Below are positions 1 to 64,000 of a stretch of DNA of 64,000 nt, piece after piece (position 1 is the stretch's first letter; each line of letters starts with the position of its first letter). The notes under the pieces are model-generated. The model was not told the origin of the DNA, did not search any database, and worked only from the letters and a program-made list of their open reading frames with translations. Made by a program: the position numbers and the translations under genes. Source of the stretch: Lysobacterales bacterium 66-474 (GTDB taxonomy: Bacteria > Pseudomonadota > Gammaproteobacteria > Xanthomonadales > Rhodanobacteraceae); NCBI GenBank assembly GCA_001899805.1, contig MKWP01000014.1:1-64000 (forward strand), read 5' to 3'.

Positions 1-1858
1 GGCCAAGACGGGCGGCAACTACATCTTCATTCGCCCGCAGATCTACAAGAACACGCAGGACGGCATCGACCTGCTGTACGCCGATGGCACCGGCAGCGTG
101 ACGGTGGACAGCGGCAATTTCGCCGATGACGCGGGCAATGACCTCAAGATCAGTGGCAGCGGCACGGTCACCAACAGCGTATTCGTCGCGAATTGCACGT
201 GGTTCGGAGACAACGGCTATCCCGCCAAGGGTGACGATTGCCGCGCCGGCGGTGGCCTGTTGGGGGCCTTCAATGGCCCCAACCAGGTGCAGACGTGGGC
301 CTACAACACCATGGTCGGCAACCCGAGCGGGATGTTCGTGGGGGATTCGACCAATGCGCAATCGAGCGACACCTACTATCTCTACAACAACATCTTCATC
401 GCCGTGAACAAGAACGGCCAGCAGCCGTTCTTCACGTGGTTCGCGGATGGGTCCTACCCGGAAAAAGTGGTGTATGCCGGCAATCTGGTCTGGAACACCC
501 GCAGCACGTCCTGCGACACCACCAGGATCATCTGCAAGGATCCGCAGCTCACGGACGAGTCGATGACATCGTTCAATCCCTACCCGCTGGTGAGCAGTCC
601 GGCGATCGGCAATGCGGCGTCTGTCGGTACGCCCGTTGCGTATGACAACAACGGTAACCCGCGTCCGAGCCAGGGCGCCACCATCGGCGCGCTGGAATAC
701 CAGGGCGGTTCGTCGGGCACAGCCGGGGCGCCGAGCGCGAATTTTACCTACAGCGCTTCGGGGCTTGCGGTGAATTTCACCGATACCTCCACCGACACCG
801 GCGGTACCATCGGTTCGTGGGCTTGGTCGTTCGGTGACGGCACAAGTTCGTCGGCGCAAAGTCCGAGCCATGCCTATGCCGCGGCGGGCACCTACCAGGT
901 CGGGTTGACCGTGACCGACAAGGTCAGCGGCAAGACCTCGACGCGCACCGCACAAGTCGTGGTGGCGGCGCCGCAACCCGTTGGCGGTACGCCTTCGGCG
1001 AATTTCACCTACAGCACTTCCGGATTGACCGCGAGTTTCATTGACGCATCCACCGACAACGGCGGCAGCATTGGCTCGTGGGCGTGGTCGTTTGGTGACG
1101 GCACAAGTTCGTCGGCGCAGAGCCCGAGCCATGCCTACGCCGCGGCCGGCACCTATCAGGTCGGGTTGACCGTGACCGACAAGGTCAGTGGCAAGACCTC
1201 GACGCGCACCGCACAAGTCGTGGTGGCGGCGCCGCAACCGGTTGGCGGTACGCCTTCGGCGAATTTCACCTACAGCACTTCCGGATTGACTGCGAGTTTC
1301 ATTGACGCATCCACCGACAACGGCGGCAGTATTGGTTCGTGGGCGTGGTCGTTCGGTGACGGCACAAGTTCGTCGGCGCAGAGCCCGAGCCATGCCTATG
1401 CCGCGGCGGGCACCTATCAGGTTGGTCTGACCGTGACCGACAAGGTCAGTGGCAAGACCTCGACGCGCACCGCGCAGGTGACGGTGACGGCGCCGCAACT
1501 GGGCGGTGGCACACCCAAGGCTGGTTTCACCTACAGCGTGTCAGGGATGACGGGCAATTTCACGGACAGGTCCACCGACAAGGGCGGCACCATCGATGCC
1601 TGGTCATGGTCGTTTGGTGACGGCACCAAGTCATCCGCCAGAAATCCGAGTCATGTCTACCGTAGCGCGGGTCATTACACGGTTACCCAGACGGTGCGGG
1701 ACAAGGCCAGCGGGAAGACCTCCAGCATCAGTCGGGTCGTGCGTATCGCCAAACCCAGGGCCAGCGGGAAGACCTCCAGCATCAGTCGGGCCGTGCGTTT
1801 CGCCGAAACCAGGCTGTGTTTCTCCAGAGCCTGCTATTTGGAAAGGTCCAGGTGGTGA
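1..1858 (+). CDS. Secreted beta-helix protein with four PKD domains (5'-truncated)
   Basis: The reading frame is open from base 2, so the true start lies before the window. The visible N-terminal ~205 residues look like the end of a right-handed parallel beta-helix (repeated short strands rich in Asn, Thr and Gly, with N-N-I-F type turns). Four PKD domains of 87 residues follow, each with the W-S-F-G-D-G-T core and a S-H-x-Y-x-x-x-G-x-Y segment. PKD domains are Ig-like folds of extracellular proteins, often linking catalytic or adhesive modules to surfaces or polysaccharide. The last ~40 residues contain an 18-residue duplication and a basic tail with no recognised sorting signal. Inference: an exported polysaccharide-acting or adhesive protein; the catalytic part, if any, is outside the window. 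Confidence 0.8.
   Translation, partial: AKTGGNYIFIRPQIYKNTQDGIDLLYADGTGSVTVDSGNFADDAGNDLKISGSGTVTNSVFVANCTWFGDNGYPAKGDDCRAGGGLLGAFNGPNQVQTWAYNTMVGNPSGMFVGDSTNAQSSDTYYLYNNIFIAVNKNGQQPFFTWFADGSYPEKVVYAGNLVWNTRSTSCDTTRIICKDPQLTDESMTSFNPYPLVSSPAIGNAASVGTPVAYDNNGNPRPSQGATIGALEYQGGSSGTAGAPSANFTYSASGLAVNFTDTSTDTGGTIGSWAWSFGDGTSSSAQSPSHAYAAAGTYQVGLTVTDKVSGKTSTRTAQVVVAAPQPVGGTPSANFTYSTSGLTASFIDASTDNGGSIGSWAWSFGDGTSSSAQSPSHAYAAAGTYQVGLTVTDKVSGKTSTRTAQVVVAAPQPVGGTPSANFTYSTSGLTASFIDASTDNGGSIGSWAWSFGDGTSSSAQSPSHAYAAAGTYQVGLTVTDKVSGKTSTRTAQVTVTAPQLGGGTPKAGFTYSVSGMTGNFTDRSTDKGGTIDAWSWSFGDGTKSSARNPSHVYRSAGHYTVTQTVRDKASGKTSSISRVVRIAKPRASGKTSSISRAVRFAETRLCFSRACYLERSRW
740..1759 (+). repeat. Tandem 261-bp PKD-coding repeats
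   Basis: Four in-frame units begin at 740, 1001, 1262 and 1523, an exact 261-bp period. Units 2 and 3 are almost identical in DNA and differ mostly by synonymous changes, which points to recent duplication or gene conversion. Unit 4 is the most diverged. Confidence 0.9.
1706..1813 (+). repeat. 54-bp tandem duplication at the 3' end of the PKD gene
   Basis: Copies 1706-1759 and 1760-1813 match at about 50 of 54 positions and keep the frame, so the protein carries the A-S-G-K-T-S-S-I-S-R motif twice near its C-terminus. Confidence 0.85.
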
Positions 1859-1868
1859 CGGTTTGACA

Positions 1869-1900
1869 GGCTCCGGCTGGCCATCGAGTCAGCCGGAGCC
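1869..1900 (+). terminator. Hairpin after the PKD gene
   Basis: A perfect 11-bp stem (GGCTCCGGCTG / CAGCCGGAGCC) with a 10-nt loop starts 11 nt after the stop codon. No T tract follows, so termination is likely but not certain. The rest of the 1859-2182 gap shows no gene. Confidence 0.6.
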
Positions 1901-2182
1901 CTCCCTGTCTGCGGCCTGCATCGGGGTACGGAGCGGGTCGTGGGGCCCCGCCACCGGCTGAAATCGGCATGACTGCTTCCGCGATCCGCCAGCCCGCGGA
2001 TCAGTAGCCATGCGTGATTGCCGGGTGCGGCGGCCCCGCTGTCGCACGCGCGCTTCGCGCCCGGCGAGCGATTCGATGCCCGCGCCCTATATCCTTCCTG
2101 CATGGTGCAGGACGATGCGAATCGCGAGCGCCACCTCGCGCGCGGGTCGCGTCGCACCTGATTTGCTCGCGGGAGGGACGTT

Positions 2183-3949
2183 TTGCACGAAATCGAATTC
2201 ATCCGCGACCTGGCTTGCGTGATGCTGGCGGCGGGCGTGGTGGTGGTGGTATTCCCGCGGCTGCGCCTGCCGGTGCTGCTGGGCTACATCGTCGCGGGCG
2301 TGCTGATCGGCCCGCACATGCCGTGGCGGTTCCTCACCGACCAGCGCACGATGCAGTCGATCGCCAACCTCGGCGTGGTGCTGCTGATGTTCACGCTGGG
2401 GCTGGACTCCAACCTGCGCAAGCTGCGCGCGCTGGGCGCCGGCGTGATGCTGGCCGCGCTGGTGGAAGTGGGCTTCATGTTGTGGCTGGGCATCGAGATC
2501 GGACGCCTGGCCGGGATGAGTCCACGCGAATCGCTGTTCCTCGGCGGGGTGATCTGTTTTTCCTCGACCATGATCGCGTTGCGCACGGTGGCCGATCGCG
2601 GCTGGCGCGGGCAGGGCTTCGTCGCGGGCATGGTGGGCATGCTGGTGTCCGAGGAAGTGTTGACCGTGGTGCTGATCACGGTGCTGAGCGCGATCGCGGC
2701 CGGCAGCGCCAACACCACGGACATCGCGTTCAAGGTGCTGTGGCGGATGCTGCTGTTCATTTCCGTGGCGCTGGTGCTGGGATTGCTGTTGCTGCCGCGC
2801 CTGCTGGATTGGCTGGCCAAGCGCGGGCGCGACGAACCGCTGCTGGTGACCGCGCTGGGCATCTGTTTCGGCGCTTGCCTGCTGGCGGTGTGGGAAGGTT
2901 TCAGCGTGGCGCTGGGCGCGTTCCTGGCCGGCGTGGTGGTGGCCGAGGCGCGTTGTTCGGACCGGATCGTGCGGCTGGTGCGGCCGGTGCGCGACATGTT
3001 CGCGGCGATCTTCTTCGTGGCGATCGGCTTGTTGCTGGATCCCGCCGAGATGCTGCCGTGGCTGTGGCCGGCGCTGGGCCTGGCACTGGCGGTGATCGTC
3101 GGCAAGACGCTGGCCTGCGGCGTGGGTGCGTTCGTGTGCGCGGGCCGCAATGCGCGCGACGCGTTGCGCACCGGCCTGACCATGGCGCAGATCGGCGAAT
3201 TCTCGTTCGTGATCGCGGCGCTGGGCATCGCGGCGGGCGCGGTGGGCAAGTTCCTGTACCCGTTGACGGTGACCGCGGCGGTGGCGTGCATGCTGGCCTC
3301 GCCGCTGCTGTTGCGCGCCGAGCCGATGATCATGGCCGGATTGCGGCGCGTGATGCCCGCGTCGGTGCGTTCGCTCGCGACCGGTTACCACGAGTGGATG
3401 GGCGGAACCTCGCCGGCGCAGCACAACGCGATGCTGGCGAAGATGCTGCGCCGGCTGCTGTGGCACATCGCGGTGAACCTGGTGCTGGTGTGCGCGGTGT
3501 TCGGGATCGGCGCGTTCGTCAGCAGCATGTTGCCGCGCTGGTGGCCGTCTGTGCCGCTGTCGCCGGTGATGCGGCGTTCGCTGATCTGGGCGGTGGCGCT
3601 GTTCGTATCGCTGCCGATGCTGATCGCGGTGTACCGCAAGGCCGACGCATTGGGCATGCTGCTGGCCGAACTCGGCATCAGCGAACAGGTGCACGGCGTG
3701 CGCACGGCCGGGCTGCGCCGCGTGCTCGGCAAGCTGGTGCCACTGGCGACGCTGGCCGGCATGGCGTTGCTGGTCAGCGCGCTCGGCAGCAGCATCCTGC
3801 CTCCGCGCGGGGTGCTGCTGGCATTGCTCGCGATCGGCGCGTTCACGGTGTGGTTCCTGTGGGGCGCGCTGGTACGCGTGCACGCGCGCATGCAGGCCGC
3901 GTTGCGCGACCTGATCGAGGAGAACCCCGGGTCGACTTCGCACGAGTGA
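2183..3949 (+). CDS. CPA2-family monovalent cation:proton antiporter
   Basis: This 588-residue integral membrane protein has about 12-13 hydrophobic segments and CPA2 (KefB/YbaL-like) hallmarks: a C-F-S-S-T-M-I-A segment near residue 130, L-G-A-F-L-A-G-V-V-V-A-E-A near 250, F-F-V-A-I-G-L-L-L-D-P near 275, and T-M-A-Q-I-G-E-F-S-F-V near 332. The family exchanges Na+ or K+ for H+ across the inner membrane. No C-terminal RCK/TrkA-N nucleotide-binding domain is present; after residue ~390 there are instead two to four further hydrophobic segments. The chosen start is TTG preceded by GGGAGGG at about 2170. The substrate ion cannot be told from sequence. Confidence 0.85.
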   Translation: MHEIEFIRDLACVMLAAGVVVVVFPRLRLPVLLGYIVAGVLIGPHMPWRFLTDQRTMQSIANLGVVLLMFTLGLDSNLRKLRALGAGVMLAALVEVGFMLWLGIEIGRLAGMSPRESLFLGGVICFSSTMIALRTVADRGWRGQGFVAGMVGMLVSEEVLTVVLITVLSAIAAGSANTTDIAFKVLWRMLLFISVALVLGLLLLPRLLDWLAKRGRDEPLLVTALGICFGACLLAVWEGFSVALGAFLAGVVVAEARCSDRIVRLVRPVRDMFAAIFFVAIGLLLDPAEMLPWLWPALGLALAVIVGKTLACGVGAFVCAGRNARDALRTGLTMAQIGEFSFVIAALGIAAGAVGKFLYPLTVTAAVACMLASPLLLRAEPMIMAGLRRVMPASVRSLATGYHEWMGGTSPAQHNAMLAKMLRRLLWHIAVNLVLVCAVFGIGAFVSSMLPRWWPSVPLSPVMRRSLIWAVALFVSLPMLIAVYRKADALGMLLAELGISEQVHGVRTAGLRRVLGKLVPLATLAGMALLVSALGSSILPPRGVLLALLAIGAFTVWFLWGALVRVHARMQAALRDLIEENPGSTSHE

Positions 3950-3962
3950 GGCGACGCGGGAT

Positions 3963-4763
3963 TCAGGACGCGCGCCCCGCGCCCGCCAGCTTGCGCGCCA
4001 GGGCCAGCGCCATCATCCAGCCGCAGCCGAGCACGCCCCACATCACGATCTCGAACGGCCACAGGTTGTGCGAAGTGGGATCGCGCGCGGTGTCGACGAC
4101 GATCCGCAGCACCACGAAGCCCATCACGAGGATCGGCAGCGCCGCGGCGATCCGCCAGCCGTCGCGCCAACGCCACAAGCCCCATGCCGGCCACGCGAAA
4201 CTGAGCAGGCCGAATGCGACCATCGCCAGCATGAAGCCGTTGAACAGCGCGATCTCGCCCGCGCTCGGTGGGGTGTTCATGGTCCTGTGGTAGTCGGCGT
4301 CCTGCGCGGCCTTGTCGGCGGCGCGCAGCGCGGCCAACCACGCAGGTTGCGGCGTGTCCTGCACGGGTTCATCGCCGCCGGTGATCGAAACGGGATACGT
4401 CGCGACCACCGGGGTGCGGTTGTACGATCCGTCGCCCGCGCTGATCCGCACTTCGTCCACCTGCGTGCCGGGGTCGAACAGGAAAAACCAGCCCAGCGCC
4501 TCGCCGCTTCCCGCGGGATAGACGCGCGAGGGATTGCTGCCCGCCTTCGCGGGCTTGCCCTGGAAGTAGGGCCGCGCCCAGATGTGCACCGGCTGCTCGC
4601 TGGTGTAGTGCAGGTGCAGGTAGAAGCTCTGGTTCTGGCCCAGCGTGACGGTGTCGCCCGCGGGCCAGGTATCCGTCACCTGCACCTGCGTCTGCGCGCG
4701 GGCAGGGTGGAAAGCAAGCATGGCTGCAGCCATGCACACGAGCATTGCCAGAACGCGCATCAT
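3963..4763 (-). CDS. Secreted/membrane protein of unknown function
   Basis: This 266-residue protein has a clear signal peptide (hydrophobic residues 3-17, cleavage after F-H-P-A-R-A). An extracytoplasmic domain of about 140 residues follows, rich in aromatic and beta-strand-like sequence, then three hydrophobic segments in the last ~100 residues. I recognise no catalytic motif. It is convergent with the antiporter, 13 bp away. The topology (exported sensor-like domain, then a membrane anchor) suggests a periplasmic domain tethered to the inner membrane; function unknown. Confidence 0.65.
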   Translation of the reverse strand: MMRVLAMLVCMAAAMLAFHPARAQTQVQVTDTWPAGDTVTLGQNQSFYLHLHYTSEQPVHIWARPYFQGKPAKAGSNPSRVYPAGSGEALGWFFLFDPGTQVDEVRISAGDGSYNRTPVVATYPVSITGGDEPVQDTPQPAWLAALRAADKAAQDADYHRTMNTPPSAGEIALFNGFMLAMVAFGLLSFAWPAWGLWRWRDGWRIAAALPILVMGFVVLRIVVDTARDPTSHNLWPFEIVMWGVLGCGWMMALALARKLAGAGRAS

Positions 4764-4868
4764 GAACCCTCCCCGGTTCGATCGCCGCGCACGAGGATAG
4801 CATTCAAGGCATGGGCTGTTGTGCCAACGCGGTGGCGTGCGGGCGGCTGGCCCCCAGGCGTTTCCTGG

Positions 4869-6701
4869 CTATTTCGCGGCCGCGGCGGGCGTCGCGCACG
4901 TCTCCACCGTGCGCGGCTTGCAGGCGAACGGCAACTGGTCGGCGGGCTTCCCTGCAAGCGTGTTGTCGATCCACTTGTCGACCACCTCCTTCAACACCGC
5001 CATCGGCAGGCTGCCCTGGCCCAGTACCACGTCGTCGAAATTCTTCAGGTCGTACTTGTCGCCGAGTTTCGTTTTCGCTTCCTCGCGCAGGGCCAGGATC
5101 TGTTGTTCGCCGATCATGTACGACAGCGCTTGCCCCGGCCACACGATGTAGCGGTCCACCTCGGTCGCGATGTTCTGGTCGGCCAGCGCGGTGTGGTCCT
5201 GCATGTACTTCACCGCCTGCGCGCGGGTCCAGCCGTCCTCGTGGATGCCGGTGTCGACCACCAGCCGCACCGCGCGCCACATCTGGTAATTGAGATAACC
5301 GAATTTCGAATACGGATCCTCGTCGAACAGACCCATCGGTTTGTCGCACAGCGTTTCCGCATACAGCGCCCAGCCTTCGCCGAAGGCGTTGTAGTAGGCG
5401 TGGCGGCGGAACTTCGGCAGGTTGTCCAGTTCCTCCGCCACCGGGATCTGCAGGTTGTGGCCGGGCCGGCCTTCATGGCACGTCAGTACCTGGATTTCGT
5501 ATTTCGGACGGCTCTGGGGCTTGTACAGGTTCACGCTCATGTACGGCACGTCCGCGTACGCGGGATAGGTGTTGGGTGCGAGCGATGCCGGGATCACGCG
5601 CACGCCCCAGGGCTGGCGCGGCTGCATCCACAGGCTCAGCACATCGGTGAGGTGCGGGTCGATGCGCTTGGCCGCGGCGCGGTACGCCTGCAGCAGGTCA
5701 TCGGGGTCGCTGTAGTAGAACTTCGGATCGGTGCGCAGGTAGTGCACGAATTCCTTGTAGCTGCCCTTGAAGCCGATCTGCCTGAACACCGCTTCCATTT
5801 CGCCGTGGATCTGCTCGACGAGTTTCAGGCCCATGTCGTGGATCTGCCGCGGCGTCATGTCGGTGGTGGTGTAGTGGCGCACCAGGTACGCGTAGTACGC
5901 CTTGCCGCCCGGCAGGCTGGACACGCTTGCGACCGTGCGGGCGTGCGGCAGGTAATCGTTCCTGAAGAACGCGAGGAATTTTTCGTAGGCCGGGTTGATG
6001 ACCTGCGTGATCGCCTGTTTCGCTTCGGCCTGCAACTTCGCTTGGCTTGCGGCAGGGATCGAGTCGGGCAGTTTCTTGAACGGCGCGTAGAACGGACTTT
6101 CGACCGGGTCTTTCGCGATGTTCGCCGCGATCTCGTCGGGCACCCGTTCCATCACTTCACGGGGTTGGGTGATGCCCTGCGCCATCGCCTGCTTCAGGCG
6201 CGTGGTGAACGCGTCGAGGTAATCGCCGGTGGCGTCGAGTTTGCGGACCAGGTTCTCGTAACCCTCGGCCTTGGCGAAGTGTTCGTCGCGCAGTTCGTTG
6301 CCCGCGAGTTGCGGACCCCACAACTGGGTGATCAAGCCCTGCGCATCATCCGGATACGCCGCGGCCGCGATGGCGTCGTCCAACTGGTATTCGAACAGGC
6401 GCCGGCTCAACTGGTCGTTCGGATCGAGTTGGGCGACGTCGATCTCCTTCAATGCGGCAAGGTTGGCCTTCGCGTCGGCGAGCTGCCGTTGCTCGTGCGC
6501 AATGCTCGGGTCGCCCCAGAGCTGCTTGTAGTCCGTGCTGCCGGGTGCAGGCTTCGCATGTTCCTGGTTCCATGCCTTGTCGAACAGCGCGTGCAGTTGC
6601 GCAGCCGGCGTGTCGGCCGCTGGAATCGATGTCGGCGGTGCCGCCGTCGCACCCGCGGATGCGAACACGAGGGCGATGGCAAGGACGAGGGCGTGGCGCA
6701 T
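4869..6701 (-). CDS. DUF885 family exported putative metallopeptidase
   Basis: The protein is 610 residues. The N-terminus is a signal peptide (M-R-H-A-L-V-L-A-I-A-L-V-F, Ala-rich cleavage region) without a lipobox. The DUF885 signature, an H-E-x-x-P-G-H type motif, is present as H-E-G-R-P-G-H-N near residue 407, with the C-terminal Trp/Tyr-rich region typical of the family. DUF885 proteins are helical, zincin-like and often annotated as dipeptidyl peptidase-like; the reaction is unproven. The frame stays open far upstream, but the Met at 6701 directly precedes the signal peptide and is chosen for that reason. Here Asn replaces the more usual second His after P-G-H. Confidence 0.85.
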   Translation of the reverse strand: MRHALVLAIALVFASAGATAAPPTSIPAADTPAAQLHALFDKAWNQEHAKPAPGSTDYKQLWGDPSIAHEQRQLADAKANLAALKEIDVAQLDPNDQLSRRLFEYQLDDAIAAAAYPDDAQGLITQLWGPQLAGNELRDEHFAKAEGYENLVRKLDATGDYLDAFTTRLKQAMAQGITQPREVMERVPDEIAANIAKDPVESPFYAPFKKLPDSIPAASQAKLQAEAKQAITQVINPAYEKFLAFFRNDYLPHARTVASVSSLPGGKAYYAYLVRHYTTTDMTPRQIHDMGLKLVEQIHGEMEAVFRQIGFKGSYKEFVHYLRTDPKFYYSDPDDLLQAYRAAAKRIDPHLTDVLSLWMQPRQPWGVRVIPASLAPNTYPAYADVPYMSVNLYKPQSRPKYEIQVLTCHEGRPGHNLQIPVAEELDNLPKFRRHAYYNAFGEGWALYAETLCDKPMGLFDEDPYSKFGYLNYQMWRAVRLVVDTGIHEDGWTRAQAVKYMQDHTALADQNIATEVDRYIVWPGQALSYMIGEQQILALREEAKTKLGDKYDLKNFDDVVLGQGSLPMAVLKEVVDKWIDNTLAGKPADQLPFACKPRTVETCATPAAAAK

Positions 6702-6784
6702 GCGGTGATCCCCGGACAGAAGAACACCGAATATAGCCCGGCCGCCAGCGCCGCGGCCTGTGCGTAAAGTCGTGCCGGTGTGCG

Positions 6785-7522
6785 TCAAGGTCGTTGTGGA
6801 TCGCGAAGCTTCCGCTCGTGGCGAATCACGATGCCCGCAGCCAGCGCGGTGCCGAGCGCGAGCAAGTACCACGTGATGGCGTAGCCGAGGCTGTGGTTGT
6901 AGAGGTGGACGTTGGTGAGCCCGGCCATGGGCCACGGGCTGCTTCCCGCGACGGCGTCGGCATCGACGAAGTAGGGCGCGACCCCGCCGGCCGGCAAATC
7001 CCGAGCGGCAGCGATCGCGGCGACATCGCGCGAATACCACAGGTTCTTTTCCGGCTGGTTGTGGCGCAGGAAACCGCCGCGCGGTTCGCTGGCGCGCAGC
7101 AGGCCGGTCAACGCCACCTCGCCGATTGGTGGCTTGATCCGGGCGAACGCCGGTTGAGCGGGCAGGCTGTCCGGGATGTAACCACGGTTGACCAGCACGA
7201 TGAAACCGCGATCGGTTTGCAGCGGTGCCATCACCCAGAAACCGTAACCGTCGCGGCTGGCACCGCGCACCAGCGTCTGCGCGCCGGCGAGGTAGCGGCC
7301 GCGCAGTTCGACGTGCAGGTATTGCATCCGCTCCGCATGTGGCCATTGCGGCGGTCCCGGCGCGGGCACCGGCGCGGCATGCACGCGGGTCTGCATTTCA
7401 TGGCTGATGCGCAGCTTCAGGTGGTAGCGGCGCACCTGCCAGTTGCCGAGCAGGACGAAGCCCGCGAAAAACGCGGCCAGCAACACCATCCAGAGCGCGA
7501 ACTTGCCGCTGACGCGAGGCAT
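6785..7522 (-). CDS. SURF1 family cytochrome oxidase assembly protein
   Basis: The protein is 245 residues with the SURF1 architecture: a transmembrane segment at residues 8-26, a periplasmic domain with G-N-W-Q-V-R-R, V-N-R-G-Y-I-P and N-L-W-Y-S-R-D motifs, and a second membrane segment at ~215-233. SURF1 proteins help insert heme or mature subunit I of heme-copper oxidases. The gene lies 23 bp downstream of cyoD on the same strand and is probably the last gene of the operon, serving the bo-type oxidase. Confidence 0.9.
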   Translation of the reverse strand: MPRVSGKFALWMVLLAAFFAGFVLLGNWQVRRYHLKLRISHEMQTRVHAAPVPAPGPPQWPHAERMQYLHVELRGRYLAGAQTLVRGASRDGYGFWVMAPLQTDRGFIVLVNRGYIPDSLPAQPAFARIKPPIGEVALTGLLRASEPRGGFLRHNQPEKNLWYSRDVAAIAAARDLPAGGVAPYFVDADAVAGSSPWPMAGLTNVHLYNHSLGYAITWYLLALGTALAAGIVIRHERKLRDPQRP

Positions 7523-7544
7523 CGGGCCGTGCCCGGCGGCGGGC

Positions 7545-7946
7545 TTACTGCGCCTGGCCGTGCTGCTGGTATCGCGGCGACATCGGCATCATGTTCGCGT
7601 TCTCGTTGTACATCACCCAAATCGATGCGCCCAGCACGATGATCACCAGCACCGCGGTGAAGATGAAGGCCATCATGTTCCAGCCGCTCTCCGAACGCGT
7701 GTCGAGGTGCAGGAAATACACGATGTGCACGAAGATCTGGATCACGGCCAGCGCCAGGATCACGAAGATGGCGACCTGCGTGTTCTCGATGACGTGGCCC
7801 ATCACCAGCCAGAACGGGATGACGGTGAGGATCGCCGCCAGCGCGAAGCCCGTCAGGTAACCGCGCAGGCTGCCCTGGTGTTCGTGCATGCCGTCGTCGT
7901 GGTGGCCTTGCGGCGGGGCGTGGCCGGATGCGGATGGCTGGCTCAT
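7545..7946 (-). CDS. cyoD: Cytochrome o ubiquinol oxidase subunit IV
   Basis: This 133-residue protein has a His-rich N-terminus followed by three membrane helices, including the G-Y-x-T-G-F-x-L-A segment and the F-L-H-L-D-T-R-S-E-S-x-W-N-M motif typical of CyoD. It is the small accessory subunit that stabilises the CuB centre in the bo-type quinol oxidase. Its start overlaps the cyoC stop by 4 nt (ATGA), indicating translational coupling. Confidence 0.93.
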   Translation of the reverse strand: MSQPSASGHAPPQGHHDDGMHEHQGSLRGYLTGFALAAILTVIPFWLVMGHVIENTQVAIFVILALAVIQIFVHIVYFLHLDTRSESGWNMMAFIFTAVLVIIVLGASIWVMYNENANMMPMSPRYQQHGQAQ

Positions 7947-8569
7947 CGCAGCACTCCAATCAGGTAGACATAGCTGAACACGCCGACCCAGACCAGGTCG
8001 AGGAAATGCCAGAACATGCTGAGGCAGCGCAGGCGGCGGACGTTGGCCTCATTCAGGCCGAACCGGATCGACTGCACCATCAACACGATCAGCCACAGGA
8101 TGCCGAGGGTGACGTGCAAGCCGTGCGTGGCGACCAGGGTGAAGAACGACGACAGGAACGCGCTGCGGCCGGGGCCGGCGCCTTCGGCGGTCATGATCAG
8201 GAACTCGCGGATCTCCAGTCCCACGAACGCCGCCGCCAGCAATCCGGCGACGGCCAGCCAGCCGAGCATCGCGCCTTTCCGCCGGCGCGCCATCTCCAGC
8301 ATCGCGAAGCCGAACACCACCGACGACACCAGCAGCAGCGCGGTGTTCACCGCCAGGCCGGGCAGGTCGAACACCTCGGCGGCCGTGGGACCGCCCGCGT
8401 ACTCGGTGCCGAGCACCGCGTTGCAGGCGAACAACGACGCGAAGATGAAGCAGTCGCTCATCAGATAGATCCAGAACCCGAGCAGGGTCCCGTTGCGCGG
8501 CGGTTCTTCGACGCGGACGAAGAACTCGCGCGGCGCGGGATGGGCGGTATCGACGGCGGTGGTATTCAT
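7943..8569 (-). CDS. cyoC: Cytochrome o ubiquinol oxidase subunit III
   Basis: The protein is 208 residues with five hydrophobic helices. Motifs are [22 protein letters not shown] and the C-terminal F-W-H-F-L-D-L-V-W segment of the heme-copper oxidase subunit III family. An open extension upstream is rejected because the Met at 8569 overlaps the cyoB stop by 4 nt (ATGA), gives the usual CyoC length, and the upstream sequence is cyoB coding. It is an inner-membrane subunit of the quinol oxidase. Confidence 0.93.
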
Positions 8570-10596
8570 GCGCTTGCGCCCTCTGCATCCGTTTGCCAGT
8601 TGCCCGCCTGTTCGGACCTGTGCACCTCGTCCGCGGGGATGTGGTGGTCCTGGTGGTAGTTGAAGGTGTGCGCGATGGCCACCGCGATGATGCCCACCAG
8701 CGACAGCGCCGCCAGCCACCAGATGTACCAGACCAGGCCGAAGCAGCAGGCGAAGGACAACGCGCCGATGACCACGCCGGTCGCGGTGTTCTTGGGCATG
8801 TGGATGGCGTTGAAGCCCGCCTGCGGACGTTCATAGCCGTGTGCCTTCATGTCGGTCCAGGCGTCGCGTTCGTGCACGATCGGGATGAAGGCGAAGTTGT
8901 ATTCGGGCGGCGGCGAGGTGGTGGACCATTCCAGGGTGCGGCCGTCCCACGGATCGCCGCCCACGGCGTATTGCCTGCGCCGGAGGATGCTCACGTAGAT
9001 CTGGATGATGAACGAGAGGATCCCGAGCGCGATCAGGAACGAGCCGAACGCGGCCACGATGAAATACGGCTGCAGGCTCGGATCCTCGAAATGGCTGAGG
9101 CGGCGCGTCACGCCCATCAGGCCCAGTATGTACAGCGGCGTGAACGCCACCCAGAAGCCGACCAGCCAGAACCAGAACGTGGCCTTGCCCCAGAACTCGT
9201 CGAGCTTGAATCCGAAGGCCTTGGGGAACCAGTAGTTGACGGCTGCGAACACGCCGAACACCACGCCGCCGATGATCACGTTGTGGAAGTGGGCGATCAG
9301 GAACAGGCTGTTGTGCAGCAGGAAGTCGGCCGGCGTCACCGACAGCATCACGCCGGTCATGCCGCCGATCGTGAAGGTGAACAGCGCGCCCAGCGTCCAC
9401 AGCATCGGCACGGTGTAGCGCACGCGCCCGCGGTACATCGTAAACAGCCAGTTGAAGATCTTCACCCCGGTCGGGATCGAAATCATCATGGTGGTCAGCG
9501 AGAAGAACGAGTTGACGTCGGCGCCCGAGCCCATCGTGAAGAAGTGGTGCAGCCACACCAGGTACGACAGGATCATGATCGCGATGGTGGCGTACACCAT
9601 CGAGGAATACGCGAACAGCGGCTTGCCCGAGAACGTCGGGACGATTTCCGAATACACCCCGAACAGCGGCAATATCAATATGTACACCTCGGGGTGGCCC
9701 CAGATCCAGATCAGGTTGATGTACATCATCAGGTTGCCGCCGGACCCGGTGGTGAAGAAGTGGGTGCCGACATAGCGGTCCAGCGCCAGCAGGAACAGCG
9801 TGGCGGTCAGCACCGGGAAGGTCGCGATGATCAGCCCGCTGGTGCACAGCGCGGTCCAGCTGAACACCGGCATCTTCATCAGCGTCATGCCCGGCGCGCG
9901 CGTCTTCAGGATCGTGGTCACGAAGTTGACGCCGGTCAGCAGCGTGCCCACCCCGGACAACTGCAAACCCCAGATGTAGTAATCGACGCCGGGGCCCTGC
10001 TGCACCTCCGACACGGGCGGGTAACCCAGCCAGCCGGCGATCGAGAAGTCGCCCACGAACAGCGACACCATGAACAGGATCGCGCCCCAGAAGGTGAACC
10101 AGAAACTCAAATTGTTGAGGAACGGGAACGCCACGTCGCGCGAACCGATCTGCAGCGGCATCACGTAATTCATCAACCCCACGATGTAGGCCATCGCGAC
10201 GAAGAAGATCATGATCGAGCCGTGCGCCGTGAAGATCTGGTCGTAGTGCTGGGGCGGCAGGTAGCCCATCTCCGGGCCGAACGCGACCGCCTGCTGCGCG
10301 CGCATCATGATCGCGTCGGAAAAACCGCGCAGCAGCATCACCGTGCCGAGGATCATGTACATGATGCCGAGCTTCTTGTGGTCCACGGTGGTGAACCAAT
10401 CGCGCCACAAATAGCCCCACTTGCGGTACTTCGTGACGGCGGCGAGGATCGCGACGCCGATCACGACCACCACGACCAGGGTGACCAGCAGGATGCGGCC
10501 CTCGGCGTTGTTGTCGAGGAACGGCAGCGAATCGATCGTCAGCCGCCCGAACAGGAAGTTCCAGATGGCGGCGCGATGGGGCATGGCTTCGAGCAT
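8566..10596 (-). CDS. cyoB: Cytochrome o ubiquinol oxidase subunit I
   Basis: This 676-residue catalytic subunit reduces O2 to water and pumps protons while oxidising ubiquinol. All metal ligands are visible: the low-spin heme His in T-A-H-G-S-I-M (about H125), CuB ligand and cross-linked Tyr in W-G-H-P-E-V-Y (H301, Y305), the H-H pair (H350/H351), and the heme ligands in I-A-H-F-H-N (H436, H438). The D-channel motif [12 protein letters not shown] is intact. Length matches E. coli CyoB plus a dozen N-terminal residues; a Met four codons in is an alternative start. Confidence 0.96.
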
Positions 10597-10619
10597 GGCT
10601 TGAATCCCGGCAGATCAGG

Positions 10620-11615
10620 TCAGTGTGTTGCCGCGGCCGGCGCGGTCGGTGTCGGCGCATCCATGGGCATGGACATGGCGTCGTGCCCGTGCATGTCCCG
10701 CATGGCTCCGCCGCCATGGGTGCCGGCGGCCATCATCTCGCTCAGGCAGATCTGCCCGGGATCGACGCACAGGTTGAGGATGCGCGTGTACAGGTCGGGT
10801 TCGAAGCGTGCGTAGTAATGCACCGGCGCGTCGCGGGTCGGCTTGCGCAGCTGGTCGTAGGTCGCGGTATCGAGATCGCCGCCGGCCGCACGCACCTTGG
10901 CAACCCACGCATCGAAGTCCTGCGTATCCAGGCCGTGGAACGTGAAGCGCATGTCGGTGAAGCCGAGGCCGCTGTAGTTGGCCGAGAAACCCTTGTACTC
11001 GCCGGGCTTGTTGATCACGCCGTGCAGGATCGTCTGCATGCCGGGCATCGCGTAGACCTGTCCCACCAGCGCCGGGATGAAGAACGAATCCATCATGGTG
11101 TCCGAGGTGAGCTGGAAGCGGATCGGCCGGTCCACCGGCGCGGCCAGTTCGTTCACCGTGGCGATGCCGTATTGCGGATAGAAGAACAGCCACTTCCATT
11201 GCAGCGACACCACGTTCACTTCGAGCGGCTTGACGTCGGCCGCCACCGGCTGGCCCGGCGCGATCCGGTCGATCGCGCGGTACGGGTCGGTCTGGTGGGT
11301 GCCGATCCAGCTGACCGCACCGACCGCGATGATGATCACCAGCGGCACCGCCCACACCACCAGCTCGAGCTGCGGCGAATGGTCCCAGTGGGGGTCGTAT
11401 CTGGCGTGCTTGTTGGAAGCGCGGTAGCGCCACGCGATGATGGCGATGGCCACCAGCACCGGCACGATGATCAGCGCGATGATGATCGTGGTGATGATCA
11501 TGATGTCGCTCTGCTGGCGCGCCATGTCGCCGGACGGGGCCAGCAACACGAGGTTGCAGCCGCCCAGCAGGAGGAGGGGAAGCAACAGCAGGCCGCGGAG
11601 ACGTTTGGCGGGCAT
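10620..11615 (-). CDS. cyoA: Cytochrome o ubiquinol oxidase subunit II (lipoprotein)
   Basis: The protein is 331 residues. A lipobox L-L-G-G-C places lipid attachment at Cys20; two membrane helices (about 40-65 and 80-105) precede a periplasmic cupredoxin domain. As in quinol oxidases, the Cys-based CuA ligands are absent. After the conserved C-terminal region the protein ends in a His/Met-rich tail (M-H-G-H-D-A-M-S-M-P-M-D). It is the first gene of cyoABCD-surf1, 23 bp upstream of cyoB. A possible -10 (TATCAT, 11659-11664 on the minus strand) lies about 45 nt upstream. No cyoE follows the operon within the window. Confidence 0.94.
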   Translation of the reverse strand: MPAKRLRGLLLLPLLLLGGCNLVLLAPSGDMARQQSDIMIITTIIIALIIVPVLVAIAIIAWRYRASNKHARYDPHWDHSPQLELVVWAVPLVIIIAVGAVSWIGTHQTDPYRAIDRIAPGQPVAADVKPLEVNVVSLQWKWLFFYPQYGIATVNELAAPVDRPIRFQLTSDTMMDSFFIPALVGQVYAMPGMQTILHGVINKPGEYKGFSANYSGLGFTDMRFTFHGLDTQDFDAWVAKVRAAGGDLDTATYDQLRKPTRDAPVHYYARFEPDLYTRILNLCVDPGQICLSEMMAAGTHGGGAMRDMHGHDAMSMPMDAPTPTAPAAATH

Positions 11616-11658
11616 GGCGTGGGCAGGCCTTGGCTTGGGCCGGATGCGAAAACGGCTT

Positions 11659-11664
11659 ATGATA
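11659..11664 (-). promoter_or_regulatory. Candidate -10 element for the cyo operon
   Basis: TATCAT on the minus strand, in the divergent gap between cyoA and the MFS gene. No convincing -35 hexamer is seen at the right spacing. Confidence 0.3.
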
Positions 11665-11834
11665 CCCCGTCACTTCGCTTTTGCAGGCTTCGCGACTTGC
11701 CGGACGGCCGCTGCGAGCCGTGAAAACGTGTTGCCCGGGCAGGTCGCGACGCTGACTTCGCCGCGCCGTTGCAATGCTTCCCTCAACGTTGCGACCGTGT
11801 TCCATTCCTGCTGACGATTGTTCAAGCCAACGCC

Positions 11835-13166
11835 ATGTCCACCAGCGATACTCTGGCCAATCCCATGCCGTCCCGCCCGATGCACGCAGGCGACGCCCAT
11901 GCGGAGCACATCACTCCGGGGGACCTGGCGGTCGGCGTGATCGTCGGGCGCATTTCGCAGTCCTTCGACATTTTCGTGTTCGGCCTGGGCTGCGTGCTGG
12001 CCTTCCCGAACGCGTTTTTCCCTTTCGCCAGCCAACTGGATGGTATTTTCTACTCCTTCGCGATTTTCGCGTTGGGATTCATCGCGCGGCCGCTGGGCTC
12101 GATGTTCTTCCAGTTGCTGCAACGCCAGTTCGGCCTCGCCACCAAGCTGACCATCGCGCTGTTCATGCTGGGCATGGCGACCGCGGGCGTCGCGTTCATG
12201 CCCGGCTACGCAACGCTCGGGTGGTGGGCGATCCTGGCGCTGGCGGTGTTGCGCTTCGGTCAGGGCTTCGCGATGGGCGGAAGCTGGAACGGCCTCGCCT
12301 CGCTCACCGCGCTGATGGCGCCGCGCGAACGCCGCGGCTGGTACGCGATGCTCGCCCAGCTCGGCGAGCCCATCGGCTTCATCCTCGCCGCCGGCCTGTT
12401 CGCCTACATCTGGTCGAGCCTGTCGCCGGAAGAATTCTATGCCTGGGGCTGGCGCTATCCGTTCTTCGTGGCGTTCGCGGTCAACGTGGTGGCCCTGTTC
12501 GCAAGGCTGCGCATGGTGGTGGCGCCGCGCTACGCCGCGCAGATGCAGCATCGCGAACTCGAGCCCTCGTCGATACGCGAACTGGTGCGCTCGCAAGGCA
12601 GCAACATCGCGTTGGGCGCCTTCGCGCCGCTGGCCAGCTACGCGCTGTTCTACCTGGTCACGATCTTCGGGTTGTCGTGGGCGCTGCTGTTCACGCAGCA
12701 ATCCGTGACCGGTTTCCTGCTGGTGCAGATCATCGGCGCGCTGGTGGCCATTCCGTGCATGTTCCTGTCGGGCTGGTTTGCCGACCGTTTCGGACGCCGC
12801 ACGACGCTGGCCGTATGCGGCGTGCTGATCGCCATCTACAGCGGCTGGACCGCGCTGATGCTCTCGGGCGGCACCGTGCAGGGCTATCTGTTCATCATCT
12901 TCGGGTTCGCGCTGCTCGGGTTCTCGCACGCGCAGGCGGCCGGCGCGGTCAACTCGAATTTCCCCAGCGAGTTCCGCTACACCGGCGCCATGATCACCTC
13001 GGATCTCGGCTGGCTGATCGGCGCCGGCTTCGGGCCGCTGGCGGCGCTGGCCCTCGCGCATTTCCTCGGCGTGGATTACGTCGGCGTCTACTTGTTGTCG
13101 GGCGCGGCCGGCACCCTGGGTGCATTGTGGTTCGCGCGCCGCAGGAACGCTTTCCCCAACGACTGA
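11835..13166 (+). CDS. MFS transporter, metabolite:H+ symporter type
   Basis: This 443-residue protein has about 12 membrane helices and MFS features typical of the MHS subgroup: G-R-I-S-Q-S-F-D-I-F-V-F-G at the first helix, G-F-I-A-R-P-L-G-S after helix 2, R-F-G-Q-G-F-A-M-G-G-S-W in helix 4, and a F-A-D-R-F-G-R-R loop at mid-protein. MHS members import organic acids, betaines or shikimate with protons; the substrate here is unknown. The Met at 11835 is chosen because the family fold starts ~20 residues later and the upstream extension has no hydrophobic content. It is divergent from cyoA. Confidence 0.85.
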   Translation: MSTSDTLANPMPSRPMHAGDAHAEHITPGDLAVGVIVGRISQSFDIFVFGLGCVLAFPNAFFPFASQLDGIFYSFAIFALGFIARPLGSMFFQLLQRQFGLATKLTIALFMLGMATAGVAFMPGYATLGWWAILALAVLRFGQGFAMGGSWNGLASLTALMAPRERRGWYAMLAQLGEPIGFILAAGLFAYIWSSLSPEEFYAWGWRYPFFVAFAVNVVALFARLRMVVAPRYAAQMQHRELEPSSIRELVRSQGSNIALGAFAPLASYALFYLVTIFGLSWALLFTQQSVTGFLLVQIIGALVAIPCMFLSGWFADRFGRRTTLAVCGVLIAIYSGWTALMLSGGTVQGYLFIIFGFALLGFSHAQAAGAVNSNFPSEFRYTGAMITSDLGWLIGAGFGPLAALALAHFLGVDYVGVYLLSGAAGTLGALWFARRRNAFPND

Positions 13167-13198
13167 ATGCTGCTCTGGCGGGCGGGGGAATATTCGCG

Positions 13199-13257
13199 CC
13201 ATCCCTGGCGCTCACCCTTCGCCGCTGTGCGTCTCAGGGCCGCCTTCGGCGTTCGCT
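13199..13257 (+). repeat. Dispersed repeat, copy 1 (tmRNA side)
   Basis: A ~58-bp segment similar to 16556-16613 in the same orientation, sharing the core CTCAGGRCCGCCTTYGGCGTTCG. The two copies bracket the ssrA-sulfotransferase-smpB-ratA-rnfH block. It lies in the gap between the MFS gene and the tmRNA terminator. Confidence 0.6.
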
Positions 13258-13320
13258 CCGGCATCCTGCCTACGCAGTCGAACCCACTACGCGGGTATCA
13301 CTCCATCGCCGCCGACAAAC

Positions 13321-13352
13321 ACAAAATGGCCCGCACGAGGCGGGCCGTTTTG
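13321..13352 (-). terminator. tmRNA terminator (bidirectional)
   Basis: On the minus strand a perfect stem GGCCCGC / GCGGGCC with a 5-nt loop is flanked by complementary A-rich and T-rich tracts (ACAAAA / TTTTGT). It begins just past the tmRNA 3' end and could also stop plus-strand transcription. Confidence 0.85.
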
Positions 13353-13356
13353 TGTT

Positions 13357-13710
13357 TGGTGGAGGCGGCGGGAATCGAACCCGCGTCCGAAGGCGCTCCG
13401 CGCCCGGCGCTACATGCTTAGTCCGGCGTTCAATCTCGTCCCGAAGCAGCACGCCGGACAAAGCGCACCGCGGAACCAGCCAGTTTTGTTTTGGCGGATG
13501 ATCGACCGGCGGCAACCATCAGCGATCCCGTGATGATGACCCTACATCCACGAGCACGGGCACAAGTGGGTTCGGGGCTAGGCCTTAAGCGGCCAGAGCG
13601 TAGACGTCGTCGTTGGCGTCTGATTGTTTGCCATCGGATTAACGAGGAAGATGACGCCCTCGGCATGCTCCAGGCTACTTCACAGCCCCCGTCGAAGCCA
13701 GGTCGCCCCC
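13357..13710 (-). ncRNA. ssrA: Transfer-messenger RNA (tmRNA)
   Basis: The RNA is 354 nt. Its 5' end GGGGGCGACC pairs with CGCCTCC before the encoded ACCA tail (the 3' end is at 13357), forming a 7-bp acceptor stem with one G-U pair. The 3' part holds the T-arm sequence GGTTCGATTCCC. tmRNA is charged with Ala and, with SmpB, releases ribosomes stalled on broken mRNAs and tags the nascent peptide for proteolysis. A TATTGT hexamer (13718-13723, minus) sits at the -10 position; the -35 is unclear. smpB lies 1.3 kb away on the same strand. Confidence 0.95.
13585..13617 (-). other. tmRNA tag reading frame
   Basis: The resume frame inside ssrA reads A-N-D-D-V-Y-A-L-A-A then TAA. The A-L-A-A end is the usual ClpXP/ClpAP degron, and A-N-D-D is the usual SspB-binding start in gammaproteobacteria. 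The resume codon is inferred by comparison with the E. coli tag. Confidence 0.85.
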
Positions 13711-13948
13711 GGGGAAGACAATAGTGCGGGCGGTCCGTCCGGAAATCAATCGCGGCGCGGCAGCTGATAGCATGGTCATTCATCGGTTGTTCGGAGCGAA
13801 TGTTCGAGAAGCGTCGCGAGCGAAGGCGGATTGCGTGACGCCGGAGCGCAGCAAGCGGAGCGTACACGCCAGTACGTGAGCATTGCGAGCACCGCCGGCG
13901 CGCAAGCTGCCAAGCGCAGCAGCTTGTCGAACATCATGAATCCTGCGA

Positions 13949-14794
13949 ATGGGCAACATCGTCTGGTTGGCTTCGTATCCCAAATCCGGCAACACCTGGC
14001 TGCGCGCGTTCCTGGCCAACCTGATCGCCAACCGCGCCGATCCACTGCGGCCGGACGAGATTCGCGACTACACCGATACGGAATCGCGTACCGATCGTTA
14101 CACCGAGCTGGCCGGCAAGCCCAGCACCGAACTGACGATCGAGGAAATCTCGGCGTTGCGTCCGGAGGTGCACGCGCTGATTGCGCAACGCGCGCAAGGC
14201 ACGCGCCTTGTCATGACGCACAACTTCTGCGGCAACTTCGAGGGGCATCCCACGTTCAACTGGCAGGTGACGGCCGGGGCGATCTACGTGCTGCGCAATC
14301 CACTGGATGTCGCGGTCAGCATGACCCATCACTTCGGACTGACGCAGGACGAAGCGATCGACCGGCTGGGCGACGACCGCGTGGCGTCGATCAACGATGC
14401 GATCGCGGTCAGCCATTTGATCGGGTCGTGGTCGACGCACGTATCGGGTTGGGCCGATGCGGCCGAACGATCGCCCGGCAAGATCGTCGTGCTGCGTTAC
14501 GAGGACTTGCTGGAGAAACCCGCGAAGCATTTCGCCAAGGCCGCGAAGTTGATCGGGCTGGGGCAGGACAAGGCGCGCATCGAGCGTGCAGCGAAGCACA
14601 CGTCGTTCCAGACCCTGTCCGCGCTGGAGCAGAAGCACGGCTTCGTGGAAGCGGTGGATGAAAAGACGCGGTTCTTCTTCAAGGGGCGCGCCAACCAATG
14701 GCGCGACGTGTTGAGTCGCGAGCAGGTGCAGCGGATCGTCGATGCACACCGCGTGCAGATGCAGCGCTTCAAGTACATTCCGGCGGGGTATTGA
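13949..14794 (+). CDS. Sulfotransferase domain protein
   Basis: This 281-residue protein has the 5'-phosphosulfate-binding loop Y-P-K-S-G-N-T-W at residues 10-17 and the 3'-phosphate-binding motif R-N-P-L-D-V-A-V-S near residue 115, both hallmarks of PAPS-dependent sulfotransferases. A C-terminal F-F-x-K-G-R-x-x-Q-W-R segment near residue 233 matches the family's PAPS-closing motif. It probably moves sulfate from PAPS to a hydroxyl of a carbohydrate or lipid; the acceptor is unknown. It is cytosolic, without a signal peptide. It sits between ssrA and smpB with no related neighbours. The 13711-13948 gap upstream is GC-rich and repetitive and holds no gene. Confidence 0.85.
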   Translation: MGNIVWLASYPKSGNTWLRAFLANLIANRADPLRPDEIRDYTDTESRTDRYTELAGKPSTELTIEEISALRPEVHALIAQRAQGTRLVMTHNFCGNFEGHPTFNWQVTAGAIYVLRNPLDVAVSMTHHFGLTQDEAIDRLGDDRVASINDAIAVSHLIGSWSTHVSGWADAAERSPGKIVVLRYEDLLEKPAKHFAKAAKLIGLGQDKARIERAAKHTSFQTLSALEQKHGFVEAVDEKTRFFFKGRANQWRDVLSREQVQRIVDAHRVQMQRFKYIPAGY

Positions 14795-14831
14795 GCGGTC
14801 CTGATTGGCGATGGACCTCGGCAAATCCATT

Positions 14832-14945
14832 GTCATTCCGGAGCGGGCCGCAGGCCCGAATCCGGAATCGGTCTGGAAGGCTGATGCGCAAGCGAACCGA
14901 TTCCGGGTTCTGCCCGCGAGAAACCGCGGGCAGCCCCGGAATGAC
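14832..14945. repeat. GTCATTCC palindromic element, copy A
   Basis: Starts GTCATTCCGG and ends CCGGAATGAC, with internal inverted pairs (GGAATCGGT / ACCGATTCC; CCGCGGG / CCCGCGAG). One of five related elements in the window; it fills the gap between the convergent sulfotransferase and smpB genes. Confidence 0.8.
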
Positions 14946-14985
14946 AACGCGGGTCGATATGCGTCTTCCGAGTTCCGAGTCCCGC

Positions 14986-15477
14986 TCATCCCGCCTTGTT
15001 GTGCGCGCGCAGCGTGCGCTGTTTCTCGATGTTCCACTCGCGCTCCTTCTCGGTCGCGCGCTTGTCGTGCGCCTGCTTGCCGCGCGCGATGCCGACCTCC
15101 ACCTTGACGCGGTTCTGCTTCCAGTACATCGCGAGCGGGATCAGGGTCAGTCCCTTGCGTTCGACCGCGCCGACCAGCTTGTCGATCTCGGCGCGGTGCA
15201 ACAACAGTTTGCGCGTGCGGCGTTCGTCGGCGACCACGTGGGTGGACGCCGACAGCAGCGGCGGGATCGATGCGCCGAACAGGAACAATTCGCCGCCCTT
15301 GACCAGCGCGTAGGCGTCGGTGAGGTTGATCCGTCCCGCGCGCAGGCTCTTCACCTCCCAGCCTTGCAGGGCGACGCCGGCCTCGTAGCGTTCGTCGATG
15401 TGGTATTCGTGGCGCGCGCGCTTGTTCAACGCGATCGTCGAGGAACCCTTGCCGTCTTTTTCTTTCTTCTTCGCCAT
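14986..15477 (-). CDS. smpB: SsrA-binding protein SmpB
   Basis: This 163-residue protein is the tmRNA partner that places it in stalled ribosomes. Conserved segments are visible: N-K-R-A-R-H-E-Y near residue 20, [14 protein letters not shown] near 43, and a basic C-terminal tail ([10 protein letters not shown]) that mimics mRNA in the decoding channel. The Met at 15477 is followed by M-A-K-K-K, the usual SmpB start; the longer open frame upstream overlaps ratA and is not used. It is divergent from ratA. Confidence 0.95.
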
Positions 15478-15666
15478 GTCCGCTACACTTTCCGAAATGA
15501 GCAACCAGGCCCGTCGCGATACGACCACTCGATGCAGGACGCACCGGCGCGGAGTGTGCGCGGCGGGCGACGCCGCCGATGCGACGCAGCCCCGCCTCGG
15601 TCGTTGGCCTGCCAATCGCGGCAAGGCCCGCCCCGGGTCCGGTCCGGGGATGCCCGGTTTTGCGGG

Positions 15667-16179
15667 ATGAAGATCCATCGCCAGGCGCTGGTTCGCTTCA
15701 CGCCGGAACAGATGTTCGACCTCGTCAACGAGGTGGAAGCTTACCCGAGGCGCTTCGCCTGGTGCCTTGGCGCCAACGTGCTGGAGCACGACGGCCAGCA
15801 CCTGGTGGCACGCCTCGACCTGCGTTTCGCCGGGGTCACCCAGCATTTTTCCACCCGCAACACGCTGGATCGGCCGCACAGCATCCGGATGCAGTTCGTC
15901 GACGGTCCGTTCGACTGGCTGCACGGCGTGTGGCAATTCACGCCGTTGGGAGGATCGCCCCCATCCGGCCCTGCGGGCCACCTTCCCCCGCAGGCGGGAG
16001 AAGGAGATATTGCGCGGCCTGCGGCCGCAAACACTCCGCAGGGTTGCAAGGTGGCGTTGGACCTCGATTTCGAAGTCAGCAACCGCCTGACCGGCTTTGC
16101 CTTCAAGCTGGGCTTCCAGAAACTCGCGGACCGCATGGTGGACGATTTCTGTGCCGAAGCGAAACGCGCCTATGCCTGA
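15667..16179 (+). CDS. ratA: RatA/CoqQ-like START-domain protein with an in-frame repeat insertion
   Basis: This 170-residue protein is a polyketide cyclase/START-like protein of the RatA (YfjG) family, reported as a ribosome-association toxin and as a coenzyme Q-binding protein. The core is recognisable: [11 protein letters not shown] near residue 12, W-L-H-G-V-W-Q-F, and C-terminal L-A-D-R-M-V-D-D-F. Residues ~95-126 are foreign: a Gly/Pro-rich stretch ([10 protein letters not shown]) encoded by a dispersed palindromic repeat. Family members are usually about 145 residues, so the excess matches the insertion. The frame is kept, so the gene may still function, with a loop added between beta-strands. 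smpB is divergent; rnfH overlaps the 3' end. Confidence 0.85.
15957..16013 (+). repeat. CCxTCATCCGG-type palindromic repeat inside ratA
   Basis: Similar to the reverse complement of 42655-42705. Both have a C-C-C-x-C-A-T-C-C-G-G lead, a small GC hairpin (GGCC..GGCC here), then a stem of the CCTTC..GAAGG type. Its reading frame adds about 30 codons to ratA. Confidence 0.8.
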
Positions 16180-16459
16180 GGCATCAGGCCTTTCGGTGTC
16201 GGTGGTTTACGCCGAGCCACAACGCGTGTTCGACGTCCGGGTTTCGCTGCCGAACGGCGCCACGGTTGCCGACGCGATCGCACGATCCGGAATCCGCGAG
16301 CAACGGCCCGATATCGAAATTCGCGATGATCGGCTGGGCATCTTTGCCCGCAAAGCCTTGCCCGCCACGGAACTGCGCGACGGCGATCGCATCGAAATCT
16401 ACCGGCCGTTGCGCATCGACCCCAAGGAAGCGCGCAGGCTGCGGGCGCGCAAAACGTGA
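16172..16459 (+). CDS. rnfH: RnfH family ubiquitin-like protein
   Basis: This 95-residue protein has a beta-grasp (ubiquitin/ThiS-like) fold, with V-Y-A-E-P-Q-R near the start and the [14 protein letters not shown]-x-R-A C-terminal motif typical of RnfH (UPF0125). Its biochemical role is unproven; the family is found beside ratA, smpB and bamE in many gammaproteobacteria, as here. The start at 16172 overlaps the ratA stop by 8 nt, which suggests coupled translation. Confidence 0.9.
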
Positions 16460-16555
16460 TGCAGCGCTGGACGGTACCAGATGTTGCCAGGCTCGCGCGT
16501 CGTGCGCTCGCCAGGCAACCCGGCCCTCGGCGTCGTGTCTCGGGCGTTATTCACA

Positions 16556-16613
16556 CCATCCATGGTGTTCATCCCTCGCCGCTATACGGCTCAGGACCGC
16601 CTTTGGCGTTCGG
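16556..16613 (+). repeat. Dispersed repeat, copy 2 (bamE side)
   Basis: Second copy of the element at 13199-13257, same orientation. The surrounding 16460-16679 gap contains a further GC-rich palindrome (GGCGCGCTCCCGGCGCGCC) and no gene. Confidence 0.6.
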
Positions 16614-16679
16614 GCGCGCTCCCGGCGCGCCTCGTCGGCTCGGCACGCAATGCCACCGGCATTGCGCAAGCGCCTCGCC

Positions 16680-17138
16680 TCACCCTCCGCTGTCCCCGCC
16701 GCCCTGCTGCTGTTTCTTCTCCAAGTCCTTCACTTCCTGCTTGGTCAGGTTGGTCGGATACAGCGGACCGTACTTGTGGCTCTCCTGCAGCAGTTCCTGC
16801 GGGGTTTCCTTCATGAAGTCGCCGTCGGTGCGCACCAGCGTGTCGTTGTCGAAATACAACGTCAGGGTGCGCTCCTTGATGGTGCCGCCGCGGCGCTGCA
16901 AGGTGGCGACGTAATTCCACTGGTTTGCATTGAACGGACTGACCACCGAGGGCGAGCCCAGCAGCGCCACGACTTGCTGCTTGGTGAGACCGGGCTTCAA
17001 TTCGCCGACATTCTTGCCGATCAGCAGGTTGCCTTGCTGGACGTCGGGCCGGTAAATGGGGTTGCAGGCCCCGAGCATCAGCACGCTGGCAGAAGCGAGC
17101 AGGAGGGTGGATATCGTCTTGCGCATCGTTCCGGACAT
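16680..17138 (-). CDS. bamE: Outer membrane protein assembly factor BamE
   Basis: This 152-residue lipoprotein has the lipobox M-L-G-A-C at Cys25 and the SmpA/OmlA domain: G-L-T-K-Q-Q-V-V-A-L-L-G-S-P and the N-Q-W-N-Y-V segment. BamE is an outer-membrane lipoprotein of the Bam complex that inserts beta-barrel proteins. The C-terminus ends in a Gln/Gly-rich tail. A start at 17126 (M-R-K-T) would give a more typical signal peptide. The gene is divergent from fur, as in Xanthomonas and Pseudomonas. Confidence 0.93.
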   Translation of the reverse strand: MSGTMRKTISTLLLASASVLMLGACNPIYRPDVQQGNLLIGKNVGELKPGLTKQQVVALLGSPSVVSPFNANQWNYVATLQRRGGTIKERTLTLYFDNDTLVRTDGDFMKETPQELLQESHKYGPLYPTNLTKQEVKDLEKKQQQGGGDSGG

Positions 17139-17154
17139 GGGTCGTAAACCGCGA

Positions 17155-17164
17155 ATGATACACT
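17155..17164. promoter_or_regulatory. Overlapping candidate -10 elements for bamE and fur
   Basis: TATCAT on the minus strand (17155-17160, for bamE) overlaps TACACT on the plus strand (17159-17164, for fur) in the 79-bp divergent gap, so the two promoters may compete. The -35 elements are not clear. Confidence 0.4.
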
Positions 17165-17217
17165 AGAGAAGTCTTGGGCTTGGCTCACAGACAGCAAGCC
17201 GCCACTGGAGTTCAGCC

Positions 17218-17622
17218 ATGGAATCCCAGGATCTGCGCAACGCCGGGCTGAAGGTCACCCATCCGCGCATCCGGGTGCTGGAAATCCTGGAACACAGCCA
17301 CGAGCACCTGACCGCCGAGAACATCTACAAGCTGTTGCTGGAGGGGTCCGAGGACATCGGGCTGGCGACGGTGTACCGCGTGCTGACCCAGTTCGAGGCC
17401 GCCGGCCTCGTGATCAAGCACAACTTCGAAGGCGGCCAGGCGGTGTACGAACTCGACCGCGGCCAGCACCACGACCACATGATCGACGTGACCACCGGCA
17501 AGGTCATCGAATTCGTCAACGAGGAAATCGAGAAGCTGCAACGCGAGATCGCGGCCAAACACGGTTACGAGATCGCCGATCACTCGCTGGTGTTGTACGT
17601 GCGGCCGAAGAAGAAAAAATAG
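17218..17622 (+). CDS. fur: Ferric uptake regulator Fur
   Basis: This 134-residue Fe2+-responsive repressor has an N-terminal winged helix (G-L-K-V-T-H-P-R at residue 10; A-T-V-Y-R-V-L in the recognition helix), then the metal-binding dimerisation domain with H-H-D-H-M-I near residue 82. The C-terminal C-x-x-C zinc site of E. coli Fur is absent and the protein ends in a Lys tail. The start is the first Met, 16 nt after an AGTTC-type weak leader. Confidence 0.95.
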   Translation: MESQDLRNAGLKVTHPRIRVLEILEHSHEHLTAENIYKLLLEGSEDIGLATVYRVLTQFEAAGLVIKHNFEGGQAVYELDRGQHHDHMIDVTTGKVIEFVNEEIEKLQREIAAKHGYEIADHSLVLYVRPKKKK

Positions 17623-17682
17623 CGGTGTGGCCGCAAGGCGCGCCGCAGTTCGTGGTGACGGGGTGGTCGAACGCAGGGGGCG

Positions 17683-19488
17683 ATGGTGGGTGATTTCTGG
17701 CTGCGGCTGAAGCAGCGCAAACTGGTGCAATGGGCGATCGCCTGGGTGGCGTTCGCGTTCGCGCTGTTGCAGGGCGTGGACATCGTGGCGCAGCGCTTCA
17801 ACTGGCCGGCGTCGGTCGAGCGCTACCTGATCCTGGCGTTGGTGGTTGGCTTTTTCGTGACACTGGTGCTGGCGTGGTACCACGGCGAAAAGGGTGCGCA
17901 GCGCATCGGCGGGACCGAGTTGGTGATTATCGCCTTGTTGCTGGTGATCGGCGGGGCAATCATCTGGCGTTTCGGCAAGGTGGCGGCGCCGCATGCGGCC
18001 TTGGCGAACCCTCCACCGCGGCCCGCGCCATCTTCGTCCATCACGAAACCCGCCACGCTGCTGGCGGCGGTGGCGGAAAACATTCCGCAAAAATCAGTCG
18101 CGGTGCTGCCGTTCGCGAACGAGAGCGGCAAGCAGGACGAACAGTTCTTCTCCGACGGCTTGTCGGACGACCTGATCAACGCGCTGTCGCAGTTCGATGG
18201 TCTGAAAGTCATCAGCCGCAATTCGGCATTCCAGTTCCGCGACAGCAAGGACAGCGCCGCGAAGATCGGCAAGCTGCTGGGCGTCGCACATTTGCTGGAA
18301 GGTTCGGTGCAGCGCGCGGGCGATGAAGTGCGCATCACCGCGACGCTGGTGAACGCGTCCGACGGCACAGTGCTGTGGTCGCAGCGCTACGACAAACCCT
18401 ACAAGGACTTGTTCGCGCTGCAGGATGCCATCACCCATTCGGTCGCCGATGCATTGAAAACCAAACTGCTGACTGCGCCGGGCGCGGTGGTGCAGAGCGA
18501 CCGGCCGCCGAGCGGCAGCCTCGACGCCTACACGGCCTACCAGCATGGCATGGCCTACGAGGCGCTCGTCACCGACGCCGGTGACCGGCAGGCCGTAAAG
18601 GCCTTCACCGAGGCTATCCGCCTCGACAAGAATTACGCCGCAGCGTACGCGCAGCTGTCTTTCACATGGGTTGATCTTGCCGATCAGTTCGTTACCGGCG
18701 GGCAGCAGGCAGTACAGCAGGCGAATGCCGAGGCGCGCAGATTCGCTGATGCTGCGCTGAAGGTGGATGCCGGTTCCTCGTTGGCCCACCAGGCGCGCGC
18801 AAACGTACTTCAGAACGTGAATATGGACTGGGCGGGCGCCGAGGCCGAAGCCGAACGCGCCGTGCAATTGGCACCCAATAATGCGGCGGCGCGGTTCAAC
18901 GTCGCGCGTATTCTTGGCTCGCTGGGTCAGAGCCGGCGTGCGGTGGCGTTGACCCGGCAGGCACTCGCGAGTGATCCACGCAATGCCCTGTGGTACAGCT
19001 GGTTGAGCATGAACCTGGCCGCGTCGGGGCAACTCGAAGAGGCAAAGCGCGCGATCGAAACCGCGATCACGCTGCAGCCGGGCGCGGTGCGCAATCGCGA
19101 GCGGCTTACCATCATCGACATCCTGCGTGGCGATCCGAAAGCGGCACTGGCAGCCGCGCAAAGTGAACTGTCACCGTGGCACGATATCGCCGTTGCATTG
19201 GCCACGCAGGGCGGCACCGATCGCGCTGCGGCGGATGCCGCGCTGAGCAAGCTGATCGCGATTTACTCGGACGGTGCGCCGTACCAGATTGCCGAGGTGT
19301 ACGCATTGCGCCGCAATCCCGACAACGTGTTCAAGTGGTTGGATCACGCCTGGTCGAAGCGTGATCCCGGTATTGGCTACCTGCTGATGGATCCACTGAT
19401 TCTGCGCTACCGCAACGACCCGCGATTCGCCGCGTTCTGCAAGAAAGTCGGATTGCCCACCACCACCGACGCCGTGGCGATGAAGTGA
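17683..19488 (+). CDS. Membrane-anchored TolB/FlgO-like and TPR protein
   Basis: This 601-residue protein has three N-terminal hydrophobic helices (about 15-35, 47-66 and 80-96). A Pro-rich linker leads to a TolB-N/FlgO-like domain (V-A-V-L-P-F-x-N-x-S near residue 142; F-F-S-D-G-L-S-D-D-L near 159; G-S-V-Q-R-A-G-D-E-V-R-I). This domain often follows cyclase or winged-helix regulators. From ~280 there are tetratricopeptide-like repeats (A-Y-A-Q-L-S, A-R-F-N-V-A-R, W-L-S-M-N-L-A). No catalytic motif is seen. It is likely an inner-membrane scaffold or sensory protein. It starts 60 nt after fur and may share its transcript. Confidence 0.75.
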   Translation: MVGDFWLRLKQRKLVQWAIAWVAFAFALLQGVDIVAQRFNWPASVERYLILALVVGFFVTLVLAWYHGEKGAQRIGGTELVIIALLLVIGGAIIWRFGKVAAPHAALANPPPRPAPSSSITKPATLLAAVAENIPQKSVAVLPFANESGKQDEQFFSDGLSDDLINALSQFDGLKVISRNSAFQFRDSKDSAAKIGKLLGVAHLLEGSVQRAGDEVRITATLVNASDGTVLWSQRYDKPYKDLFALQDAITHSVADALKTKLLTAPGAVVQSDRPPSGSLDAYTAYQHGMAYEALVTDAGDRQAVKAFTEAIRLDKNYAAAYAQLSFTWVDLADQFVTGGQQAVQQANAEARRFADAALKVDAGSSLAHQARANVLQNVNMDWAGAEAEAERAVQLAPNNAAARFNVARILGSLGQSRRAVALTRQALASDPRNALWYSWLSMNLAASGQLEEAKRAIETAITLQPGAVRNRERLTIIDILRGDPKAALAAAQSELSPWHDIAVALATQGGTDRAAADAALSKLIAIYSDGAPYQIAEVYALRRNPDNVFKWLDHAWSKRDPGIGYLLMDPLILRYRNDPRFAAFCKKVGLPTTTDAVAMK

Positions 19489-19526
19489 TTCCTTCGCGGG
19501 TATCCTCACCCGCAGTGTTTTTGATC

Positions 19527-19607
19527 GTCATTCCCGCGAAAGCGGGAATCCAGTGTTTTGATGTTTGCGCCGCTTTTGTACTGGGTCCCCGCCTTCGCGG
19601 GAATGAC
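19527..19607. repeat. GTCATTCC palindromic element, copy B
   Basis: The ends GTCATTCCCGCG and CGCGGGAATGAC are perfect inverted repeats with internal hairpins. It lies between the convergent TPR-protein and recN genes, where it may form a transcript-end structure. Confidence 0.85.
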
Positions 19608-19653
19608 AGACATTGGGTGGGGGTAGGCTTCGCGGGAATCACGGTCTTGGGAA

Positions 19654-21330
19654 TCACGAAGCCTGCGCTTTCTCCAGCATCCGTTTCGCGTGCGCGCGGG
19701 CTTCCTGGCCGATCTCGACGCCGCCCAGCATGCGCGCCAGTTCCTCGTGGCGGCTCTTTTCGTCCAGCACCGCGATTTGGGTGCGTGTGGTTTCACCTTC
19801 CACGGTCTTGCTGACCGACAGGTGTGCATGGCCTTGCGCCGCGACTTGCGGAAGATGGGTCACGCACAAGACCTGGCAGCGCGACCCCAACGCGCGCAAT
19901 TTCGCGCCGACGACCTCCGCGACCGCGCCGCCGATGCCGGCGTCGACTTCGTCGAACACCATCGTGCCGGTCGCGTCCGTGCCCAGCGTGGCGACCTCGA
20001 TCGCGAGGCCGATCCGCGACAGTTCGCCGCCCGAGGCCACCTTCCGCAACGGCCGCAGCGGCATGCCGGGATTGGCACTGACCGTGAATTCGCAGCGCTC
20101 GCGGCCTTCCGGATCGGGCTCGCCGGAGTATTGCGGCAGCAGGTCGACGGCGAACGACCCTTCGGCCATGCCGAGTTCGCCCATCAACGCGGTGACGGCC
20201 TTGCCGAGCTTCTTCGCGGCTGCCGTGCGTTGTTTCGACAAGGCCGCGGCGGCGACGCCGTAATCGGCGAAACATTGCTTGCGCTCGGCGGCCAGTTTGG
20301 CCAGGGCTTCGCCGGCGCCTTCCAGCGACTGCAATTCGACGCGCAAGGCCGCGGCGTGCGCGTGCAATTCGGTGGTCGGCAGGTGGTGGCGTCGCGAAAG
20401 ATCGTGCAGCGCGGCCAGGTGCGCGTCGGCCTCGGCGTAGCGTTCGGGATCGAGTTCGAGATCCTGCGCGTAGCGCGCCAGCGCATCCGAGGCTTCGCCC
20501 ATCTGGATGCCTGCGCTGCCCAGCAATTCCAGCGAAACCTGCAGCGACGGGTCGAGTTCGGCCAGCCGCTCCAATTCCACCTGCGCGCGGGCCAGCGCAC
20601 GCATCGCCGCGACCTCGCCGTCGCCATCCAGCAGTTCGACGATCCCCGACGCGCCCTCGGCCAGCTTGCCCGCGTTGGCGAGGCGCTTGTGCTGGGCTTC
20701 GAGTTCGGCCAGTGCATCGGACGGCAAGGCCCATTTCTCCAGTTCGGCGACTTCGTGGCGCAGCAGTGCGATGCGCGCCGCGCGATCATCGCCGCCGGAC
20801 AGCTCGCGCTCATGCACGACGATGTCCCGATGCCGCAGCGCGAGCTCGCGCATCCTGGCGACGGCTTCCTGGTTGCCGCCGAAGGCGTCCAGCATCGCGA
20901 GTTGCTGCGCGCGTTCCAGCAGCGCCTGGTGCTCGTGCTGGCCGTGGATTTCGACCAGCATCGCCGCGAGTTCCGACACCTGCGCCAGCGATACCGCGCG
21001 GCCGTTGATCCATGCGCGCGAGCCGCCCTCGGCCGCGACCACGCGCCGCACGCGACAGGCGCCGTCCTCGTCGTCCAGCGCCTGCCCGCCCAGCCACGTG
21101 CGGGCAGCCGGAACGGATGCCAGGTCGAATTCGGCCGCGAGTTCGGCACGATCGCAGCCCACGCGCACCATGCCGGCATCCGCGCGTGCGCCGGACAGCA
21201 ACAGCAGTGCATCGACCAGCAACGACTTGCCGGCGCCGGTTTCCCCGGTGACGACGGTGAGGCCGGCGCCGAATCCGATATCGGCAGCTTCGACCACGGC
21301 GAAATTGCGGACGGACAGGTGGGTGAGCAT
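19654..21330 (-). CDS. recN: DNA repair protein RecN
   Basis: This 558-residue SMC-like ATPase acts in double-strand break repair. Walker A G-E-T-G-A-G-K-S is at residues 29-36. Coiled-coil arms span the middle, and the ABC signature and Walker B (M-V-F-D-E-V-D-A-G-I-G-G) are near residue 450. The I-H-G-Q-H-E-H-Q-A-L-L motif is typical of RecN. The Met at 21330 begins M-L-T-H-L-S-V-R-N-F, the family N-terminus; the longer open frame upstream is not used. It is divergent from hrcA. The C-terminal A-Q-A-S end may matter for ClpXP turnover, as known for E. coli RecN. Confidence 0.95.
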   Translation of the reverse strand: MLTHLSVRNFAVVEAADIGFGAGLTVVTGETGAGKSLLVDALLLLSGARADAGMVRVGCDRAELAAEFDLASVPAARTWLGGQALDDEDGACRVRRVVAAEGGSRAWINGRAVSLAQVSELAAMLVEIHGQHEHQALLERAQQLAMLDAFGGNQEAVARMRELALRHRDIVVHERELSGGDDRAARIALLRHEVAELEKWALPSDALAELEAQHKRLANAGKLAEGASGIVELLDGDGEVAAMRALARAQVELERLAELDPSLQVSLELLGSAGIQMGEASDALARYAQDLELDPERYAEADAHLAALHDLSRRHHLPTTELHAHAAALRVELQSLEGAGEALAKLAAERKQCFADYGVAAAALSKQRTAAAKKLGKAVTALMGELGMAEGSFAVDLLPQYSGEPDPEGRERCEFTVSANPGMPLRPLRKVASGGELSRIGLAIEVATLGTDATGTMVFDEVDAGIGGAVAEVVGAKLRALGSRCQVLCVTHLPQVAAQGHAHLSVSKTVEGETTRTQIAVLDEKSRHEELARMLGGVEIGQEARAHAKRMLEKAQAS

Positions 21331-21501
21331 GGGCGCGCACGCTGGAGGTTGCGCGATTGTAGCCAACGTGCGGGCCGGGACGTGAGACCGGCTGCGCTTT
21401 CGGAGCAGGCGGGGCCGAACCCGGGATTCACGCGTCCGGCCATCGGAAAAGCCCGGGATCCGCGCGTCATCGCGGTTGCGATGCGGTACGATCCCCGATG
21501 C

Positions 21502-22545
21502 ATGAACAGCTCCCCGAGCCTCAATCCGCGTTCCCGCCAATTGCTGCGTACCCTGATCGCGCAATACCTGGAAGAAGGCCAGCCGGTCGGTTCGCGCACC
21601 CTGTCGCGGTCGGCCGGGTTGGACGTGAGCCCGGCCACCGTCCGCAACATCATGTCGGACCTGGAAGAGCTGGGCCTGATCGCCTCGCCGCACACCTCGG
21701 CGGGCCGGATTCCGACCGTGCGCGGCCTGCGCCTGTTCGTGGACAGCTTGCTGGAACTGCGGCCGTTGCCGCGCGGGGCGGTGATGCAGATCCAGCGCGA
21801 ACTGCCGCGCGACTCGGTGACGCCGCGCGAGTTGCTGGGCAACGCTTCCAGCCTGCTCTCGGCGATGACCCACTTCGTCGGGCTGGTAACCGTGCCCGGC
21901 GCGGCCGACGCGCCGTTGAAGCAGATCGAATTCGTGACCATCGACCCGCGACGGGTGCTGGCGATCCTGGTGTTCGCCGACGGCCAGGTGCAGAATAGGG
22001 TGGTGAATCTCAGCCAGCGCCTCGACGCGCGTGCGCTGGAGTACGCGTCGAACTATCTGAACGCGCACTACGCCGGCTTGCGGCTGGATGAAATCCGCAC
22101 CCGCGTGCTGGCCGATTTGCGCGCCGCCGGCAGCGAACTGAATCGCCTGCTGGATACCGCGGTCGAAGTGGCCGCCGAAACCTTCGCGCCCGAACCCGAG
22201 TCCGACATGCTGGTGTCGGGACAGACCAACCTGATGTCGGGCGGGGAGGGGCCGCCCATCGAACGCCTGCGCGAATTGTTCGAGGCCTTCCAGCGCAAGC
22301 GCGAACTGCTGGCCTTGCTGGAAGGCTGCGCGCGCTCGCCCGGCGTGCGTCTGTTCATCGGCGAGGAATCGGGGTTTGAACCGCTCAAGGGTTACAGCCT
22401 GGTCAGCGCGCCCTACGGCGAGGAGGGCCACGTGTTGGGCGCGATCGGGGTGATCGGGCCGACCCGCATGGCCTATCATTCGGTGATTCCAGTGGTACAG
22501 GCGACGGCCAAGCTGCTCACCGACGCCTTGCGCACCCCCGAGTAA
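21502..22545 (+). CDS. hrcA: Heat-inducible transcription repressor HrcA
   Basis: This 347-residue protein has an N-terminal winged helix (residues ~5-75, including S-P-A-T-V-R-N-I-M-S-D-L-E-E) followed by the GAF-like HrcA domain with S-P-H-T-S-A-G-R-I-P-T near residue 69 and G-V-I-G-P-T-R-M near the end. HrcA binds CIRCE operators, with GroEL as co-regulator. No CIRCE sequence (TTAGCACTC-N9-GAGTGCTAA) is visible upstream of hrcA, grpE or dnaK, so its targets are probably elsewhere, for example groESL. It is the first gene of hrcA-grpE-dnaK. Confidence 0.95.
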   Translation: MNSSPSLNPRSRQLLRTLIAQYLEEGQPVGSRTLSRSAGLDVSPATVRNIMSDLEELGLIASPHTSAGRIPTVRGLRLFVDSLLELRPLPRGAVMQIQRELPRDSVTPRELLGNASSLLSAMTHFVGLVTVPGAADAPLKQIEFVTIDPRRVLAILVFADGQVQNRVVNLSQRLDARALEYASNYLNAHYAGLRLDEIRTRVLADLRAAGSELNRLLDTAVEVAAETFAPEPESDMLVSGQTNLMSGGEGPPIERLRELFEAFQRKRELLALLEGCARSPGVRLFIGEESGFEPLKGYSLVSAPYGEEGHVLGAIGVIGPTRMAYHSVIPVVQATAKLLTDALRTPE

Positions 22546-22562
22546 CCGGTCCGGGCTCTCTT

Positions 22563-22589
22563 GATTTGCGGCCACGTGGCCGCATAGAT
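22563..22589 (+). promoter_or_regulatory. Candidate grpE promoter with a perfect 16-bp palindrome in its spacer
   Basis: TTGATT and ATAGAT are separated by 17 bp, and the spacer is almost entirely the perfect palindrome GCGGCCACGTGGCCGC (22568-22583). It may be a repressor operator or simply a hairpin after hrcA. Confidence 0.4.
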
Positions 22590-22657
22590 TTGCCTGTTGC
22601 GCCTTGGCTTCTGCGTCCGTCCGGGATGCGAACCGAAGCGGGCTGTTGTGAAAAGTC

Positions 22658-22696
22658 AGCCAAGGAGCTCTCGGCCATGGATGGTAGCTCTTGGCT
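22658..22696 (+). promoter_or_regulatory. Hairpin in the grpE 5' leader
   Basis: AGCCAAGGAGCT and AGCTCTTGGCT pair with one bulge around a 16-nt loop, ending about 58 nt before the grpE start. A structured leader of a heat-shock gene could be thermosensitive; this is inference only. Confidence 0.35.
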
Positions 22697-22753
22697 GTCG
22701 TTCGATTCTCGCGATCAGGGATGGTCGCAAAAATGCCGTCGCGAGGAATGAGC

Positions 22754-23299
22754 ATGATGAACCCGAAGGAATCGCCCGAATCGACGCCGCAGGACGATCG
22801 GCAGCAGCCCCTGGATGCCGGCAGCGCGGACGAACTGGAAACCCTGAGCCGGCAGCTGGCCGAGGCCGAGACCAGCCTCGCGGGCATGCGCGAAACGCTG
22901 CTGCGCGAGCGCGCCGATCTTGAGAACCAGCGCAAGCGCCTGCAGCGCGACCTGGAACAGAGCCTCAGGTTCGCCAACGAAAAGTTGTTGCGCGAATTGC
23001 TGCCGGTCTACGACGGGCTGGAGAGCGGGCTGGCGGTCGAGACCGCGGACGTGGCGTCGATGCGCGAAGGCCTGAGCCTGACCCTGAAGTCGCTGCTCAA
23101 GATCGCCGAAAACAACGGCCTCGAACAGGTCGATCCGGTGGGCCAGCCGCTGGATCCGGAACGCCACCACGCGGTCAGCATGGTCGCTGCGCCCGGCCAT
23201 GTGCCCGGCACCGTGGTGAGCGTGATGCAGAAGGGCTACGTGCTGAACGGGCGCCTGTTGCGGCCGGCGCTGGTGGCGGTCGCAAAAGGATCCGATTGA
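22754..23299 (+). CDS. grpE: Nucleotide exchange factor GrpE
   Basis: This 181-residue protein has a long N-terminal coiled coil (residues ~30-75, E-N-Q-R-K-R-L-Q-R-D) and the C-terminal beta domain with V-L-N-G-R-L-L-R-P-A-L-V-A-V. It releases ADP from DnaK. Start choice: GAGGA at 22743-22747 sits 6 nt before the Met at 22754; Mets at 22748 and 22757 are alternatives, and the upstream extension is not GrpE-like. Confidence 0.93.
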   Translation: MMNPKESPESTPQDDRQQPLDAGSADELETLSRQLAEAETSLAGMRETLLRERADLENQRKRLQRDLEQSLRFANEKLLRELLPVYDGLESGLAVETADVASMREGLSLTLKSLLKIAENNGLEQVDPVGQPLDPERHHAVSMVAAPGHVPGTVVSVMQKGYVLNGRLLRPALVAVAKGSD

Positions 23300-23311
23300 C
23301 GCCTCGCACAA

Positions 23312-23340
23312 CCTTGACATATCACGTCCAACCCCCAGTT
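23312..23340 (+). promoter_or_regulatory. Sigma-32 type heat-shock promoter of dnaK
   Basis: CCTTGAC (23312-23318) and CCCCAGTT (23333-23340) with a 14-bp spacer fit the RpoH consensus CTTGAA-N11-16-CCCCATNT. It lies ~50 bp before dnaK, so dnaK can be induced separately from hrcA-grpE. Confidence 0.65.
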
Positions 23341-23390
23341 TGTGTTCAAGATTCGACGGCCCTCGGCCGCAAACATCCAGGAGCTGAAAC

Positions 23391-25328
23391 ATGAGCAAGA
23401 TCATCGGCATCGACCTCGGCACGACCAACTCGTGCGTTGCGATCATGGAGGGTCCCAAGACCCGCGTGATCGAGAATTCCGAAGGTGACCGCACCACGCC
23501 GTCCACCGTCGCCTTCGCCAAGGACGGTGAGGTGCTGGTCGGCGCGCCGGCCAAGCGCCAGGCGGTCACCAATCCCAAGAACACCTTCTACGCGGTGAAG
23601 CGCCTGATCGGCCGCAAGTTCACCGACGCCGAAGTGCAGAAGGACCTGAACGTGGTGCCGTACAAGATCATCGCGCACTCCAACGGCGATGCGTGGCTGG
23701 AAACCTCCGACGGCAAGCAGATGGCGCCGCCGGAAATCTCCGCCAAGGTGCTGATGAAGATGAAGAAGACCGCCGAGGATTTCCTGGGCGAGACCATCAC
23801 CGATGCCGTGATCACGGTGCCGGCCTACTTCAACGACAGCCAGCGCCAGGCCACCAAGGACGCCGGCAAGATCGCGGGCCTCGAAGTCAAGCGCATCATC
23901 AACGAGCCGACCGCGGCGGCGCTGGCCTACGGCCTCGACAAGGCCGGCGGCGATCGCAAGATCGCGGTGTACGACCTCGGAGGCGGTACCTTCGACGTGT
24001 CGCTCATCGAGATCGCCGAAGTGGATGGCGAGAAGCAGTTCGAGGTGCTGGCCACCAACGGCGACACTTTCCTCGGCGGCGAGGACTTCGACAAGCGCGT
24101 GATCGATTACCTGGTCGACGAATTCAAGAAGGACCAGGGCGTGGACCTGCGCAACGACCCGCTCGCGCTGCAGCGCCTGAAGGACGCGGCCGAGCGTGCC
24201 AAGATCGAGCTGTCGTCGGCGCACCAGACCGAGGTGAACCTGCCGTACGTGACGGCCGACGCTTCGGGCCCGAAGCACCTCAACATCAAGCTGACCCGCG
24301 CCAAGCTGGAAGCCCTGGTCGAAGACCTGATCAAACGCACCATCGAGCCGTGCCGCACGGCGTTGAATGACGCCAACCTGCGCGTGTCCGACATCGCGGA
24401 AGTGATCCTGGTCGGCGGCCAGACCCGCATGCCCAAGGTGCAGGAAGCGGTCAAGGATTTCTTCGGCAAGGAACCGCGCAAGGACGTGAACCCCGACGAA
24501 GCCGTCGCGGTGGGCGCCGCGATCCAGGGCGGCGTGCTGTCCGGCGACGTCAAGGACGTGCTGCTGCTCGACGTGACCCCGTTGTCGCTGGGCATCGAAA
24601 CCCTGGGCGGCGTGATGACCAAGTTGATCGACAAGAACACCACGATTCCGACCAAGGCATCGCAGGTGTTCTCGACCGCCGAAGACAACCAGAGCGCGGT
24701 GACGGTGCACGTGTTGCAGGGCGAACGCGAACAGGCCCGCTTCAACAAGTCGCTGGCCAAGTTTGACCTTGCCGGCATCCAGGCCGCGCCGCGCGGCATG
24801 CCGCAGATCGAGGTGTCGTTCGACATCGACGCCAACGGCATCCTGCACGTCACCGCCAAGGACAAGAACACCGGCAAGGAGCAGCGCATCGAGATCAAGG
24901 CCGGTTCCGGCCTGTCGGAAGACGAAATCCAGCGGATGGTGTCCGATGCGGAAACCCATCGCGAAGAAGACAAGAAGTTCCAGGAACTGGTGGTCACCCG
25001 CAACAAGGCCGACCAGCTGGTGCACGCGACGCGGCAGGCGATCAAGGACCACGGCGGCAAGGTTGGCGGCGACGTGATCGGCCGCGTCGAGGAGTCGCTT
25101 TCCGAACTGGAAAAAGTGATGAAGGGCGACGACAAGGACGCCATCGAATCGCGCATCACCAGGCTGGAGGAAGCCGCGCAGTCGCTGTTCGCCGCGGCGC
25201 AGGCAGGTGGTCAGGCCGGGCCGCAGCCAGGCGCGTCGCAGCAGCAGGCGCCCGGCGGTGGCAGCGCATCGCCGGATGACGTGGTCGATGCGGAGTTCAC
25301 GGAAGTCAAGGGCGACGAGAAGAAGTAA
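23391..25328 (+). CDS. dnaK: Molecular chaperone DnaK (Hsp70)
   Basis: This 645-residue protein has an N-terminal ATPase domain with I-D-L-G-T-T-N-S (residues 7-14), [10 protein letters not shown], and G-G-G-T-F-D-V-S near 200. The linker [16 protein letters not shown] leads to the substrate-binding domain, followed by a Gly/Gln-rich lid tail ending E-V-K-G-D-E-K-K. It binds hydrophobic peptides with DnaJ and GrpE. AGGAG lies 10 nt before the start. Confidence 0.98.
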
Positions 25329-25333
25329 GTGTT

Positions 25334-25360
25334 ATCCACCGGCCCTGCAGGCCGGTGGAT
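25334..25360 (+). terminator. Hairpin after dnaK
   Basis: A perfect 11-bp stem ATCCACCGGCC / GGCCGGTGGAT with a 5-nt loop, 5 nt after the dnaK stop. It has no T tract and may act as a partial terminator or an mRNA-stabilising structure before the downstream genes. Confidence 0.6.
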
Positions 25361-25432
25361 CAACTGTCCGCGTTCGAGCGGCGCTGGAATGCGCGCCGTT
25401 CAACGCGGACAGGAGCATTCAAAACACCCGTC

Positions 25433-25503
25433 GTCATTCCGGGGCGGTTCGCGGCTGCATCGCTAGCCGAACCCGGAATCGGTTTGATGTTCCGGGTGTC
25501 ATC
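25433..25503. repeat. GTCATTCC palindromic element, copy C (partial)
   Basis: Left arm GTCATTCCGGGGCGG and an internal CCCGGAATCGG. The right end (CCGGGTGTCATC) is degenerate. It lies in the gap between dnaK and the TMEM175-like gene. Confidence 0.6.
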
Positions 25504-25522
25504 GGCAAGCGGGGGTTCGGGG

Positions 25523-26107
25523 ATGCACAAGGGCAGGATGGAAGCGTTCACCGATGGCGTGATCGCGGTCATCATCACCATCATGGTGCTGGAACTGAAG
25601 TTGCCGCATGAGCCCACGTGGAAGGCGATGCTCGCGGACTTTCCGGTGTTCCTGAGCTACGTGCTGAGCTTCACTTACGTCGGCATCTACTGGAACAATC
25701 ACCATCACATGTTGCAGATGGTCACGCGCGTGAGTGGACGCGTGCTGTGGGCCAACCTGTTTTTCCTGTTCTGGCTGTCGCTGTTTCCGTTCACGACCAG
25801 TTGGTTGAACGAAGCGCATCCGATCCCCGCGCCGGTGCCGACGGCGGTGTATGGCATCGTGTTGCTGCTGGCGGCACTCTCGTGGGTGCCGCTTCTGCGT
25901 GCACTGATCGCTGCCAACGGTGGCGGGAAAAGCGGGCTCGGCGAAGCGCTCAAGGGCGACTGGAAAGTCGTCATTTCGCCGATCGGCTACGTGGTCGGCA
26001 TTGCATTGGCGTTTTTCGCGCCAATATTGTCGTGCGTGATCTACGCCGCGGTCGCGGCCCTGTGGTTCATTCCCGATCGTCGCCTCGAATCGAAATTGTC
26101 CGCATGA
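25523..26107 (+). CDS. TMEM175-like (DUF1211) potassium channel family protein
   Basis: This 194-residue protein has about six membrane helices. The first helix begins with [15 protein letters not shown], the (F-S/T-D) filter motif of the TMEM175/DUF1211 family. Bacterial members form K+-permeable tetramers. An N-H-H-H loop is present near residue 65. The Met at 25523 is chosen because the upstream frame is encoded by the palindromic repeat. The stop overlaps the dnaJ start (ATGA), so dnaJ translation is coupled to this gene, an unusual position between dnaK and dnaJ. Confidence 0.8.
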
Positions 26108-27219
26108 AACGTTGCTACTACGAAGTCCTCGGCGTCGCGCGCGGCGCGAAAGACGAGGAACTGAAAAAGGCGTTCCGCCGGCTGGCGATGAAGAACCATC
26201 CGGATCGTTGTCCCGACGACCCGCAAGCCCAGGAACGCTTCAAGGAAGCCAAGGAGGCGTACGAGATTCTCGGCGACCCGCAGCGGCGTGCGATGTACGA
26301 CCAGTACGGCCATGCCGCGTTCGAGAACGGGGCCGGTCGTCGCGGCGGCGCGCCGTTCGGCGACGTCGGCGACATCTTCGGCGACATCTTCTCCGACATC
26401 TTCGGCGGTGGCCGCCGCGCGGCGCGTGGTTCGGATTTGCGCTTCGTGCTGGAACTCGACCTCGAAGAGGCCGTGGCCGGCATCGACAAGCAGATCCACG
26501 TGCCGACGATGGTCAACTGCCAACATTGCAACGGCACCGGCTCGGACGACGGCAAACTCGCGACCTGCACGACCTGCCGCGGCCACGGCCGCGTGCGGAT
26601 GCAGAACGGTATCTTCTCGATCCAGCAGACCTGCCCGCATTGCGGCGGCGCCGGACGCACCATCGTCACGCCGTGCAAGCACTGCCATGGCGAGGGACGG
26701 CTGGAAGACGAACGCAGTTTGCAGGTGAAAGTGCCGGCCGGGGTGGACGACGGCGACCGCATCCGCCTTGCTGGCCAGGGTGAGGCCGGACCGTCGGGCT
26801 CGACACCCGGCGATCTGTACGTCGAAATCCACGTGCGCGAGCACCCGATCTTCAAGCGCGATGGCGACAACCTCCGCTGCGAAGTGCCGATCCGCTTCGC
26901 GCAGGCCGCGCTGGGCGCGGCCATCGAGGTGCCGATCCTCGGCGGCGCCACCACCATCACGGTGCCGCCGGAAACCCAGACCGGGCAGGAGTTCCGGTTG
27001 CGCGGACAGGGCGTGAAATCGGTGCGCAGCCGCCATACCGGCGACCTCTATTGCACCGTCGTCGTGGAAACCCCGGTCCGCCTCGACAAGCGCCAGCGCG
27101 AATTGCTCGAACAGTTCGAAGCGACCTTCGCAGACGTCGAAGAAGCGAAGAAACATTCGCCGCGCAACAGCGGCTTCGTCGACGGCGTGAAGCAATTCTG
27201 GGCGAAGATGACGGGTTGA
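26104..27219 (+). CDS. dnaJ: Chaperone protein DnaJ
   Basis: This 371-residue protein has a J domain with the H-P-D motif at residues 32-34, a Gly/Phe-rich linker ([11 protein letters not shown]), and four zinc-binding C-x-x-C-x-G-x-G motifs ([32 protein letters not shown]). C-terminal substrate-binding domains follow. It is the DnaK co-chaperone. The start overlaps the stop of the preceding channel gene by 4 nt and begins [10 protein letters not shown], the standard J-domain entry. Confidence 0.97.
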
Positions 27220-27260
27220 ATGCCGGAATCGGGAATCGGGCGATGCGCCTTACCCTCGTC

Positions 27261-27366
27261 GTCATTCCGGGGCCGCGCTGAGCGCGGAACCCGGAATCCG
27301 CTCTGCAATCTTCGCGTAGATTGAAAAGCAGATTCGGGATCGTGGCTACGCCGCGTCCGGAATGAC
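27261..27366. repeat. GTCATTCC palindromic element, copy D
   Basis: Begins GTCATTCCGG and ends CCGGAATGAC in the gap between dnaJ and dapB. The centre is AT-richer than the neighbourhood. Confidence 0.8.
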
Positions 27367-27425
27367 GAGGCTTGTTATCCTTCGCAGCGCCACCTGCGCG
27401 CAGGCCCTTACCCGGAAGCCACCCC

Positions 27426-28160
27426 ATGCCTGAACCGATCCAACTTGGCCTTACCGGTGCCAACGGCCGCATGGGTCGCGCGCTGCAGGCGCTGCTTAGC
27501 GACGACGCGCGTTTCGCGCTGGCTTCGAAGGTTGCGCACAGCGACGACTGGCGTGCTGCGCGGGAGCTCGATATCGTGATCGACTTCAGTACGCCGGAAG
27601 GCTTCGACGCCGCGCTGGGGTATTGCGAATCGCACGGGGTGGCGCTGGTCAGCGGCACCACCGGCATCGATGCAGCGCAGCGCAGGCGTTTCGACGCGGC
27701 GGCCGCGAAAATTCCGGTGCTGTACGCGGCCAACTTCAGTCTCGGCATCGCGGTGTTGACGCGGCTGCTGCGCGATGCGGCGAGCGCGCTGCCGCATTGG
27801 GACCTGGAAATCATCGAAGCGCACCATTCGCGCAAGGTAGACGCGCCGTCGGGCACCGCGTTGGCGCTGGGCCGTGCCGCGGCCGGTGCGCGCCGCCAGG
27901 ATTTCGATGAAGTCGCGGACTTCGCGCGTCACGGCCATACCGGAGCACGGCCGGAAAGCGCCATCGGCTTTTCCTCGATCCGGGCCGGCGAAATCGTCGG
28001 CGAGCACACGGCGTTTCTCGTCGGCCACGACGAGCGCATCGAACTGACCCACCGCGCCTACGACAACACCATCTTTGCGCGCGGCGCATTGCATGCCGCG
28101 GCATGGCTTGCCGGCAAACCCGCGGGCGCGTATTCGCTGGACAACGTGCTCGCCGCGTAA
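27426..28160 (+). CDS. dapB: 4-hydroxy-tetrahydrodipicolinate reductase
   Basis: The protein is 244 residues. The Rossmann motif G-A-N-G-R-M-G-R is at residues 11-18, D-F-S-T-P-E-G near 53, and the active site E-A-H-H-S-R-K-V-D-A-P-S-G-T-A at 131-145 (H134 and K137 catalytic). It makes tetrahydrodipicolinate for lysine and peptidoglycan with NAD(P)H. It is about 25-30 residues shorter than E. coli DapB because the segment between the second and third strands (after K-V-A-H-S-D) is abbreviated. The start at 27426 is used since the fold begins 6 residues later. Confidence 0.93.
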   Translation: MPEPIQLGLTGANGRMGRALQALLSDDARFALASKVAHSDDWRAARELDIVIDFSTPEGFDAALGYCESHGVALVSGTTGIDAAQRRRFDAAAAKIPVLYAANFSLGIAVLTRLLRDAASALPHWDLEIIEAHHSRKVDAPSGTALALGRAAAGARRQDFDEVADFARHGHTGARPESAIGFSSIRAGEIVGEHTAFLVGHDERIELTHRAYDNTIFARGALHAAAWLAGKPAGAYSLDNVLAA

Positions 28161-28214
28161 AAAAACCTGCCGGTGCTGTTCGTCGCATCGCACGCGCAGC
28201 GAGAATGCACCGCC

Positions 28215-28694
28215 TCAACCCGGCGGCTTCTTCCACGATTCGTGGCCGTACACGATGCGCCAGCCCTGCGGTAGGCGTTGCCAGATATAGGTCACGACAA
28301 AGTGACTGATGGTGGCCTTTCCGCTATGGGCCGTCCCGCTACCCACGAGTGGCCATGTCACGATTTCGACATCGGGGCCAAGCGACATGAATGCGGGCGC
28401 TCCATTCTGTACATATTTCGCCTCGCTCTTGCCGTTGTTCCACCATTTCACTTGTTGGGCGTGCAGGGCGTCCCAACCCAGGATGACCTCGCCGTTGATG
28501 GCGAAAACCAGCTTTGGGCTGTGCACCATCGCCGACATGAAAGCATCGGTGTCGTGCGCGTTCGCGGCCTGGAACATCTTCGCCATCTGTGGGCGGATCG
28601 CCTGCTCCGCTTCTGACGAACCGGATTGCGCCCAAGCGCTTCCCGCGAACAAGCCAACGGAAATCACCGCGGCTGCAACAAACATCTTTTTCAT
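28215..28694 (-). CDS. Secreted NTF2/SnoaL-like protein
   Basis: This 159-residue protein has a signal peptide (M-K-K-M-F-V-A-A-A-V-I-S-V, cleavage after S-A-W-A) and a single NTF2-like cone domain, marked by the helix A-N-A-H-D-T-D-A-F-M-S-A-M and the C-terminal G-W-R-I-V-Y-G-H-E-S-W strand. The ketosteroid-isomerase/SnoaL-type fold has many functions, so the ligand is unknown. The start at 28694 is set by the signal peptide. It is convergent with dapB and follows the beta-propeller gene by 17 bp, so probably co-transcribed. Confidence 0.75.
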   Translation of the reverse strand: MKKMFVAAAVISVGLFAGSAWAQSGSSEAEQAIRPQMAKMFQAANAHDTDAFMSAMVHSPKLVFAINGEVILGWDALHAQQVKWWNNGKSEAKYVQNGAPAFMSLGPDVEIVTWPLVGSGTAHSGKATISHFVVTYIWQRLPQGWRIVYGHESWKKPPG

Positions 28695-28711
28695 CTGTCT
28701 TCTCCACGTTC

Positions 28712-29941
28712 TCATGGATTGCTGAACACTGCGCCGTGCGGGATGGCGCTGCCGTGCCAGCCGTCCGGCCACGCGCGCGTCATGTCGATCGTCGCCGGGT
28801 CGAGCGTCAGCTTTCCGGTGCTGCGGTCGATCGTGGCGAAGCGGACCTTGGTGTCGAGTGCGCCATAACCCGTGATCGCCAGGCGGTCGCCGCCGGGTTC
28901 GAACGCAAGCCAGTGCGGATATTCATCCGGCGGCAGCAGGATGCGGCTGACTTCGCGCGGATGTTCCGGATCGCGCACGTCGAGGCTCACGATGGCGTGC
29001 CCACTTTGCGCGGCCATCACCAGAAAATGGCCCGCCACCACCGGCACCTCGCAGGTGCGGTAGCCGAGATCGTAGACATGTTGCAGCCAGGGATGGTCAC
29101 TCGCCAGACCGTGGACCAGGAACAGGCCGCAATTGAACGTCGGGACGACGACGGTCTTGCCGTCTGCCAGCACGCGCGGTTCCGATGAGTCGGCCGCCGT
29201 GTCGTAATACCAGTCGGTTTGCTGCGGCAGCGGCATGGTCTTGAGCAGTTTCAGATCGGACAACCGCCAGACCTGCGCCACATGGCTGACCTGCGCGCCC
29301 ATCATGTCCGCACTGCTGGTGACGATGCGATCGAGCTTCGGAACGATCGCAATGCTGTAGGGGCGAACGTCGGGGTGCCCCGGTGCGATCGCCGAAGCGG
29401 TCCTCACGACCTTGCCTTGCGCGTTGAATTCGACCAGACCGCCGGCGGCGTGATTGAACCCGCCGGAATACTGGAAGGTCGCCAGCGTGTCGCCGTTCGG
29501 CAAATAAACAAACGAGTGCGGATAACCCAGTGCGCCGACGCTGTCGAATTGCCGCGCGAGCCGTGGGTGTACGGGATCGTGCAGGTTGAAGACATACGTG
29601 CGATTCCCGAGCCAGTCGTTGGCGTAGAGCATGTTGTCCGGCGGTTCCGCGTAGTTGGTGTGATGCGCCTGCGCTGCGTCGCCGACGGGCAGCATCGCCA
29701 CAAGCTTGCCGAATGACGAGCCCGGCTGCACGTCGAACACCGCGAGGAAATCCTTGCCCAGCCCCAGCCCGCTGCGCCGCGCGGGAATGTCGGCTGGCGT
29801 CATCTCCGGCACCGAGGCGAGCGGATGCCTGGCTTCCATCGCCCACACGAAAAGGTAGTGGCTGGATGCCGGAGCAGCCATGGCGAATAACGGGAACATC
29901 AGGGTCAGCGGTAGCAAGCAGCGGCACATCGCCTTTTTCAT
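28712..29941 (-). CDS. Exported beta-propeller protein, selenium-binding-protein-like
   Basis: This 409-residue protein has a signal peptide (M-K-K-A-M-C-R-C-L-L-P-L-T, ending A-M-A-A-P) and repeated four-stranded blades with short Gly/Asp turns, consistent with a seven-bladed propeller. Segments such as A-H-H-T-N-Y, Y-P-H-S-F and Y-P-H-W-L-A-F place several His at blade starts, as in the SBP56/methanethiol oxidase family, which binds copper; this assignment is tentative. A generic YVTN-type propeller is the alternative. It sits between the NTF2-like gene and a multicopper-oxidase remnant. Confidence 0.6.
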   Translation of the reverse strand: MKKAMCRCLLPLTLMFPLFAMAAPASSHYLFVWAMEARHPLASVPEMTPADIPARRSGLGLGKDFLAVFDVQPGSSFGKLVAMLPVGDAAQAHHTNYAEPPDNMLYANDWLGNRTYVFNLHDPVHPRLARQFDSVGALGYPHSFVYLPNGDTLATFQYSGGFNHAAGGLVEFNAQGKVVRTASAIAPGHPDVRPYSIAIVPKLDRIVTSSADMMGAQVSHVAQVWRLSDLKLLKTMPLPQQTDWYYDTAADSSEPRVLADGKTVVVPTFNCGLFLVHGLASDHPWLQHVYDLGYRTCEVPVVAGHFLVMAAQSGHAIVSLDVRDPEHPREVSRILLPPDEYPHWLAFEPGGDRLAITGYGALDTKVRFATIDRSTGKLTLDPATIDMTRAWPDGWHGSAIPHGAVFSNP

Positions 29942-29959
29942 GATTCATTCCTTGCAGGG

Positions 29960-30120
29960 TCATTCCACACTGATGGTTCCCATCATTCCGGCATCCTCGT
30001 GGCCAAGCATGTGGCAGTGGAACACGAGGTGCCCTTCGACACGTGCCGGAAATCGAGGGTCACTTTGGTTATGTTCGGTCATGCCCATCAGCCAGATCGG
30101 CGCGCGCCACCGGGGTTTCA
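29960..30120 (-). pseudogene. C-terminal remnant of a multicopper oxidase
   Basis: Read on the minus strand, this stretch encodes about 50 residues ending F-H-C-H-M-L-G-H-E-D-A-G-M-M-G-T-I-S-V-E then a stop. The H-C-H-x3-H-x4-M pattern is the T1/T3 copper-ligand end of multicopper oxidases. Upstream, the frame runs straight into the end of the alpha/beta hydrolase gene, so the rest of the oxidase is missing. It is a deletion remnant rather than a complete gene. Confidence 0.75.
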
Positions 30121-31167
30121 CGGAGCGCCGCCCCCGTGCTTCGGCAGCTCACCCAGGATCGCGTCGATCACGATCTGCGGCTGGTCGAGCTGGATGTAGT
30201 GGCCGCTGTCCGGGACCGGAACCTGCTTGGCGTCGGTCGAGAGCGAGAGCAACCTGGCTTGCGTCAACGCATGCTCGCGTTCGTCGGCCATGTGTTGCTT
30301 GTGCACAGCCGGCGGGGTCCTGGCGTTGTCGTAGTGACGGTTTTGCGCGGTGAGGATCATGAGCGGGCGAGCACCGAACGAACGCCGGTGCGCGATGAGC
30401 CAGGTTGTGTCGGCGGGTATCTCCTGCATCTCCGAAATCGACGCGTCGTAGAGCGCCACGCGCGTGCTGGCGATGTGCAGGACGGTGGCATTGAGTCCGG
30501 ACGACCACTCCTGCATCGGCAGGCCGCGGAAAAACTGGTGCGAACAGGGCGTGTTCGGCGCGGGCGTGTAGGAATGTCCGACCGACGGGATTGGCGGCAG
30601 CGGCTGGTGGTTGATGAGCGCCTTGCGGCATGCGATCAAACCCTGGCCATCGACCTTCCACTCGCTGTAATCCTTGGCGCGCAGTGTCGGCGATGCGACG
30701 TCGTCGTCTTCGATGTCCACGAAGACTTCGCCGTACACCTCCGGCATGTAGAGGTCGGCGAAGGCGCGGATGTTGTAACCGCCGAACGAATGTCCGACCA
30801 GCAGATACGGGCCGGGTATGTGCGCGTTGTGCAGCGCCGCGTGCAGCTCCTTCGCGATCTCGGCGCTGGTGCGCGGCATCGGCCCGGCTTCGCTGAAGCC
30901 CGAGCCGGCACGATCATAGGCGCAGGTGCGCGTGTGGCGGGCGGTCACCGGCTGGATCAACAGCCAAGACGGCGACCAGTCTTCCCAGCCGGCGTCGAAC
31001 ACTACCGTCGGTGTACCGGTGCCTGTGCAATAGAAGTTGAGTTTGGCTGGCCCCGCATCCACCAGCCGCCCGGGATGCGCGTAAATCTGGTCGCTTGTCG
31101 CGGCCTGCGCGGAGACGATCAATGCGGCGAATGCGAAAGCGAATGCCACGGTTGCGATGTGTTTCAT
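30118..31167 (-). CDS. Exported alpha/beta hydrolase
   Basis: This 349-residue protein has a signal peptide (hydrophobic residues 5-20, A-Q-A-A cleavage), an oxyanion-region motif V-V-F-D-A-G, and the nucleophile elbow G-H-S-F-G-G with Ser127. An acid lies in the following strand (V-F-V-D-I-E-D) and the catalytic His in D-S-G-H-Y-I-Q-L-D-Q-P near residue 328. It is a likely periplasmic esterase or related hydrolase; substrate unknown. Its 3' end abuts the multicopper-oxidase remnant, consistent with a deletion joining the two. Confidence 0.8.
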   Translation of the reverse strand: MKHIATVAFAFAFAALIVSAQAATSDQIYAHPGRLVDAGPAKLNFYCTGTGTPTVVFDAGWEDWSPSWLLIQPVTARHTRTCAYDRAGSGFSEAGPMPRTSAEIAKELHAALHNAHIPGPYLLVGHSFGGYNIRAFADLYMPEVYGEVFVDIEDDDVASPTLRAKDYSEWKVDGQGLIACRKALINHQPLPPIPSVGHSYTPAPNTPCSHQFFRGLPMQEWSSGLNATVLHIASTRVALYDASISEMQEIPADTTWLIAHRRSFGARPLMILTAQNRHYDNARTPPAVHKQHMADEREHALTQARLLSLSTDAKQVPVPDSGHYIQLDQPQIVIDAILGELPKHGGGAP

Positions 31168-31230
31168 GGATGACCTCTTATCGAAAAGAAATTGAGATGT
31201 CTGATGAGCGCCGGCCGCCGCTCTCGCGTC

Positions 31231-31361
31231 GTCATTCCGGGGCTGCCGCCGGCCTCATCGGCGGCAGAGCCCGGAATCCATCTTGATCTTGCTGTGTCTT
31301 GTCAAAGTCAAAATGGATTCCGGGTTCCACCCGCACACAGCGCGGGTGGCCCTGGAATGAC
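31231..31361. repeat. GTCATTCC palindromic element, copy E
   Basis: Begins GTCATTCCGG and ends CTGGAATGAC with internal hairpins (GCCGCCGGC..; CACCCGC / GCGGGTG). It fills most of the 31168-31421 gap; nothing else is seen there. Confidence 0.8.
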
Positions 31362-31421
31362 GAGCTTTTTGGATCGCGCAGACTGCGGTGGCGAATAATC
31401 AGAGTCATTCGAAATCCGAAA

Positions 31422-32435
31422 TCAGTCCCTGAGCGACGCCGCATACGCCGCGACATCGATCATTTCCGGCACGGTCAATGCCGAGGCTTCCGCGCGCATC
31501 GGCGCGGCGGCGGGATCGCTGCGTTTGCCTTCGCGGAACAGGATCAATTCGCGCGCGATGTAGGTCGGCGAGCGACCGGCCAGCGGTGGCACGACGCCGA
31601 TGCCGGGCATGGTCTGGCCTTCGAGTTTCGGGCCGTGACAGGACTCGCACGAGGCCGCCGAACCTTTGCCTTGGGCGGCGATCACCGCGCCGCGTGCAAT
31701 GCTTCCCGGCGGCACGTATGCCACGTAGCCGACGCGACCATCGGACAGGGAATAATCCGTGAAATTGACGGGCGTTTCGATGATGCGTTCGCCGATGGGT
31801 TCGCGTGCGCCGCCCTTGTCCGGCACCAGCACGAAGTACTTCCAGTGGGTCTTCGGCACGCTCGCGGTTTCGATCACGTGCACGCGCGGGACGAATTTCG
31901 TCGAGGAAAAATATTCGGCGGCTTGCTGCAGATCGTCCGGCGTGAGCGCGCGCGCCTCGTCGAACATGTCGTGCGCGGTTTCCGGGCCACCGAGCCCCCG
32001 CTGGCCGGCGCGGAACGCCGCGACCTGTTCAAGGATGTACGCCTTCGGCAGGCCGTCCAGCGTTGCCGTGGCGGGCACGCCCGCGCCGCTGATCGTGTGG
32101 CATTCGGCACAGGGTCGCGCGGGCTTGCGGCCCACCTTCACGATCCGCGGCGCTGCAGGATGATCCTGCGGAAACCAGTCCGCGTCGTCCATGCTGTCCA
32201 TCTGTGCTTGCGTATAACCCACCGTGCTGCCGGTGACATGCAGCAACTTGTGCGGATCGGGCCTGGGCTTCGGCGCGTGTGGATCGGGCGGCGATGGAAA
32301 CTCCGGAAACGCCCACGCCTCGGCCGCGTGGATCGCGGCATCGGACGATGAAGTTGCATCGCCGCTTGCGCTGGCGACAAGCAGGGAAAACACGATCGCC
32401 GCAAAGGCGATCGATAGCTTCGATTGCACACGCAT
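31422..32435 (-). CDS. Diheme cytochrome c
   Basis: This 337-residue protein has a signal peptide followed by two C-x-x-C-H heme sites, C-A-E-C-H near residue 109 and C-E-S-C-H near 262. Each sits in a class I cytochrome c-like domain; a distal Met is plausible in G-Q-T-M-P-G-I-G-V-V-P-P. A Pro/Asp-rich region with H-K-L-L-H-V precedes the first domain. It is a periplasmic electron carrier. Neighbours are exported proteins and an oxidase remnant, which suggests a partly lost periplasmic redox pathway. Confidence 0.85.
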   Translation of the reverse strand: MRVQSKLSIAFAAIVFSLLVASASGDATSSSDAAIHAAEAWAFPEFPSPPDPHAPKPRPDPHKLLHVTGSTVGYTQAQMDSMDDADWFPQDHPAAPRIVKVGRKPARPCAECHTISGAGVPATATLDGLPKAYILEQVAAFRAGQRGLGGPETAHDMFDEARALTPDDLQQAAEYFSSTKFVPRVHVIETASVPKTHWKYFVLVPDKGGAREPIGERIIETPVNFTDYSLSDGRVGYVAYVPPGSIARGAVIAAQGKGSAASCESCHGPKLEGQTMPGIGVVPPLAGRSPTYIARELILFREGKRSDPAAAPMRAEASALTVPEMIDVAAYAASLRD

Positions 32436-32518
32436 GAAAACCCCTCACGAGAAGCACGAAGGCGAAGCACGCAAAACATCCGGGCAGTCGATCGACCACC
32501 CGGATGATTGGGTTGCGT

Positions 32519-33298
32519 TTACTTGCTGGCGGTATAGCTCAGGTCCGCGTTGTAGCTGTCGATGTGCTCGGATGATTTCTTGATGGCGTCGCTGAGGGAT
32601 TTGCGCAGGGCGTCCGTATCGGCCTTGCCGTACACGCTTTCGACCATCTTCCACAACGATGGATTGGCCTCCGCGCCATAGTCCGCCCAGCTCTTGTTCG
32701 GCAGGACCAGAATGTAGTCCGGCGCGTCTTCGCCGCCTGCCTGGATTTCAAGGAACCTGAAGTGGTAGGGCCACTTGGACTTCGCGGCCGCTGCAGCGAT
32801 CTTCTTGGCCGCATCCGTGAATGCCGTGTGGGCCGCATGGCCGTGCTGGAGCGTGAAATACGTGACATCGATCAGCGCGGGTTGCGCCTGGGTGGCCCAG
32901 TCCTTTGGCATGTAGCTCATGTCGGGTTGGTCGACCATGAACGCACTGGTTTCGCTCTTGAGATGCGGGTTGGCTTGGGTGCGCCAAGTCTCGCTGCATG
33001 CCTTGTCCGCATCGTGCATGGTGTCGAAATCCGCCCAAGTATGGGGTCCAGTGACGTAGGAATACGAGTACACGTCGCCGGTTTCATGCACCCACGCCGT
33101 CCAGGCGTATTTCGATCCGTGGTCGCGCAGGCACTGGTTCCATGCTTTCACGCCGGCCTCGTAGGCCTGCTGATCCGATGGCGCCACGGTATCGGTGAAA
33201 TCACGATTGGCTACAGCTTGGTTTGCCTCTGCTGCAAAAGCGCCGGTAACAGCCGCCAGTTCGAGTGCCGCAACCACACACACAGTCAGGATCTTCAT
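32519..33298 (-). CDS. Secreted protein of unknown function
   Basis: This 259-residue protein has a signal peptide (hydrophobic residues 3-20, A-F-A-A cleavage). The mature part is rich in Trp, Tyr and Asp (W-T-A-W-V, Y-S-Y-S-Y-V) and alternates predicted helices with short strands. Two Cys pairs could form disulfides. I recognise no family. A perfect CRP-like palindrome centred 72 bp upstream of the start suggests cAMP-CRP/Clp-type control. Confidence 0.65.
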   Translation of the reverse strand: MKILTVCVVAALELAAVTGAFAAEANQAVANRDFTDTVAPSDQQAYEAGVKAWNQCLRDHGSKYAWTAWVHETGDVYSYSYVTGPHTWADFDTMHDADKACSETWRTQANPHLKSETSAFMVDQPDMSYMPKDWATQAQPALIDVTYFTLQHGHAAHTAFTDAAKKIAAAAAKSKWPYHFRFLEIQAGGEDAPDYILVLPNKSWADYGAEANPSLWKMVESVYGKADTDALRKSLSDAIKKSSEHIDSYNADLSYTASK

Positions 33299-33360
33299 AA
33301 ATCCTCCGAGGTGTACAGGTGGGTTCGCCGCAAAACATCGTCCGCACTCGCTCCCCTCAG

Positions 33361-33380
33361 AGTGTGACGCGCGTCACACT
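33361..33380. promoter_or_regulatory. Perfect CRP/Clp-type binding palindrome
   Basis: AGTGTGACGCGCGTCACACT is a perfect 20-bp palindrome with the TGTGA-N6-TCACA core of CRP-family sites. It lies between the secreted-protein gene (minus strand, start 33298) and the 3' end of the oxygenase gene, so it should act on the former. The rest of the 33299-33558 gap shows nothing else. Confidence 0.65.
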
Positions 33381-33558
33381 ACGCTCGCCCGGTCAGGGGA
33401 TACAAGTGCCATGGAAAACCCCGGAAAATCAGCGCAGTACACTGCGCACTCGTGGCGCCGGTCGTTGCCGTGAGTCGGACGCCGCGACAACAGGCGCACA
33501 CTCCGTCCGCGCGGGCGATGGGGGTATCGAGTGATCCGGAAAGGCTGGCTGCGCGGAA

Positions 33559-34254
33559 TCAGTCGCGATGCGCGGCACTGCGATCGCGGCCTGCACCGAA
33601 GCGCTTGTCGAGGCCACCCGCGATCTTCTTGAAGAAACGCGTCGCAAGTCCGCGTTGGGTCTTGCGCTGCTTTTCTTCCTCGCTGGTCAGCCACGCGACT
33701 TGAATGACGCGGCGCTCGCCTTCGTACGGCAAGTGTCCATGGAAGGAATTGTCGGCGCGCTTGAAGATCACGAATTCGCCGTACAGCGGTTTCACTTCCG
33801 GCGCGATCGCGGCGTCGATGTCGTCGATCCTGGAAAGAAACCGCAGGCAGCCGTCGCTGGTGTCGTGCCAACTCGGGTTGAGGTACAACAGCGCGGTGGC
33901 GACTTTCGATTTGCTGTCGGTGTGGATGGTGCCGTGGCGCTTGTTGAGGTGGCGGCAAATCGTCACCAGCGTCGGATACTGCCCGAGGTTGTCGATGCCG
34001 AGTTTGGCGCCGACCGCGTTCGCGAATGCCGACGAGGTCACCGCGTCGACCAAGGCGTGAACCGCGGGTCCGCATTCCTTTTCGTCGTAGGGGAAAAATC
34101 CCGCGCCCGAGTACTTCGGAAAATCGCGATCGAGTTCCGCGCGCGCCTCGCCGGGCAACTGCCCGTGCGCGATCAGGAACGGGAACGGATCATTCCGGAC
34201 CAGCGTGTCCGGGCGGTCGAGGCGGGCGGGGTCGAGCAGAACAGCGGCGTGCAT
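33559..34254 (-). CDS. 2-oxoglutarate/Fe(II)-dependent oxygenase
   Basis: This 231-residue protein has the double-stranded beta-helix facial triad: H-T-D at residues 111-113, the distal His in F-H-G-H at 172-174, and the 2-oxoglutarate-binding Arg in G-E-R-R-V near 181. It resembles prolyl-4-hydroxylase-type small oxygenases; the substrate is unknown. A basic C-terminal tail (K-K-I-A-G-G-L-D-K-R) follows the catalytic core. It stands alone upstream of, and divergent from, carA. Confidence 0.85.
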   Translation of the reverse strand: MHAAVLLDPARLDRPDTLVRNDPFPFLIAHGQLPGEARAELDRDFPKYSGAGFFPYDEKECGPAVHALVDAVTSSAFANAVGAKLGIDNLGQYPTLVTICRHLNKRHGTIHTDSKSKVATALLYLNPSWHDTSDGCLRFLSRIDDIDAAIAPEVKPLYGEFVIFKRADNSFHGHLPYEGERRVIQVAWLTSEEEKQRKTQRGLATRFFKKIAGGLDKRFGAGRDRSAAHRD

Positions 34255-34325
34255 GGTCAGGGCCTGTTGGTGCGCGCATTGTATCGCCGGAGCCGTGCTG
34301 CGCCGTGAACGGCGCGCGCGACTCT

Positions 34326-34333
34326 GCTAACAT
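34326..34333 (+). promoter_or_regulatory. Candidate extended -10 of carA
   Basis: TGCTAACAT-type element (extended TG plus TAACAT, hexamer at 34328-34333), about 100 nt before carA. A similar element precedes prfB. The -35 is weak. Confidence 0.4.
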
Positions 34334-34432
34334 TGCCGCTTGCCTGAACACCGATCCCCCGAGCCCGCTCCTGCGCGGCTCGCGGGTTTGGGTGCGCGGG
34401 TGTCCGCACACCCCTGCACCCGGAATCCGCCC

Positions 34433-35584
34433 ATGCCGACGCCCGCACTGCTCGCCCTTGCCGATGGAACCCTCTTTCATGGCGAGGCCGTCGGGGCGGA
34501 TGGTGCGACGGTCGGCGAGGTGGTGTTCAACACCGCGATGACGGGTTACCAGGAGATCCTGACCGACCCGTCCTACGCGCAGCAGATCGTCACGCTGACC
34601 CTGCCGCACATCGGCAACACCGGCTGCAACGCAGTGGACGAGGAATCCGGCAAGGTGCATGCCGCGGGCCTGATCGTGCGCGACGTGCCGCGGCTGGCTT
34701 CCAACTGGCGCAGTACCGAATCGCTGCCGGATTACCTGAAGCGGCATGGCATTGTCGCGATCGCCGGCATCGACACGCGCAAGCTCACCCGTATCCTGCG
34801 TGACAAGGGAGCCCAGCACGGTTGCATCATGGCGGGCGAGACCATCGACGTGGACGACGCGGTGGCGAAGGCGCGCGCATTTCCGGGCTTGAATGGTGCG
34901 GACCTGGCCAGGGTCGTCAGCATCCGCGAACGCCAATCGTGGAGCGCAGGCACCTACGCCCTCGATGCACAGGCCTTTCGTGATCCGCAAAAGAAATTCA
35001 AGGTCGTTGCCTACGACTTCGGCGTGAAGCAGAACATCCTGCGTCTCGCCGCGGAGCAGGGCTGCGACATCACCCTGGTTCCCGCGCAAACGCCCGCGCG
35101 CGACGTGCTGGCGATGCAACCGGATGGCGTGCTGCTGTCCAACGGCCCCGGTGATCCGGCTGCCTGCGACTACGCGATCGAAGCGACCCGCCAGTTCCTC
35201 GATGCGAAGATTCCGCTGTTCGGCATCTGCCTCGGCCACCAGTTGATGGGCCTCGCGCTGGGCGCCAAGACCTTGAAGATGCCGTTCGGCCACCACGGCG
35301 CCAACCATCCGGTGAAGGACCTGGATGATGGCCGCGTGCTGATCACCTCGCAGAACCACGGCTTCGCGGTCGATCCCGAGACGCTGCCCGCGAATGCGCG
35401 CACGACGCACGTCTCGCTGTTCGACGGCTCGTTGCAGGGCTTCGCGCTCACCGACCGTCCCGCGTTCTGCTTCCAGGGGCATCCCGAGGCCAGCCCGGGG
35501 CCGCATGACATCGATTACTTGTTCGGGAAATTTGCAGAACAAATGCAATCCGCGAAGAACGCAAAGGACGCAAAAAGAAACTGA
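34433..35584 (+). CDS. carA: Carbamoyl phosphate synthetase small subunit
   Basis: This 383-residue glutaminase subunit of carbamoyl phosphate synthetase supplies ammonia to CarB for arginine and pyrimidine synthesis. The class I amidotransferase triad is visible: Cys in F-G-I-C-L-G-H-Q near residue 265 and His-Glu in Q-G-H-P-E-A-S near 349. The start at 34433 ([12 protein letters not shown]) matches the family N-terminus. The last ~11 residues ([11 protein letters not shown]) are encoded by repeat sequence that flanks the next gene and are unlike CarA. Confidence 0.96.
35551..35580 (+). repeat. Left flank repeat of the GxxExxY insertion
   Basis: Contains CGCAAAGGACGC (35560-35571), whose exact inverted copy is at 35995-36006. 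It overlaps the 3' end of carA. Confidence 0.75.
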
Positions 35585-35586
35585 AC

Positions 35587-35970
35587 ATGGGTGAAAGACT
35601 ATCCGAGCAAGTGATCGGATGCGCCGTGACGGTAAGTAGACAGCTCGGGCACGGGTTTCTCGAGAATGTTTACGAGGAGGCGCTTGCCTTGGAACTCCGT
35701 GCGGCGGGTGTCCCTTTCGAACGTCAGAAAAGCGTGATGGTTCGGTATCGTGACACGGTGGTTGGCGAATACCGTTGTGATTTCGTGATTGACAACAGGT
35801 TGTTGTTGGAACTGAAGGCGCTTGCAGCGATTTCCAAGGCGCACGAGGCCCAGGTCATGAACTACCTCAAGGCAACTGGATTGGCAGTCGGGTTGGTGCT
35901 GAACTTTGGTACGCCAACTCTGGGCATTCGTCGCATCGTTCACAATTACAAAGCTGATCAACCCATCTGA
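35587..35970 (+). CDS. GxxExxY family protein inserted between carA and carB
   Basis: This 127-residue protein has the defining G-x-x-E-x-x-Y motif in G-H-G-F-L-E-N-V-Y at residues 21-29, then a PD-(D/E)xK-like pattern: C-D-F-V-I-D-N near residue 64 and L-L-E-L-K-A near 72. The family is related to PD-(D/E)xK nucleases, is often flanked by short repeats and is scattered between housekeeping genes; its function is unproven. Its base composition is less GC-rich than carA and carB. Inverted 12-bp repeats lie on both sides, suggesting it arrived as a unit. Confidence 0.85.
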
Positions 35971-35980
35971 ATAGACTTGT

Positions 35981-36006
35981 TTTTTGCGCGCTTCGCGTCC
36001 TTTGCG
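35981..36006 (-). repeat. Right flank repeat of the GxxExxY insertion
   Basis: Contains GCGTCCTTTGCG (35995-36006), the inverted copy of the left flank core. It includes an additional GCGCGCTTC not present on the left. It lies 27 bp before carB. Confidence 0.75.
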
Positions 36007-36032
36007 GACAAACGATTTTTAGAGATCTGTAC

Positions 36033-39296
<3,264 letters not shown>

Positions 39297-39375
39297 CGCG
39301 GCTGCTGCCTTTCCGTCCATCATCCATCGACGTGGCACCGGTTGCCGTGTCGTTACCGATCCAGGAGCCACGCAC

Positions 39376-39852
39376 ATGCAGCGAGCCCCCATGACCAAAG
39401 CCGGTTCCGAGCGCCTGCGCGCCGAGCTGGACAACCTGAAATCCGTCGAGCGTCCGAAGATCATCGCCGCGATCGCCGAGGCCCGTGCGCATGGCGACTT
39501 GAGCGAGAACGCCGAATACCACGCCGCGCGCGAGCAGCAGGGTTTCATCGAAGGCCGCATCCAGCGCATCGAGGCCGCGCTTTCGACCGCGCAGATCATC
39601 GATCCGGCCACGCTCAACCCCGGCGCCAAGGTAGTGTTCGGCGCACAGGTGGAGCTGGAAGATTCCGACAGCGGCGACACCGTCACCTACCGGATCGTCG
39701 GCGACATCGAAGCGGACATCAAGCATGGCCTGATCGCGGTGTCCTCGCCGATCGCGCGCGCGATGATCGGCAAGAACGAAGGCGACAGCTTCGGCTTCAG
39801 CGCCCCCGGTGGCGAACGCAATTACGAGATCGTGAGGGTGAGCTACGCGTGA
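39376..39852 (+). CDS. greA: Transcription elongation factor GreA
   Basis: This 158-residue protein has an N-terminal coiled coil with the acidic tip [10 protein letters not shown] near residue 44 and the C-terminal FKBP-like domain ([10 protein letters not shown]). It rescues backtracked RNA polymerase by stimulating transcript cleavage. The start at 39376 has CCAGGAG 8 nt upstream. Its stop overlaps the start of the ABC-F gene (GTGA). Confidence 0.96.
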
Positions 39853-41741
39853 TTGCATTCCGCGCCTTCGCCCTGCGCCGCGGTGGGCGCCTGCTTCTGG
39901 AAAGCGTCGATGCGGTGTTGCACGACGGCTGGAAGGTAGGCGTGGCGGGCCGCAACGGCAGCGGCAAGTCCAGCCTGTTCGCGGCGATCATGGGCGGCGT
40001 CGAGGCCGACGCCGGCGCACTGGACGTGCCGGCGGGTGTGCGGATCGCGTCGGTTGCGCAGGAAACGCCCGCGCTGCCCGATGCCGCGATCGACTACGTG
40101 TTGGGCGGCGACGCCGAACTCGCCGCGGCGCTGGCCGATGAAGCCCGTGCGCAAGCTCGTGGCGATCACGCCGCGGCGGCCGCGGCGCACCATCGCATCG
40201 ACGCGCTGGATGGCTATGACGGCCGCGCGCGCGCGGGACGTCTCCTGCACGGGTTGGGTTTCAGGCCGGACGATCATGAAAAGGCCGTCGCCGAATTTTC
40301 CGGCGGCTGGCGCGGGCGGTTGAACCTCGCACGCGCGCTGATGGCGCCGTCCGACCTTCTGCTGCTGGACGAGCCGACCAACCACCTCGACCTCGATGCC
40401 GTGCTGTGGCTGGAACAATGGCTGCGCCGCTATCCGCGGATGCTGATGGTGATCTCGCACGATCGCGAATTCCTCGATGGCACGGTCGACCACATCCTGC
40501 ACCTGGAGCAGGGCCACGCGCGTTTGTACGCGGGCAACTACAGCGACTTCGAACGCCAGCGCGCCGAACGCCTGCACCAGCAACAGGCGGCGTTCGCGAA
40601 GGAACAGGCGGAACGCGCGCACCTGCAATCCTTCATCGACCGCTTCCGGGCCAAGGCCACCAAGGCGCGCCAGGCGCAGTCGCGCATCAAGCGCCTGGAA
40701 AGGCTCGCGGGCACCGAAGCGGTGCGCGTCGAGCGCGCCTTCTCGTTCGCGTTTCCCGAGCCCGGGCGCCTGCCGCAATCGATGTTGAAGCTGGAACACG
40801 TCGACGCGGGCTATCCGCCGCCGCGCGGAACCGTGCTGGCCGACGTGCGCTTCGGCGTGCAGGCCGGTGATCGCGTCGGCCTGCTCGGCCCCAACGGCGC
40901 GGGCAAGTCCACACTGGTCAAGACCTTGGTCGGCGAGCTGCCGTTGCTTGCGGGCGAACGCGGCGCGCACAAGGATCTGGTGATCGGTTATTTCGCCCAG
41001 CACACCGTGGAAAGCCTGCGCGCGGGGGACACCCCGTTCGACCATTTGCGCGAGGTCGCGCCGGAAGCGCCGGTGCAAGCGCTGCGCGACTGGCTGGGCC
41101 AATGGCATTTCGCCGGCGACCGCGCATTCGAATCGGTGGATGGTTTTTCCGGAGGCGAGCGCGCGCGGCTGGCGCTGGCGCTGATCGCGTGGCGCAAACC
41201 CAACCTGCTGGTGCTGGACGAACCGACCAACCACCTCGATCTCGACATGCGCGAGGCGTTGGCCGACGCCTTGAACGATTACCCCGGCGCCCTGGTGCTG
41301 GTGGCCCACGACCGCCATCTGCTCGGATTGGCGTGCGACACGTTCTGGCGCGTGGCCGACGGACGTGTCGAGGCGTTCGACGGCGATCTCGACGACTACG
41401 CGCGCTGGCTGCGTTCGCGCGGTGGCGAGGCGGATGCACCGGAGGCGTTCGCCGCGAAACCGGCGGCTGACCCGCGCGAACGCCGCCGCGGGGCCGCCGC
41501 CGAACGCGAACGCACGCGTGGCTTGCGCAAGCGAATCGAGAAGATCGAAGCGCGCACGGCAGCGATCGAGAAGGAACTCGCGGCCTTGCAGGAACGCCTC
41601 GCCGACCCCGCGATCTACACGGGTCCGACAGCGGTGCTCGCGGACATCGGGCGCGAACAGAATGCCTTGCGCGAAGAGAAAAGCGCGCTGGAATCGGAGT
41701 GGCTGCAACGCTTCGAGGAACTGGAAGCGGCCTCGGCATGA
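39849..41741 (+). CDS. ABC-F family ATPase, YheS-like
   Basis: This 630-residue protein has two ABC cassettes and no membrane domain. Cassette 1: Walker A G-R-N-G-S-G-K-S near residue 35, signature F-S-G-G-W-R-G-R-L, Walker [12 protein letters not shown]. Cassette 2: G-P-N-G-A-G-K-S near 348, [21 protein letters not shown] charged linker joins the cassettes and a coiled-coil C-terminal extension follows (~residues 540-630). ABC-F proteins act on the ribosome E site; size and tail suggest YheS. The GTG start overlaps the greA stop. Confidence 0.9.
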
Positions 41742-42652
41742 GTACCCTGCACGTGTTGTTGCCGCCGATGCGGCGCATGCAGGACGATTCGGCGTTGCGC
41801 GCATGGCTTGCGCGCGGCGACCGCCTTTCGGAAATTCAAGCCGCGCGCACGGCTGTCCTTCGCGAACGCTTCCAATTCGCCGGCGATGCTATTCCCGCGG
41901 CAGCCCTGCGCCACCATTGCCACGCCGGGGACGCCGAACGCGGCGTCTGGTTGTGCGCGGACCCGGCGTGGGTGCGCAGCGAGGCCACCGGCGCGCGCCT
42001 GATGGCGTGTCCGGTCGATGATGTTTCGGCAGCCGACGCCGATGAACTTGCGATGGCGTTGCGGCCCCTGTTCAACGAAGCGGCGGCGCTCGTCGTCGAT
42101 ACGCCATCGACGTGGAACCTGCGGCTCGCAGGCGAGACTCGGGTTGCGGCCTTCACCGACCCGGCCGACGCGCTTGGCGCGAGCCTGATCGATGTGCTGC
42201 CGGAAGGCGAGGCGGGCCGCGCCTGGCGGCGGTTGTTCAACGAAGCGCAGATCCTGCTGCACGCGCATCCGGTCAATGCGCGACGGACCGCGGCGGGCAA
42301 GGCCCCGGTCAACGCGTTGTGGTTCTGGGGCGAAGGGACGCTGCCGGATTCGGTCGAAACCGACTTGCGGTATGTCGCGAGCACGGATGACGTGTTGCGC
42401 GGCCTCGCCAAGATGGCTGGCGCGATCCGGATCGAGCCCTTGCCGCAGGCCATGGAAGCGGCGGGCAAAGCCGGCAACGCCCTGCTCGATCTCCAGATGC
42501 CGGATGGTCTTGACCGGATTTCCGATTGGCTGCCGTCGTTCCGGCGCTGGCTGCGCGACAAGCGCTTCCGCGCGATTTCGCTGGTGTTCGCGGACGGCGG
42601 GCGTTTTCGCATTCGACACGCGCATCGCCTGCGCTTCTGGCGCAAAACGTGA
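41738..42652 (+). CDS. Conserved protein of unknown function upstream of recJ
   Basis: This 304-residue soluble protein has no signal peptide. It begins [10 protein letters not shown] and has W-F-W-G-E-G near residue 195. Homologues in this position in Xanthomonadales are often annotated as phosphoglycerate-mutase-like, from memory and not supported by a motif I can see. The start overlaps the stop of the ABC-F gene (ATGA), and the gene precedes recJ by a repeat-filled gap. Confidence 0.7.
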   Translation: MSTLHVLLPPMRRMQDDSALRAWLARGDRLSEIQAARTAVLRERFQFAGDAIPAAALRHHCHAGDAERGVWLCADPAWVRSEATGARLMACPVDDVSAADADELAMALRPLFNEAAALVVDTPSTWNLRLAGETRVAAFTDPADALGASLIDVLPEGEAGRAWRRLFNEAQILLHAHPVNARRTAAGKAPVNALWFWGEGTLPDSVETDLRYVASTDDVLRGLAKMAGAIRIEPLPQAMEAAGKAGNALLDLQMPDGLDRISDWLPSFRRWLRDKRFRAISLVFADGGRFRIRHAHRLRFWRKT

Positions 42653-42654
42653 AT

Positions 42655-42705
42655 TTCCTTCTCCCTGCGGGAGAAGGTGGCGCGAAGCGCCGGATGAGGG
42701 TACGA
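42655..42705 (-). repeat. CCxTCATCCGG-type palindromic repeat before recJ
   Basis: Strong stems CCTTCTCCC / GGGAGAAGG (3-nt loop, 42657-42677) and GGCGC / GCGCC. Same family as the insertion inside ratA. It begins 3 nt after the stop of the upstream gene. Confidence 0.8.
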
Positions 42706-42737
42706 AAGGGCGTGGTTTCCCATCCATAATCAGAGTG

Positions 42738-44495
42738 ATGACTGATCGCTATACCCGGACCCTCACCCCTGCCCCTCTCCCGGGGGGAGAGGGGTTCAAA
42801 CACGCAGCGATCATCGTTCGGCGCGAATCGACGCGCGCGCCGCACGACTGGCCCGTGTCCATGCATCCGGTGCTCCAGCAGGTCTACGCCGCGCGCGGCG
42901 TAGCCTGCCCCGACGAGACCGGGCACCGCCTCGCGGGCCTGTTGCCGCCGGATGCGTTGGGCGGCCTAGAGTGCGCGACGGGATTGCTGGCGAACGCGAT
43001 CGACGGCGATGCGCGCATCCTGATCGCCGGGGATTTCGATTGCGACGGCGCCACGGGTTGTGCGGTCGGCGTGCGCGGCCTGCGCATGCTGGGTGCGCGC
43101 AATGTCGGCTACGTGGTGCCCGATCGCGCGGTGCATGGTTACGGCCTGACCCCCGCATTGGTCGCCACGCTGCAGCCGGCGCCCGACCTGATCGTCACGG
43201 TCGACAACGGCATCGCGTCATTGGCGGGCGTGGCTGCAGCGAAAGCGCGCGGCAGCAAGGTCATCGTCACCGACCATCATCTTCCCGGTCCGGCGTTGCC
43301 GGGTGCCGATGCGATCGTGAACCCCAATGCTGCGGGCGACGGCTTCGCCAGCAAGAACCTGTGCGGAGTCGGCGTGATGTTCTACCTGCTGCTCGCGCTG
43401 CGCGCGCGGCTGGGCAAGCGCGATGCGGTCGACCTCGCGCCGCTGCTGGATTTGGTCGCGCTTGGCACGGTCGCCGACCTGGTCCCGCTGGACCACAACA
43501 ACCGTGCGCTGGTCGAAGCAGGTTTGCGGCGCATCCGCGCGGGACGCGCCTGTGCGGGCATCGCGTCATTGTTCGAGGTCGCGGGGCGCGATGTGCGCAA
43601 CGCGACGGCTTCCGACCTCGGCTTCGCGATCGGTCCACGCATCAATGCAGCGGGGCGCCTGGAGGACATGTCGATTGGCGTGGAGTGCCTGCTCGCGGAC
43701 GATGCCGCGCACGCGCGCGGACTTGCCGCGGTGCTGAACGACATCAACGCGCAACGCCGCGACCTGCAAACTTCGATGGTCGAGCAGGCGCTCGTGGGCC
43801 TGGTCGACCTTCCGGCCGGCGATGCGGTGGGCGTGTCGCTGTTCGATCCCGGTTGGCACCACGGCGTGGTCGGGCTGGTCGCGGCCAAGGTGAAGGAGCG
43901 TTTGCACCGCCCGGTGGTCGCGTTCGCGCCTGCGGGCGAAGATGATGTGCTGCGCGGCTCGGCGCGTTCGGTGCCGGGATTCCACGTCCGCGACGCGCTG
44001 GCCGAAGTCGATGCACGTTGCCCGGGCCTGATCGAACGCTTTGGCGGCCACGCGATGGCGGCGGGCTTGAGCCTGCGTCTTGCCCACTACGCACGATTTG
44101 CACAGACGTTCGACGCGGTGGTGCGCGAACGCATCGCGCCGGAGTCGCTGCAGGCGGTGTTGGCAAGCGACGGCGAACTGGCGCCGCGCGACTTCGTGCT
44201 CGATCTGGCGCGGCAATTGCGCCTGGCCGGACCGTGGGGGCAGGGGTTTCCCGCGCCGCTGTTCGACAACGTGTTCGAATGCGTGGATTGCAGGCCGATG
44301 GGCAGCACGGGCGCACATCGCCGCCTGCAGTTGCGCGACCCGCGCGATGGCCGCGTGCATGATGCCGTGTGGTTCAACACCGATGGGGATGTGTCCGCCG
44401 GCGTGCCCCAGCGGTTCGCCTACGAGTTGATGGTCAACGACTGGCAAGGTCGTGAATCGCTGCGCCTGCTCGTGCGACACGTCGAACCGGCTTGA
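42738..44495 (+). CDS. recJ: Single-stranded-DNA-specific exonuclease RecJ
   Basis: This 585-residue 5'-3' single-strand exonuclease acts in recombination and mismatch repair. DHH-phosphoesterase motifs are G-D-F-D-C-D-G-A-T near residue 97, V-T-V-D-N-G-I and V-T-D-H-H-L-P-G near 178; the DHHA1 region has R-F-G-G-H-A-M-A-A-G-L near 435. The family alignment begins at about I-I-V-R-R-E, residue 25. The first ~22 residues (M-T-D-R-Y-T-R-T-L-T-P-A-P-L-P) come from an adjacent palindromic repeat, and no other ATG/GTG/TTG in frame lies before V-S-M-H near residue 43. The start is therefore uncertain. Confidence 0.92.
   Translation: MTDRYTRTLTPAPLPGGEGFKHAAIIVRRESTRAPHDWPVSMHPVLQQVYAARGVACPDETGHRLAGLLPPDALGGLECATGLLANAIDGDARILIAGDFDCDGATGCAVGVRGLRMLGARNVGYVVPDRAVHGYGLTPALVATLQPAPDLIVTVDNGIASLAGVAAAKARGSKVIVTDHHLPGPALPGADAIVNPNAAGDGFASKNLCGVGVMFYLLLALRARLGKRDAVDLAPLLDLVALGTVADLVPLDHNNRALVEAGLRRIRAGRACAGIASLFEVAGRDVRNATASDLGFAIGPRINAAGRLEDMSIGVECLLADDAAHARGLAAVLNDINAQRRDLQTSMVEQALVGLVDLPAGDAVGVSLFDPGWHHGVVGLVAAKVKERLHRPVVAFAPAGEDDVLRGSARSVPGFHVRDALAEVDARCPGLIERFGGHAMAAGLSLRLAHYARFAQTFDAVVRERIAPESLQAVLASDGELAPRDFVLDLARQLRLAGPWGQGFPAPLFDNVFECVDCRPMGSTGAHRRLQLRDPRDGRVHDAVWFNTDGDVSAGVPQRFAYELMVNDWQGRESLRLLVRHVEPA
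42760..42794 (+). repeat. Palindromic repeat at the recJ 5' end
   Basis: CCCTCACCCC followed by a CCCCTCTCCC / GGGGAGAGGGG hairpin; related in layout but opposite in orientation to 42655-42705. It encodes residues ~8-19 of RecJ if the 42738 start is used. Confidence 0.75.
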
Positions 44496-44510
44496 GTCTA
44501 CCGGGCCGCC

Positions 44511-45170
44511 TCAGCGCCTGCGTGCCAGCGTCAGTCCGTCGCCGATCGGCAGCATCGCCACGTCGATGCGTTGGTCGCGGTGCAGCTTGTCGTTCAAGGC
44601 CTGCAACGCGCGGGTGTCGTCGTCTTGCGCGGGACGCGCCACGTCGCCTCCCCACAGCGTGTTGTCGAAGGCGATCAGTCCGCCGGGACGGACCAGTTGC
44701 AGGCAGCGTTCGTAGTAACCGTCGTAGCCGGTCTTGTCGGCGTCGATGAAGGCGAAATCGTACTTTCCGGCTTCGCCGGCGGCGATGAGCGCACCCAGCG
44801 TTTCTGCGGCGGGTGCGATCACCAGTTCGATCTTGTCCGCGACGCCGGCGCGTTGCCAGTAGGGCTTGCCGATCGCCGTGTATTCGTCGCTGATGTCGCA
44901 GGCGAGGACCTTGCCGTCGGCGGGCAGGGCCAGCGCGACGGTCAGCGCGCTGTAGCCGGTGAAGGTGCCGACCTCGATGGTGCAGCGCGCACCGATCAGC
45001 TTCACCAGCAAGGTCATGAATTGGCCTTGCTCGGGCGAGATCTGCATGCCCGCGCGGGCGTGCGTCCGCGTGGCTTCCCGCAGGGCGGTCTGTTCGGGAT
45101 GCTCGCGCAGGGAGTGCGCCAACAGGTAGTCGTACAGGGCATCGTCGAGGTTGATGGTGCGGTTGGACAT
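44511..45170 (-). CDS. Class I SAM-dependent O-methyltransferase
   Basis: This 219-residue protein matches the caffeoyl-CoA/catechol O-methyltransferase family. It has I-E-V-G-T-F-T-G-Y-S-A-L (motif I, near residue 65), D-F-A-F-I-D-A-D-K-T-G-Y near 138 (metal and substrate Asp), and G-G-L-I-A-F-D-N-T-L-W-G-G near 163. It is probably divalent-metal dependent; the acceptor is unknown. It is divergent from the asnB leader and convergent with recJ. Confidence 0.88.
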   Translation of the reverse strand: MSNRTINLDDALYDYLLAHSLREHPEQTALREATRTHARAGMQISPEQGQFMTLLVKLIGARCTIEVGTFTGYSALTVALALPADGKVLACDISDEYTAIGKPYWQRAGVADKIELVIAPAAETLGALIAAGEAGKYDFAFIDADKTGYDGYYERCLQLVRPGGLIAFDNTLWGGDVARPAQDDDTRALQALNDKLHRDQRIDVAMLPIGDGLTLARRR

Positions 45171-45231
45171 GGGATTGCCTTGCAGATGGAAGCCTCAATG
45201 TTTCCGATTATCCGCCGACAAGCCTGTACGA

Positions 45232-45247
45232 GGCACTTGCAAGTGCC
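45232..45247. promoter_or_regulatory. Perfect 16-bp palindrome upstream of the asnB leader
   Basis: GGCACTTGCAAGTGCC, a perfect inverted repeat ending 25 bp before the leader ORF and 62 bp from the divergent O-methyltransferase start. It is a candidate operator serving either gene. Confidence 0.45.
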
Positions 45248-45272
45248 ACCGGAATCTGGAAAAGTCGCATCC

Positions 45273-45392
45273 ATGTCCACGACCACCGCCATGCTTTCGC
45301 CCGCCAGCGCGCCAGTCGCGCGGGGCTTCGTGGCGGCCGCCGACAATAATCGCGCGAACCCTGACGCCAACCGTCGGCGGGCCCGCGCGTAG
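45273..45392 (+). CDS. Asparagine-rich leader peptide of asnB
   Basis: This 39-codon ORF has a GGAAAAG Shine-Dalgarno-like sequence 8 nt before its ATG. Near its end it reads D-N-N-R-A-N-P-D-A-N, four Asn and two Asp codons in ten, then Arg/Ala codons and TAG. It precedes asnB, whose product makes asparagine, and is followed by a strong terminator. It should act in cis as a sensor of charged tRNA-Asn, not as a functional protein. An internal Met (45291) is an alternative start. No homologue is known to me. Confidence 0.7.
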   Translation: MSTTTAMLSPASAPVARGFVAAADNNRANPDANRRRARA

Positions 45393-45450
45393 CTGAAAGA
45401 AGTACCAGCAGATGCGTGACGAGGCCCGCCCAGTGCGGGCCTCGTCGTTT
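45337..45450 (+). promoter_or_regulatory. Transcription attenuator of asnB
   Basis: Three exclusive pairings are visible. 1:2: CCGCCGAC (45337-45344) with GTCGGCGG (45373-45380), 8 bp, enclosing the Asn codons. 2:3: GGCGGGCC (45376-45383) with GGCCCGCC (45423-45430), 8 bp of G-C pairs. 3:4: the terminator below. A ribosome stalled on Asn codons masks region 1 and frees region 2 to pair with 3 (read-through). A ribosome reaching TAG masks region 2, so the terminator forms. The layout is that of the trp, his and leu attenuators. Confidence 0.7.
45418..45450 (+). terminator. Terminator hairpin before asnB
   Basis: A perfect 12-bp stem GACGAGGCCCGC / GCGGGCCTCGTC with a 5-nt loop, followed by GTTT. 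It lies 25 nt after the leader stop and 73 nt before asnB, so it must be bypassed for asnB expression. Confidence 0.85.
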
Positions 45451-45522
45451 GTGCGCGGACGGAGCCGCGCCGGTTCAATCCGGCCATCCATGGCCGGTCA
45501 TCCACGAAGAGGAGCGTAGGCA

Positions 45523-47205
45523 ATGTGCGGAATCCTGGGGATTTTCGATCTGCAAGCGGGCGACGACCTCGCCGCGTTGCGCCGGCAGGCGCTGGAATTG
45601 TCGCGGCGGCAGCGTCATCGCGGTCCGGACTGGAGCGGTGTGTTCGTGGATTACGGCGCGATCCTGGTACACGAGCGCCTGGCCATCGTCGATCCTGCAT
45701 CCGGCGTGCAACCGTTGCGTTCGCGCGACGGCGTGTTGGCATTGGCGGTGAACGGCGAGATCTACAACCACGTGGATTTGCGCGTGGGCTGCGACTACGA
45801 CTTCACCACCGGCTCGGATTGCGAAGTGATCAATGCTTTGTATCGCAACGGTGGTGCCGCCGGTTTCGTCGAGCATGGCGTGGCCAGGCTCAACGGCATT
45901 TTCGCGTTCGCGTTGTGGGATGGCGGCTCGCGGCGCTACCTGATCGCGCGCGACCCGATCGGCGTGTGCCCGCTGTACTGGGGCCATGACGCGCAGGGGC
46001 GCCTGTGCGTGGCCTCGGAAATGAAGTCGCTGGCAGGCGTGTGCGCCGATGTCGCGGCGTTCCCGCCCGGTCACGTCCACGACAGCGCGACGGGCGAGTT
46101 GCGCCGGTATTACTCGAAGCCGTGGCGCGACTACCTCGCAACGAAGGGGCATGCGCTGGCGCCGGGTGAACTGCGCCATGCCTTCGAGCGGGCCGTGCAC
46201 CGCCAGTTGATGACCGACGTGCCTTACGGCGTGTTGTTGTCCGGTGGACTGGATTCCTCGCTGGTCGCGGCGTGTGCCGCGAAGTTCGCGCGCGAGCGCA
46301 TCGAGGACAACGACAGAAGCGAGGCCTGGTGGCCGCGCCTGCATTCCTTCGCCATCGGGCTCGAAGGTTCGCCCGACCTCGCCGCGGCGCAAATCGCCGC
46401 CGACGCGCTGGGCACCGTGCACCACGGTTTCGTGTACACGTTCCAGGAAGGGCTCGATGCCGTGCCGGAAGTGATCCGGCATCTCGAAACCTACGACGTC
46501 ACCACCATCCGCGCGGCCACGCCGATGTACCTGCTGGCGCGCCGCATCAAGGCGATGGGCGTGAAGATGGTGCTGTCGGGGGAGGGTTCCGACGAAATCT
46601 TCGGCGGCTACCTTTATTTCCACAAGGCGCCCTCGGCCGAGGCTTTCCACGAGGAAACCGTGCGCAAGCTCGACGCGTTGCACGCCTACGATTGCCTGCG
46701 CGCCAACAAGGCGATGATGGCTTGGGGCGTGGAAGCGCGCGTGCCGTTCCTCGACCTCGAATTCATCGACGTGGCGATGGGCATGGACGCGCAATGCAAG
46801 ATGGCGGGGCAGGGCAGGATCGAGAAGCACGTATTGCGCGAGGCATTCGAAGGGGCGCTGCCGAAGGAAATCCTGTGGCGGCAGAAGGAGCAGTTCAGCG
46901 ATGGCGTGGGCTATGGCTGGATCGACGGCCTGAAGGCACACGCCGAGGAAGCCGTGGGCGATCGCGAATTCGCGGCGGCGGCTTCGCGTTTCCCGTTCAA
47001 CACGCCAGGCACCAGGGAAGCGTATTTTTACCGACGCATCTTTGAGCAGTACTACCCGGGCGAGGCTTGCGCCGCCACCGTGCCCGGCGGCAAATCCATT
47101 GCCTGCTCGTCGCCCGCGGCGCTGGCCTGGGATCCGGCCTTCGCCAACATGGCCGATCCGTCGGGCCGGGCGGTGCGCGGCGTGCATGCGCAGGCGCTGG
47201 CGTAG
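45523..47205 (+). CDS. asnB: Glutamine-hydrolysing asparagine synthetase B
   Basis: This 560-residue protein converts aspartate, glutamine and ATP to asparagine. Cys2 of M-C-G-I-L-G is the N-terminal glutaminase nucleophile, with N-G-E-I-Y-N-H near residue 76. The synthetase domain has the PP-loop L-S-G-G-L-D-S-S-L near residue 240 and G-E-G-S-D-E-I-F-G-G-Y near 350. Length matches E. coli AsnB. The upstream leader and terminator imply attenuation by asparagine supply. Confidence 0.96.
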   Translation: MCGILGIFDLQAGDDLAALRRQALELSRRQRHRGPDWSGVFVDYGAILVHERLAIVDPASGVQPLRSRDGVLALAVNGEIYNHVDLRVGCDYDFTTGSDCEVINALYRNGGAAGFVEHGVARLNGIFAFALWDGGSRRYLIARDPIGVCPLYWGHDAQGRLCVASEMKSLAGVCADVAAFPPGHVHDSATGELRRYYSKPWRDYLATKGHALAPGELRHAFERAVHRQLMTDVPYGVLLSGGLDSSLVAACAAKFARERIEDNDRSEAWWPRLHSFAIGLEGSPDLAAAQIAADALGTVHHGFVYTFQEGLDAVPEVIRHLETYDVTTIRAATPMYLLARRIKAMGVKMVLSGEGSDEIFGGYLYFHKAPSAEAFHEETVRKLDALHAYDCLRANKAMMAWGVEARVPFLDLEFIDVAMGMDAQCKMAGQGRIEKHVLREAFEGALPKEILWRQKEQFSDGVGYGWIDGLKAHAEEAVGDREFAAAASRFPFNTPGTREAYFYRRIFEQYYPGEACAATVPGGKSIACSSPAALAWDPAFANMADPSGRAVRGVHAQALA

Positions 47206-47307
47206 TCAGGGGCGGGCGGCCGTGTCGTCTCGATCGACTCTCGGGCATTCACGACGGCGTGACGCGCTTCGCATTAGACTCGCGCGATTCCACGCGAGGG
47301 TGCCCCG

Positions 47308-48147
47308 ATGATGGCGAACTGCGGAAAGTTTGTTGGCGGTTGCATGCTGGTCGCAACCTTGGCGTTTGCAGGCGCCGGTTTCGCGGCGGAGCGTTCCGGG
47401 CCGATCGCACAGGGCGATACCGCGACCATGCTCAAGGAAGCCGTGGCCGGTTCGTGGCGTTCACCCGCGAACAAAGCGCGTGACCAGTATCGGCATCCGG
47501 TCGAGACGCTGGAATTCTTCGGGATCAAACCGGACATGACCGTGGTGGAGCTGGCGCCCGGCGGCGGCTGGTATACCGAAATCCTGGCGCCGTTCCTGTA
47601 TGCGCATGGAAGTCTGGTCGAGGCCTCCTCGCCGCCGCGTGGCAATGGCCCGGGCAAATTCGAGCAGAAGTTGAAGGCCGACCCCAAGGTATACGGTCGC
47701 ATCGCGAAAATCGTGCCGTTCTCGCCGCCGCAACAGGTGAACCTCGGACCCGATGGTTCGGCCGACATGGTGCTGACGTTCCGCAATACCCACGACTGGT
47801 TGAATGAAAGCCCCGCGACGCTGGATGCAGTGTTCGAGGCGGCGTTCAAGGTGCTCAAGCCCGGCGGCGTATTCGGCGTCACCGACCATCGCGCCAGACC
47901 TTTCGCGGACGCGCTGCAAAGCTCGAAGGCGCTGCACCGGATTCCCGAGGATTACATGATCGAGGCGGGCCTGCGCGCCGGGTTCCGACTGGCAGGTGCA
48001 TCGGAAATCAACCGCAACCCGAACGATCCCGAGGACATCAACATCCACCGCCTGCCGCCCGACCTTTCCGGGCCGGAGAGCGAGCACGCGAAGATGAAGG
48101 CCATCGGCGAATCGGACCGGATGACGTTGAAGTTCGTGAAACCATGA
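47308..48147 (+). CDS. Exported class I methyltransferase-like protein
   Basis: This 279-residue protein has a signal peptide (hydrophobic residues 9-22, F-A-A-E cleavage) followed by a SAM-binding Rossmann domain: V-V-E-L-A-P-G-G-G-W-Y-T-E (motif I) near residue 80 and L-K-P-G-G-V-F-G-V-T-D near 190. Exported methyltransferase-like proteins of this type occur in proteobacteria but their reaction is unknown; SAM is not expected in the periplasm. The G-G-G-W-Y-T-E loop is conserved in the group. Confidence 0.8.
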   Translation: MMANCGKFVGGCMLVATLAFAGAGFAAERSGPIAQGDTATMLKEAVAGSWRSPANKARDQYRHPVETLEFFGIKPDMTVVELAPGGGWYTEILAPFLYAHGSLVEASSPPRGNGPGKFEQKLKADPKVYGRIAKIVPFSPPQQVNLGPDGSADMVLTFRNTHDWLNESPATLDAVFEAAFKVLKPGGVFGVTDHRARPFADALQSSKALHRIPEDYMIEAGLRAGFRLAGASEINRNPNDPEDINIHRLPPDLSGPESEHAKMKAIGESDRMTLKFVKP

Positions 48148-48201
48148 CTCCATGACGCGCCGCGTCGCGGCACGACTATCCCAAAACAAAAAGGAGAAAC
48201 G

Positions 48202-48762
48202 ATGAGCCAGCAACGTCCCGCGGTCGCCGTTCTGGTCGGCAGCCTGCGCAAGGAGTCGATCAACAAGAAGCTCGCACATGCGCTGGAAAGGATCGCGGGC
48301 GATCGCGCCGAATTCCATCGCATCGAAATCGGCGGCCTGCCGCTGTACGACCAGGATTTCGACAGCGACTATCCGGCAGCCTGCAAGCGGCTGAAGGACG
48401 AGATCAAGGCCTGCGACGCGGTGTTGTTCGTGACCCCGGAATACAACCGCTCGGTCCCGGGCGTGCTGAAGAACGCCATCGACATCGCCTCGCGTCCGTG
48501 GGGCACCAATTCGTTCGCGGGCAAGCCCGGCGCGGTGACAGGCACCTCGGCCGGCGCGATGTCGACCGCGCTGGCGCAGCAGCACCTGCGCAACATCTGC
48601 GTGTTCCTGGACGTCCCGTTGCTGCAGCAGCCGGAAGCCTTCGTGCGCTACAAGGAAGGCCTCTTCGCGGAGGACGGCCGCGTCACGGACGAAAGCGTCG
48701 CCAAGTTCCTCGGCAACTTCGTGGACAAGTATCTTGAATGGATGAAGCGCTTCGTTTCCTGA
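48202..48762 (+). CDS. NADPH-dependent FMN reductase (ChrR/YieF-like)
   Basis: This 186-residue flavodoxin-fold enzyme has the phosphate-binding loop G-S-L-R-K-E-S-I-N near residue 14, the flavin-contact T-P-E-Y-N-R-S-V-P-G-V-L-K-N near 78, and G-T-S-A-G-A near 115. The family reduces quinones, chromate and other electrophiles, probably as an antioxidant. AAGGAG is 9 nt before the ATG. No operon partner is evident. Confidence 0.9.
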   Translation: MSQQRPAVAVLVGSLRKESINKKLAHALERIAGDRAEFHRIEIGGLPLYDQDFDSDYPAACKRLKDEIKACDAVLFVTPEYNRSVPGVLKNAIDIASRPWGTNSFAGKPGAVTGTSAGAMSTALAQQHLRNICVFLDVPLLQQPEAFVRYKEGLFAEDGRVTDESVAKFLGNFVDKYLEWMKRFVS

Positions 48763-48786
48763 TCCGTTCGATCGCCCGGGGACTAC

Positions 48787-48981
48787 TCAACCGGCAGGCT
48801 TGCGCTTGCGGGGTGAAAGCAGCATCAAGCCCCAGCAGATCGCGCCGCCCACGGCCAGTGCGACCGCAACGCCCGGCTGCGCGGACCAGAACCAGTGGAT
48901 GCCGCGCGGGTCGAAGGTGAACGCAACGGCCAGCAGCGACAGCGACAGCGCGGGCACCAGCAACTTGCGATGGCGTGTCAT
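48787..48981 (-). CDS. Small membrane protein
   Basis: This 64-residue protein has a basic start (M-T-R-H-R-K), two hydrophobic helices (about 9-22 and 37-55) and a basic C-terminus (P-R-K-R-K-P-A-G). No family is recognised. It follows the next membrane-protein gene on the same strand by 32 bp, so probably a two-gene unit. The Met at 48981 is chosen because the upstream extension is non-hydrophobic and overlaps the neighbour. Confidence 0.6.
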   Translation of the reverse strand: MTRHRKLLVPALSLSLLAVAFTFDPRGIHWFWSAQPGVAVALAVGGAICWGLMLLSPRKRKPAG

Positions 48982-49013
48982 GGCTTGTCTCCCAATGCGC
49001 GGTCGGTGGGGGT

Positions 49014-49436
49014 TCAACGCCCGGCTGGCGCGTCGTCGTGTTTGCGGTCGTACCCGTAACGGTCGCGGCAGCGACGGTGGTGCGGAATCAGGGTGAACAG
49101 TCCGCCCAGGATCACGAACAGCGGCCACCACGTGCCCCAGTCGAGTTCGAACAGGAACAGCACGGCGACCAGCACCACGCCCGATGCGGACAGCAGCGAG
49201 TACATCACTTCGGCATCGACTTTGCCGATGGCGCGATAGCGTTCATAGGCATGGGTCAGCGGCGCGAACGCAGCCAGCAGGATGATCACCGCCCACCAGT
49301 TGCCGCGATCGAGGAAGGCGAGGTTGTAGCCGAGGTTGTTGGCAAGGAACAGCAAGCCGATCGCGATGATCGCGACGGCGGGAAAGAGGCGCCACCGCAT
49401 CGGGCGCATCGGCGTGTTGCTGGATTCGGGGGTCAC
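49014..49436 (-). CDS. LiaF/DUF5668-like membrane protein
   Basis: This 140-residue protein has four hydrophobic helices. The first (F-P-A-V-A-I-I-A-I-G-L-L-F-L-A-N-N-L-G) matches the LiaI/LiaF transmembrane region type, and W-W-A-V-I-I-L and W-W-P-L-F-V-I-L-G-G-L follow the same pattern. The GTG start is chosen because AAGGAGGTG lies 5 nt upstream; a longer frame would start before the ribosome site. The C-terminal tail is rich in Arg and His. Possible role in envelope-stress sensing, by family only. Confidence 0.7.
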   Translation of the reverse strand: MTPESSNTPMRPMRWRLFPAVAIIAIGLLFLANNLGYNLAFLDRGNWWAVIILLAAFAPLTHAYERYRAIGKVDAEVMYSLLSASGVVLVAVLFLFELDWGTWWPLFVILGGLFTLIPHHRRCRDRYGYDRKHDDAPAGR

Positions 49437-49544
49437 GGGGCACCTCCTTCGGCTGACGGTATCCACTCTAGGCCAGGCCTCGATCCGCCGCCAGTGACAG
49501 GTGTCAACCGCTGAGGTTGAAGCATGCGGGCAGACCGCGATTTT

Positions 49545-49552
49545 GCTAACAT
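49545..49552 (+). promoter_or_regulatory. Candidate extended -10 of prfB
   Basis: TGCTAACAT-type extended -10 (hexamer at 49547-49552), 28 nt before the prfB start and like the element before carA. Confidence 0.4.
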
Positions 49553-49580
49553 TCCCGACCTTTGGCAGCCTTCCAACGTC

Positions 49581-50712
49581 ATGCTCGAAACCAATCCGAT
49601 CCGCGCCCGCATCGCGGACCTGCGCGAACGCGTCGAATCGCTTAGGGGGTATCTTTGACTACCCTGCCAAGCGCGAACGTCTGGAAGAAGTAAGCCGCGA
49701 ACTGGAAAGCCCCAACATCTGGGACGACCCGCAGCGCGCGCAGGATTTGGGCCGCGAGCGCGCGCGCCTCGGCGAGTTCGTGGAAGGCCTGGACGGCATC
49801 GGCCACGGCTTGAACGACGCCGACGAACTGCTGGAACTGTCGGCGGCCGAAGGCGACGAGGCTTCGGTCGTGGCCGTCGCGCACGATGTCGACGCGCTCG
49901 AAACGAAAGTCGGCAAGCTGGAATTCCAGCGCATGTTCGCTGGCGAGATGGACGCCGCCAACGCCTTCGTCGACATCCAGGCCGGCGCCGGCGGCACCGA
50001 GGCGCAGGACTGGGCCGAGATGTTGCTGCGCATGTACCTGCGCTGGGCCGAGGACCGCGGTTGGCAAACCGAATTGCTGGAAGCCAGCGACGGCGAGGTC
50101 GCGGGCATCAAGTCGGCCACGTTCCGCGTCGCGGGTGACTACGCCTACGGCTGGCTCAAGACCGAGATCGGCGTGCATCGCCTGGTGCGCAAGTCGCCGT
50201 TCGATTCCGACAACCGCCGGCACACCAGTTTCGCGTCGGTGTTCGTGTCGCCGGAAGTGGACGACGATATCGACATCGAGATCAATCCCGCGGACTTGAA
50301 GACCGACGTGTACCGTTCGTCCGGCGCCGGCGGCCAGCACGTCAACAAGACCGAGTCGGCGGTGCGCATCACGCACGTCCCGTCCGGCATCGTGGTGGCG
50401 TGCCAGACCGAACGCTCGCAGCACGCCAACCGCGACCGCGCGATGAAGATGCTGCGCGCGAAGTTGTACGAAATGGAATTGCAGAAGCGCAACGCCGAGA
50501 AGGCGGCGCTGGAAGCGACCAAGGCGGATGTCGGCTGGGGCAGCCAGATCCGCAACTACGTGCTGGACCAGTCGCGCATCAAGGATCTTCGCACCGGCGT
50601 CGAGCGTACCGACACCCAGCGCGTGCTGGACGGCGATCTCGACGGGTTCATCGAAGCGAGTTTGAAGATGGGATTGGAAGCCGGCGCCAAACGCGCCGAT
50701 GCTCGGGGATAA
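49581..50712 (+). CDS. prfB: Peptide chain release factor 2, with programmed frameshift
   Basis: RF2 is encoded in two frames: 49581-49655 (25 codons) then, after +1 slippage, 49657-50712, for 376 residues in all. The frame-0 ORF ends in TGA at 49656-49658. The UGA/UAA anticodon-like motif S-P-F (K-S-P-F-D-S-D) and the G-G-Q motif in [10 protein letters not shown] near residue 247 are intact. It releases peptides at UGA and UAA. It is followed by lysS after 7 nt, as in E. coli. Confidence 0.95.
49644..49659 (+). promoter_or_regulatory. prfB +1 frameshift site
   Basis: AGGGGGTATCTTTGAC: an internal Shine-Dalgarno (AGGGGG) 3 nt before the slippery CTT, the in-frame TGA and the following C. This is the classical autoregulatory signal: low RF2 favours slippage. 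Confidence 0.95.
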
Positions 50713-50719
50713 TCCGGAA

Positions 50720-52237
<1,518 letters not shown>

Positions 52238-52243
52238 CTTCGA

Positions 52244-52891
52244 TCAGCCGGTGATCAACGCGCGGTGCCGGCCGATGCGCCGCCGCAACAACAGCGTCTG
52301 CAGCACGCCGACACTGCTCGACCCCGCGTAGTACAGCACCAGCGCGGCCGACAGGTGACAGACCACGAAGAAGGTCATCACCACCGGCAGCCATTGCAGC
52401 AGCGTGCGCGCCTGTTCCGGCAGCATCGGGTTCAACAGCATGGTCGCAAGGGTGAGGCCGGTGACGGCCAGCGCCAGCAGCTGGTCGGGACGGGCGAGTT
52501 TGGGGATCCACAGGAACGAGCCAGCCCTGGCGGCACCGTGCCGGGCGGCGGCATACACGCCGATGCCCAGCGGCGCTTGAGCCAGCGCCACCAGCAAACC
52601 CGCACCGATGCCGGTGGTGATGCCGTGTTGCCGGTGCAGTTCGCGCGCGGCTCTTGCGTAGGCCATCGGATCGTCGGCATGCCGTTGGCGCAGCCGTTCC
52701 AGCTTCGGTTGCAGCGCCTGCAGCTTCAGCTGCCGCAACCAGTTCTGTTCGGCCGTGCGCAGCGTCATCGGCAACAACACCAGACGCACGGCCATTGCCA
52801 GCAACAGGATCGCGAGGCCCCAACTGCCGTCCAGCCAGCCGGCGAGGTGGGCGAGCAACGAAGAAAACCCATGCACGTACGTGGACCACAT
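52244..52891 (-). CDS. YidC/Oxa1 family membrane insertase paralogue
   Basis: This 215-residue protein has about five membrane helices in the Oxa1 arrangement: a helix ending [12 protein letters not shown], whose Arg is the hydrophilic-groove position, then a charged cytosolic hairpin ([15 protein letters not shown]), then helices near 110-205. The large periplasmic domain of YidC is missing, so it resembles short Gram-positive or organellar Oxa1. It may insert specific membrane proteins. GGGAG lies 6 nt before the chosen ATG at 52891; it is convergent with lysS. Confidence 0.8.
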
Positions 52892-53018
52892 CGCGAGCTC
52901 CCTTGGCAGCGTGGCAACCGACACAGGATGGTCTTGCCGTGTCGATGATTCAAGGGCAACAACGGGAGGCACGTGCCCGACCGGCTATCATTGGGCCTTC
53001 ATCCGCAGGAATCCGGTC

Positions 53019-53318
53019 ATGTGGTACGCCATCACCGGCATCGATGTCGCCAACTCGCTGGACAAGCGCAAGGCCGCGCGGCCCGCGCATGTCGCGCGCC
53101 TGCAGAAACTGCTGGAAGAAGGCCGCCTGCTGCTGGCCGGGCCGTTCCCGGCCATCGATGCGGAGGATCCGGGTCCGGCGGGATTCAGCGGCAGCCTGAT
53201 CATCGCCGAATTCGACGACCTTGATGCCGCGAAGGCATGGGCCGATGCCGATCCGTATCGCGCGGCAGGGGTCTATCGCGAAGTGACGGTGCGGCCGTTC
53301 CGCCAGACCCTGCCGTAG
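53019..53318 (+). CDS. yciI: YciI family protein
   Basis: This 99-residue protein has the length of E. coli YciI. It starts [10 protein letters not shown] and contains R-P-A-H-V-A-R-L near residue 24, G-P-F-P-A-I-D near 46, and A-W-A-D-A-D-P-Y near 77, which carry the conserved His-Asp pair. YciI-like ferredoxin-fold proteins bind small ligands; the reaction is unknown. Followed closely by the GFA-family and bolA genes. Confidence 0.88.
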
Positions 53319-53327
53319 GTGCCTGCG

Positions 53328-53723
53328 ATGTCGTCACGTCTCGCTTCCTGCAGCTGTGGCCAGATCACCGCGCAAGTCGTCGGTGACCCGGTGCGCGTCT
53401 CCATTTGCCACTGCCTTGCCTGTCAGCGCCGCACCGGCAGTGTGTTCGGCGAACAGGCGCGATTTCCGCGCGAAAGCGTGACGGTTTCGGGTACATCAAC
53501 CGAGTACGTTCGCGTCGGTGACGAAGGCTCACGCGCCACGTTTCATTTCTGCCCCAACTGCGGCGCCATCGTCTATTGGGTGTCGGATGCGCTGCCCGCA
53601 TTCGTGACGGTTCCGGTAGGCGCGTTCGCCGATCCGGCGTTTCCGCCGCCGGGCGTTTCCGTGTACGAAGAACGCATGCACGGCTGGGTGGTGCCGCCGC
53701 CGGATGCGGAGCATTTTCCATGA
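53328..53723 (+). CDS. GFA/CENP-V family zinc protein
   Basis: This 131-residue protein has the zinc pattern of glutathione-dependent formaldehyde-activating-like proteins: C-S-C-G-Q near residue 8, C-H-C-L-A-C-Q-R-R-T-G near 27, and C-P-N-C-G near 75. Substrate unknown; the family binds structural and catalytic zinc. It follows yciI by 9 bp. An upstream GTG (53319) is a less likely start. Confidence 0.88.
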   Translation: MSSRLASCSCGQITAQVVGDPVRVSICHCLACQRRTGSVFGEQARFPRESVTVSGTSTEYVRVGDEGSRATFHFCPNCGAIVYWVSDALPAFVTVPVGAFADPAFPPPGVSVYEERMHGWVVPPPDAEHFP

Positions 53724-53748
53724 ACTGGCAGACACCGGAGGGTTGCGC

Positions 53749-54036
53749 TTGAACGCCCCGATGACCGAAACCATCCGCGCACGCCTGCAGCAAACCTTCG
53801 CGCCGACCGCCCTGGACGTGATCGACGAAGGCCACCTTCACATCGGCCACGCGGGCGAGGGCAGCGGACACTTCCGGGTACGCATCACCAGCGTCGCGTT
53901 TGCCGGCAAGACCCGCGTGCAGCAACACCGTCTGGTCTACGGCGCCCTGGGCGACCTGATGGGCCACGGCATCCACGCGCTGGCGATCGAGGTGGGGCTG
54001 CCAGGTACCCGAAGTACAAAGAATAGTCTTGTATAA
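53749..54036 (+). CDS. BolA/IbaG family protein
   Basis: This 95-residue protein has the BolA class II-like KH fold: H-F-R-V-R-I-T-S-V-A-F-A-G, Q-R-x-V-Y-x-A-L-x-D type segment (H-R-L-V-Y-G-A-L-G-D-L) and the H-A-L-A-I helix. It works with monothiol glutaredoxins in iron-sulfur handling, and class I members regulate transcription. TTG at 53749 is chosen because GGAGG lies 7 nt upstream; ATG 53761 is farther from any ribosome site. The C-terminal ~13 residues (G-L-P-G-T-R-S-T-K-N-S-L-V) are unlike BolA and are encoded by AT-rich DNA. Confidence 0.85.
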   Translation: MNAPMTETIRARLQQTFAPTALDVIDEGHLHIGHAGEGSGHFRVRITSVAFAGKTRVQQHRLVYGALGDLMGHGIHALAIEVGLPGTRSTKNSLV

Positions 54037-54040
54037 ACAA

Positions 54041-54079
54041 TGACGTGGAAGATATTTCTCCATTCAAATTGACGTGGAA
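54041..54079 (+). repeat. Direct repeat in an AT-rich patch before smc
   Basis: TGACGTGGAA occurs at 54041-54050 and 54070-54079, in a ~65-bp AT-rich patch (54015-54080) that differs sharply from its surroundings and overlaps the bolA 3' end. Possibly foreign or regulatory. Confidence 0.5.
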
Positions 54080-54183
54080 TCCGCAACCGTTGCGCGAGAT
54101 GCCGGGGTTCGGCACACTGGCGCATTCGCCCGGCGCCGAGCTCGTCGGTTCGACCGCCGTCGTTATCCCAATCCCCTAGACCC

Positions 54184-57100
54184 ATGCGCCTGTCCACGAT
54201 CAAGCTGGCCGGATTCAAATCGTTCGTCGATCCGACCGTTCTGCACCTTCCCACCAACCTCACCGGCATCTGCGGCCCCAACGGCTGCGGCAAGTCCAAC
54301 ATCATCGACGCGATCCGCTGGGTGATGGGCGAAAGCGCGGCGAGCCGCCTGCGCGGCGAGGCCATCACAGACGTGATCTTCTCGGGTTCGTCCGGACGCA
54401 AGCCGGTCGGACAGGCCACGGTCGAGCTGATCTTCGACAACTCCGACGGCACGCTCGGCGGCGAGTACGCCGGCTTCAACGAGATTTCGGTGAAGCGCAG
54501 CGTGGGACGCGATTCGCAGTCCGACTATTACTTGAACGGCGTGCGCTGCCGCCGCCGCGACATCACCGACCTGTTCCTCGGCACCGGCCTCGGCGCGCGC
54601 AGCTATTCGATCATCGAGCAGGGCGTGATTTCCGACATCGTGGAATCGCGGCCCGAACAGTTGCGCATCCACCTGGAAGAAGCCGCGGGGGTGTCGCGCT
54701 ACAAGGAGCGCCGCAAGGAAACCGAAAGCCGCATCAAGGCCACGCGCGAGAACCTCGACCGCGTCAAGGACGTGCGCGAGGAAGTCGAGAAGCAACTCGA
54801 TCATTTGAACCGCCAGGCGCGCGCAGCCGAACGCTGGCAGAAACTGAAGGAAGAACGCGGCCTGCGCGAAGCCGAGTTGCGCGCGCTCAACTATCGTTCG
54901 GTCAGTGCGCAACTGGAAACCCATCGCCAGGCATTGCGCGAGGCCGAAACCGCGCTGGAAGGCAAACTGGCCGCGCAGCGTCATCTCGAAGCCGAAATCG
55001 AGACCGGACGCGAAGCACACCAGCAGCACACCGAGGCCATGAACGCGGTGCAGGCCGAGGTCTACCAGGTCGGCGCCGAACTCGCGCGGGTCGAGCAGCA
55101 GATCAAGCACCATCGCGAAATGCTGGAACGCCTGCAACACGACCGCGAGGAATCCGAACGCACCTGGACCGAACTTTCCGATCACCTGCGCACCGACACC
55201 GCGCAGCGCGACGAACTGCACGCCGCGGTTGCCGCGGCCGAGCCGGAAACCGGGCGGCTGCGCGACGCCGACGCGCAAGCCGCGCAGGCGCTGAACGAAG
55301 CCGAGGGCGCGCACGTCGCCTGGCAGCAGCGTTGGGAAGCGCACAGCGGGCAGACCGCTTCCACCTCGCGCGAAGCCGAGGTCGAGCGTACCCACATCGA
55401 CCACCTCGACAGGCAGGCGCTGGACCTTTCCCGACGCCGCGAGGCATTGCGCAACGAGCGCAAGAATTACGACCTGGAGGCGCTGGCTGCGGCGACGCAA
55501 GGCCTCGCCGACGAACACGCGTCGTTGAAGACGCAGGAGGCAACGCACTCGCAAAACCTGGACGCGCACAAGACCGACGCCGAGCGGCTGCTGGGCGAGG
55601 AGCGCCAGGCGCAAACCTGGCTGGCCGAAGCCAATGCGCAAAAGCAGGCCCTGCGCGGACGGATCGCGTCACTGGAAGCCCTGCAGCGCGCGGCGCTCGG
55701 CCGTGATCGCGATGCCGCGCGCGAGTGGCTGCAAAAGATCGGGCTGGCCGACGGCGAACGGCTGGGCGCGCGACTGAAGGTCAACGACGGTTGGGATCGC
55801 GCGGTGGAAACCGTGCTGGCCGGCATGCTGGAAGCCGTGCTGGTGGACGATCCCGCCGCCCACGCGAGCGAACTTGCCGACATCGCGAAAACCGACATCA
55901 CGCTGGTCGGCAGCAACGAGGTCTTCGATCAGGACGTGGCCGGGACCCTGGCCGCCGAAGCAAGTGGACCGGCCGCGGCGCGCGCCTTGCTGGCGCGGGT
56001 GCGCACGGCGGCATCGCTGGACGAAGCGCGTGCGATCGTGGCGACGTTGTCACCCGCGCACACCGTCATCACCCGCGACGGCGTGTGGCTGGGCCCGGGC
56101 TTCGCACGGGTGCGCCGCGCAGAGGGTGGACAGGTCGGCGTGCTGGCGCGCGAGCGCGAATTGCACGAAGCCGGCACGGAACTCGCCGCGACGGAAAAAC
56201 GCATCGCCGGGCTGCAGGAACGCCAGGCCGAAGTGCGCGACCAGCGCCGCGCGGCCGAACAGGCACGTGACGACGCCCAGCGCGACGTGTACAACGCGCA
56301 CAGGCGGCTGTCCGAACTCGCCGGCGAAATGCAGAGCCGGCAGGGCCGCATCGACAGCGCCAAGGCGCGCCTCGCCGCCATCGACGCCGAACACGCCGGC
56401 ATCGAAACCGCACTCGCGGAAAACGAGCAGCTGCTGCAGGCCGCGCGCGCGCGGATGCAGACCGCGGTCGCCAGCATGGGCGAACACGAACAGGCGCGGG
56501 TCGCGCTGGAAGGCGAACGCCGGCAACTGCTGGAGCGCCGCGCCGCCGCACGCGCCGACGCGCAGGAAGCCTCGGATGCCGCGCACCGCCACGCGATCGC
56601 GCTGGAATCGCGGCGCGTCACGCTGGCAGCGCTGGAGCAATCGCTGGCGCGCATGCAGGCCCAGCGTGAACAACTGGAAAAGCACCGCGCCGATCTCGAT
56701 GCGCGTCTCGCCGCCGGCGGCGATCCGGTCGCGGCGCTGGAGAAGGAACGCCAGGCCTGCCTCGACCAGCGCCTCACGGTGGACAGGAAGCTGGTCGACG
56801 CGCGCCGCGTGGTCGAGGAATCCGCCAACGATCTGCGCGAGCGCGAGCAGGCTCGCCACGCTGCGGAACAGGCCATGTCGAGCGAACGCGATGCGCTGGA
56901 GAAGCTGCGCCTGGACGAGCAGGGCCAGCGCTTGCGCGCCGAACAACTCGCCGCAGCCATCACCGCAGCGGGTCTGGAAATCGAACCGTTGCTGGCCAAT
57001 CTTTCGGACGAAGTGCAGCCCGACGCATGGCAGGAAAAGATCGCCGACCTCGATGCCCGCATCGCACGATTGGAGCCGGTCAACCTCGCCGCGATTTCCG

Positions 57101-57690
57101 AGCACGCCGAGGCCGCCAAGCGCAAGGAATACCTCGACGCGCAGATGACCGATCTCACCACCGCGCTGGACACGCTGGAAAACGCGATCCGCAAGATCGA
57201 CCGTGAAACCCGCGAGCGCTTCAAGGACACCTTCGATCGCGTCAATGCCGGGTTCCAGAGCCTGTTCCCGAAACTGTTCGGCGGCGGACACGCCTATCTG
57301 GAACTGACCGGCGAGGACCTGCTGGATGCCGGCGTCACGATGATGGCGCGTCCGCCCGGCAAGCGGAACAGCCACATCTCGCTGCTGTCCGGCGGCGAGA
57401 AGGCGATGACCGCGGTGGCGCTGGTGATGGCGATCTTCAACCTGAACCCGGCGCCGTTCTGCCTGCTGGACGAGGTGGACGCGCCGCTCGACGAAGGCAA
57501 CATCGGGCGCTTCAGCCAGCTCGTGCGCGACATGTCGGAAAAAGTGCAGTTCATGGTGGTCACCCACAACAAGGCGACCATGGAGAACGCCTACCAGTTG
57601 TGCGGCGTCACCATGCGCGAGCCCGGCGTGTCGCGTCTGGTGCAGGTGGACCTGGCCGAGGCGACGAAACTGGCCGGGGTGGCTGCCTAG
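54184..57690 (+). CDS. smc: Chromosome segregation protein SMC
   Basis: This 1168-residue condensin ATPase has Walker A G-P-N-G-C-G-K-S near residues 32-39 and S-Y-S-I-I-E-Q-G near 145. Two long coiled coils (~170-500 and ~650-1000) flank a hinge at ~500-640. C-terminal signature L-L-S-G-G-E-K-A and Walker B F-C-L-L-D-E-V-D-A-P-L-D are intact. It organises and separates chromosomes with ScpA/ScpB, which are not in the window. The start at 54184 is the family N-terminus, M-R-L-S-T-I-K-L-A-G-F-K-S-F. Confidence 0.96.
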   Translation: MRLSTIKLAGFKSFVDPTVLHLPTNLTGICGPNGCGKSNIIDAIRWVMGESAASRLRGEAITDVIFSGSSGRKPVGQATVELIFDNSDGTLGGEYAGFNEISVKRSVGRDSQSDYYLNGVRCRRRDITDLFLGTGLGARSYSIIEQGVISDIVESRPEQLRIHLEEAAGVSRYKERRKETESRIKATRENLDRVKDVREEVEKQLDHLNRQARAAERWQKLKEERGLREAELRALNYRSVSAQLETHRQALREAETALEGKLAAQRHLEAEIETGREAHQQHTEAMNAVQAEVYQVGAELARVEQQIKHHREMLERLQHDREESERTWTELSDHLRTDTAQRDELHAAVAAAEPETGRLRDADAQAAQALNEAEGAHVAWQQRWEAHSGQTASTSREAEVERTHIDHLDRQALDLSRRREALRNERKNYDLEALAAATQGLADEHASLKTQEATHSQNLDAHKTDAERLLGEERQAQTWLAEANAQKQALRGRIASLEALQRAALGRDRDAAREWLQKIGLADGERLGARLKVNDGWDRAVETVLAGMLEAVLVDDPAAHASELADIAKTDITLVGSNEVFDQDVAGTLAAEASGPAAARALLARVRTAASLDEARAIVATLSPAHTVITRDGVWLGPGFARVRRAEGGQVGVLARERELHEAGTELAATEKRIAGLQERQAEVRDQRRAAEQARDDAQRDVYNAHRRLSELAGEMQSRQGRIDSAKARLAAIDAEHAGIETALAENEQLLQAARARMQTAVASMGEHEQARVALEGERRQLLERRAAARADAQEASDAAHRHAIALESRRVTLAALEQSLARMQAQREQLEKHRADLDARLAAGGDPVAALEKERQACLDQRLTVDRKLVDARRVVEESANDLREREQARHAAEQAMSSERDALEKLRLDEQGQRLRAEQLAAAITAAGLEIEPLLANLSDEVQPDAWQEKIADLDARIARLEPVNLAAISEHAEAAKRKEYLDAQMTDLTTALDTLENAIRKIDRETRERFKDTFDRVNAGFQSLFPKLFGGGHAYLELTGEDLLDAGVTMMARPPGKRNSHISLLSGGEKAMTAVALVMAIFNLNPAPFCLLDEVDAPLDEGNIGRFSQLVRDMSEKVQFMVVTHNKATMENAYQLCGVTMREPGVSRLVQVDLAEATKLAGVAA

Positions 57691-57740
57691 CGGTCGTGCT
57701 CCGGGTGTCGCGGTTTCGTGCGGTTTGATAGAGTGCGTGC

Positions 57741-58529
57741 GTGAACGCCGAAGCCATCACGCCGACGACCTTGCGCATCATCATCGCCGCCATCGGCGTG
57801 GTGATCCTGGCCGCGATCTACTTCTTCGGCCGCCCGCGCCAGCCGGGGCAGGGCCGGCGTACCGTTTTCAAGAAGGCGGCGGACGAGCGCGTCGAGCCGG
57901 TGATGGGCGAAACCGTTGATACGGACGAGGCCACCACGGGAAACGACGCAGCGCCGCCGCAGCAAGGCGAGCTGGATGTCGCGCTGAAACGCGAACTCGA
58001 TCGCCTCGGCGCGACGGTCGCGGCGGATCGCCGGACCGGCGCGGCGCCGCCGGCCGGAGAACGTCCGCACGAGTTTCCGGTCGACCGCATCGTCAGCCTG
58101 TTCGTGGTCGCGCCGGCCGGGAATGACTTCCACGGCAGCGACATCGTGGTGGCGGCGGAGAAGGCCGGCCTGCGTTTCGGCGCCATGCACATTTTCCATC
58201 GCCTCGCCGAAGGCCGGCCCGACGCCGGCCCTGTTTTCAGCATGGCCAACATGATGAAACCGGGCTATTTCGACATGGGGCGGATCGCCGACCTGACCAC
58301 GCCCGGCGTGACGTTCTTCATCACGTTGCCGGGACCGTTGGCGGCGCTCGACGCGTGGGAAGCGATGCTGCCGACGGCGCAACGCATCGCCGAACTGCTT
58401 GGCGGCGAATTGCTGGACGAGGAGCGCAATGCGTTGGGTCGACAGCGCGTGGCCGGGCTGCGCGAGGAGCTGCGCGCGTGGGATCGCCAGCACGAAGGCC
58501 ACGAAATCGGCACGCCGCCGCGGCGCTGA
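57741..58529 (+). CDS. zipA: Cell division protein ZipA
   Basis: This 262-residue protein has an N-terminal membrane anchor (residues ~11-28), a charged linker (~30-110) and the C-terminal FtsZ-binding ZipA_C domain (~115-245) with D-F-H-G-S-D-I, M-H-I-F-H-R and M-A-N-M-M-K-P-G-Y-F-D near residue 170. It tethers the Z ring to the inner membrane. The start is GTG. It follows smc by 50 bp; in many relatives ligA comes next, but it does not here. Confidence 0.92.
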   Translation: MNAEAITPTTLRIIIAAIGVVILAAIYFFGRPRQPGQGRRTVFKKAADERVEPVMGETVDTDEATTGNDAAPPQQGELDVALKRELDRLGATVAADRRTGAAPPAGERPHEFPVDRIVSLFVVAPAGNDFHGSDIVVAAEKAGLRFGAMHIFHRLAEGRPDAGPVFSMANMMKPGYFDMGRIADLTTPGVTFFITLPGPLAALDAWEAMLPTAQRIAELLGGELLDEERNALGRQRVAGLREELRAWDRQHEGHEIGTPPRR

Positions 58530-58564
58530 ATCAGCGTCCCACGCCAGTCCACGAGGCACCGCGC

Positions 58565-59218
58565 ATGACTTACCCCAGTCCGGCGTTCCGCGAAGATCGT
58601 GTCGAGGTCCTGCATGCCGCGATCCGCGAGTTGCATTTCGGGCTGCTGGTGACCCATCCCGCGGACGGCTTCGCGACTTCCTACCTGCCGTGGGAACTCG
58701 ATGCCGAACGCGGACCGTGCGGCACGCTGGTCGGCCATCTCGCGCGTTACAACCCGCAGTGGAAGGTGCCCGCTGCCGGCGCGTCGGCGCTCGCGGTGTT
58801 CCAGGGGCCGCACGCCTACGTGTCGCCGTCGTGGTATCCCGGCAAGAGCGACGATCCGCGCCAGGTGCCGACCTGGGATTACCTCAGCGTCGAGGCGCGC
58901 GGCACCTTGAAGGTGTTCGATGACCAGGCGCGGCTGCATGGACTGCTGGCGCGGCTCGTCGACCGCAACGAGGCCGGACGCGAGCATCGCTGGTACATCA
59001 CCGACGCACCCGATGACTATGTACGCGAGCAGATGCGCTACATCGTCGGCATCGAACTGGAAATCGACAGCCTGGTTGGCCGCTACAAGCTGAGCCAGAA
59101 TCGCGATGCGGCCGACCAGGAAGGCGCACGCGCGGGGCTGGCCGCGGCACCGACCGAGCGCGAGCGCGAGTTGGCGAAAGCCATTTCCGCGACGCAGCGC
59201 GAGCGGCGAGATCGCTGA
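58565..59218 (+). CDS. FMN-binding PaiB-family protein
   Basis: This 217-residue protein matches the PaiB/FMN-binding negative transcriptional regulator family (split-barrel flavin-binding fold). Typical segments are A-T-S-Y-L-P-W near residue 37, G-H-L-A-R-Y-N-P-Q-W, F-Q-G-P-H-A-Y-V-S-P-S-W-Y near residue 80, W-D-Y-L-S-V and I-V-G-I-E-L-E-I-D near 163. B. subtilis PaiB affects sporulation and protease genes; most homologues are uncharacterised. The Met at 58565 is the family start. Confidence 0.88.
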   Translation: MTYPSPAFREDRVEVLHAAIRELHFGLLVTHPADGFATSYLPWELDAERGPCGTLVGHLARYNPQWKVPAAGASALAVFQGPHAYVSPSWYPGKSDDPRQVPTWDYLSVEARGTLKVFDDQARLHGLLARLVDRNEAGREHRWYITDAPDDYVREQMRYIVGIELEIDSLVGRYKLSQNRDAADQEGARAGLAAAPTERERELAKAISATQRERRDR

Positions 59219-59338
59219 ATTTGCTCCGGAAGGTCTGCGCAGCGGGCAGACCCAGGCTCCCAACCACCGGAAGGCGCGTTTTCCGAATGTGTAAGCCTTC
59301 CCATGGCGCGATGCGATCCACGTTGCAACGACACCAGC

Positions 59339-60241
59339 TCAAATTCTTACCTCGGTTTGGAACGCCACGACGGCTCGACCGCCCACTTTGACCTGCACCG
59401 GGTTCCCGTCCGCAATCGCGACTTCCACGTCGACTGTCCCTGGCCGGCCCATCGCTTCGCCCTGCACCGCACGGAATCGGAGGACATTTCGATCCGCCTT
59501 CGCCAGTCGATGTTTGACGAGGTATGCACCCAGCGGACCATTGGCGTTACCCGTCACGGGATCTTCCGGAATGCCGATCGCCGGTGCGAACATGCGGCCG
59601 TGAGCCAGGGTGCTTGCGGAAGCCGGGTCCAACGCAAACACGAAGTAGCCATTGCATCCCAGGATCGAACTCAGCCCCGTCAGGCGCGGCAGATCCGGTC
59701 GTATCAAGCCGAGAGTGTCCCGGCGATTGATGCCGATGAGGACCTTCGAATGTCCCGTCGACACGATCTGCACGGGGCATCGCGGATTGATATCGGCTTC
59801 GGACAGCGCCAACGCGGCCAGCAGGTCGTTTCGCGGTTTTTCGGGCAGCGGCGGCGAGAACTCGATCGGGCCCTGGGTCATGACGATTCGGTATTCGTCG
59901 TCTCCCTTCTGGATCTCGACCGGGAGGATGCCGATGCCGATTTTCTGCATGACGATGCACGGGGAAAGTCGTTGCTCGAGTGCACGGATGTAATGGGCCG
60001 CGATGGTGGCGTGCCCACACGAAGGAACTTCGGTCGCAGGCGTGAAAAACCGTATCCCCACGTCATGGTCGGGTGAGGTCGGCGAAAGGACGAACGCAGT
60101 CTCCGAATTGTTGAGCTCGCGAGCTATCGCTTGCATTTGGGTTGCGGTCAAACCGTCGGCGTTGGAAACCACTCCGGCCGGGTTGCCGACAAAACGCTTT
60201 TGCGTGAACGCGTCGACTTGGTAGATGCGATAGGTCTTCAT
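59339..60241 (-). CDS. PhzF family isomerase-like protein (first copy)
   Basis: This 300-residue protein has two epimerase-like lobes: Y-Q-V-D-A-F-T and F-V-G-N-P-A-G-V at the N-terminus, the catalytic-type Glu in N-N-S-E-T-A-F-V near residue 47, and P-S-C-G-H-A-T-I near 74. The second-half motif is E-D-P-V-T-G-N-A-N-G near 233. PhzF itself isomerises a phenazine precursor, but most homologues are of unknown substrate. The start at 60241 begins M-K-T-Y-R-I-Y-Q-V-D. Confidence 0.9.
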   Translation of the reverse strand: MKTYRIYQVDAFTQKRFVGNPAGVVSNADGLTATQMQAIARELNNSETAFVLSPTSPDHDVGIRFFTPATEVPSCGHATIAAHYIRALEQRLSPCIVMQKIGIGILPVEIQKGDDEYRIVMTQGPIEFSPPLPEKPRNDLLAALALSEADINPRCPVQIVSTGHSKVLIGINRRDTLGLIRPDLPRLTGLSSILGCNGYFVFALDPASASTLAHGRMFAPAIGIPEDPVTGNANGPLGAYLVKHRLAKADRNVLRFRAVQGEAMGRPGTVDVEVAIADGNPVQVKVGGRAVVAFQTEVRI

Positions 60242-60285
60242 TGATTCCGCCCTGGCGTTGCGCGACGCCCGGCGAGCACCTTTCG

Positions 60286-61086
60286 TCAAGCGGGCAGCGG
60301 CTTCCGCCCGCGGACCGAAATCATCGGCGGCTGGGAGAGGTCGAGCCGACCGGACCGGACGTTGTCGAGGTGCTGTCCGATTTCGGCGTGGGTTGCGACG
60401 CCATGGCTCAGTAGCTGGTCCCGGAGCATGTTTATGGTCGACTCTTCGAGAGCAATGCACTCCGGCATCGCGACAGGAAAATACGCATCGGCGGAAATGC
60501 ATTCCAGGCCGAATTCGCGAAACAAGCGGGGAAGCTTGCGCCCGAATGCGAGATCGACACCCCGGGCCGCCAGGAGTGTCCTGAATCCGTGGCGAATCTT
60601 GTTTGCCAGTTTTTGTCCGGGTTCGCGGGCATCCATGCAACTCAGGGGCTGGAGTTCGGGATCCGCGTCTTCGATCACGAGCCAGCCGCCGGGTTTCAGG
60701 GAGGCGAGCATGTTTTCGAAAGCCCGCTTCCGGTCATCGACATGTACCAGCACCAATCGGGCATGCACCAGATCGAACCCGTTGCCTGGTGGCGAGGCGT
60801 GGGCTACATCATGGTTGCGTGTTTCCACATTTTCTTCCACGGCTTTCGCAAGCCGGGACGTATCGATGTCGGTCGCCAGAACGCGTCCCGCATGGCCAAC
60901 GAGCCCTGCCATTTTTCGAACGAGCGACGGACCTCCAGCGCCGACTTCCCAGCACCGCCAGCCGGCGGTCACGCCGCAGGCATCGAACTGCCGGAACGTG
61001 CCGGGATCAAACAGCTTCGACAGCGCGGTGAACCGAACCGCCGCCTCGCGCTTCCTGTTTTCCAGGAGATATTCGTTCACCGACAT
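60286..61086 (-). CDS. SAM-dependent methyltransferase
   Basis: This 266-residue protein has motif I (W-E-V-G-A-G-G-P-S-L) near residue 42, D-I-D-T at the end of strand 2, F-D-L-V-H-A-R-L-V-L near 103 and L-K-P-G-G-W-L-V-I-E-D near 130. These indicate a class I methyltransferase of the UbiE/small-molecule type; substrate unknown. GGAG lies about 9 nt before the chosen ATG. It sits between two PhzF-family genes on the same strand. Confidence 0.85.
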   Translation of the reverse strand: MSVNEYLLENRKREAAVRFTALSKLFDPGTFRQFDACGVTAGWRCWEVGAGGPSLVRKMAGLVGHAGRVLATDIDTSRLAKAVEENVETRNHDVAHASPPGNGFDLVHARLVLVHVDDRKRAFENMLASLKPGGWLVIEDADPELQPLSCMDAREPGQKLANKIRHGFRTLLAARGVDLAFGRKLPRLFREFGLECISADAYFPVAMPECIALEESTINMLRDQLLSHGVATHAEIGQHLDNVRSGRLDLSQPPMISVRGRKPLPA

Positions 61087-61182
61087 TAGTTGCTCCTGCT
61101 TACGGGACACATGGCCCGCATCACGTGTCTGGCGCCAAGCCAATCTCGGACGGATTGCTGGCTGGCACTTCGGGGTCATGAC

Positions 61183-62049
61183 TCACAAGGCATCTGGATC
61201 AAGAAATCCGTGGCTCACCGGCCACACTTCCCCGCTTACCAGAAGCCGGTTGAGTGAATCGAGGGTGACCTGGATATTGCTTGGCCGACCGGCAAAGCGC
61301 CCTTGTGCAAGCTTTACGGGCGAGTTCGGATCGGTCTGGCCTTGACGGAAGAGGTACGCTGCGGCAGGCCCGGCGGCACTGCCGGTTGCCACATCTTCTA
61401 CCCGGCCCAAGTTGTCCCAGGTTCTGACTTCGCGGTTCACGGCATCGAGCACGAGCACGAATTTCGCACCAAGTGCAGCGAGCAAGGCTTCAAGATCGGA
61501 ACCCCTGATCGCCGCTCGCGCAAGCGCCTTGGCGTGAACGGGAAGAATGAGGTATGGCAGACCGGTTGAAACGACCTGGGCCGGCAGTCCGGAAGCAAGT
61601 TCCTGGGGCTCGAGGCCGAGTCTTGCCAGGATCGGCTGCAACTCAACCGGGCTGATGGCGTCGCGAAAAACCGCCGTCCCCTGGTTCATTTCGGCCAGAT
61701 AGTGACTGCCAATCTTCACTGTCTTCACCGGCACTTCCGCTGAAGGAAGTCCCAGTACCCATGAGCTCGCCTCGGCCTCTGGTGTTTGCGTGCGGTGAAG
61801 CACCGCCGCGGCCCCCAGAACCGGATGGCCAGCGAACGGAAGCTCTTCCTCCACGGTGAAGACACGAGCCCTGGCGCCCCTTTGATTGATCTCCGACAGG
61901 AAGATGGATTCGAACTGCTTCATCTCCTGGGTCAGCCGTTGCATCAGCGGCGCGGTCCACGCATCCGTGTCCAGGAAAACGGTCAAGCCGTTGCCGGTCA
62001 ACGGTCGTGTCGCGAAGACGTCAACGTGAAAAATGGTCGTGGCCATCAT
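61183..62049 (-). CDS. PhzF family isomerase-like protein (second copy)
   Basis: This 288-residue protein has the same fold as its neighbour but a clearly different sequence: F-H-V-D-V-F-A-T-R-P-L-T-G-N, F-E-S-I-F with the Glu at the active-site position, P-F-A-G-H-P-V-L-G near 70, and V-A-T-G-S-A-A-G-P near 222. The substrate is unknown. The start is the Met pair at 62044-62049. Its divergence from the first copy makes recent tandem duplication unlikely. Confidence 0.88.
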   Translation of the reverse strand: MMATTIFHVDVFATRPLTGNGLTVFLDTDAWTAPLMQRLTQEMKQFESIFLSEINQRGARARVFTVEEELPFAGHPVLGAAAVLHRTQTPEAEASSWVLGLPSAEVPVKTVKIGSHYLAEMNQGTAVFRDAISPVELQPILARLGLEPQELASGLPAQVVSTGLPYLILPVHAKALARAAIRGSDLEALLAALGAKFVLVLDAVNREVRTWDNLGRVEDVATGSAAGPAAAYLFRQGQTDPNSPVKLAQGRFAGRPSNIQVTLDSLNRLLVSGEVWPVSHGFLDPDAL

Positions 62050-62161
62050 GGGAAATCTGCGCTCGAACTTCTCGACGTGGTTAGCTTGTGCAACAACACC
62101 CCGGCCGACCGCCGGCAACCCACGCAGCAGGCTGGCGGTTGGAGGGAGCCGTCGGACCCGG

Positions 62162-62629
62162 TTACCTGTTTCCTCTCACCGCGTGCTGGTACTGACTCAA
62201 CAACCTTGCATTGTCAACCGATCCGTGGTGGTGTACTTGCCTCCACTCGCCCTCGATCAGTCTGAAAAGCCGAGTCGTGCGGATTGCCATCTCGAGCTTC
62301 GCATGACCTGCTCGATATTCCCCGCGCTCTCGACCTGCCACATAGAAGATCTCGCCACCTTCGTGATAGCTGTAGTCGTAAAACTCGAACCAGAATGGCT
62401 CCGGGTGGCTGAACAATTTGGCATACACCTCCTTGATTTCATCCCAGCCGCGCTTGATGCCACCCACCGGGTTGTCCATGACGGACTCGCTTGTCTGCGC
62501 CCAATTTCGAGCCATCAAGTCGAGATCGCGATTGTTGAGAGCTTGGTAAAATCCTGACAGCGCCTTCATCTGCGGAGTGATCTGCTCCTTCGGTTCCTTG
62601 CCTGTCACGGGTGTCTGTTCAGTTCTCAC
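62162..62629 (-). CDS. NTF2-like/SnoaL protein
   Basis: This 155-residue soluble protein is a single NTF2-like domain: F-Y-Q-A-L-N-N-R-D-L-D-L-M-A-R-N-W near residue 27, a W-D-E-I segment, and a C-terminal E-G-E-W-R-Q-V-H-H-H-G-S strand. Enzymatic and ligand roles are open. The GTG start has GAGGA about 8 nt upstream. Confidence 0.78.
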   Translation of the reverse strand: MRTEQTPVTGKEPKEQITPQMKALSGFYQALNNRDLDLMARNWAQTSESVMDNPVGGIKRGWDEIKEVYAKLFSHPEPFWFEFYDYSYHEGGEIFYVAGRERGEYRAGHAKLEMAIRTTRLFRLIEGEWRQVHHHGSVDNARLLSQYQHAVRGNR

Positions 62630-62748
62630 GTCAATGTCCTCTTCAGCGCCGGGTTCGCGCCCAACTCAAGGCCGGCGGTGCCGCTGCGATGCTCAATGGG
62701 TTGATTGACCACGGTGAACCCGCGGGCAGCGAGAGCGTGCGGTCGGAT

Positions 62749-63141
62749 TCACGACACGGAGTGCGGCTCGGGATAGACATCCCTGACAGCCAGCAGCGCA
62801 TTCCGAACCGCCGGACCGCCGGCGTAGAAGAGCAAAGTCAACAAAGTCTCCACCATTTGTTCGCGGCTGACACCGAGCTTGCGAGCCGATTCCATGTGCG
62901 CGCGCAGTTGCGGCTCCGCGTTGCCTCGCGTTGCGCAACTCGCCACCAGCAACAGTTCACGCGTCGCGAGGTCGAGGCCTGGCCGCGCCATGATGCCGCC
63001 GAGGGCCCACTCGACGGTCATCGTGCAAAAATCGGGACATACGTCCGCCATCTCCTGCACCATCGCTTCACCCACCTGGTCACCGTGCAACTCCTCGAGT
63101 ACCTGGAGGCCCCGCTTGTACCCTTCGCTGTTCTTTTGCAT
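62749..63141 (-). CDS. Carboxymuconolactone decarboxylase family protein
   Basis: This 130-residue all-helical protein is of the PcaC-like type: W-A-L-G-G-I-M-A-R-P-G-L-D near residue 45, R-E-L-L-L-V-A-S, and E-T-L-L-T-L-L-F-Y-A-G-G-P near 97. It lacks the C-x-x-C pair of AhpD-type peroxidases. It may act on 4-carboxymuconolactone-like lactones or merely share the fold. It is divergent from the LysR gene, which probably controls it. Confidence 0.85.
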   Translation of the reverse strand: MQKNSEGYKRGLQVLEELHGDQVGEAMVQEMADVCPDFCTMTVEWALGGIMARPGLDLATRELLLVASCATRGNAEPQLRAHMESARKLGVSREQMVETLLTLLFYAGGPAVRNALLAVRDVYPEPHSVS

Positions 63142-63268
63142 GTTGCCGCACCTTTCCGCGATTGCGCCTTCGTGATACGCCGAGCGGCGTGAAGGACAAG
63201 GTAGTCACCACGCGTCGCGCGATAAACAACCATCCAGGTTCTGGACAAACAACCACGGGTTTCCAATC

Positions 63269-64000
63269 ATGGACAGGCTTACCAGCATGGCGATCTTCGC
63301 GAGGGTGGTGGAAAAGGGCAGCCTCGCCGCCGCCGCGGAGGAGTTCTGTACCTCCGCCACGATGGTCGGCAAGCATCTGCGTGCCCTGGAACAACACCTG
63401 GGCGGCCGGCTGCTCAATCGAACCACCCGTCGCCAGAGCCTGACCGATCTCGGTCGCGAGTATTACGATCGCTGCAAGCAGATACTGGCCGATGTCGAAG
63501 CGGCTGACGGCATTGCGGATGCCATGCAGGCCGTGCCGCGTGGTGTCTTGCGGGTGACCGCGCCATCGTCGTTCGGCAGCCACGGGTTGATGGCGGCGCT
63601 TCCGGATTACTTTGCGCGCTATCCCGAAGTGGGCATCGACCTTTCACTCGATGACCGGGTTGTGGATCTGGTCGAGGATCGCTTCGAAGTGGCCATTCGG
63701 ATAGGCGCGTTGCCTGATTCGAATCTCGTGGCGCGGCCACTCGCCGATTACCGCAGCGTGGTGTGTGCGAGCCCTGCTTACCTGGCGCGCCACGGGGTTC
63801 CCCGGAATTTGGCGGACCTCTCCGCCCACGACTGCCTTGGCTTCAGCCATTGGAAAATCCGGGACGAGTGGCACCTCGACGGACCGCAGGGCCGCGAAAC
63901 GGTGCGGGTCCACGGCCGCTTCCAAGCCAACAGTGGCCAGGCGCTGCGCATGGCTGCCTTGCTGGGCCTGGGAATCGTGATGCAACCCGAGGTGCTCCTG
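63269..64000 (+). CDS. LysR family transcriptional regulator (3'-truncated)
   Basis: 244 codons are visible; the frame is open to the window end. The N-terminal winged helix-turn-helix (residues ~2-60) contains F-A-R-V-V-E-K-G-S-L-A-A-A-A and L-E-Q-H-L-G-G-R-L-L-N-R-T-T-R, followed by the periplasmic-binding-like effector domain (P-S-S-F-G, R-Y-P-E-V). LysR regulators typically control the divergent neighbour, here the carboxymuconolactone-decarboxylase-like gene; the inducer is unknown. Confidence 0.9.
   Translation, partial: MDRLTSMAIFARVVEKGSLAAAAEEFCTSATMVGKHLRALEQHLGGRLLNRTTRRQSLTDLGREYYDRCKQILADVEAADGIADAMQAVPRGVLRVTAPSSFGSHGLMAALPDYFARYPEVGIDLSLDDRVVDLVEDRFEVAIRIGALPDSNLVARPLADYRSVVCASPAYLARHGVPRNLADLSAHDCLGFSHWKIRDEWHLDGPQGRETVRVHGRFQANSGQALRMAALLGLGIVMQPEVLL

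Follow-up and report, generated by a model that had tools for sequence, protein, structure and literature searches.

Ribosome-mediated attenuators are known for the trp, his, leu, ilv, thr and phe operons in Proteobacteria. In these attenuators, as in the leader described here upstream of asnB, the leader reading frame is rich in codons for the end product, the antiterminator overlaps the terminator, and the stop codon adjoins segment 2. The asnB leader is unlike the classic attenuators in its apparent specificity for asparagine, in its target, asnB, and in the predicted absence of a 5' untranslated region. Attenuation of this kind in amino-acid operons is treated in parts of PMC1183508, PMC2659441 and PMC8632094.

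A closer parallel for the 5' end is the trpL attenuator of Sinorhizobium meliloti (rnTrpL/peTrpL). According to PMC7298713, the 5' end of its RNA coincides with the leader ATG, and the authors also report a function in trans. For the asnB leader, an RNA 5' end at the leader ATG is predicted from the position of a promoter-like element. The trpL leader differs in that it has Trp codons, encodes a 14-aa peptide and belongs to an alphaproteobacterium. On the strength of that report, a leaderless attenuator design has a precedent.

Two further systems were compared. T-boxes, like the asnB leader, sense amino-acid-specific tRNA charging upstream of the genes they control; unlike it, they bind tRNA directly and without translation, as set out in part of PMC2494555, a table of which lists them in 2 of 125 proteobacterial genomes. 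The reading frame uORFC-8-2, upstream of cysS in Rhodobacterales, is presented in part of PMC8632094 as a recent peptide attenuator candidate for another amino acid; it differs from the asnB leader in its Cys codons, in its target, an aminoacyl-tRNA synthetase gene, and in its occurrence in Alphaproteobacteria.

No description of an Asn peptide attenuator was found in the literature searched, with most subscription literature outside its scope. A word search turned up no mention of asparagine in the main text of PMC2965389, PMC1262725, PMC8632094, PMC2659441, PMC1183508 and PMC10272879. Within that literature, the claim of a preliminary description of this locus that no Asn-dependent peptide attenuator has been described in proteobacteria held. 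The class of mechanism, ribosome-mediated attenuation, is known; its specificity for asparagine is apparently undescribed.

Leader reading frame and proposed mechanism

The locus lies in the window, the whole stretch of 64,000 nucleotides that was analysed, and its features are collected in Table 1.

Table 1. Features of the asnB leader locus, in window positions.
Feature	Position	Strand	Evidence
Divergent neighbour reading frame, weakly methyltransferase-like	44511..45170	-	21 bits, below cut-off
-35-like TTGCAA of the predicted asnB promoter	45237..45242	+	TTGC spacing conserved in relatives
-10-like AAAAGT, 17 nt after TTGCAA, ending 7 nt before the leader ATG	45260..45265	+	
asnB leader peptide reading frame, 39 codons + TAG, MSTTTAMLSPASAPVARGFVAAADNNRANPDANRRRARA	45273..45392	+	Reading frame listing, translation
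Asn codon cluster: AAT 45345, AAT 45348, AAC 45357, AAC 45369	45345..45371	+	Translation, relatives
Segment 1:2 hairpin as first drawn (pause or anti-antiterminator), 8 bp	45337-45344 with 45373-45380	+	Pairing search
Segment 2, antiterminator 5' arm; core 45376-45383, GGCGGGCC	45376..45391	+	Pairing, alignments
Segment 3, antiterminator 3' arm, overlapping the terminator 5' arm; core 45423-45430, GGCCCGCC	45412..45430	+	Pairing, alignments
Candidate intrinsic terminator 3:4, perfect 12 bp: 45418-45429 with 45435-45446; tail GTTTGT	45418..45452	+	
asnB, glutamine-hydrolysing asparagine synthase B, 560 aa	45523..47205	+	NCBIfam NF006949 equivalog, 838 bits (cut-off 499)

The preliminary description had placed a 39-codon reading frame with four Asn and two Asp codons in ten upstream of asnB; the frame was confirmed by translation and the gene by its NCBIfam score. 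The two Asp codons are at 45342 and 45363, and the four Asn codons, which are the only ones among the 39, fall within nine codons. Asn accounted for 1.86% of codons in 28 long reading frames of the window chosen by script. The probability of at least four Asn in a given ten codons was 2.3e-5 and, with 30 such stretches to choose from, about 7e-4.

An asnS gene was found in the host genome, so free asparagine can charge tRNA-Asn, and tRNA-dependent formation as the sole source of Asn-tRNA was rejected. Two side observations were made. The same genome contains a 1200-aa open frame (G000 C16:230047-231882) with three stretches 34-45% identical to AsnB, which is perhaps a second amidotransferase-like synthetase. 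The window also carries a tmRNA gene on the minus strand (13357-13774), for which the standard Rfam model scored 194.9 bits and the permuted model 51.

Very probably, asnB is controlled here by ribosome-mediated transcription attenuation, with charged tRNA-Asn as the signal sensed. RNA polymerase would start at or next to the leader start codon, as the promoter position suggests, and the leader peptide would be translated from an mRNA with little or no 5' untranslated region. With ample Asn-tRNA, the ribosome would reach the stop codon at 45390 and cover segment 2, segments 3 and 4 would then form the terminator, and asnB would stay untranscribed. With Asn-tRNA in short supply, the ribosome would stall on the Asn cluster and leave segment 2 free to pair with segment 3, so that no terminator would form and asnB would be expressed. 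With an assumed ribosome footprint of 16 nt, a stall on any of the first three Asn codons would leave segment 2 free. What the sequences themselves show is that the Asn codons and the pairings are conserved, that the pairings partly covary, how they lie relative to one another, and that the leader is linked to one asnB lineage.

The window copy was read beside the leaders of four congeners (VNNNCANNNANPWRARA, LNNRANNNATYRRARA, VNNNRANNNAIRWRARA and VNNNRANNNANRWRARA; window, ADNNRANPDANRRRARA). Its cluster has four Asn codons, against five to seven in the congeners, and its terminator stem is followed by GTTTGT, against six or seven T in a row. Three consensus Asn codons of relatives are replaced by Asp, Pro and Asp in the window. 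A role for the Asp codons, which the preliminary description had counted with the Asn codons, was rejected, most relatives having Asn at these positions. The replaced codons and the shorter U-tract would fit a copy in decay, with a weak response or with constitutive termination or read-through, which would be a sub-case of the preferred explanation. The window nevertheless keeps four Asn codons, an antiterminator of -31.8 kcal/mol, the 12-bp terminator and the promoter spacing. Such a loss of response was judged rather unlikely; the window copy looks eroded and is probably still functional but weakened.

RNA pairings and the promoter-like element

The three pairings that the preliminary description had drawn were all found in the window (8, 8 and 12 bp). 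In relatives, covariation is seen in the terminator and the antiterminator pairing is preserved; the 1:2 stem, with 62% of cells paired, is not conserved in register. Simple consensus scans of the window called neither a promoter nor a terminator at the leader locus. The fold of 45273-45470 was mildly better than those of shuffled sequences (z -1.96; 6 of 200 shuffles as good). Because z is only -1.96, structural energy by itself is unconvincing, and it is conservation that establishes the pairings.

Terminator covariation was 0.232 in 48 distinct family rows, against 0.114 when shuffled (0 of 500 shuffles as high). For Xanthomonas-type rows, 99.5% of the terminator cells were paired, and in 11 cells both partners had changed. 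The terminator stem was already part of the models to which the family and Xanthomonas-type alignments had been fitted. In the unfitted alignment A1, of 17 family members, the corresponding values were 0.244 and 0.124.

These stems bear on whether the Asn run might instead pause the ribosome for Rho-dependent termination or for translational control of asnB, with no intrinsic terminator. The weak U-tract of the window would suit such a scheme, as would the 13 of 42 first-set terminators that have at most three T among the eight bases following the script-chosen stem. Against it, the GC-rich terminator stems covary and many of them have long T runs; in the window, moreover, a purine-rich ribosome-binding site belonging to asnB itself can be read in the sequence outside the terminator stem. 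Control of this type was considered very unlikely.

The antiterminator core of the window (8 bp) lies within a longer duplex. The antiterminator was paired in 97.1% of cells in family rows and 89.6% in Xanthomonas-type rows, and pairing dropped to 27-58% of cells when it was slid by one column. Its covariation within the family was slight (45 of 500 shuffles reached the score) because there is too little variation within clades. In 12 of 43 rows, among them L063 from another phylum, at least 20 of 200 codon shuffles paired equally well with the arm.

Arms were also swapped between clades. Rhodanobacteraceae leaders gave -23.2 kcal/mol with their own arms and -15.5 with Xanthomonas-type arms; Xanthomonas-type leaders gave -22.3 kcal/mol with their own and -16.8 with Rhodanobacteraceae arms. 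No clade preference was found in the six Lysobacter-type rows (own arms -15.4 kcal/mol, Rhodanobacteraceae arms -17.2) or the three Thermomonas-type rows (own arms -20.2 kcal/mol, Lysobacter-type arms -21.8). By this test, the antiterminator was clade-specific in two of four groups.

Local hairpins recurred near the 1:2 site, not clearly above codon shuffles in 83 distinct rows (mean z -0.67), and a significant 1:2 hairpin was therefore unsupported overall. Xanthomonas-type rows have a different hairpin of 9 bp, paired in 87.8% of cells, with a loop of two codons that are mostly Asn-Asn. In 41 of 42 leaders, at most 12 nt separated the end of segment 2 from that of the stop codon; the median number of Asn codons ahead of segment 2 was six. 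As drawn from these sequences, the arrangement of Asn codons, segment 2 and stop codon is what attenuation needs.

Transcription usually starts 6-8 nt after the -10 hexamer. Upstream of the leaders, a shared layout was found of TTGC, 17-18 nt, a hexamer ending in T, and 6-8 nt to the leader start codon. The start codon is ATG, or GTG in L046, L141 and L174. The promoter-like element was present in 41 of the 42 Xanthomonadales-type leaders of the first set, the exception being L047, and is lacking in L063. The score by which it was called was devised after the first-set sequences had been viewed and takes the best of the in-frame starts; it was reached by 0.9% of 4725 control ATGs. With the score unchanged, 59 leaders of a second set scored at least 5 with TTGC, and the element was found in 68 of 68 further loci, made up of these 59 and 9 found with a looser reading frame filter. 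The second set partly repeats first-set sequences (e.g. L152, L006) and is not fully independent; the two sets together gave the 83 distinct rows, L063 included.

With a gap of 6-8 nt between the promoter-like element and the start codon of the leader, a leaderless mRNA is probable. In the window, transcription is inferred to start at or within a few nucleotides of 45273. The preliminary description had named an asnB transcript starting downstream of 45450 as evidence against attenuation; the start predicted from the promoter position lies upstream of 45450, at the leader start codon. If this is true, leader translation would begin on the nucleotides that are transcribed first. It would then be of interest whether attenuation works, or works better, without a ribosome-binding site.

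Conservation of the leader among asnB loci

A scan for asnB was confirmed with tblastn, and the best 80 of at least 591 loci were kept. Among these, an Asn-rich leader reading frame was found in 41 of the 44 loci whose asnB was at least 71% identical to that of the window, ending 78 to 280 nt upstream of asnB. First-set leaders were picked by hand from upstream reading frames with at least two Asn. Examples of leader endings are NNNNRANNNANRWRARA (Rhodanobacter, L005), NNANRNNLRANNRARPMRVCD (Xanthomonas, L030) and NNNNRNNASLPRAGD (Lysobacter, L037). No leader was visible at the three exceptions, L020, L026 and L041. Their contigs are titled Rhodococcus, Holophagales and Deltaproteobacteria, with asnB 75-79% identical to that of the window; they may be mislabelled contigs or cases of transfer.

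Asn made up 17.8% of leader codons (268 of 1508, 42 leaders) against 1.5% in the asnB genes (354 of 23593). AAT supplied 46% of Asn codons in leaders, 16% in asnB genes and 31% in the 28 long window reading frames; the excess in leaders perhaps limits GC structure or slows reading.

The 36 loci of the best 80 with at most 67% identity gave a different result. When 29 of them were screened for an Asn-rich reading frame plus a terminator, only L063 was positive, and L067 (Coralloluteibacterium, of the same order) lacked the combination. Overall, one of the 31 screened loci of the best 80 outside the 41 leader-bearing ones was positive, again L063; eight loci of the best 80 went unscreened because the asnB start pattern was unmatched. 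The screen gave no match on block-shuffled sequences. A general asnB feature of Gammaproteobacteria was rejected, the combination occurring in 1 of 17 screened loci outside Xanthomonadales, with six further such loci unscreened for the same reason. That single match (L210, 196 nt upstream) resembles the final part of an adjacent gene.

A covariance model, R1, was made from alignment A1 (17 family members). The family to which the window belongs, Rhodanobacteraceae, was surveyed in 147 genomes, once with R1 and once with the asnB protein. Among the places listed, R1 matched directly upstream, on the same strand, in 96 of 112 asnB genes. All 96 were at least 79% identical to the window AsnB, one of them over a partial match, and the 16 without an R1 match all belong to another lineage (63-66% identity); no Asn leader was seen in the seven of these 16 upstream regions that were read. 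The 97 full-length R1 places used were the top of the listing, to E 6.7e-8, with those from E 1.1e-6 left out, and one weak place among them (36 bits, G683) was not beside asnB. In the window's genus, asnB of this lineage was present in 5 of 11 genomes, with the element in all five. Because R1 was trained on relatives of the surveyed genomes, the survey speaks for linkage and is not an independent discovery. Two distant family members (L231 and L232) were seen to have about three Asn codons (NRAENN) and a strong T-rich terminator before asnB.

A second model, R2, built on asnB leaders, was run across the order. Strong matches were listed in one sister family (f2) only, and among the other families of the order the listing held nothing better than E 9e-9; the element is therefore demonstrated for two families and not for the whole order. 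The order-wide R2 count of 189 of 299 genomes is not a prevalence, as it includes weak matches and ilv leaders. Conservation of the leader in relatives, on which the preliminary description had made its reading depend, was thus borne out: the reading frame with its Asn run is kept in Rhodanobacteraceae and in Xanthomonadaceae-type genomes.

Since it is kept in frame among relatives, the reading frame could encode a functional small protein, with the hairpin as an unrelated terminator. By eye, the N-terminal halves are variable and hardly alike, and conservation lies in the Asn-rich C-terminal half, namely the Asn run and the C-terminal codons of segment 2. The segment 2 peptides of Rhodanobacteraceae and Xanthomonas-type leaders differ, yet each pairs with its own arm. 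The upstream neighbour in the window is divergent, so the terminator is not that of this neighbour, which would have no use for it. A small protein was judged very improbable. A tRNA-binding T-box or other riboswitch in place of a translated leader, which would likewise sense tRNA-Asn or asparagine, is hardly credible, given that the region has no Rfam family at gathering score (at a lax threshold the best were Thr_leader at 17.8 bits, cut-off 55, and Trp_leader at 17.4, cut-off 41) and that the Asn codons stand in a conserved reading frame with both AAC and AAT in use.

Counterparts in Rhodothermia and ahead of ilvC

Beyond attenuation at this one gene, a wider reading was entertained tentatively and put a little on the doubtful side of even. 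Asn attenuation of asnB would be recurrent, having arisen at least twice, in Xanthomonadales and in Rhodothermia. In Xanthomonadales it would operate on leaderless mRNAs, with polymerase starting on the start codon; the same design would serve the ilv operon; and termination in the leader would yield an abundant small RNA with a possible action in trans. The evidence for Asn attenuation draws on 96 asnB genes of Rhodanobacteraceae, on many others of the sister family and, in another phylum, on an arrangement resembling theirs. The result is a specific, readily testable model of asnB regulation in Xanthomonadales, a group of soil bacteria and plant pathogens.

The locus in the other phylum, L063, is titled as a Rubrivirga MAG (Rhodothermota, Rhodothermia). 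A close asnB was found in five of nine genomes of its family, and all five have a short reading frame such as MIRNLTNANRNPVSRRRRESRRALV or MIHLAPNANRNPLSGRRRDCVWVRV, together with a terminator whose stem measures 13 or 15 bp and which has a run of T. In the class Rhodothermia, asnB was found at the cut-off in 17 of 146 genomes. All 17 were screened, and an Asn-rich reading frame plus terminator lay before asnB in six (L176, L178-L182). The start codons of five Rhodothermia leaders align by eye as TTG, TTG, TTG, GTG and ATG. An antiterminator was suggested by eye at one position; it is not established, because codon shuffles reached its energy in 16 to 226 of 300 cases.

Of the 13 secondary R2 places that were retrieved, 12 are ilv leader peptides that share the layout and lie ahead of ilvC; the remaining one, L168, is an asnB locus. 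These ilv leaders (L156-L167) come from Xanthomonas-type genomes and encode the peptide LVLVLITSPTGAGRTGV and similar ones. The downstream gene was identified as ilvC by NCBIfam for L157 and by a common motif in 12 of 12. The ilv leader resembles the asnB leader in being found by R2 and in its layout of terminator and antiterminator; it differs in its Leu, Val and Ile codons (LVLVLIT...), in the gene it precedes and in having a consensus -35. By eye, TTGACA stands about 30 nt ahead of the leader ATG in 11 of the 12. Judging from these arrangements, leaderless attenuators may be a habit of the order.
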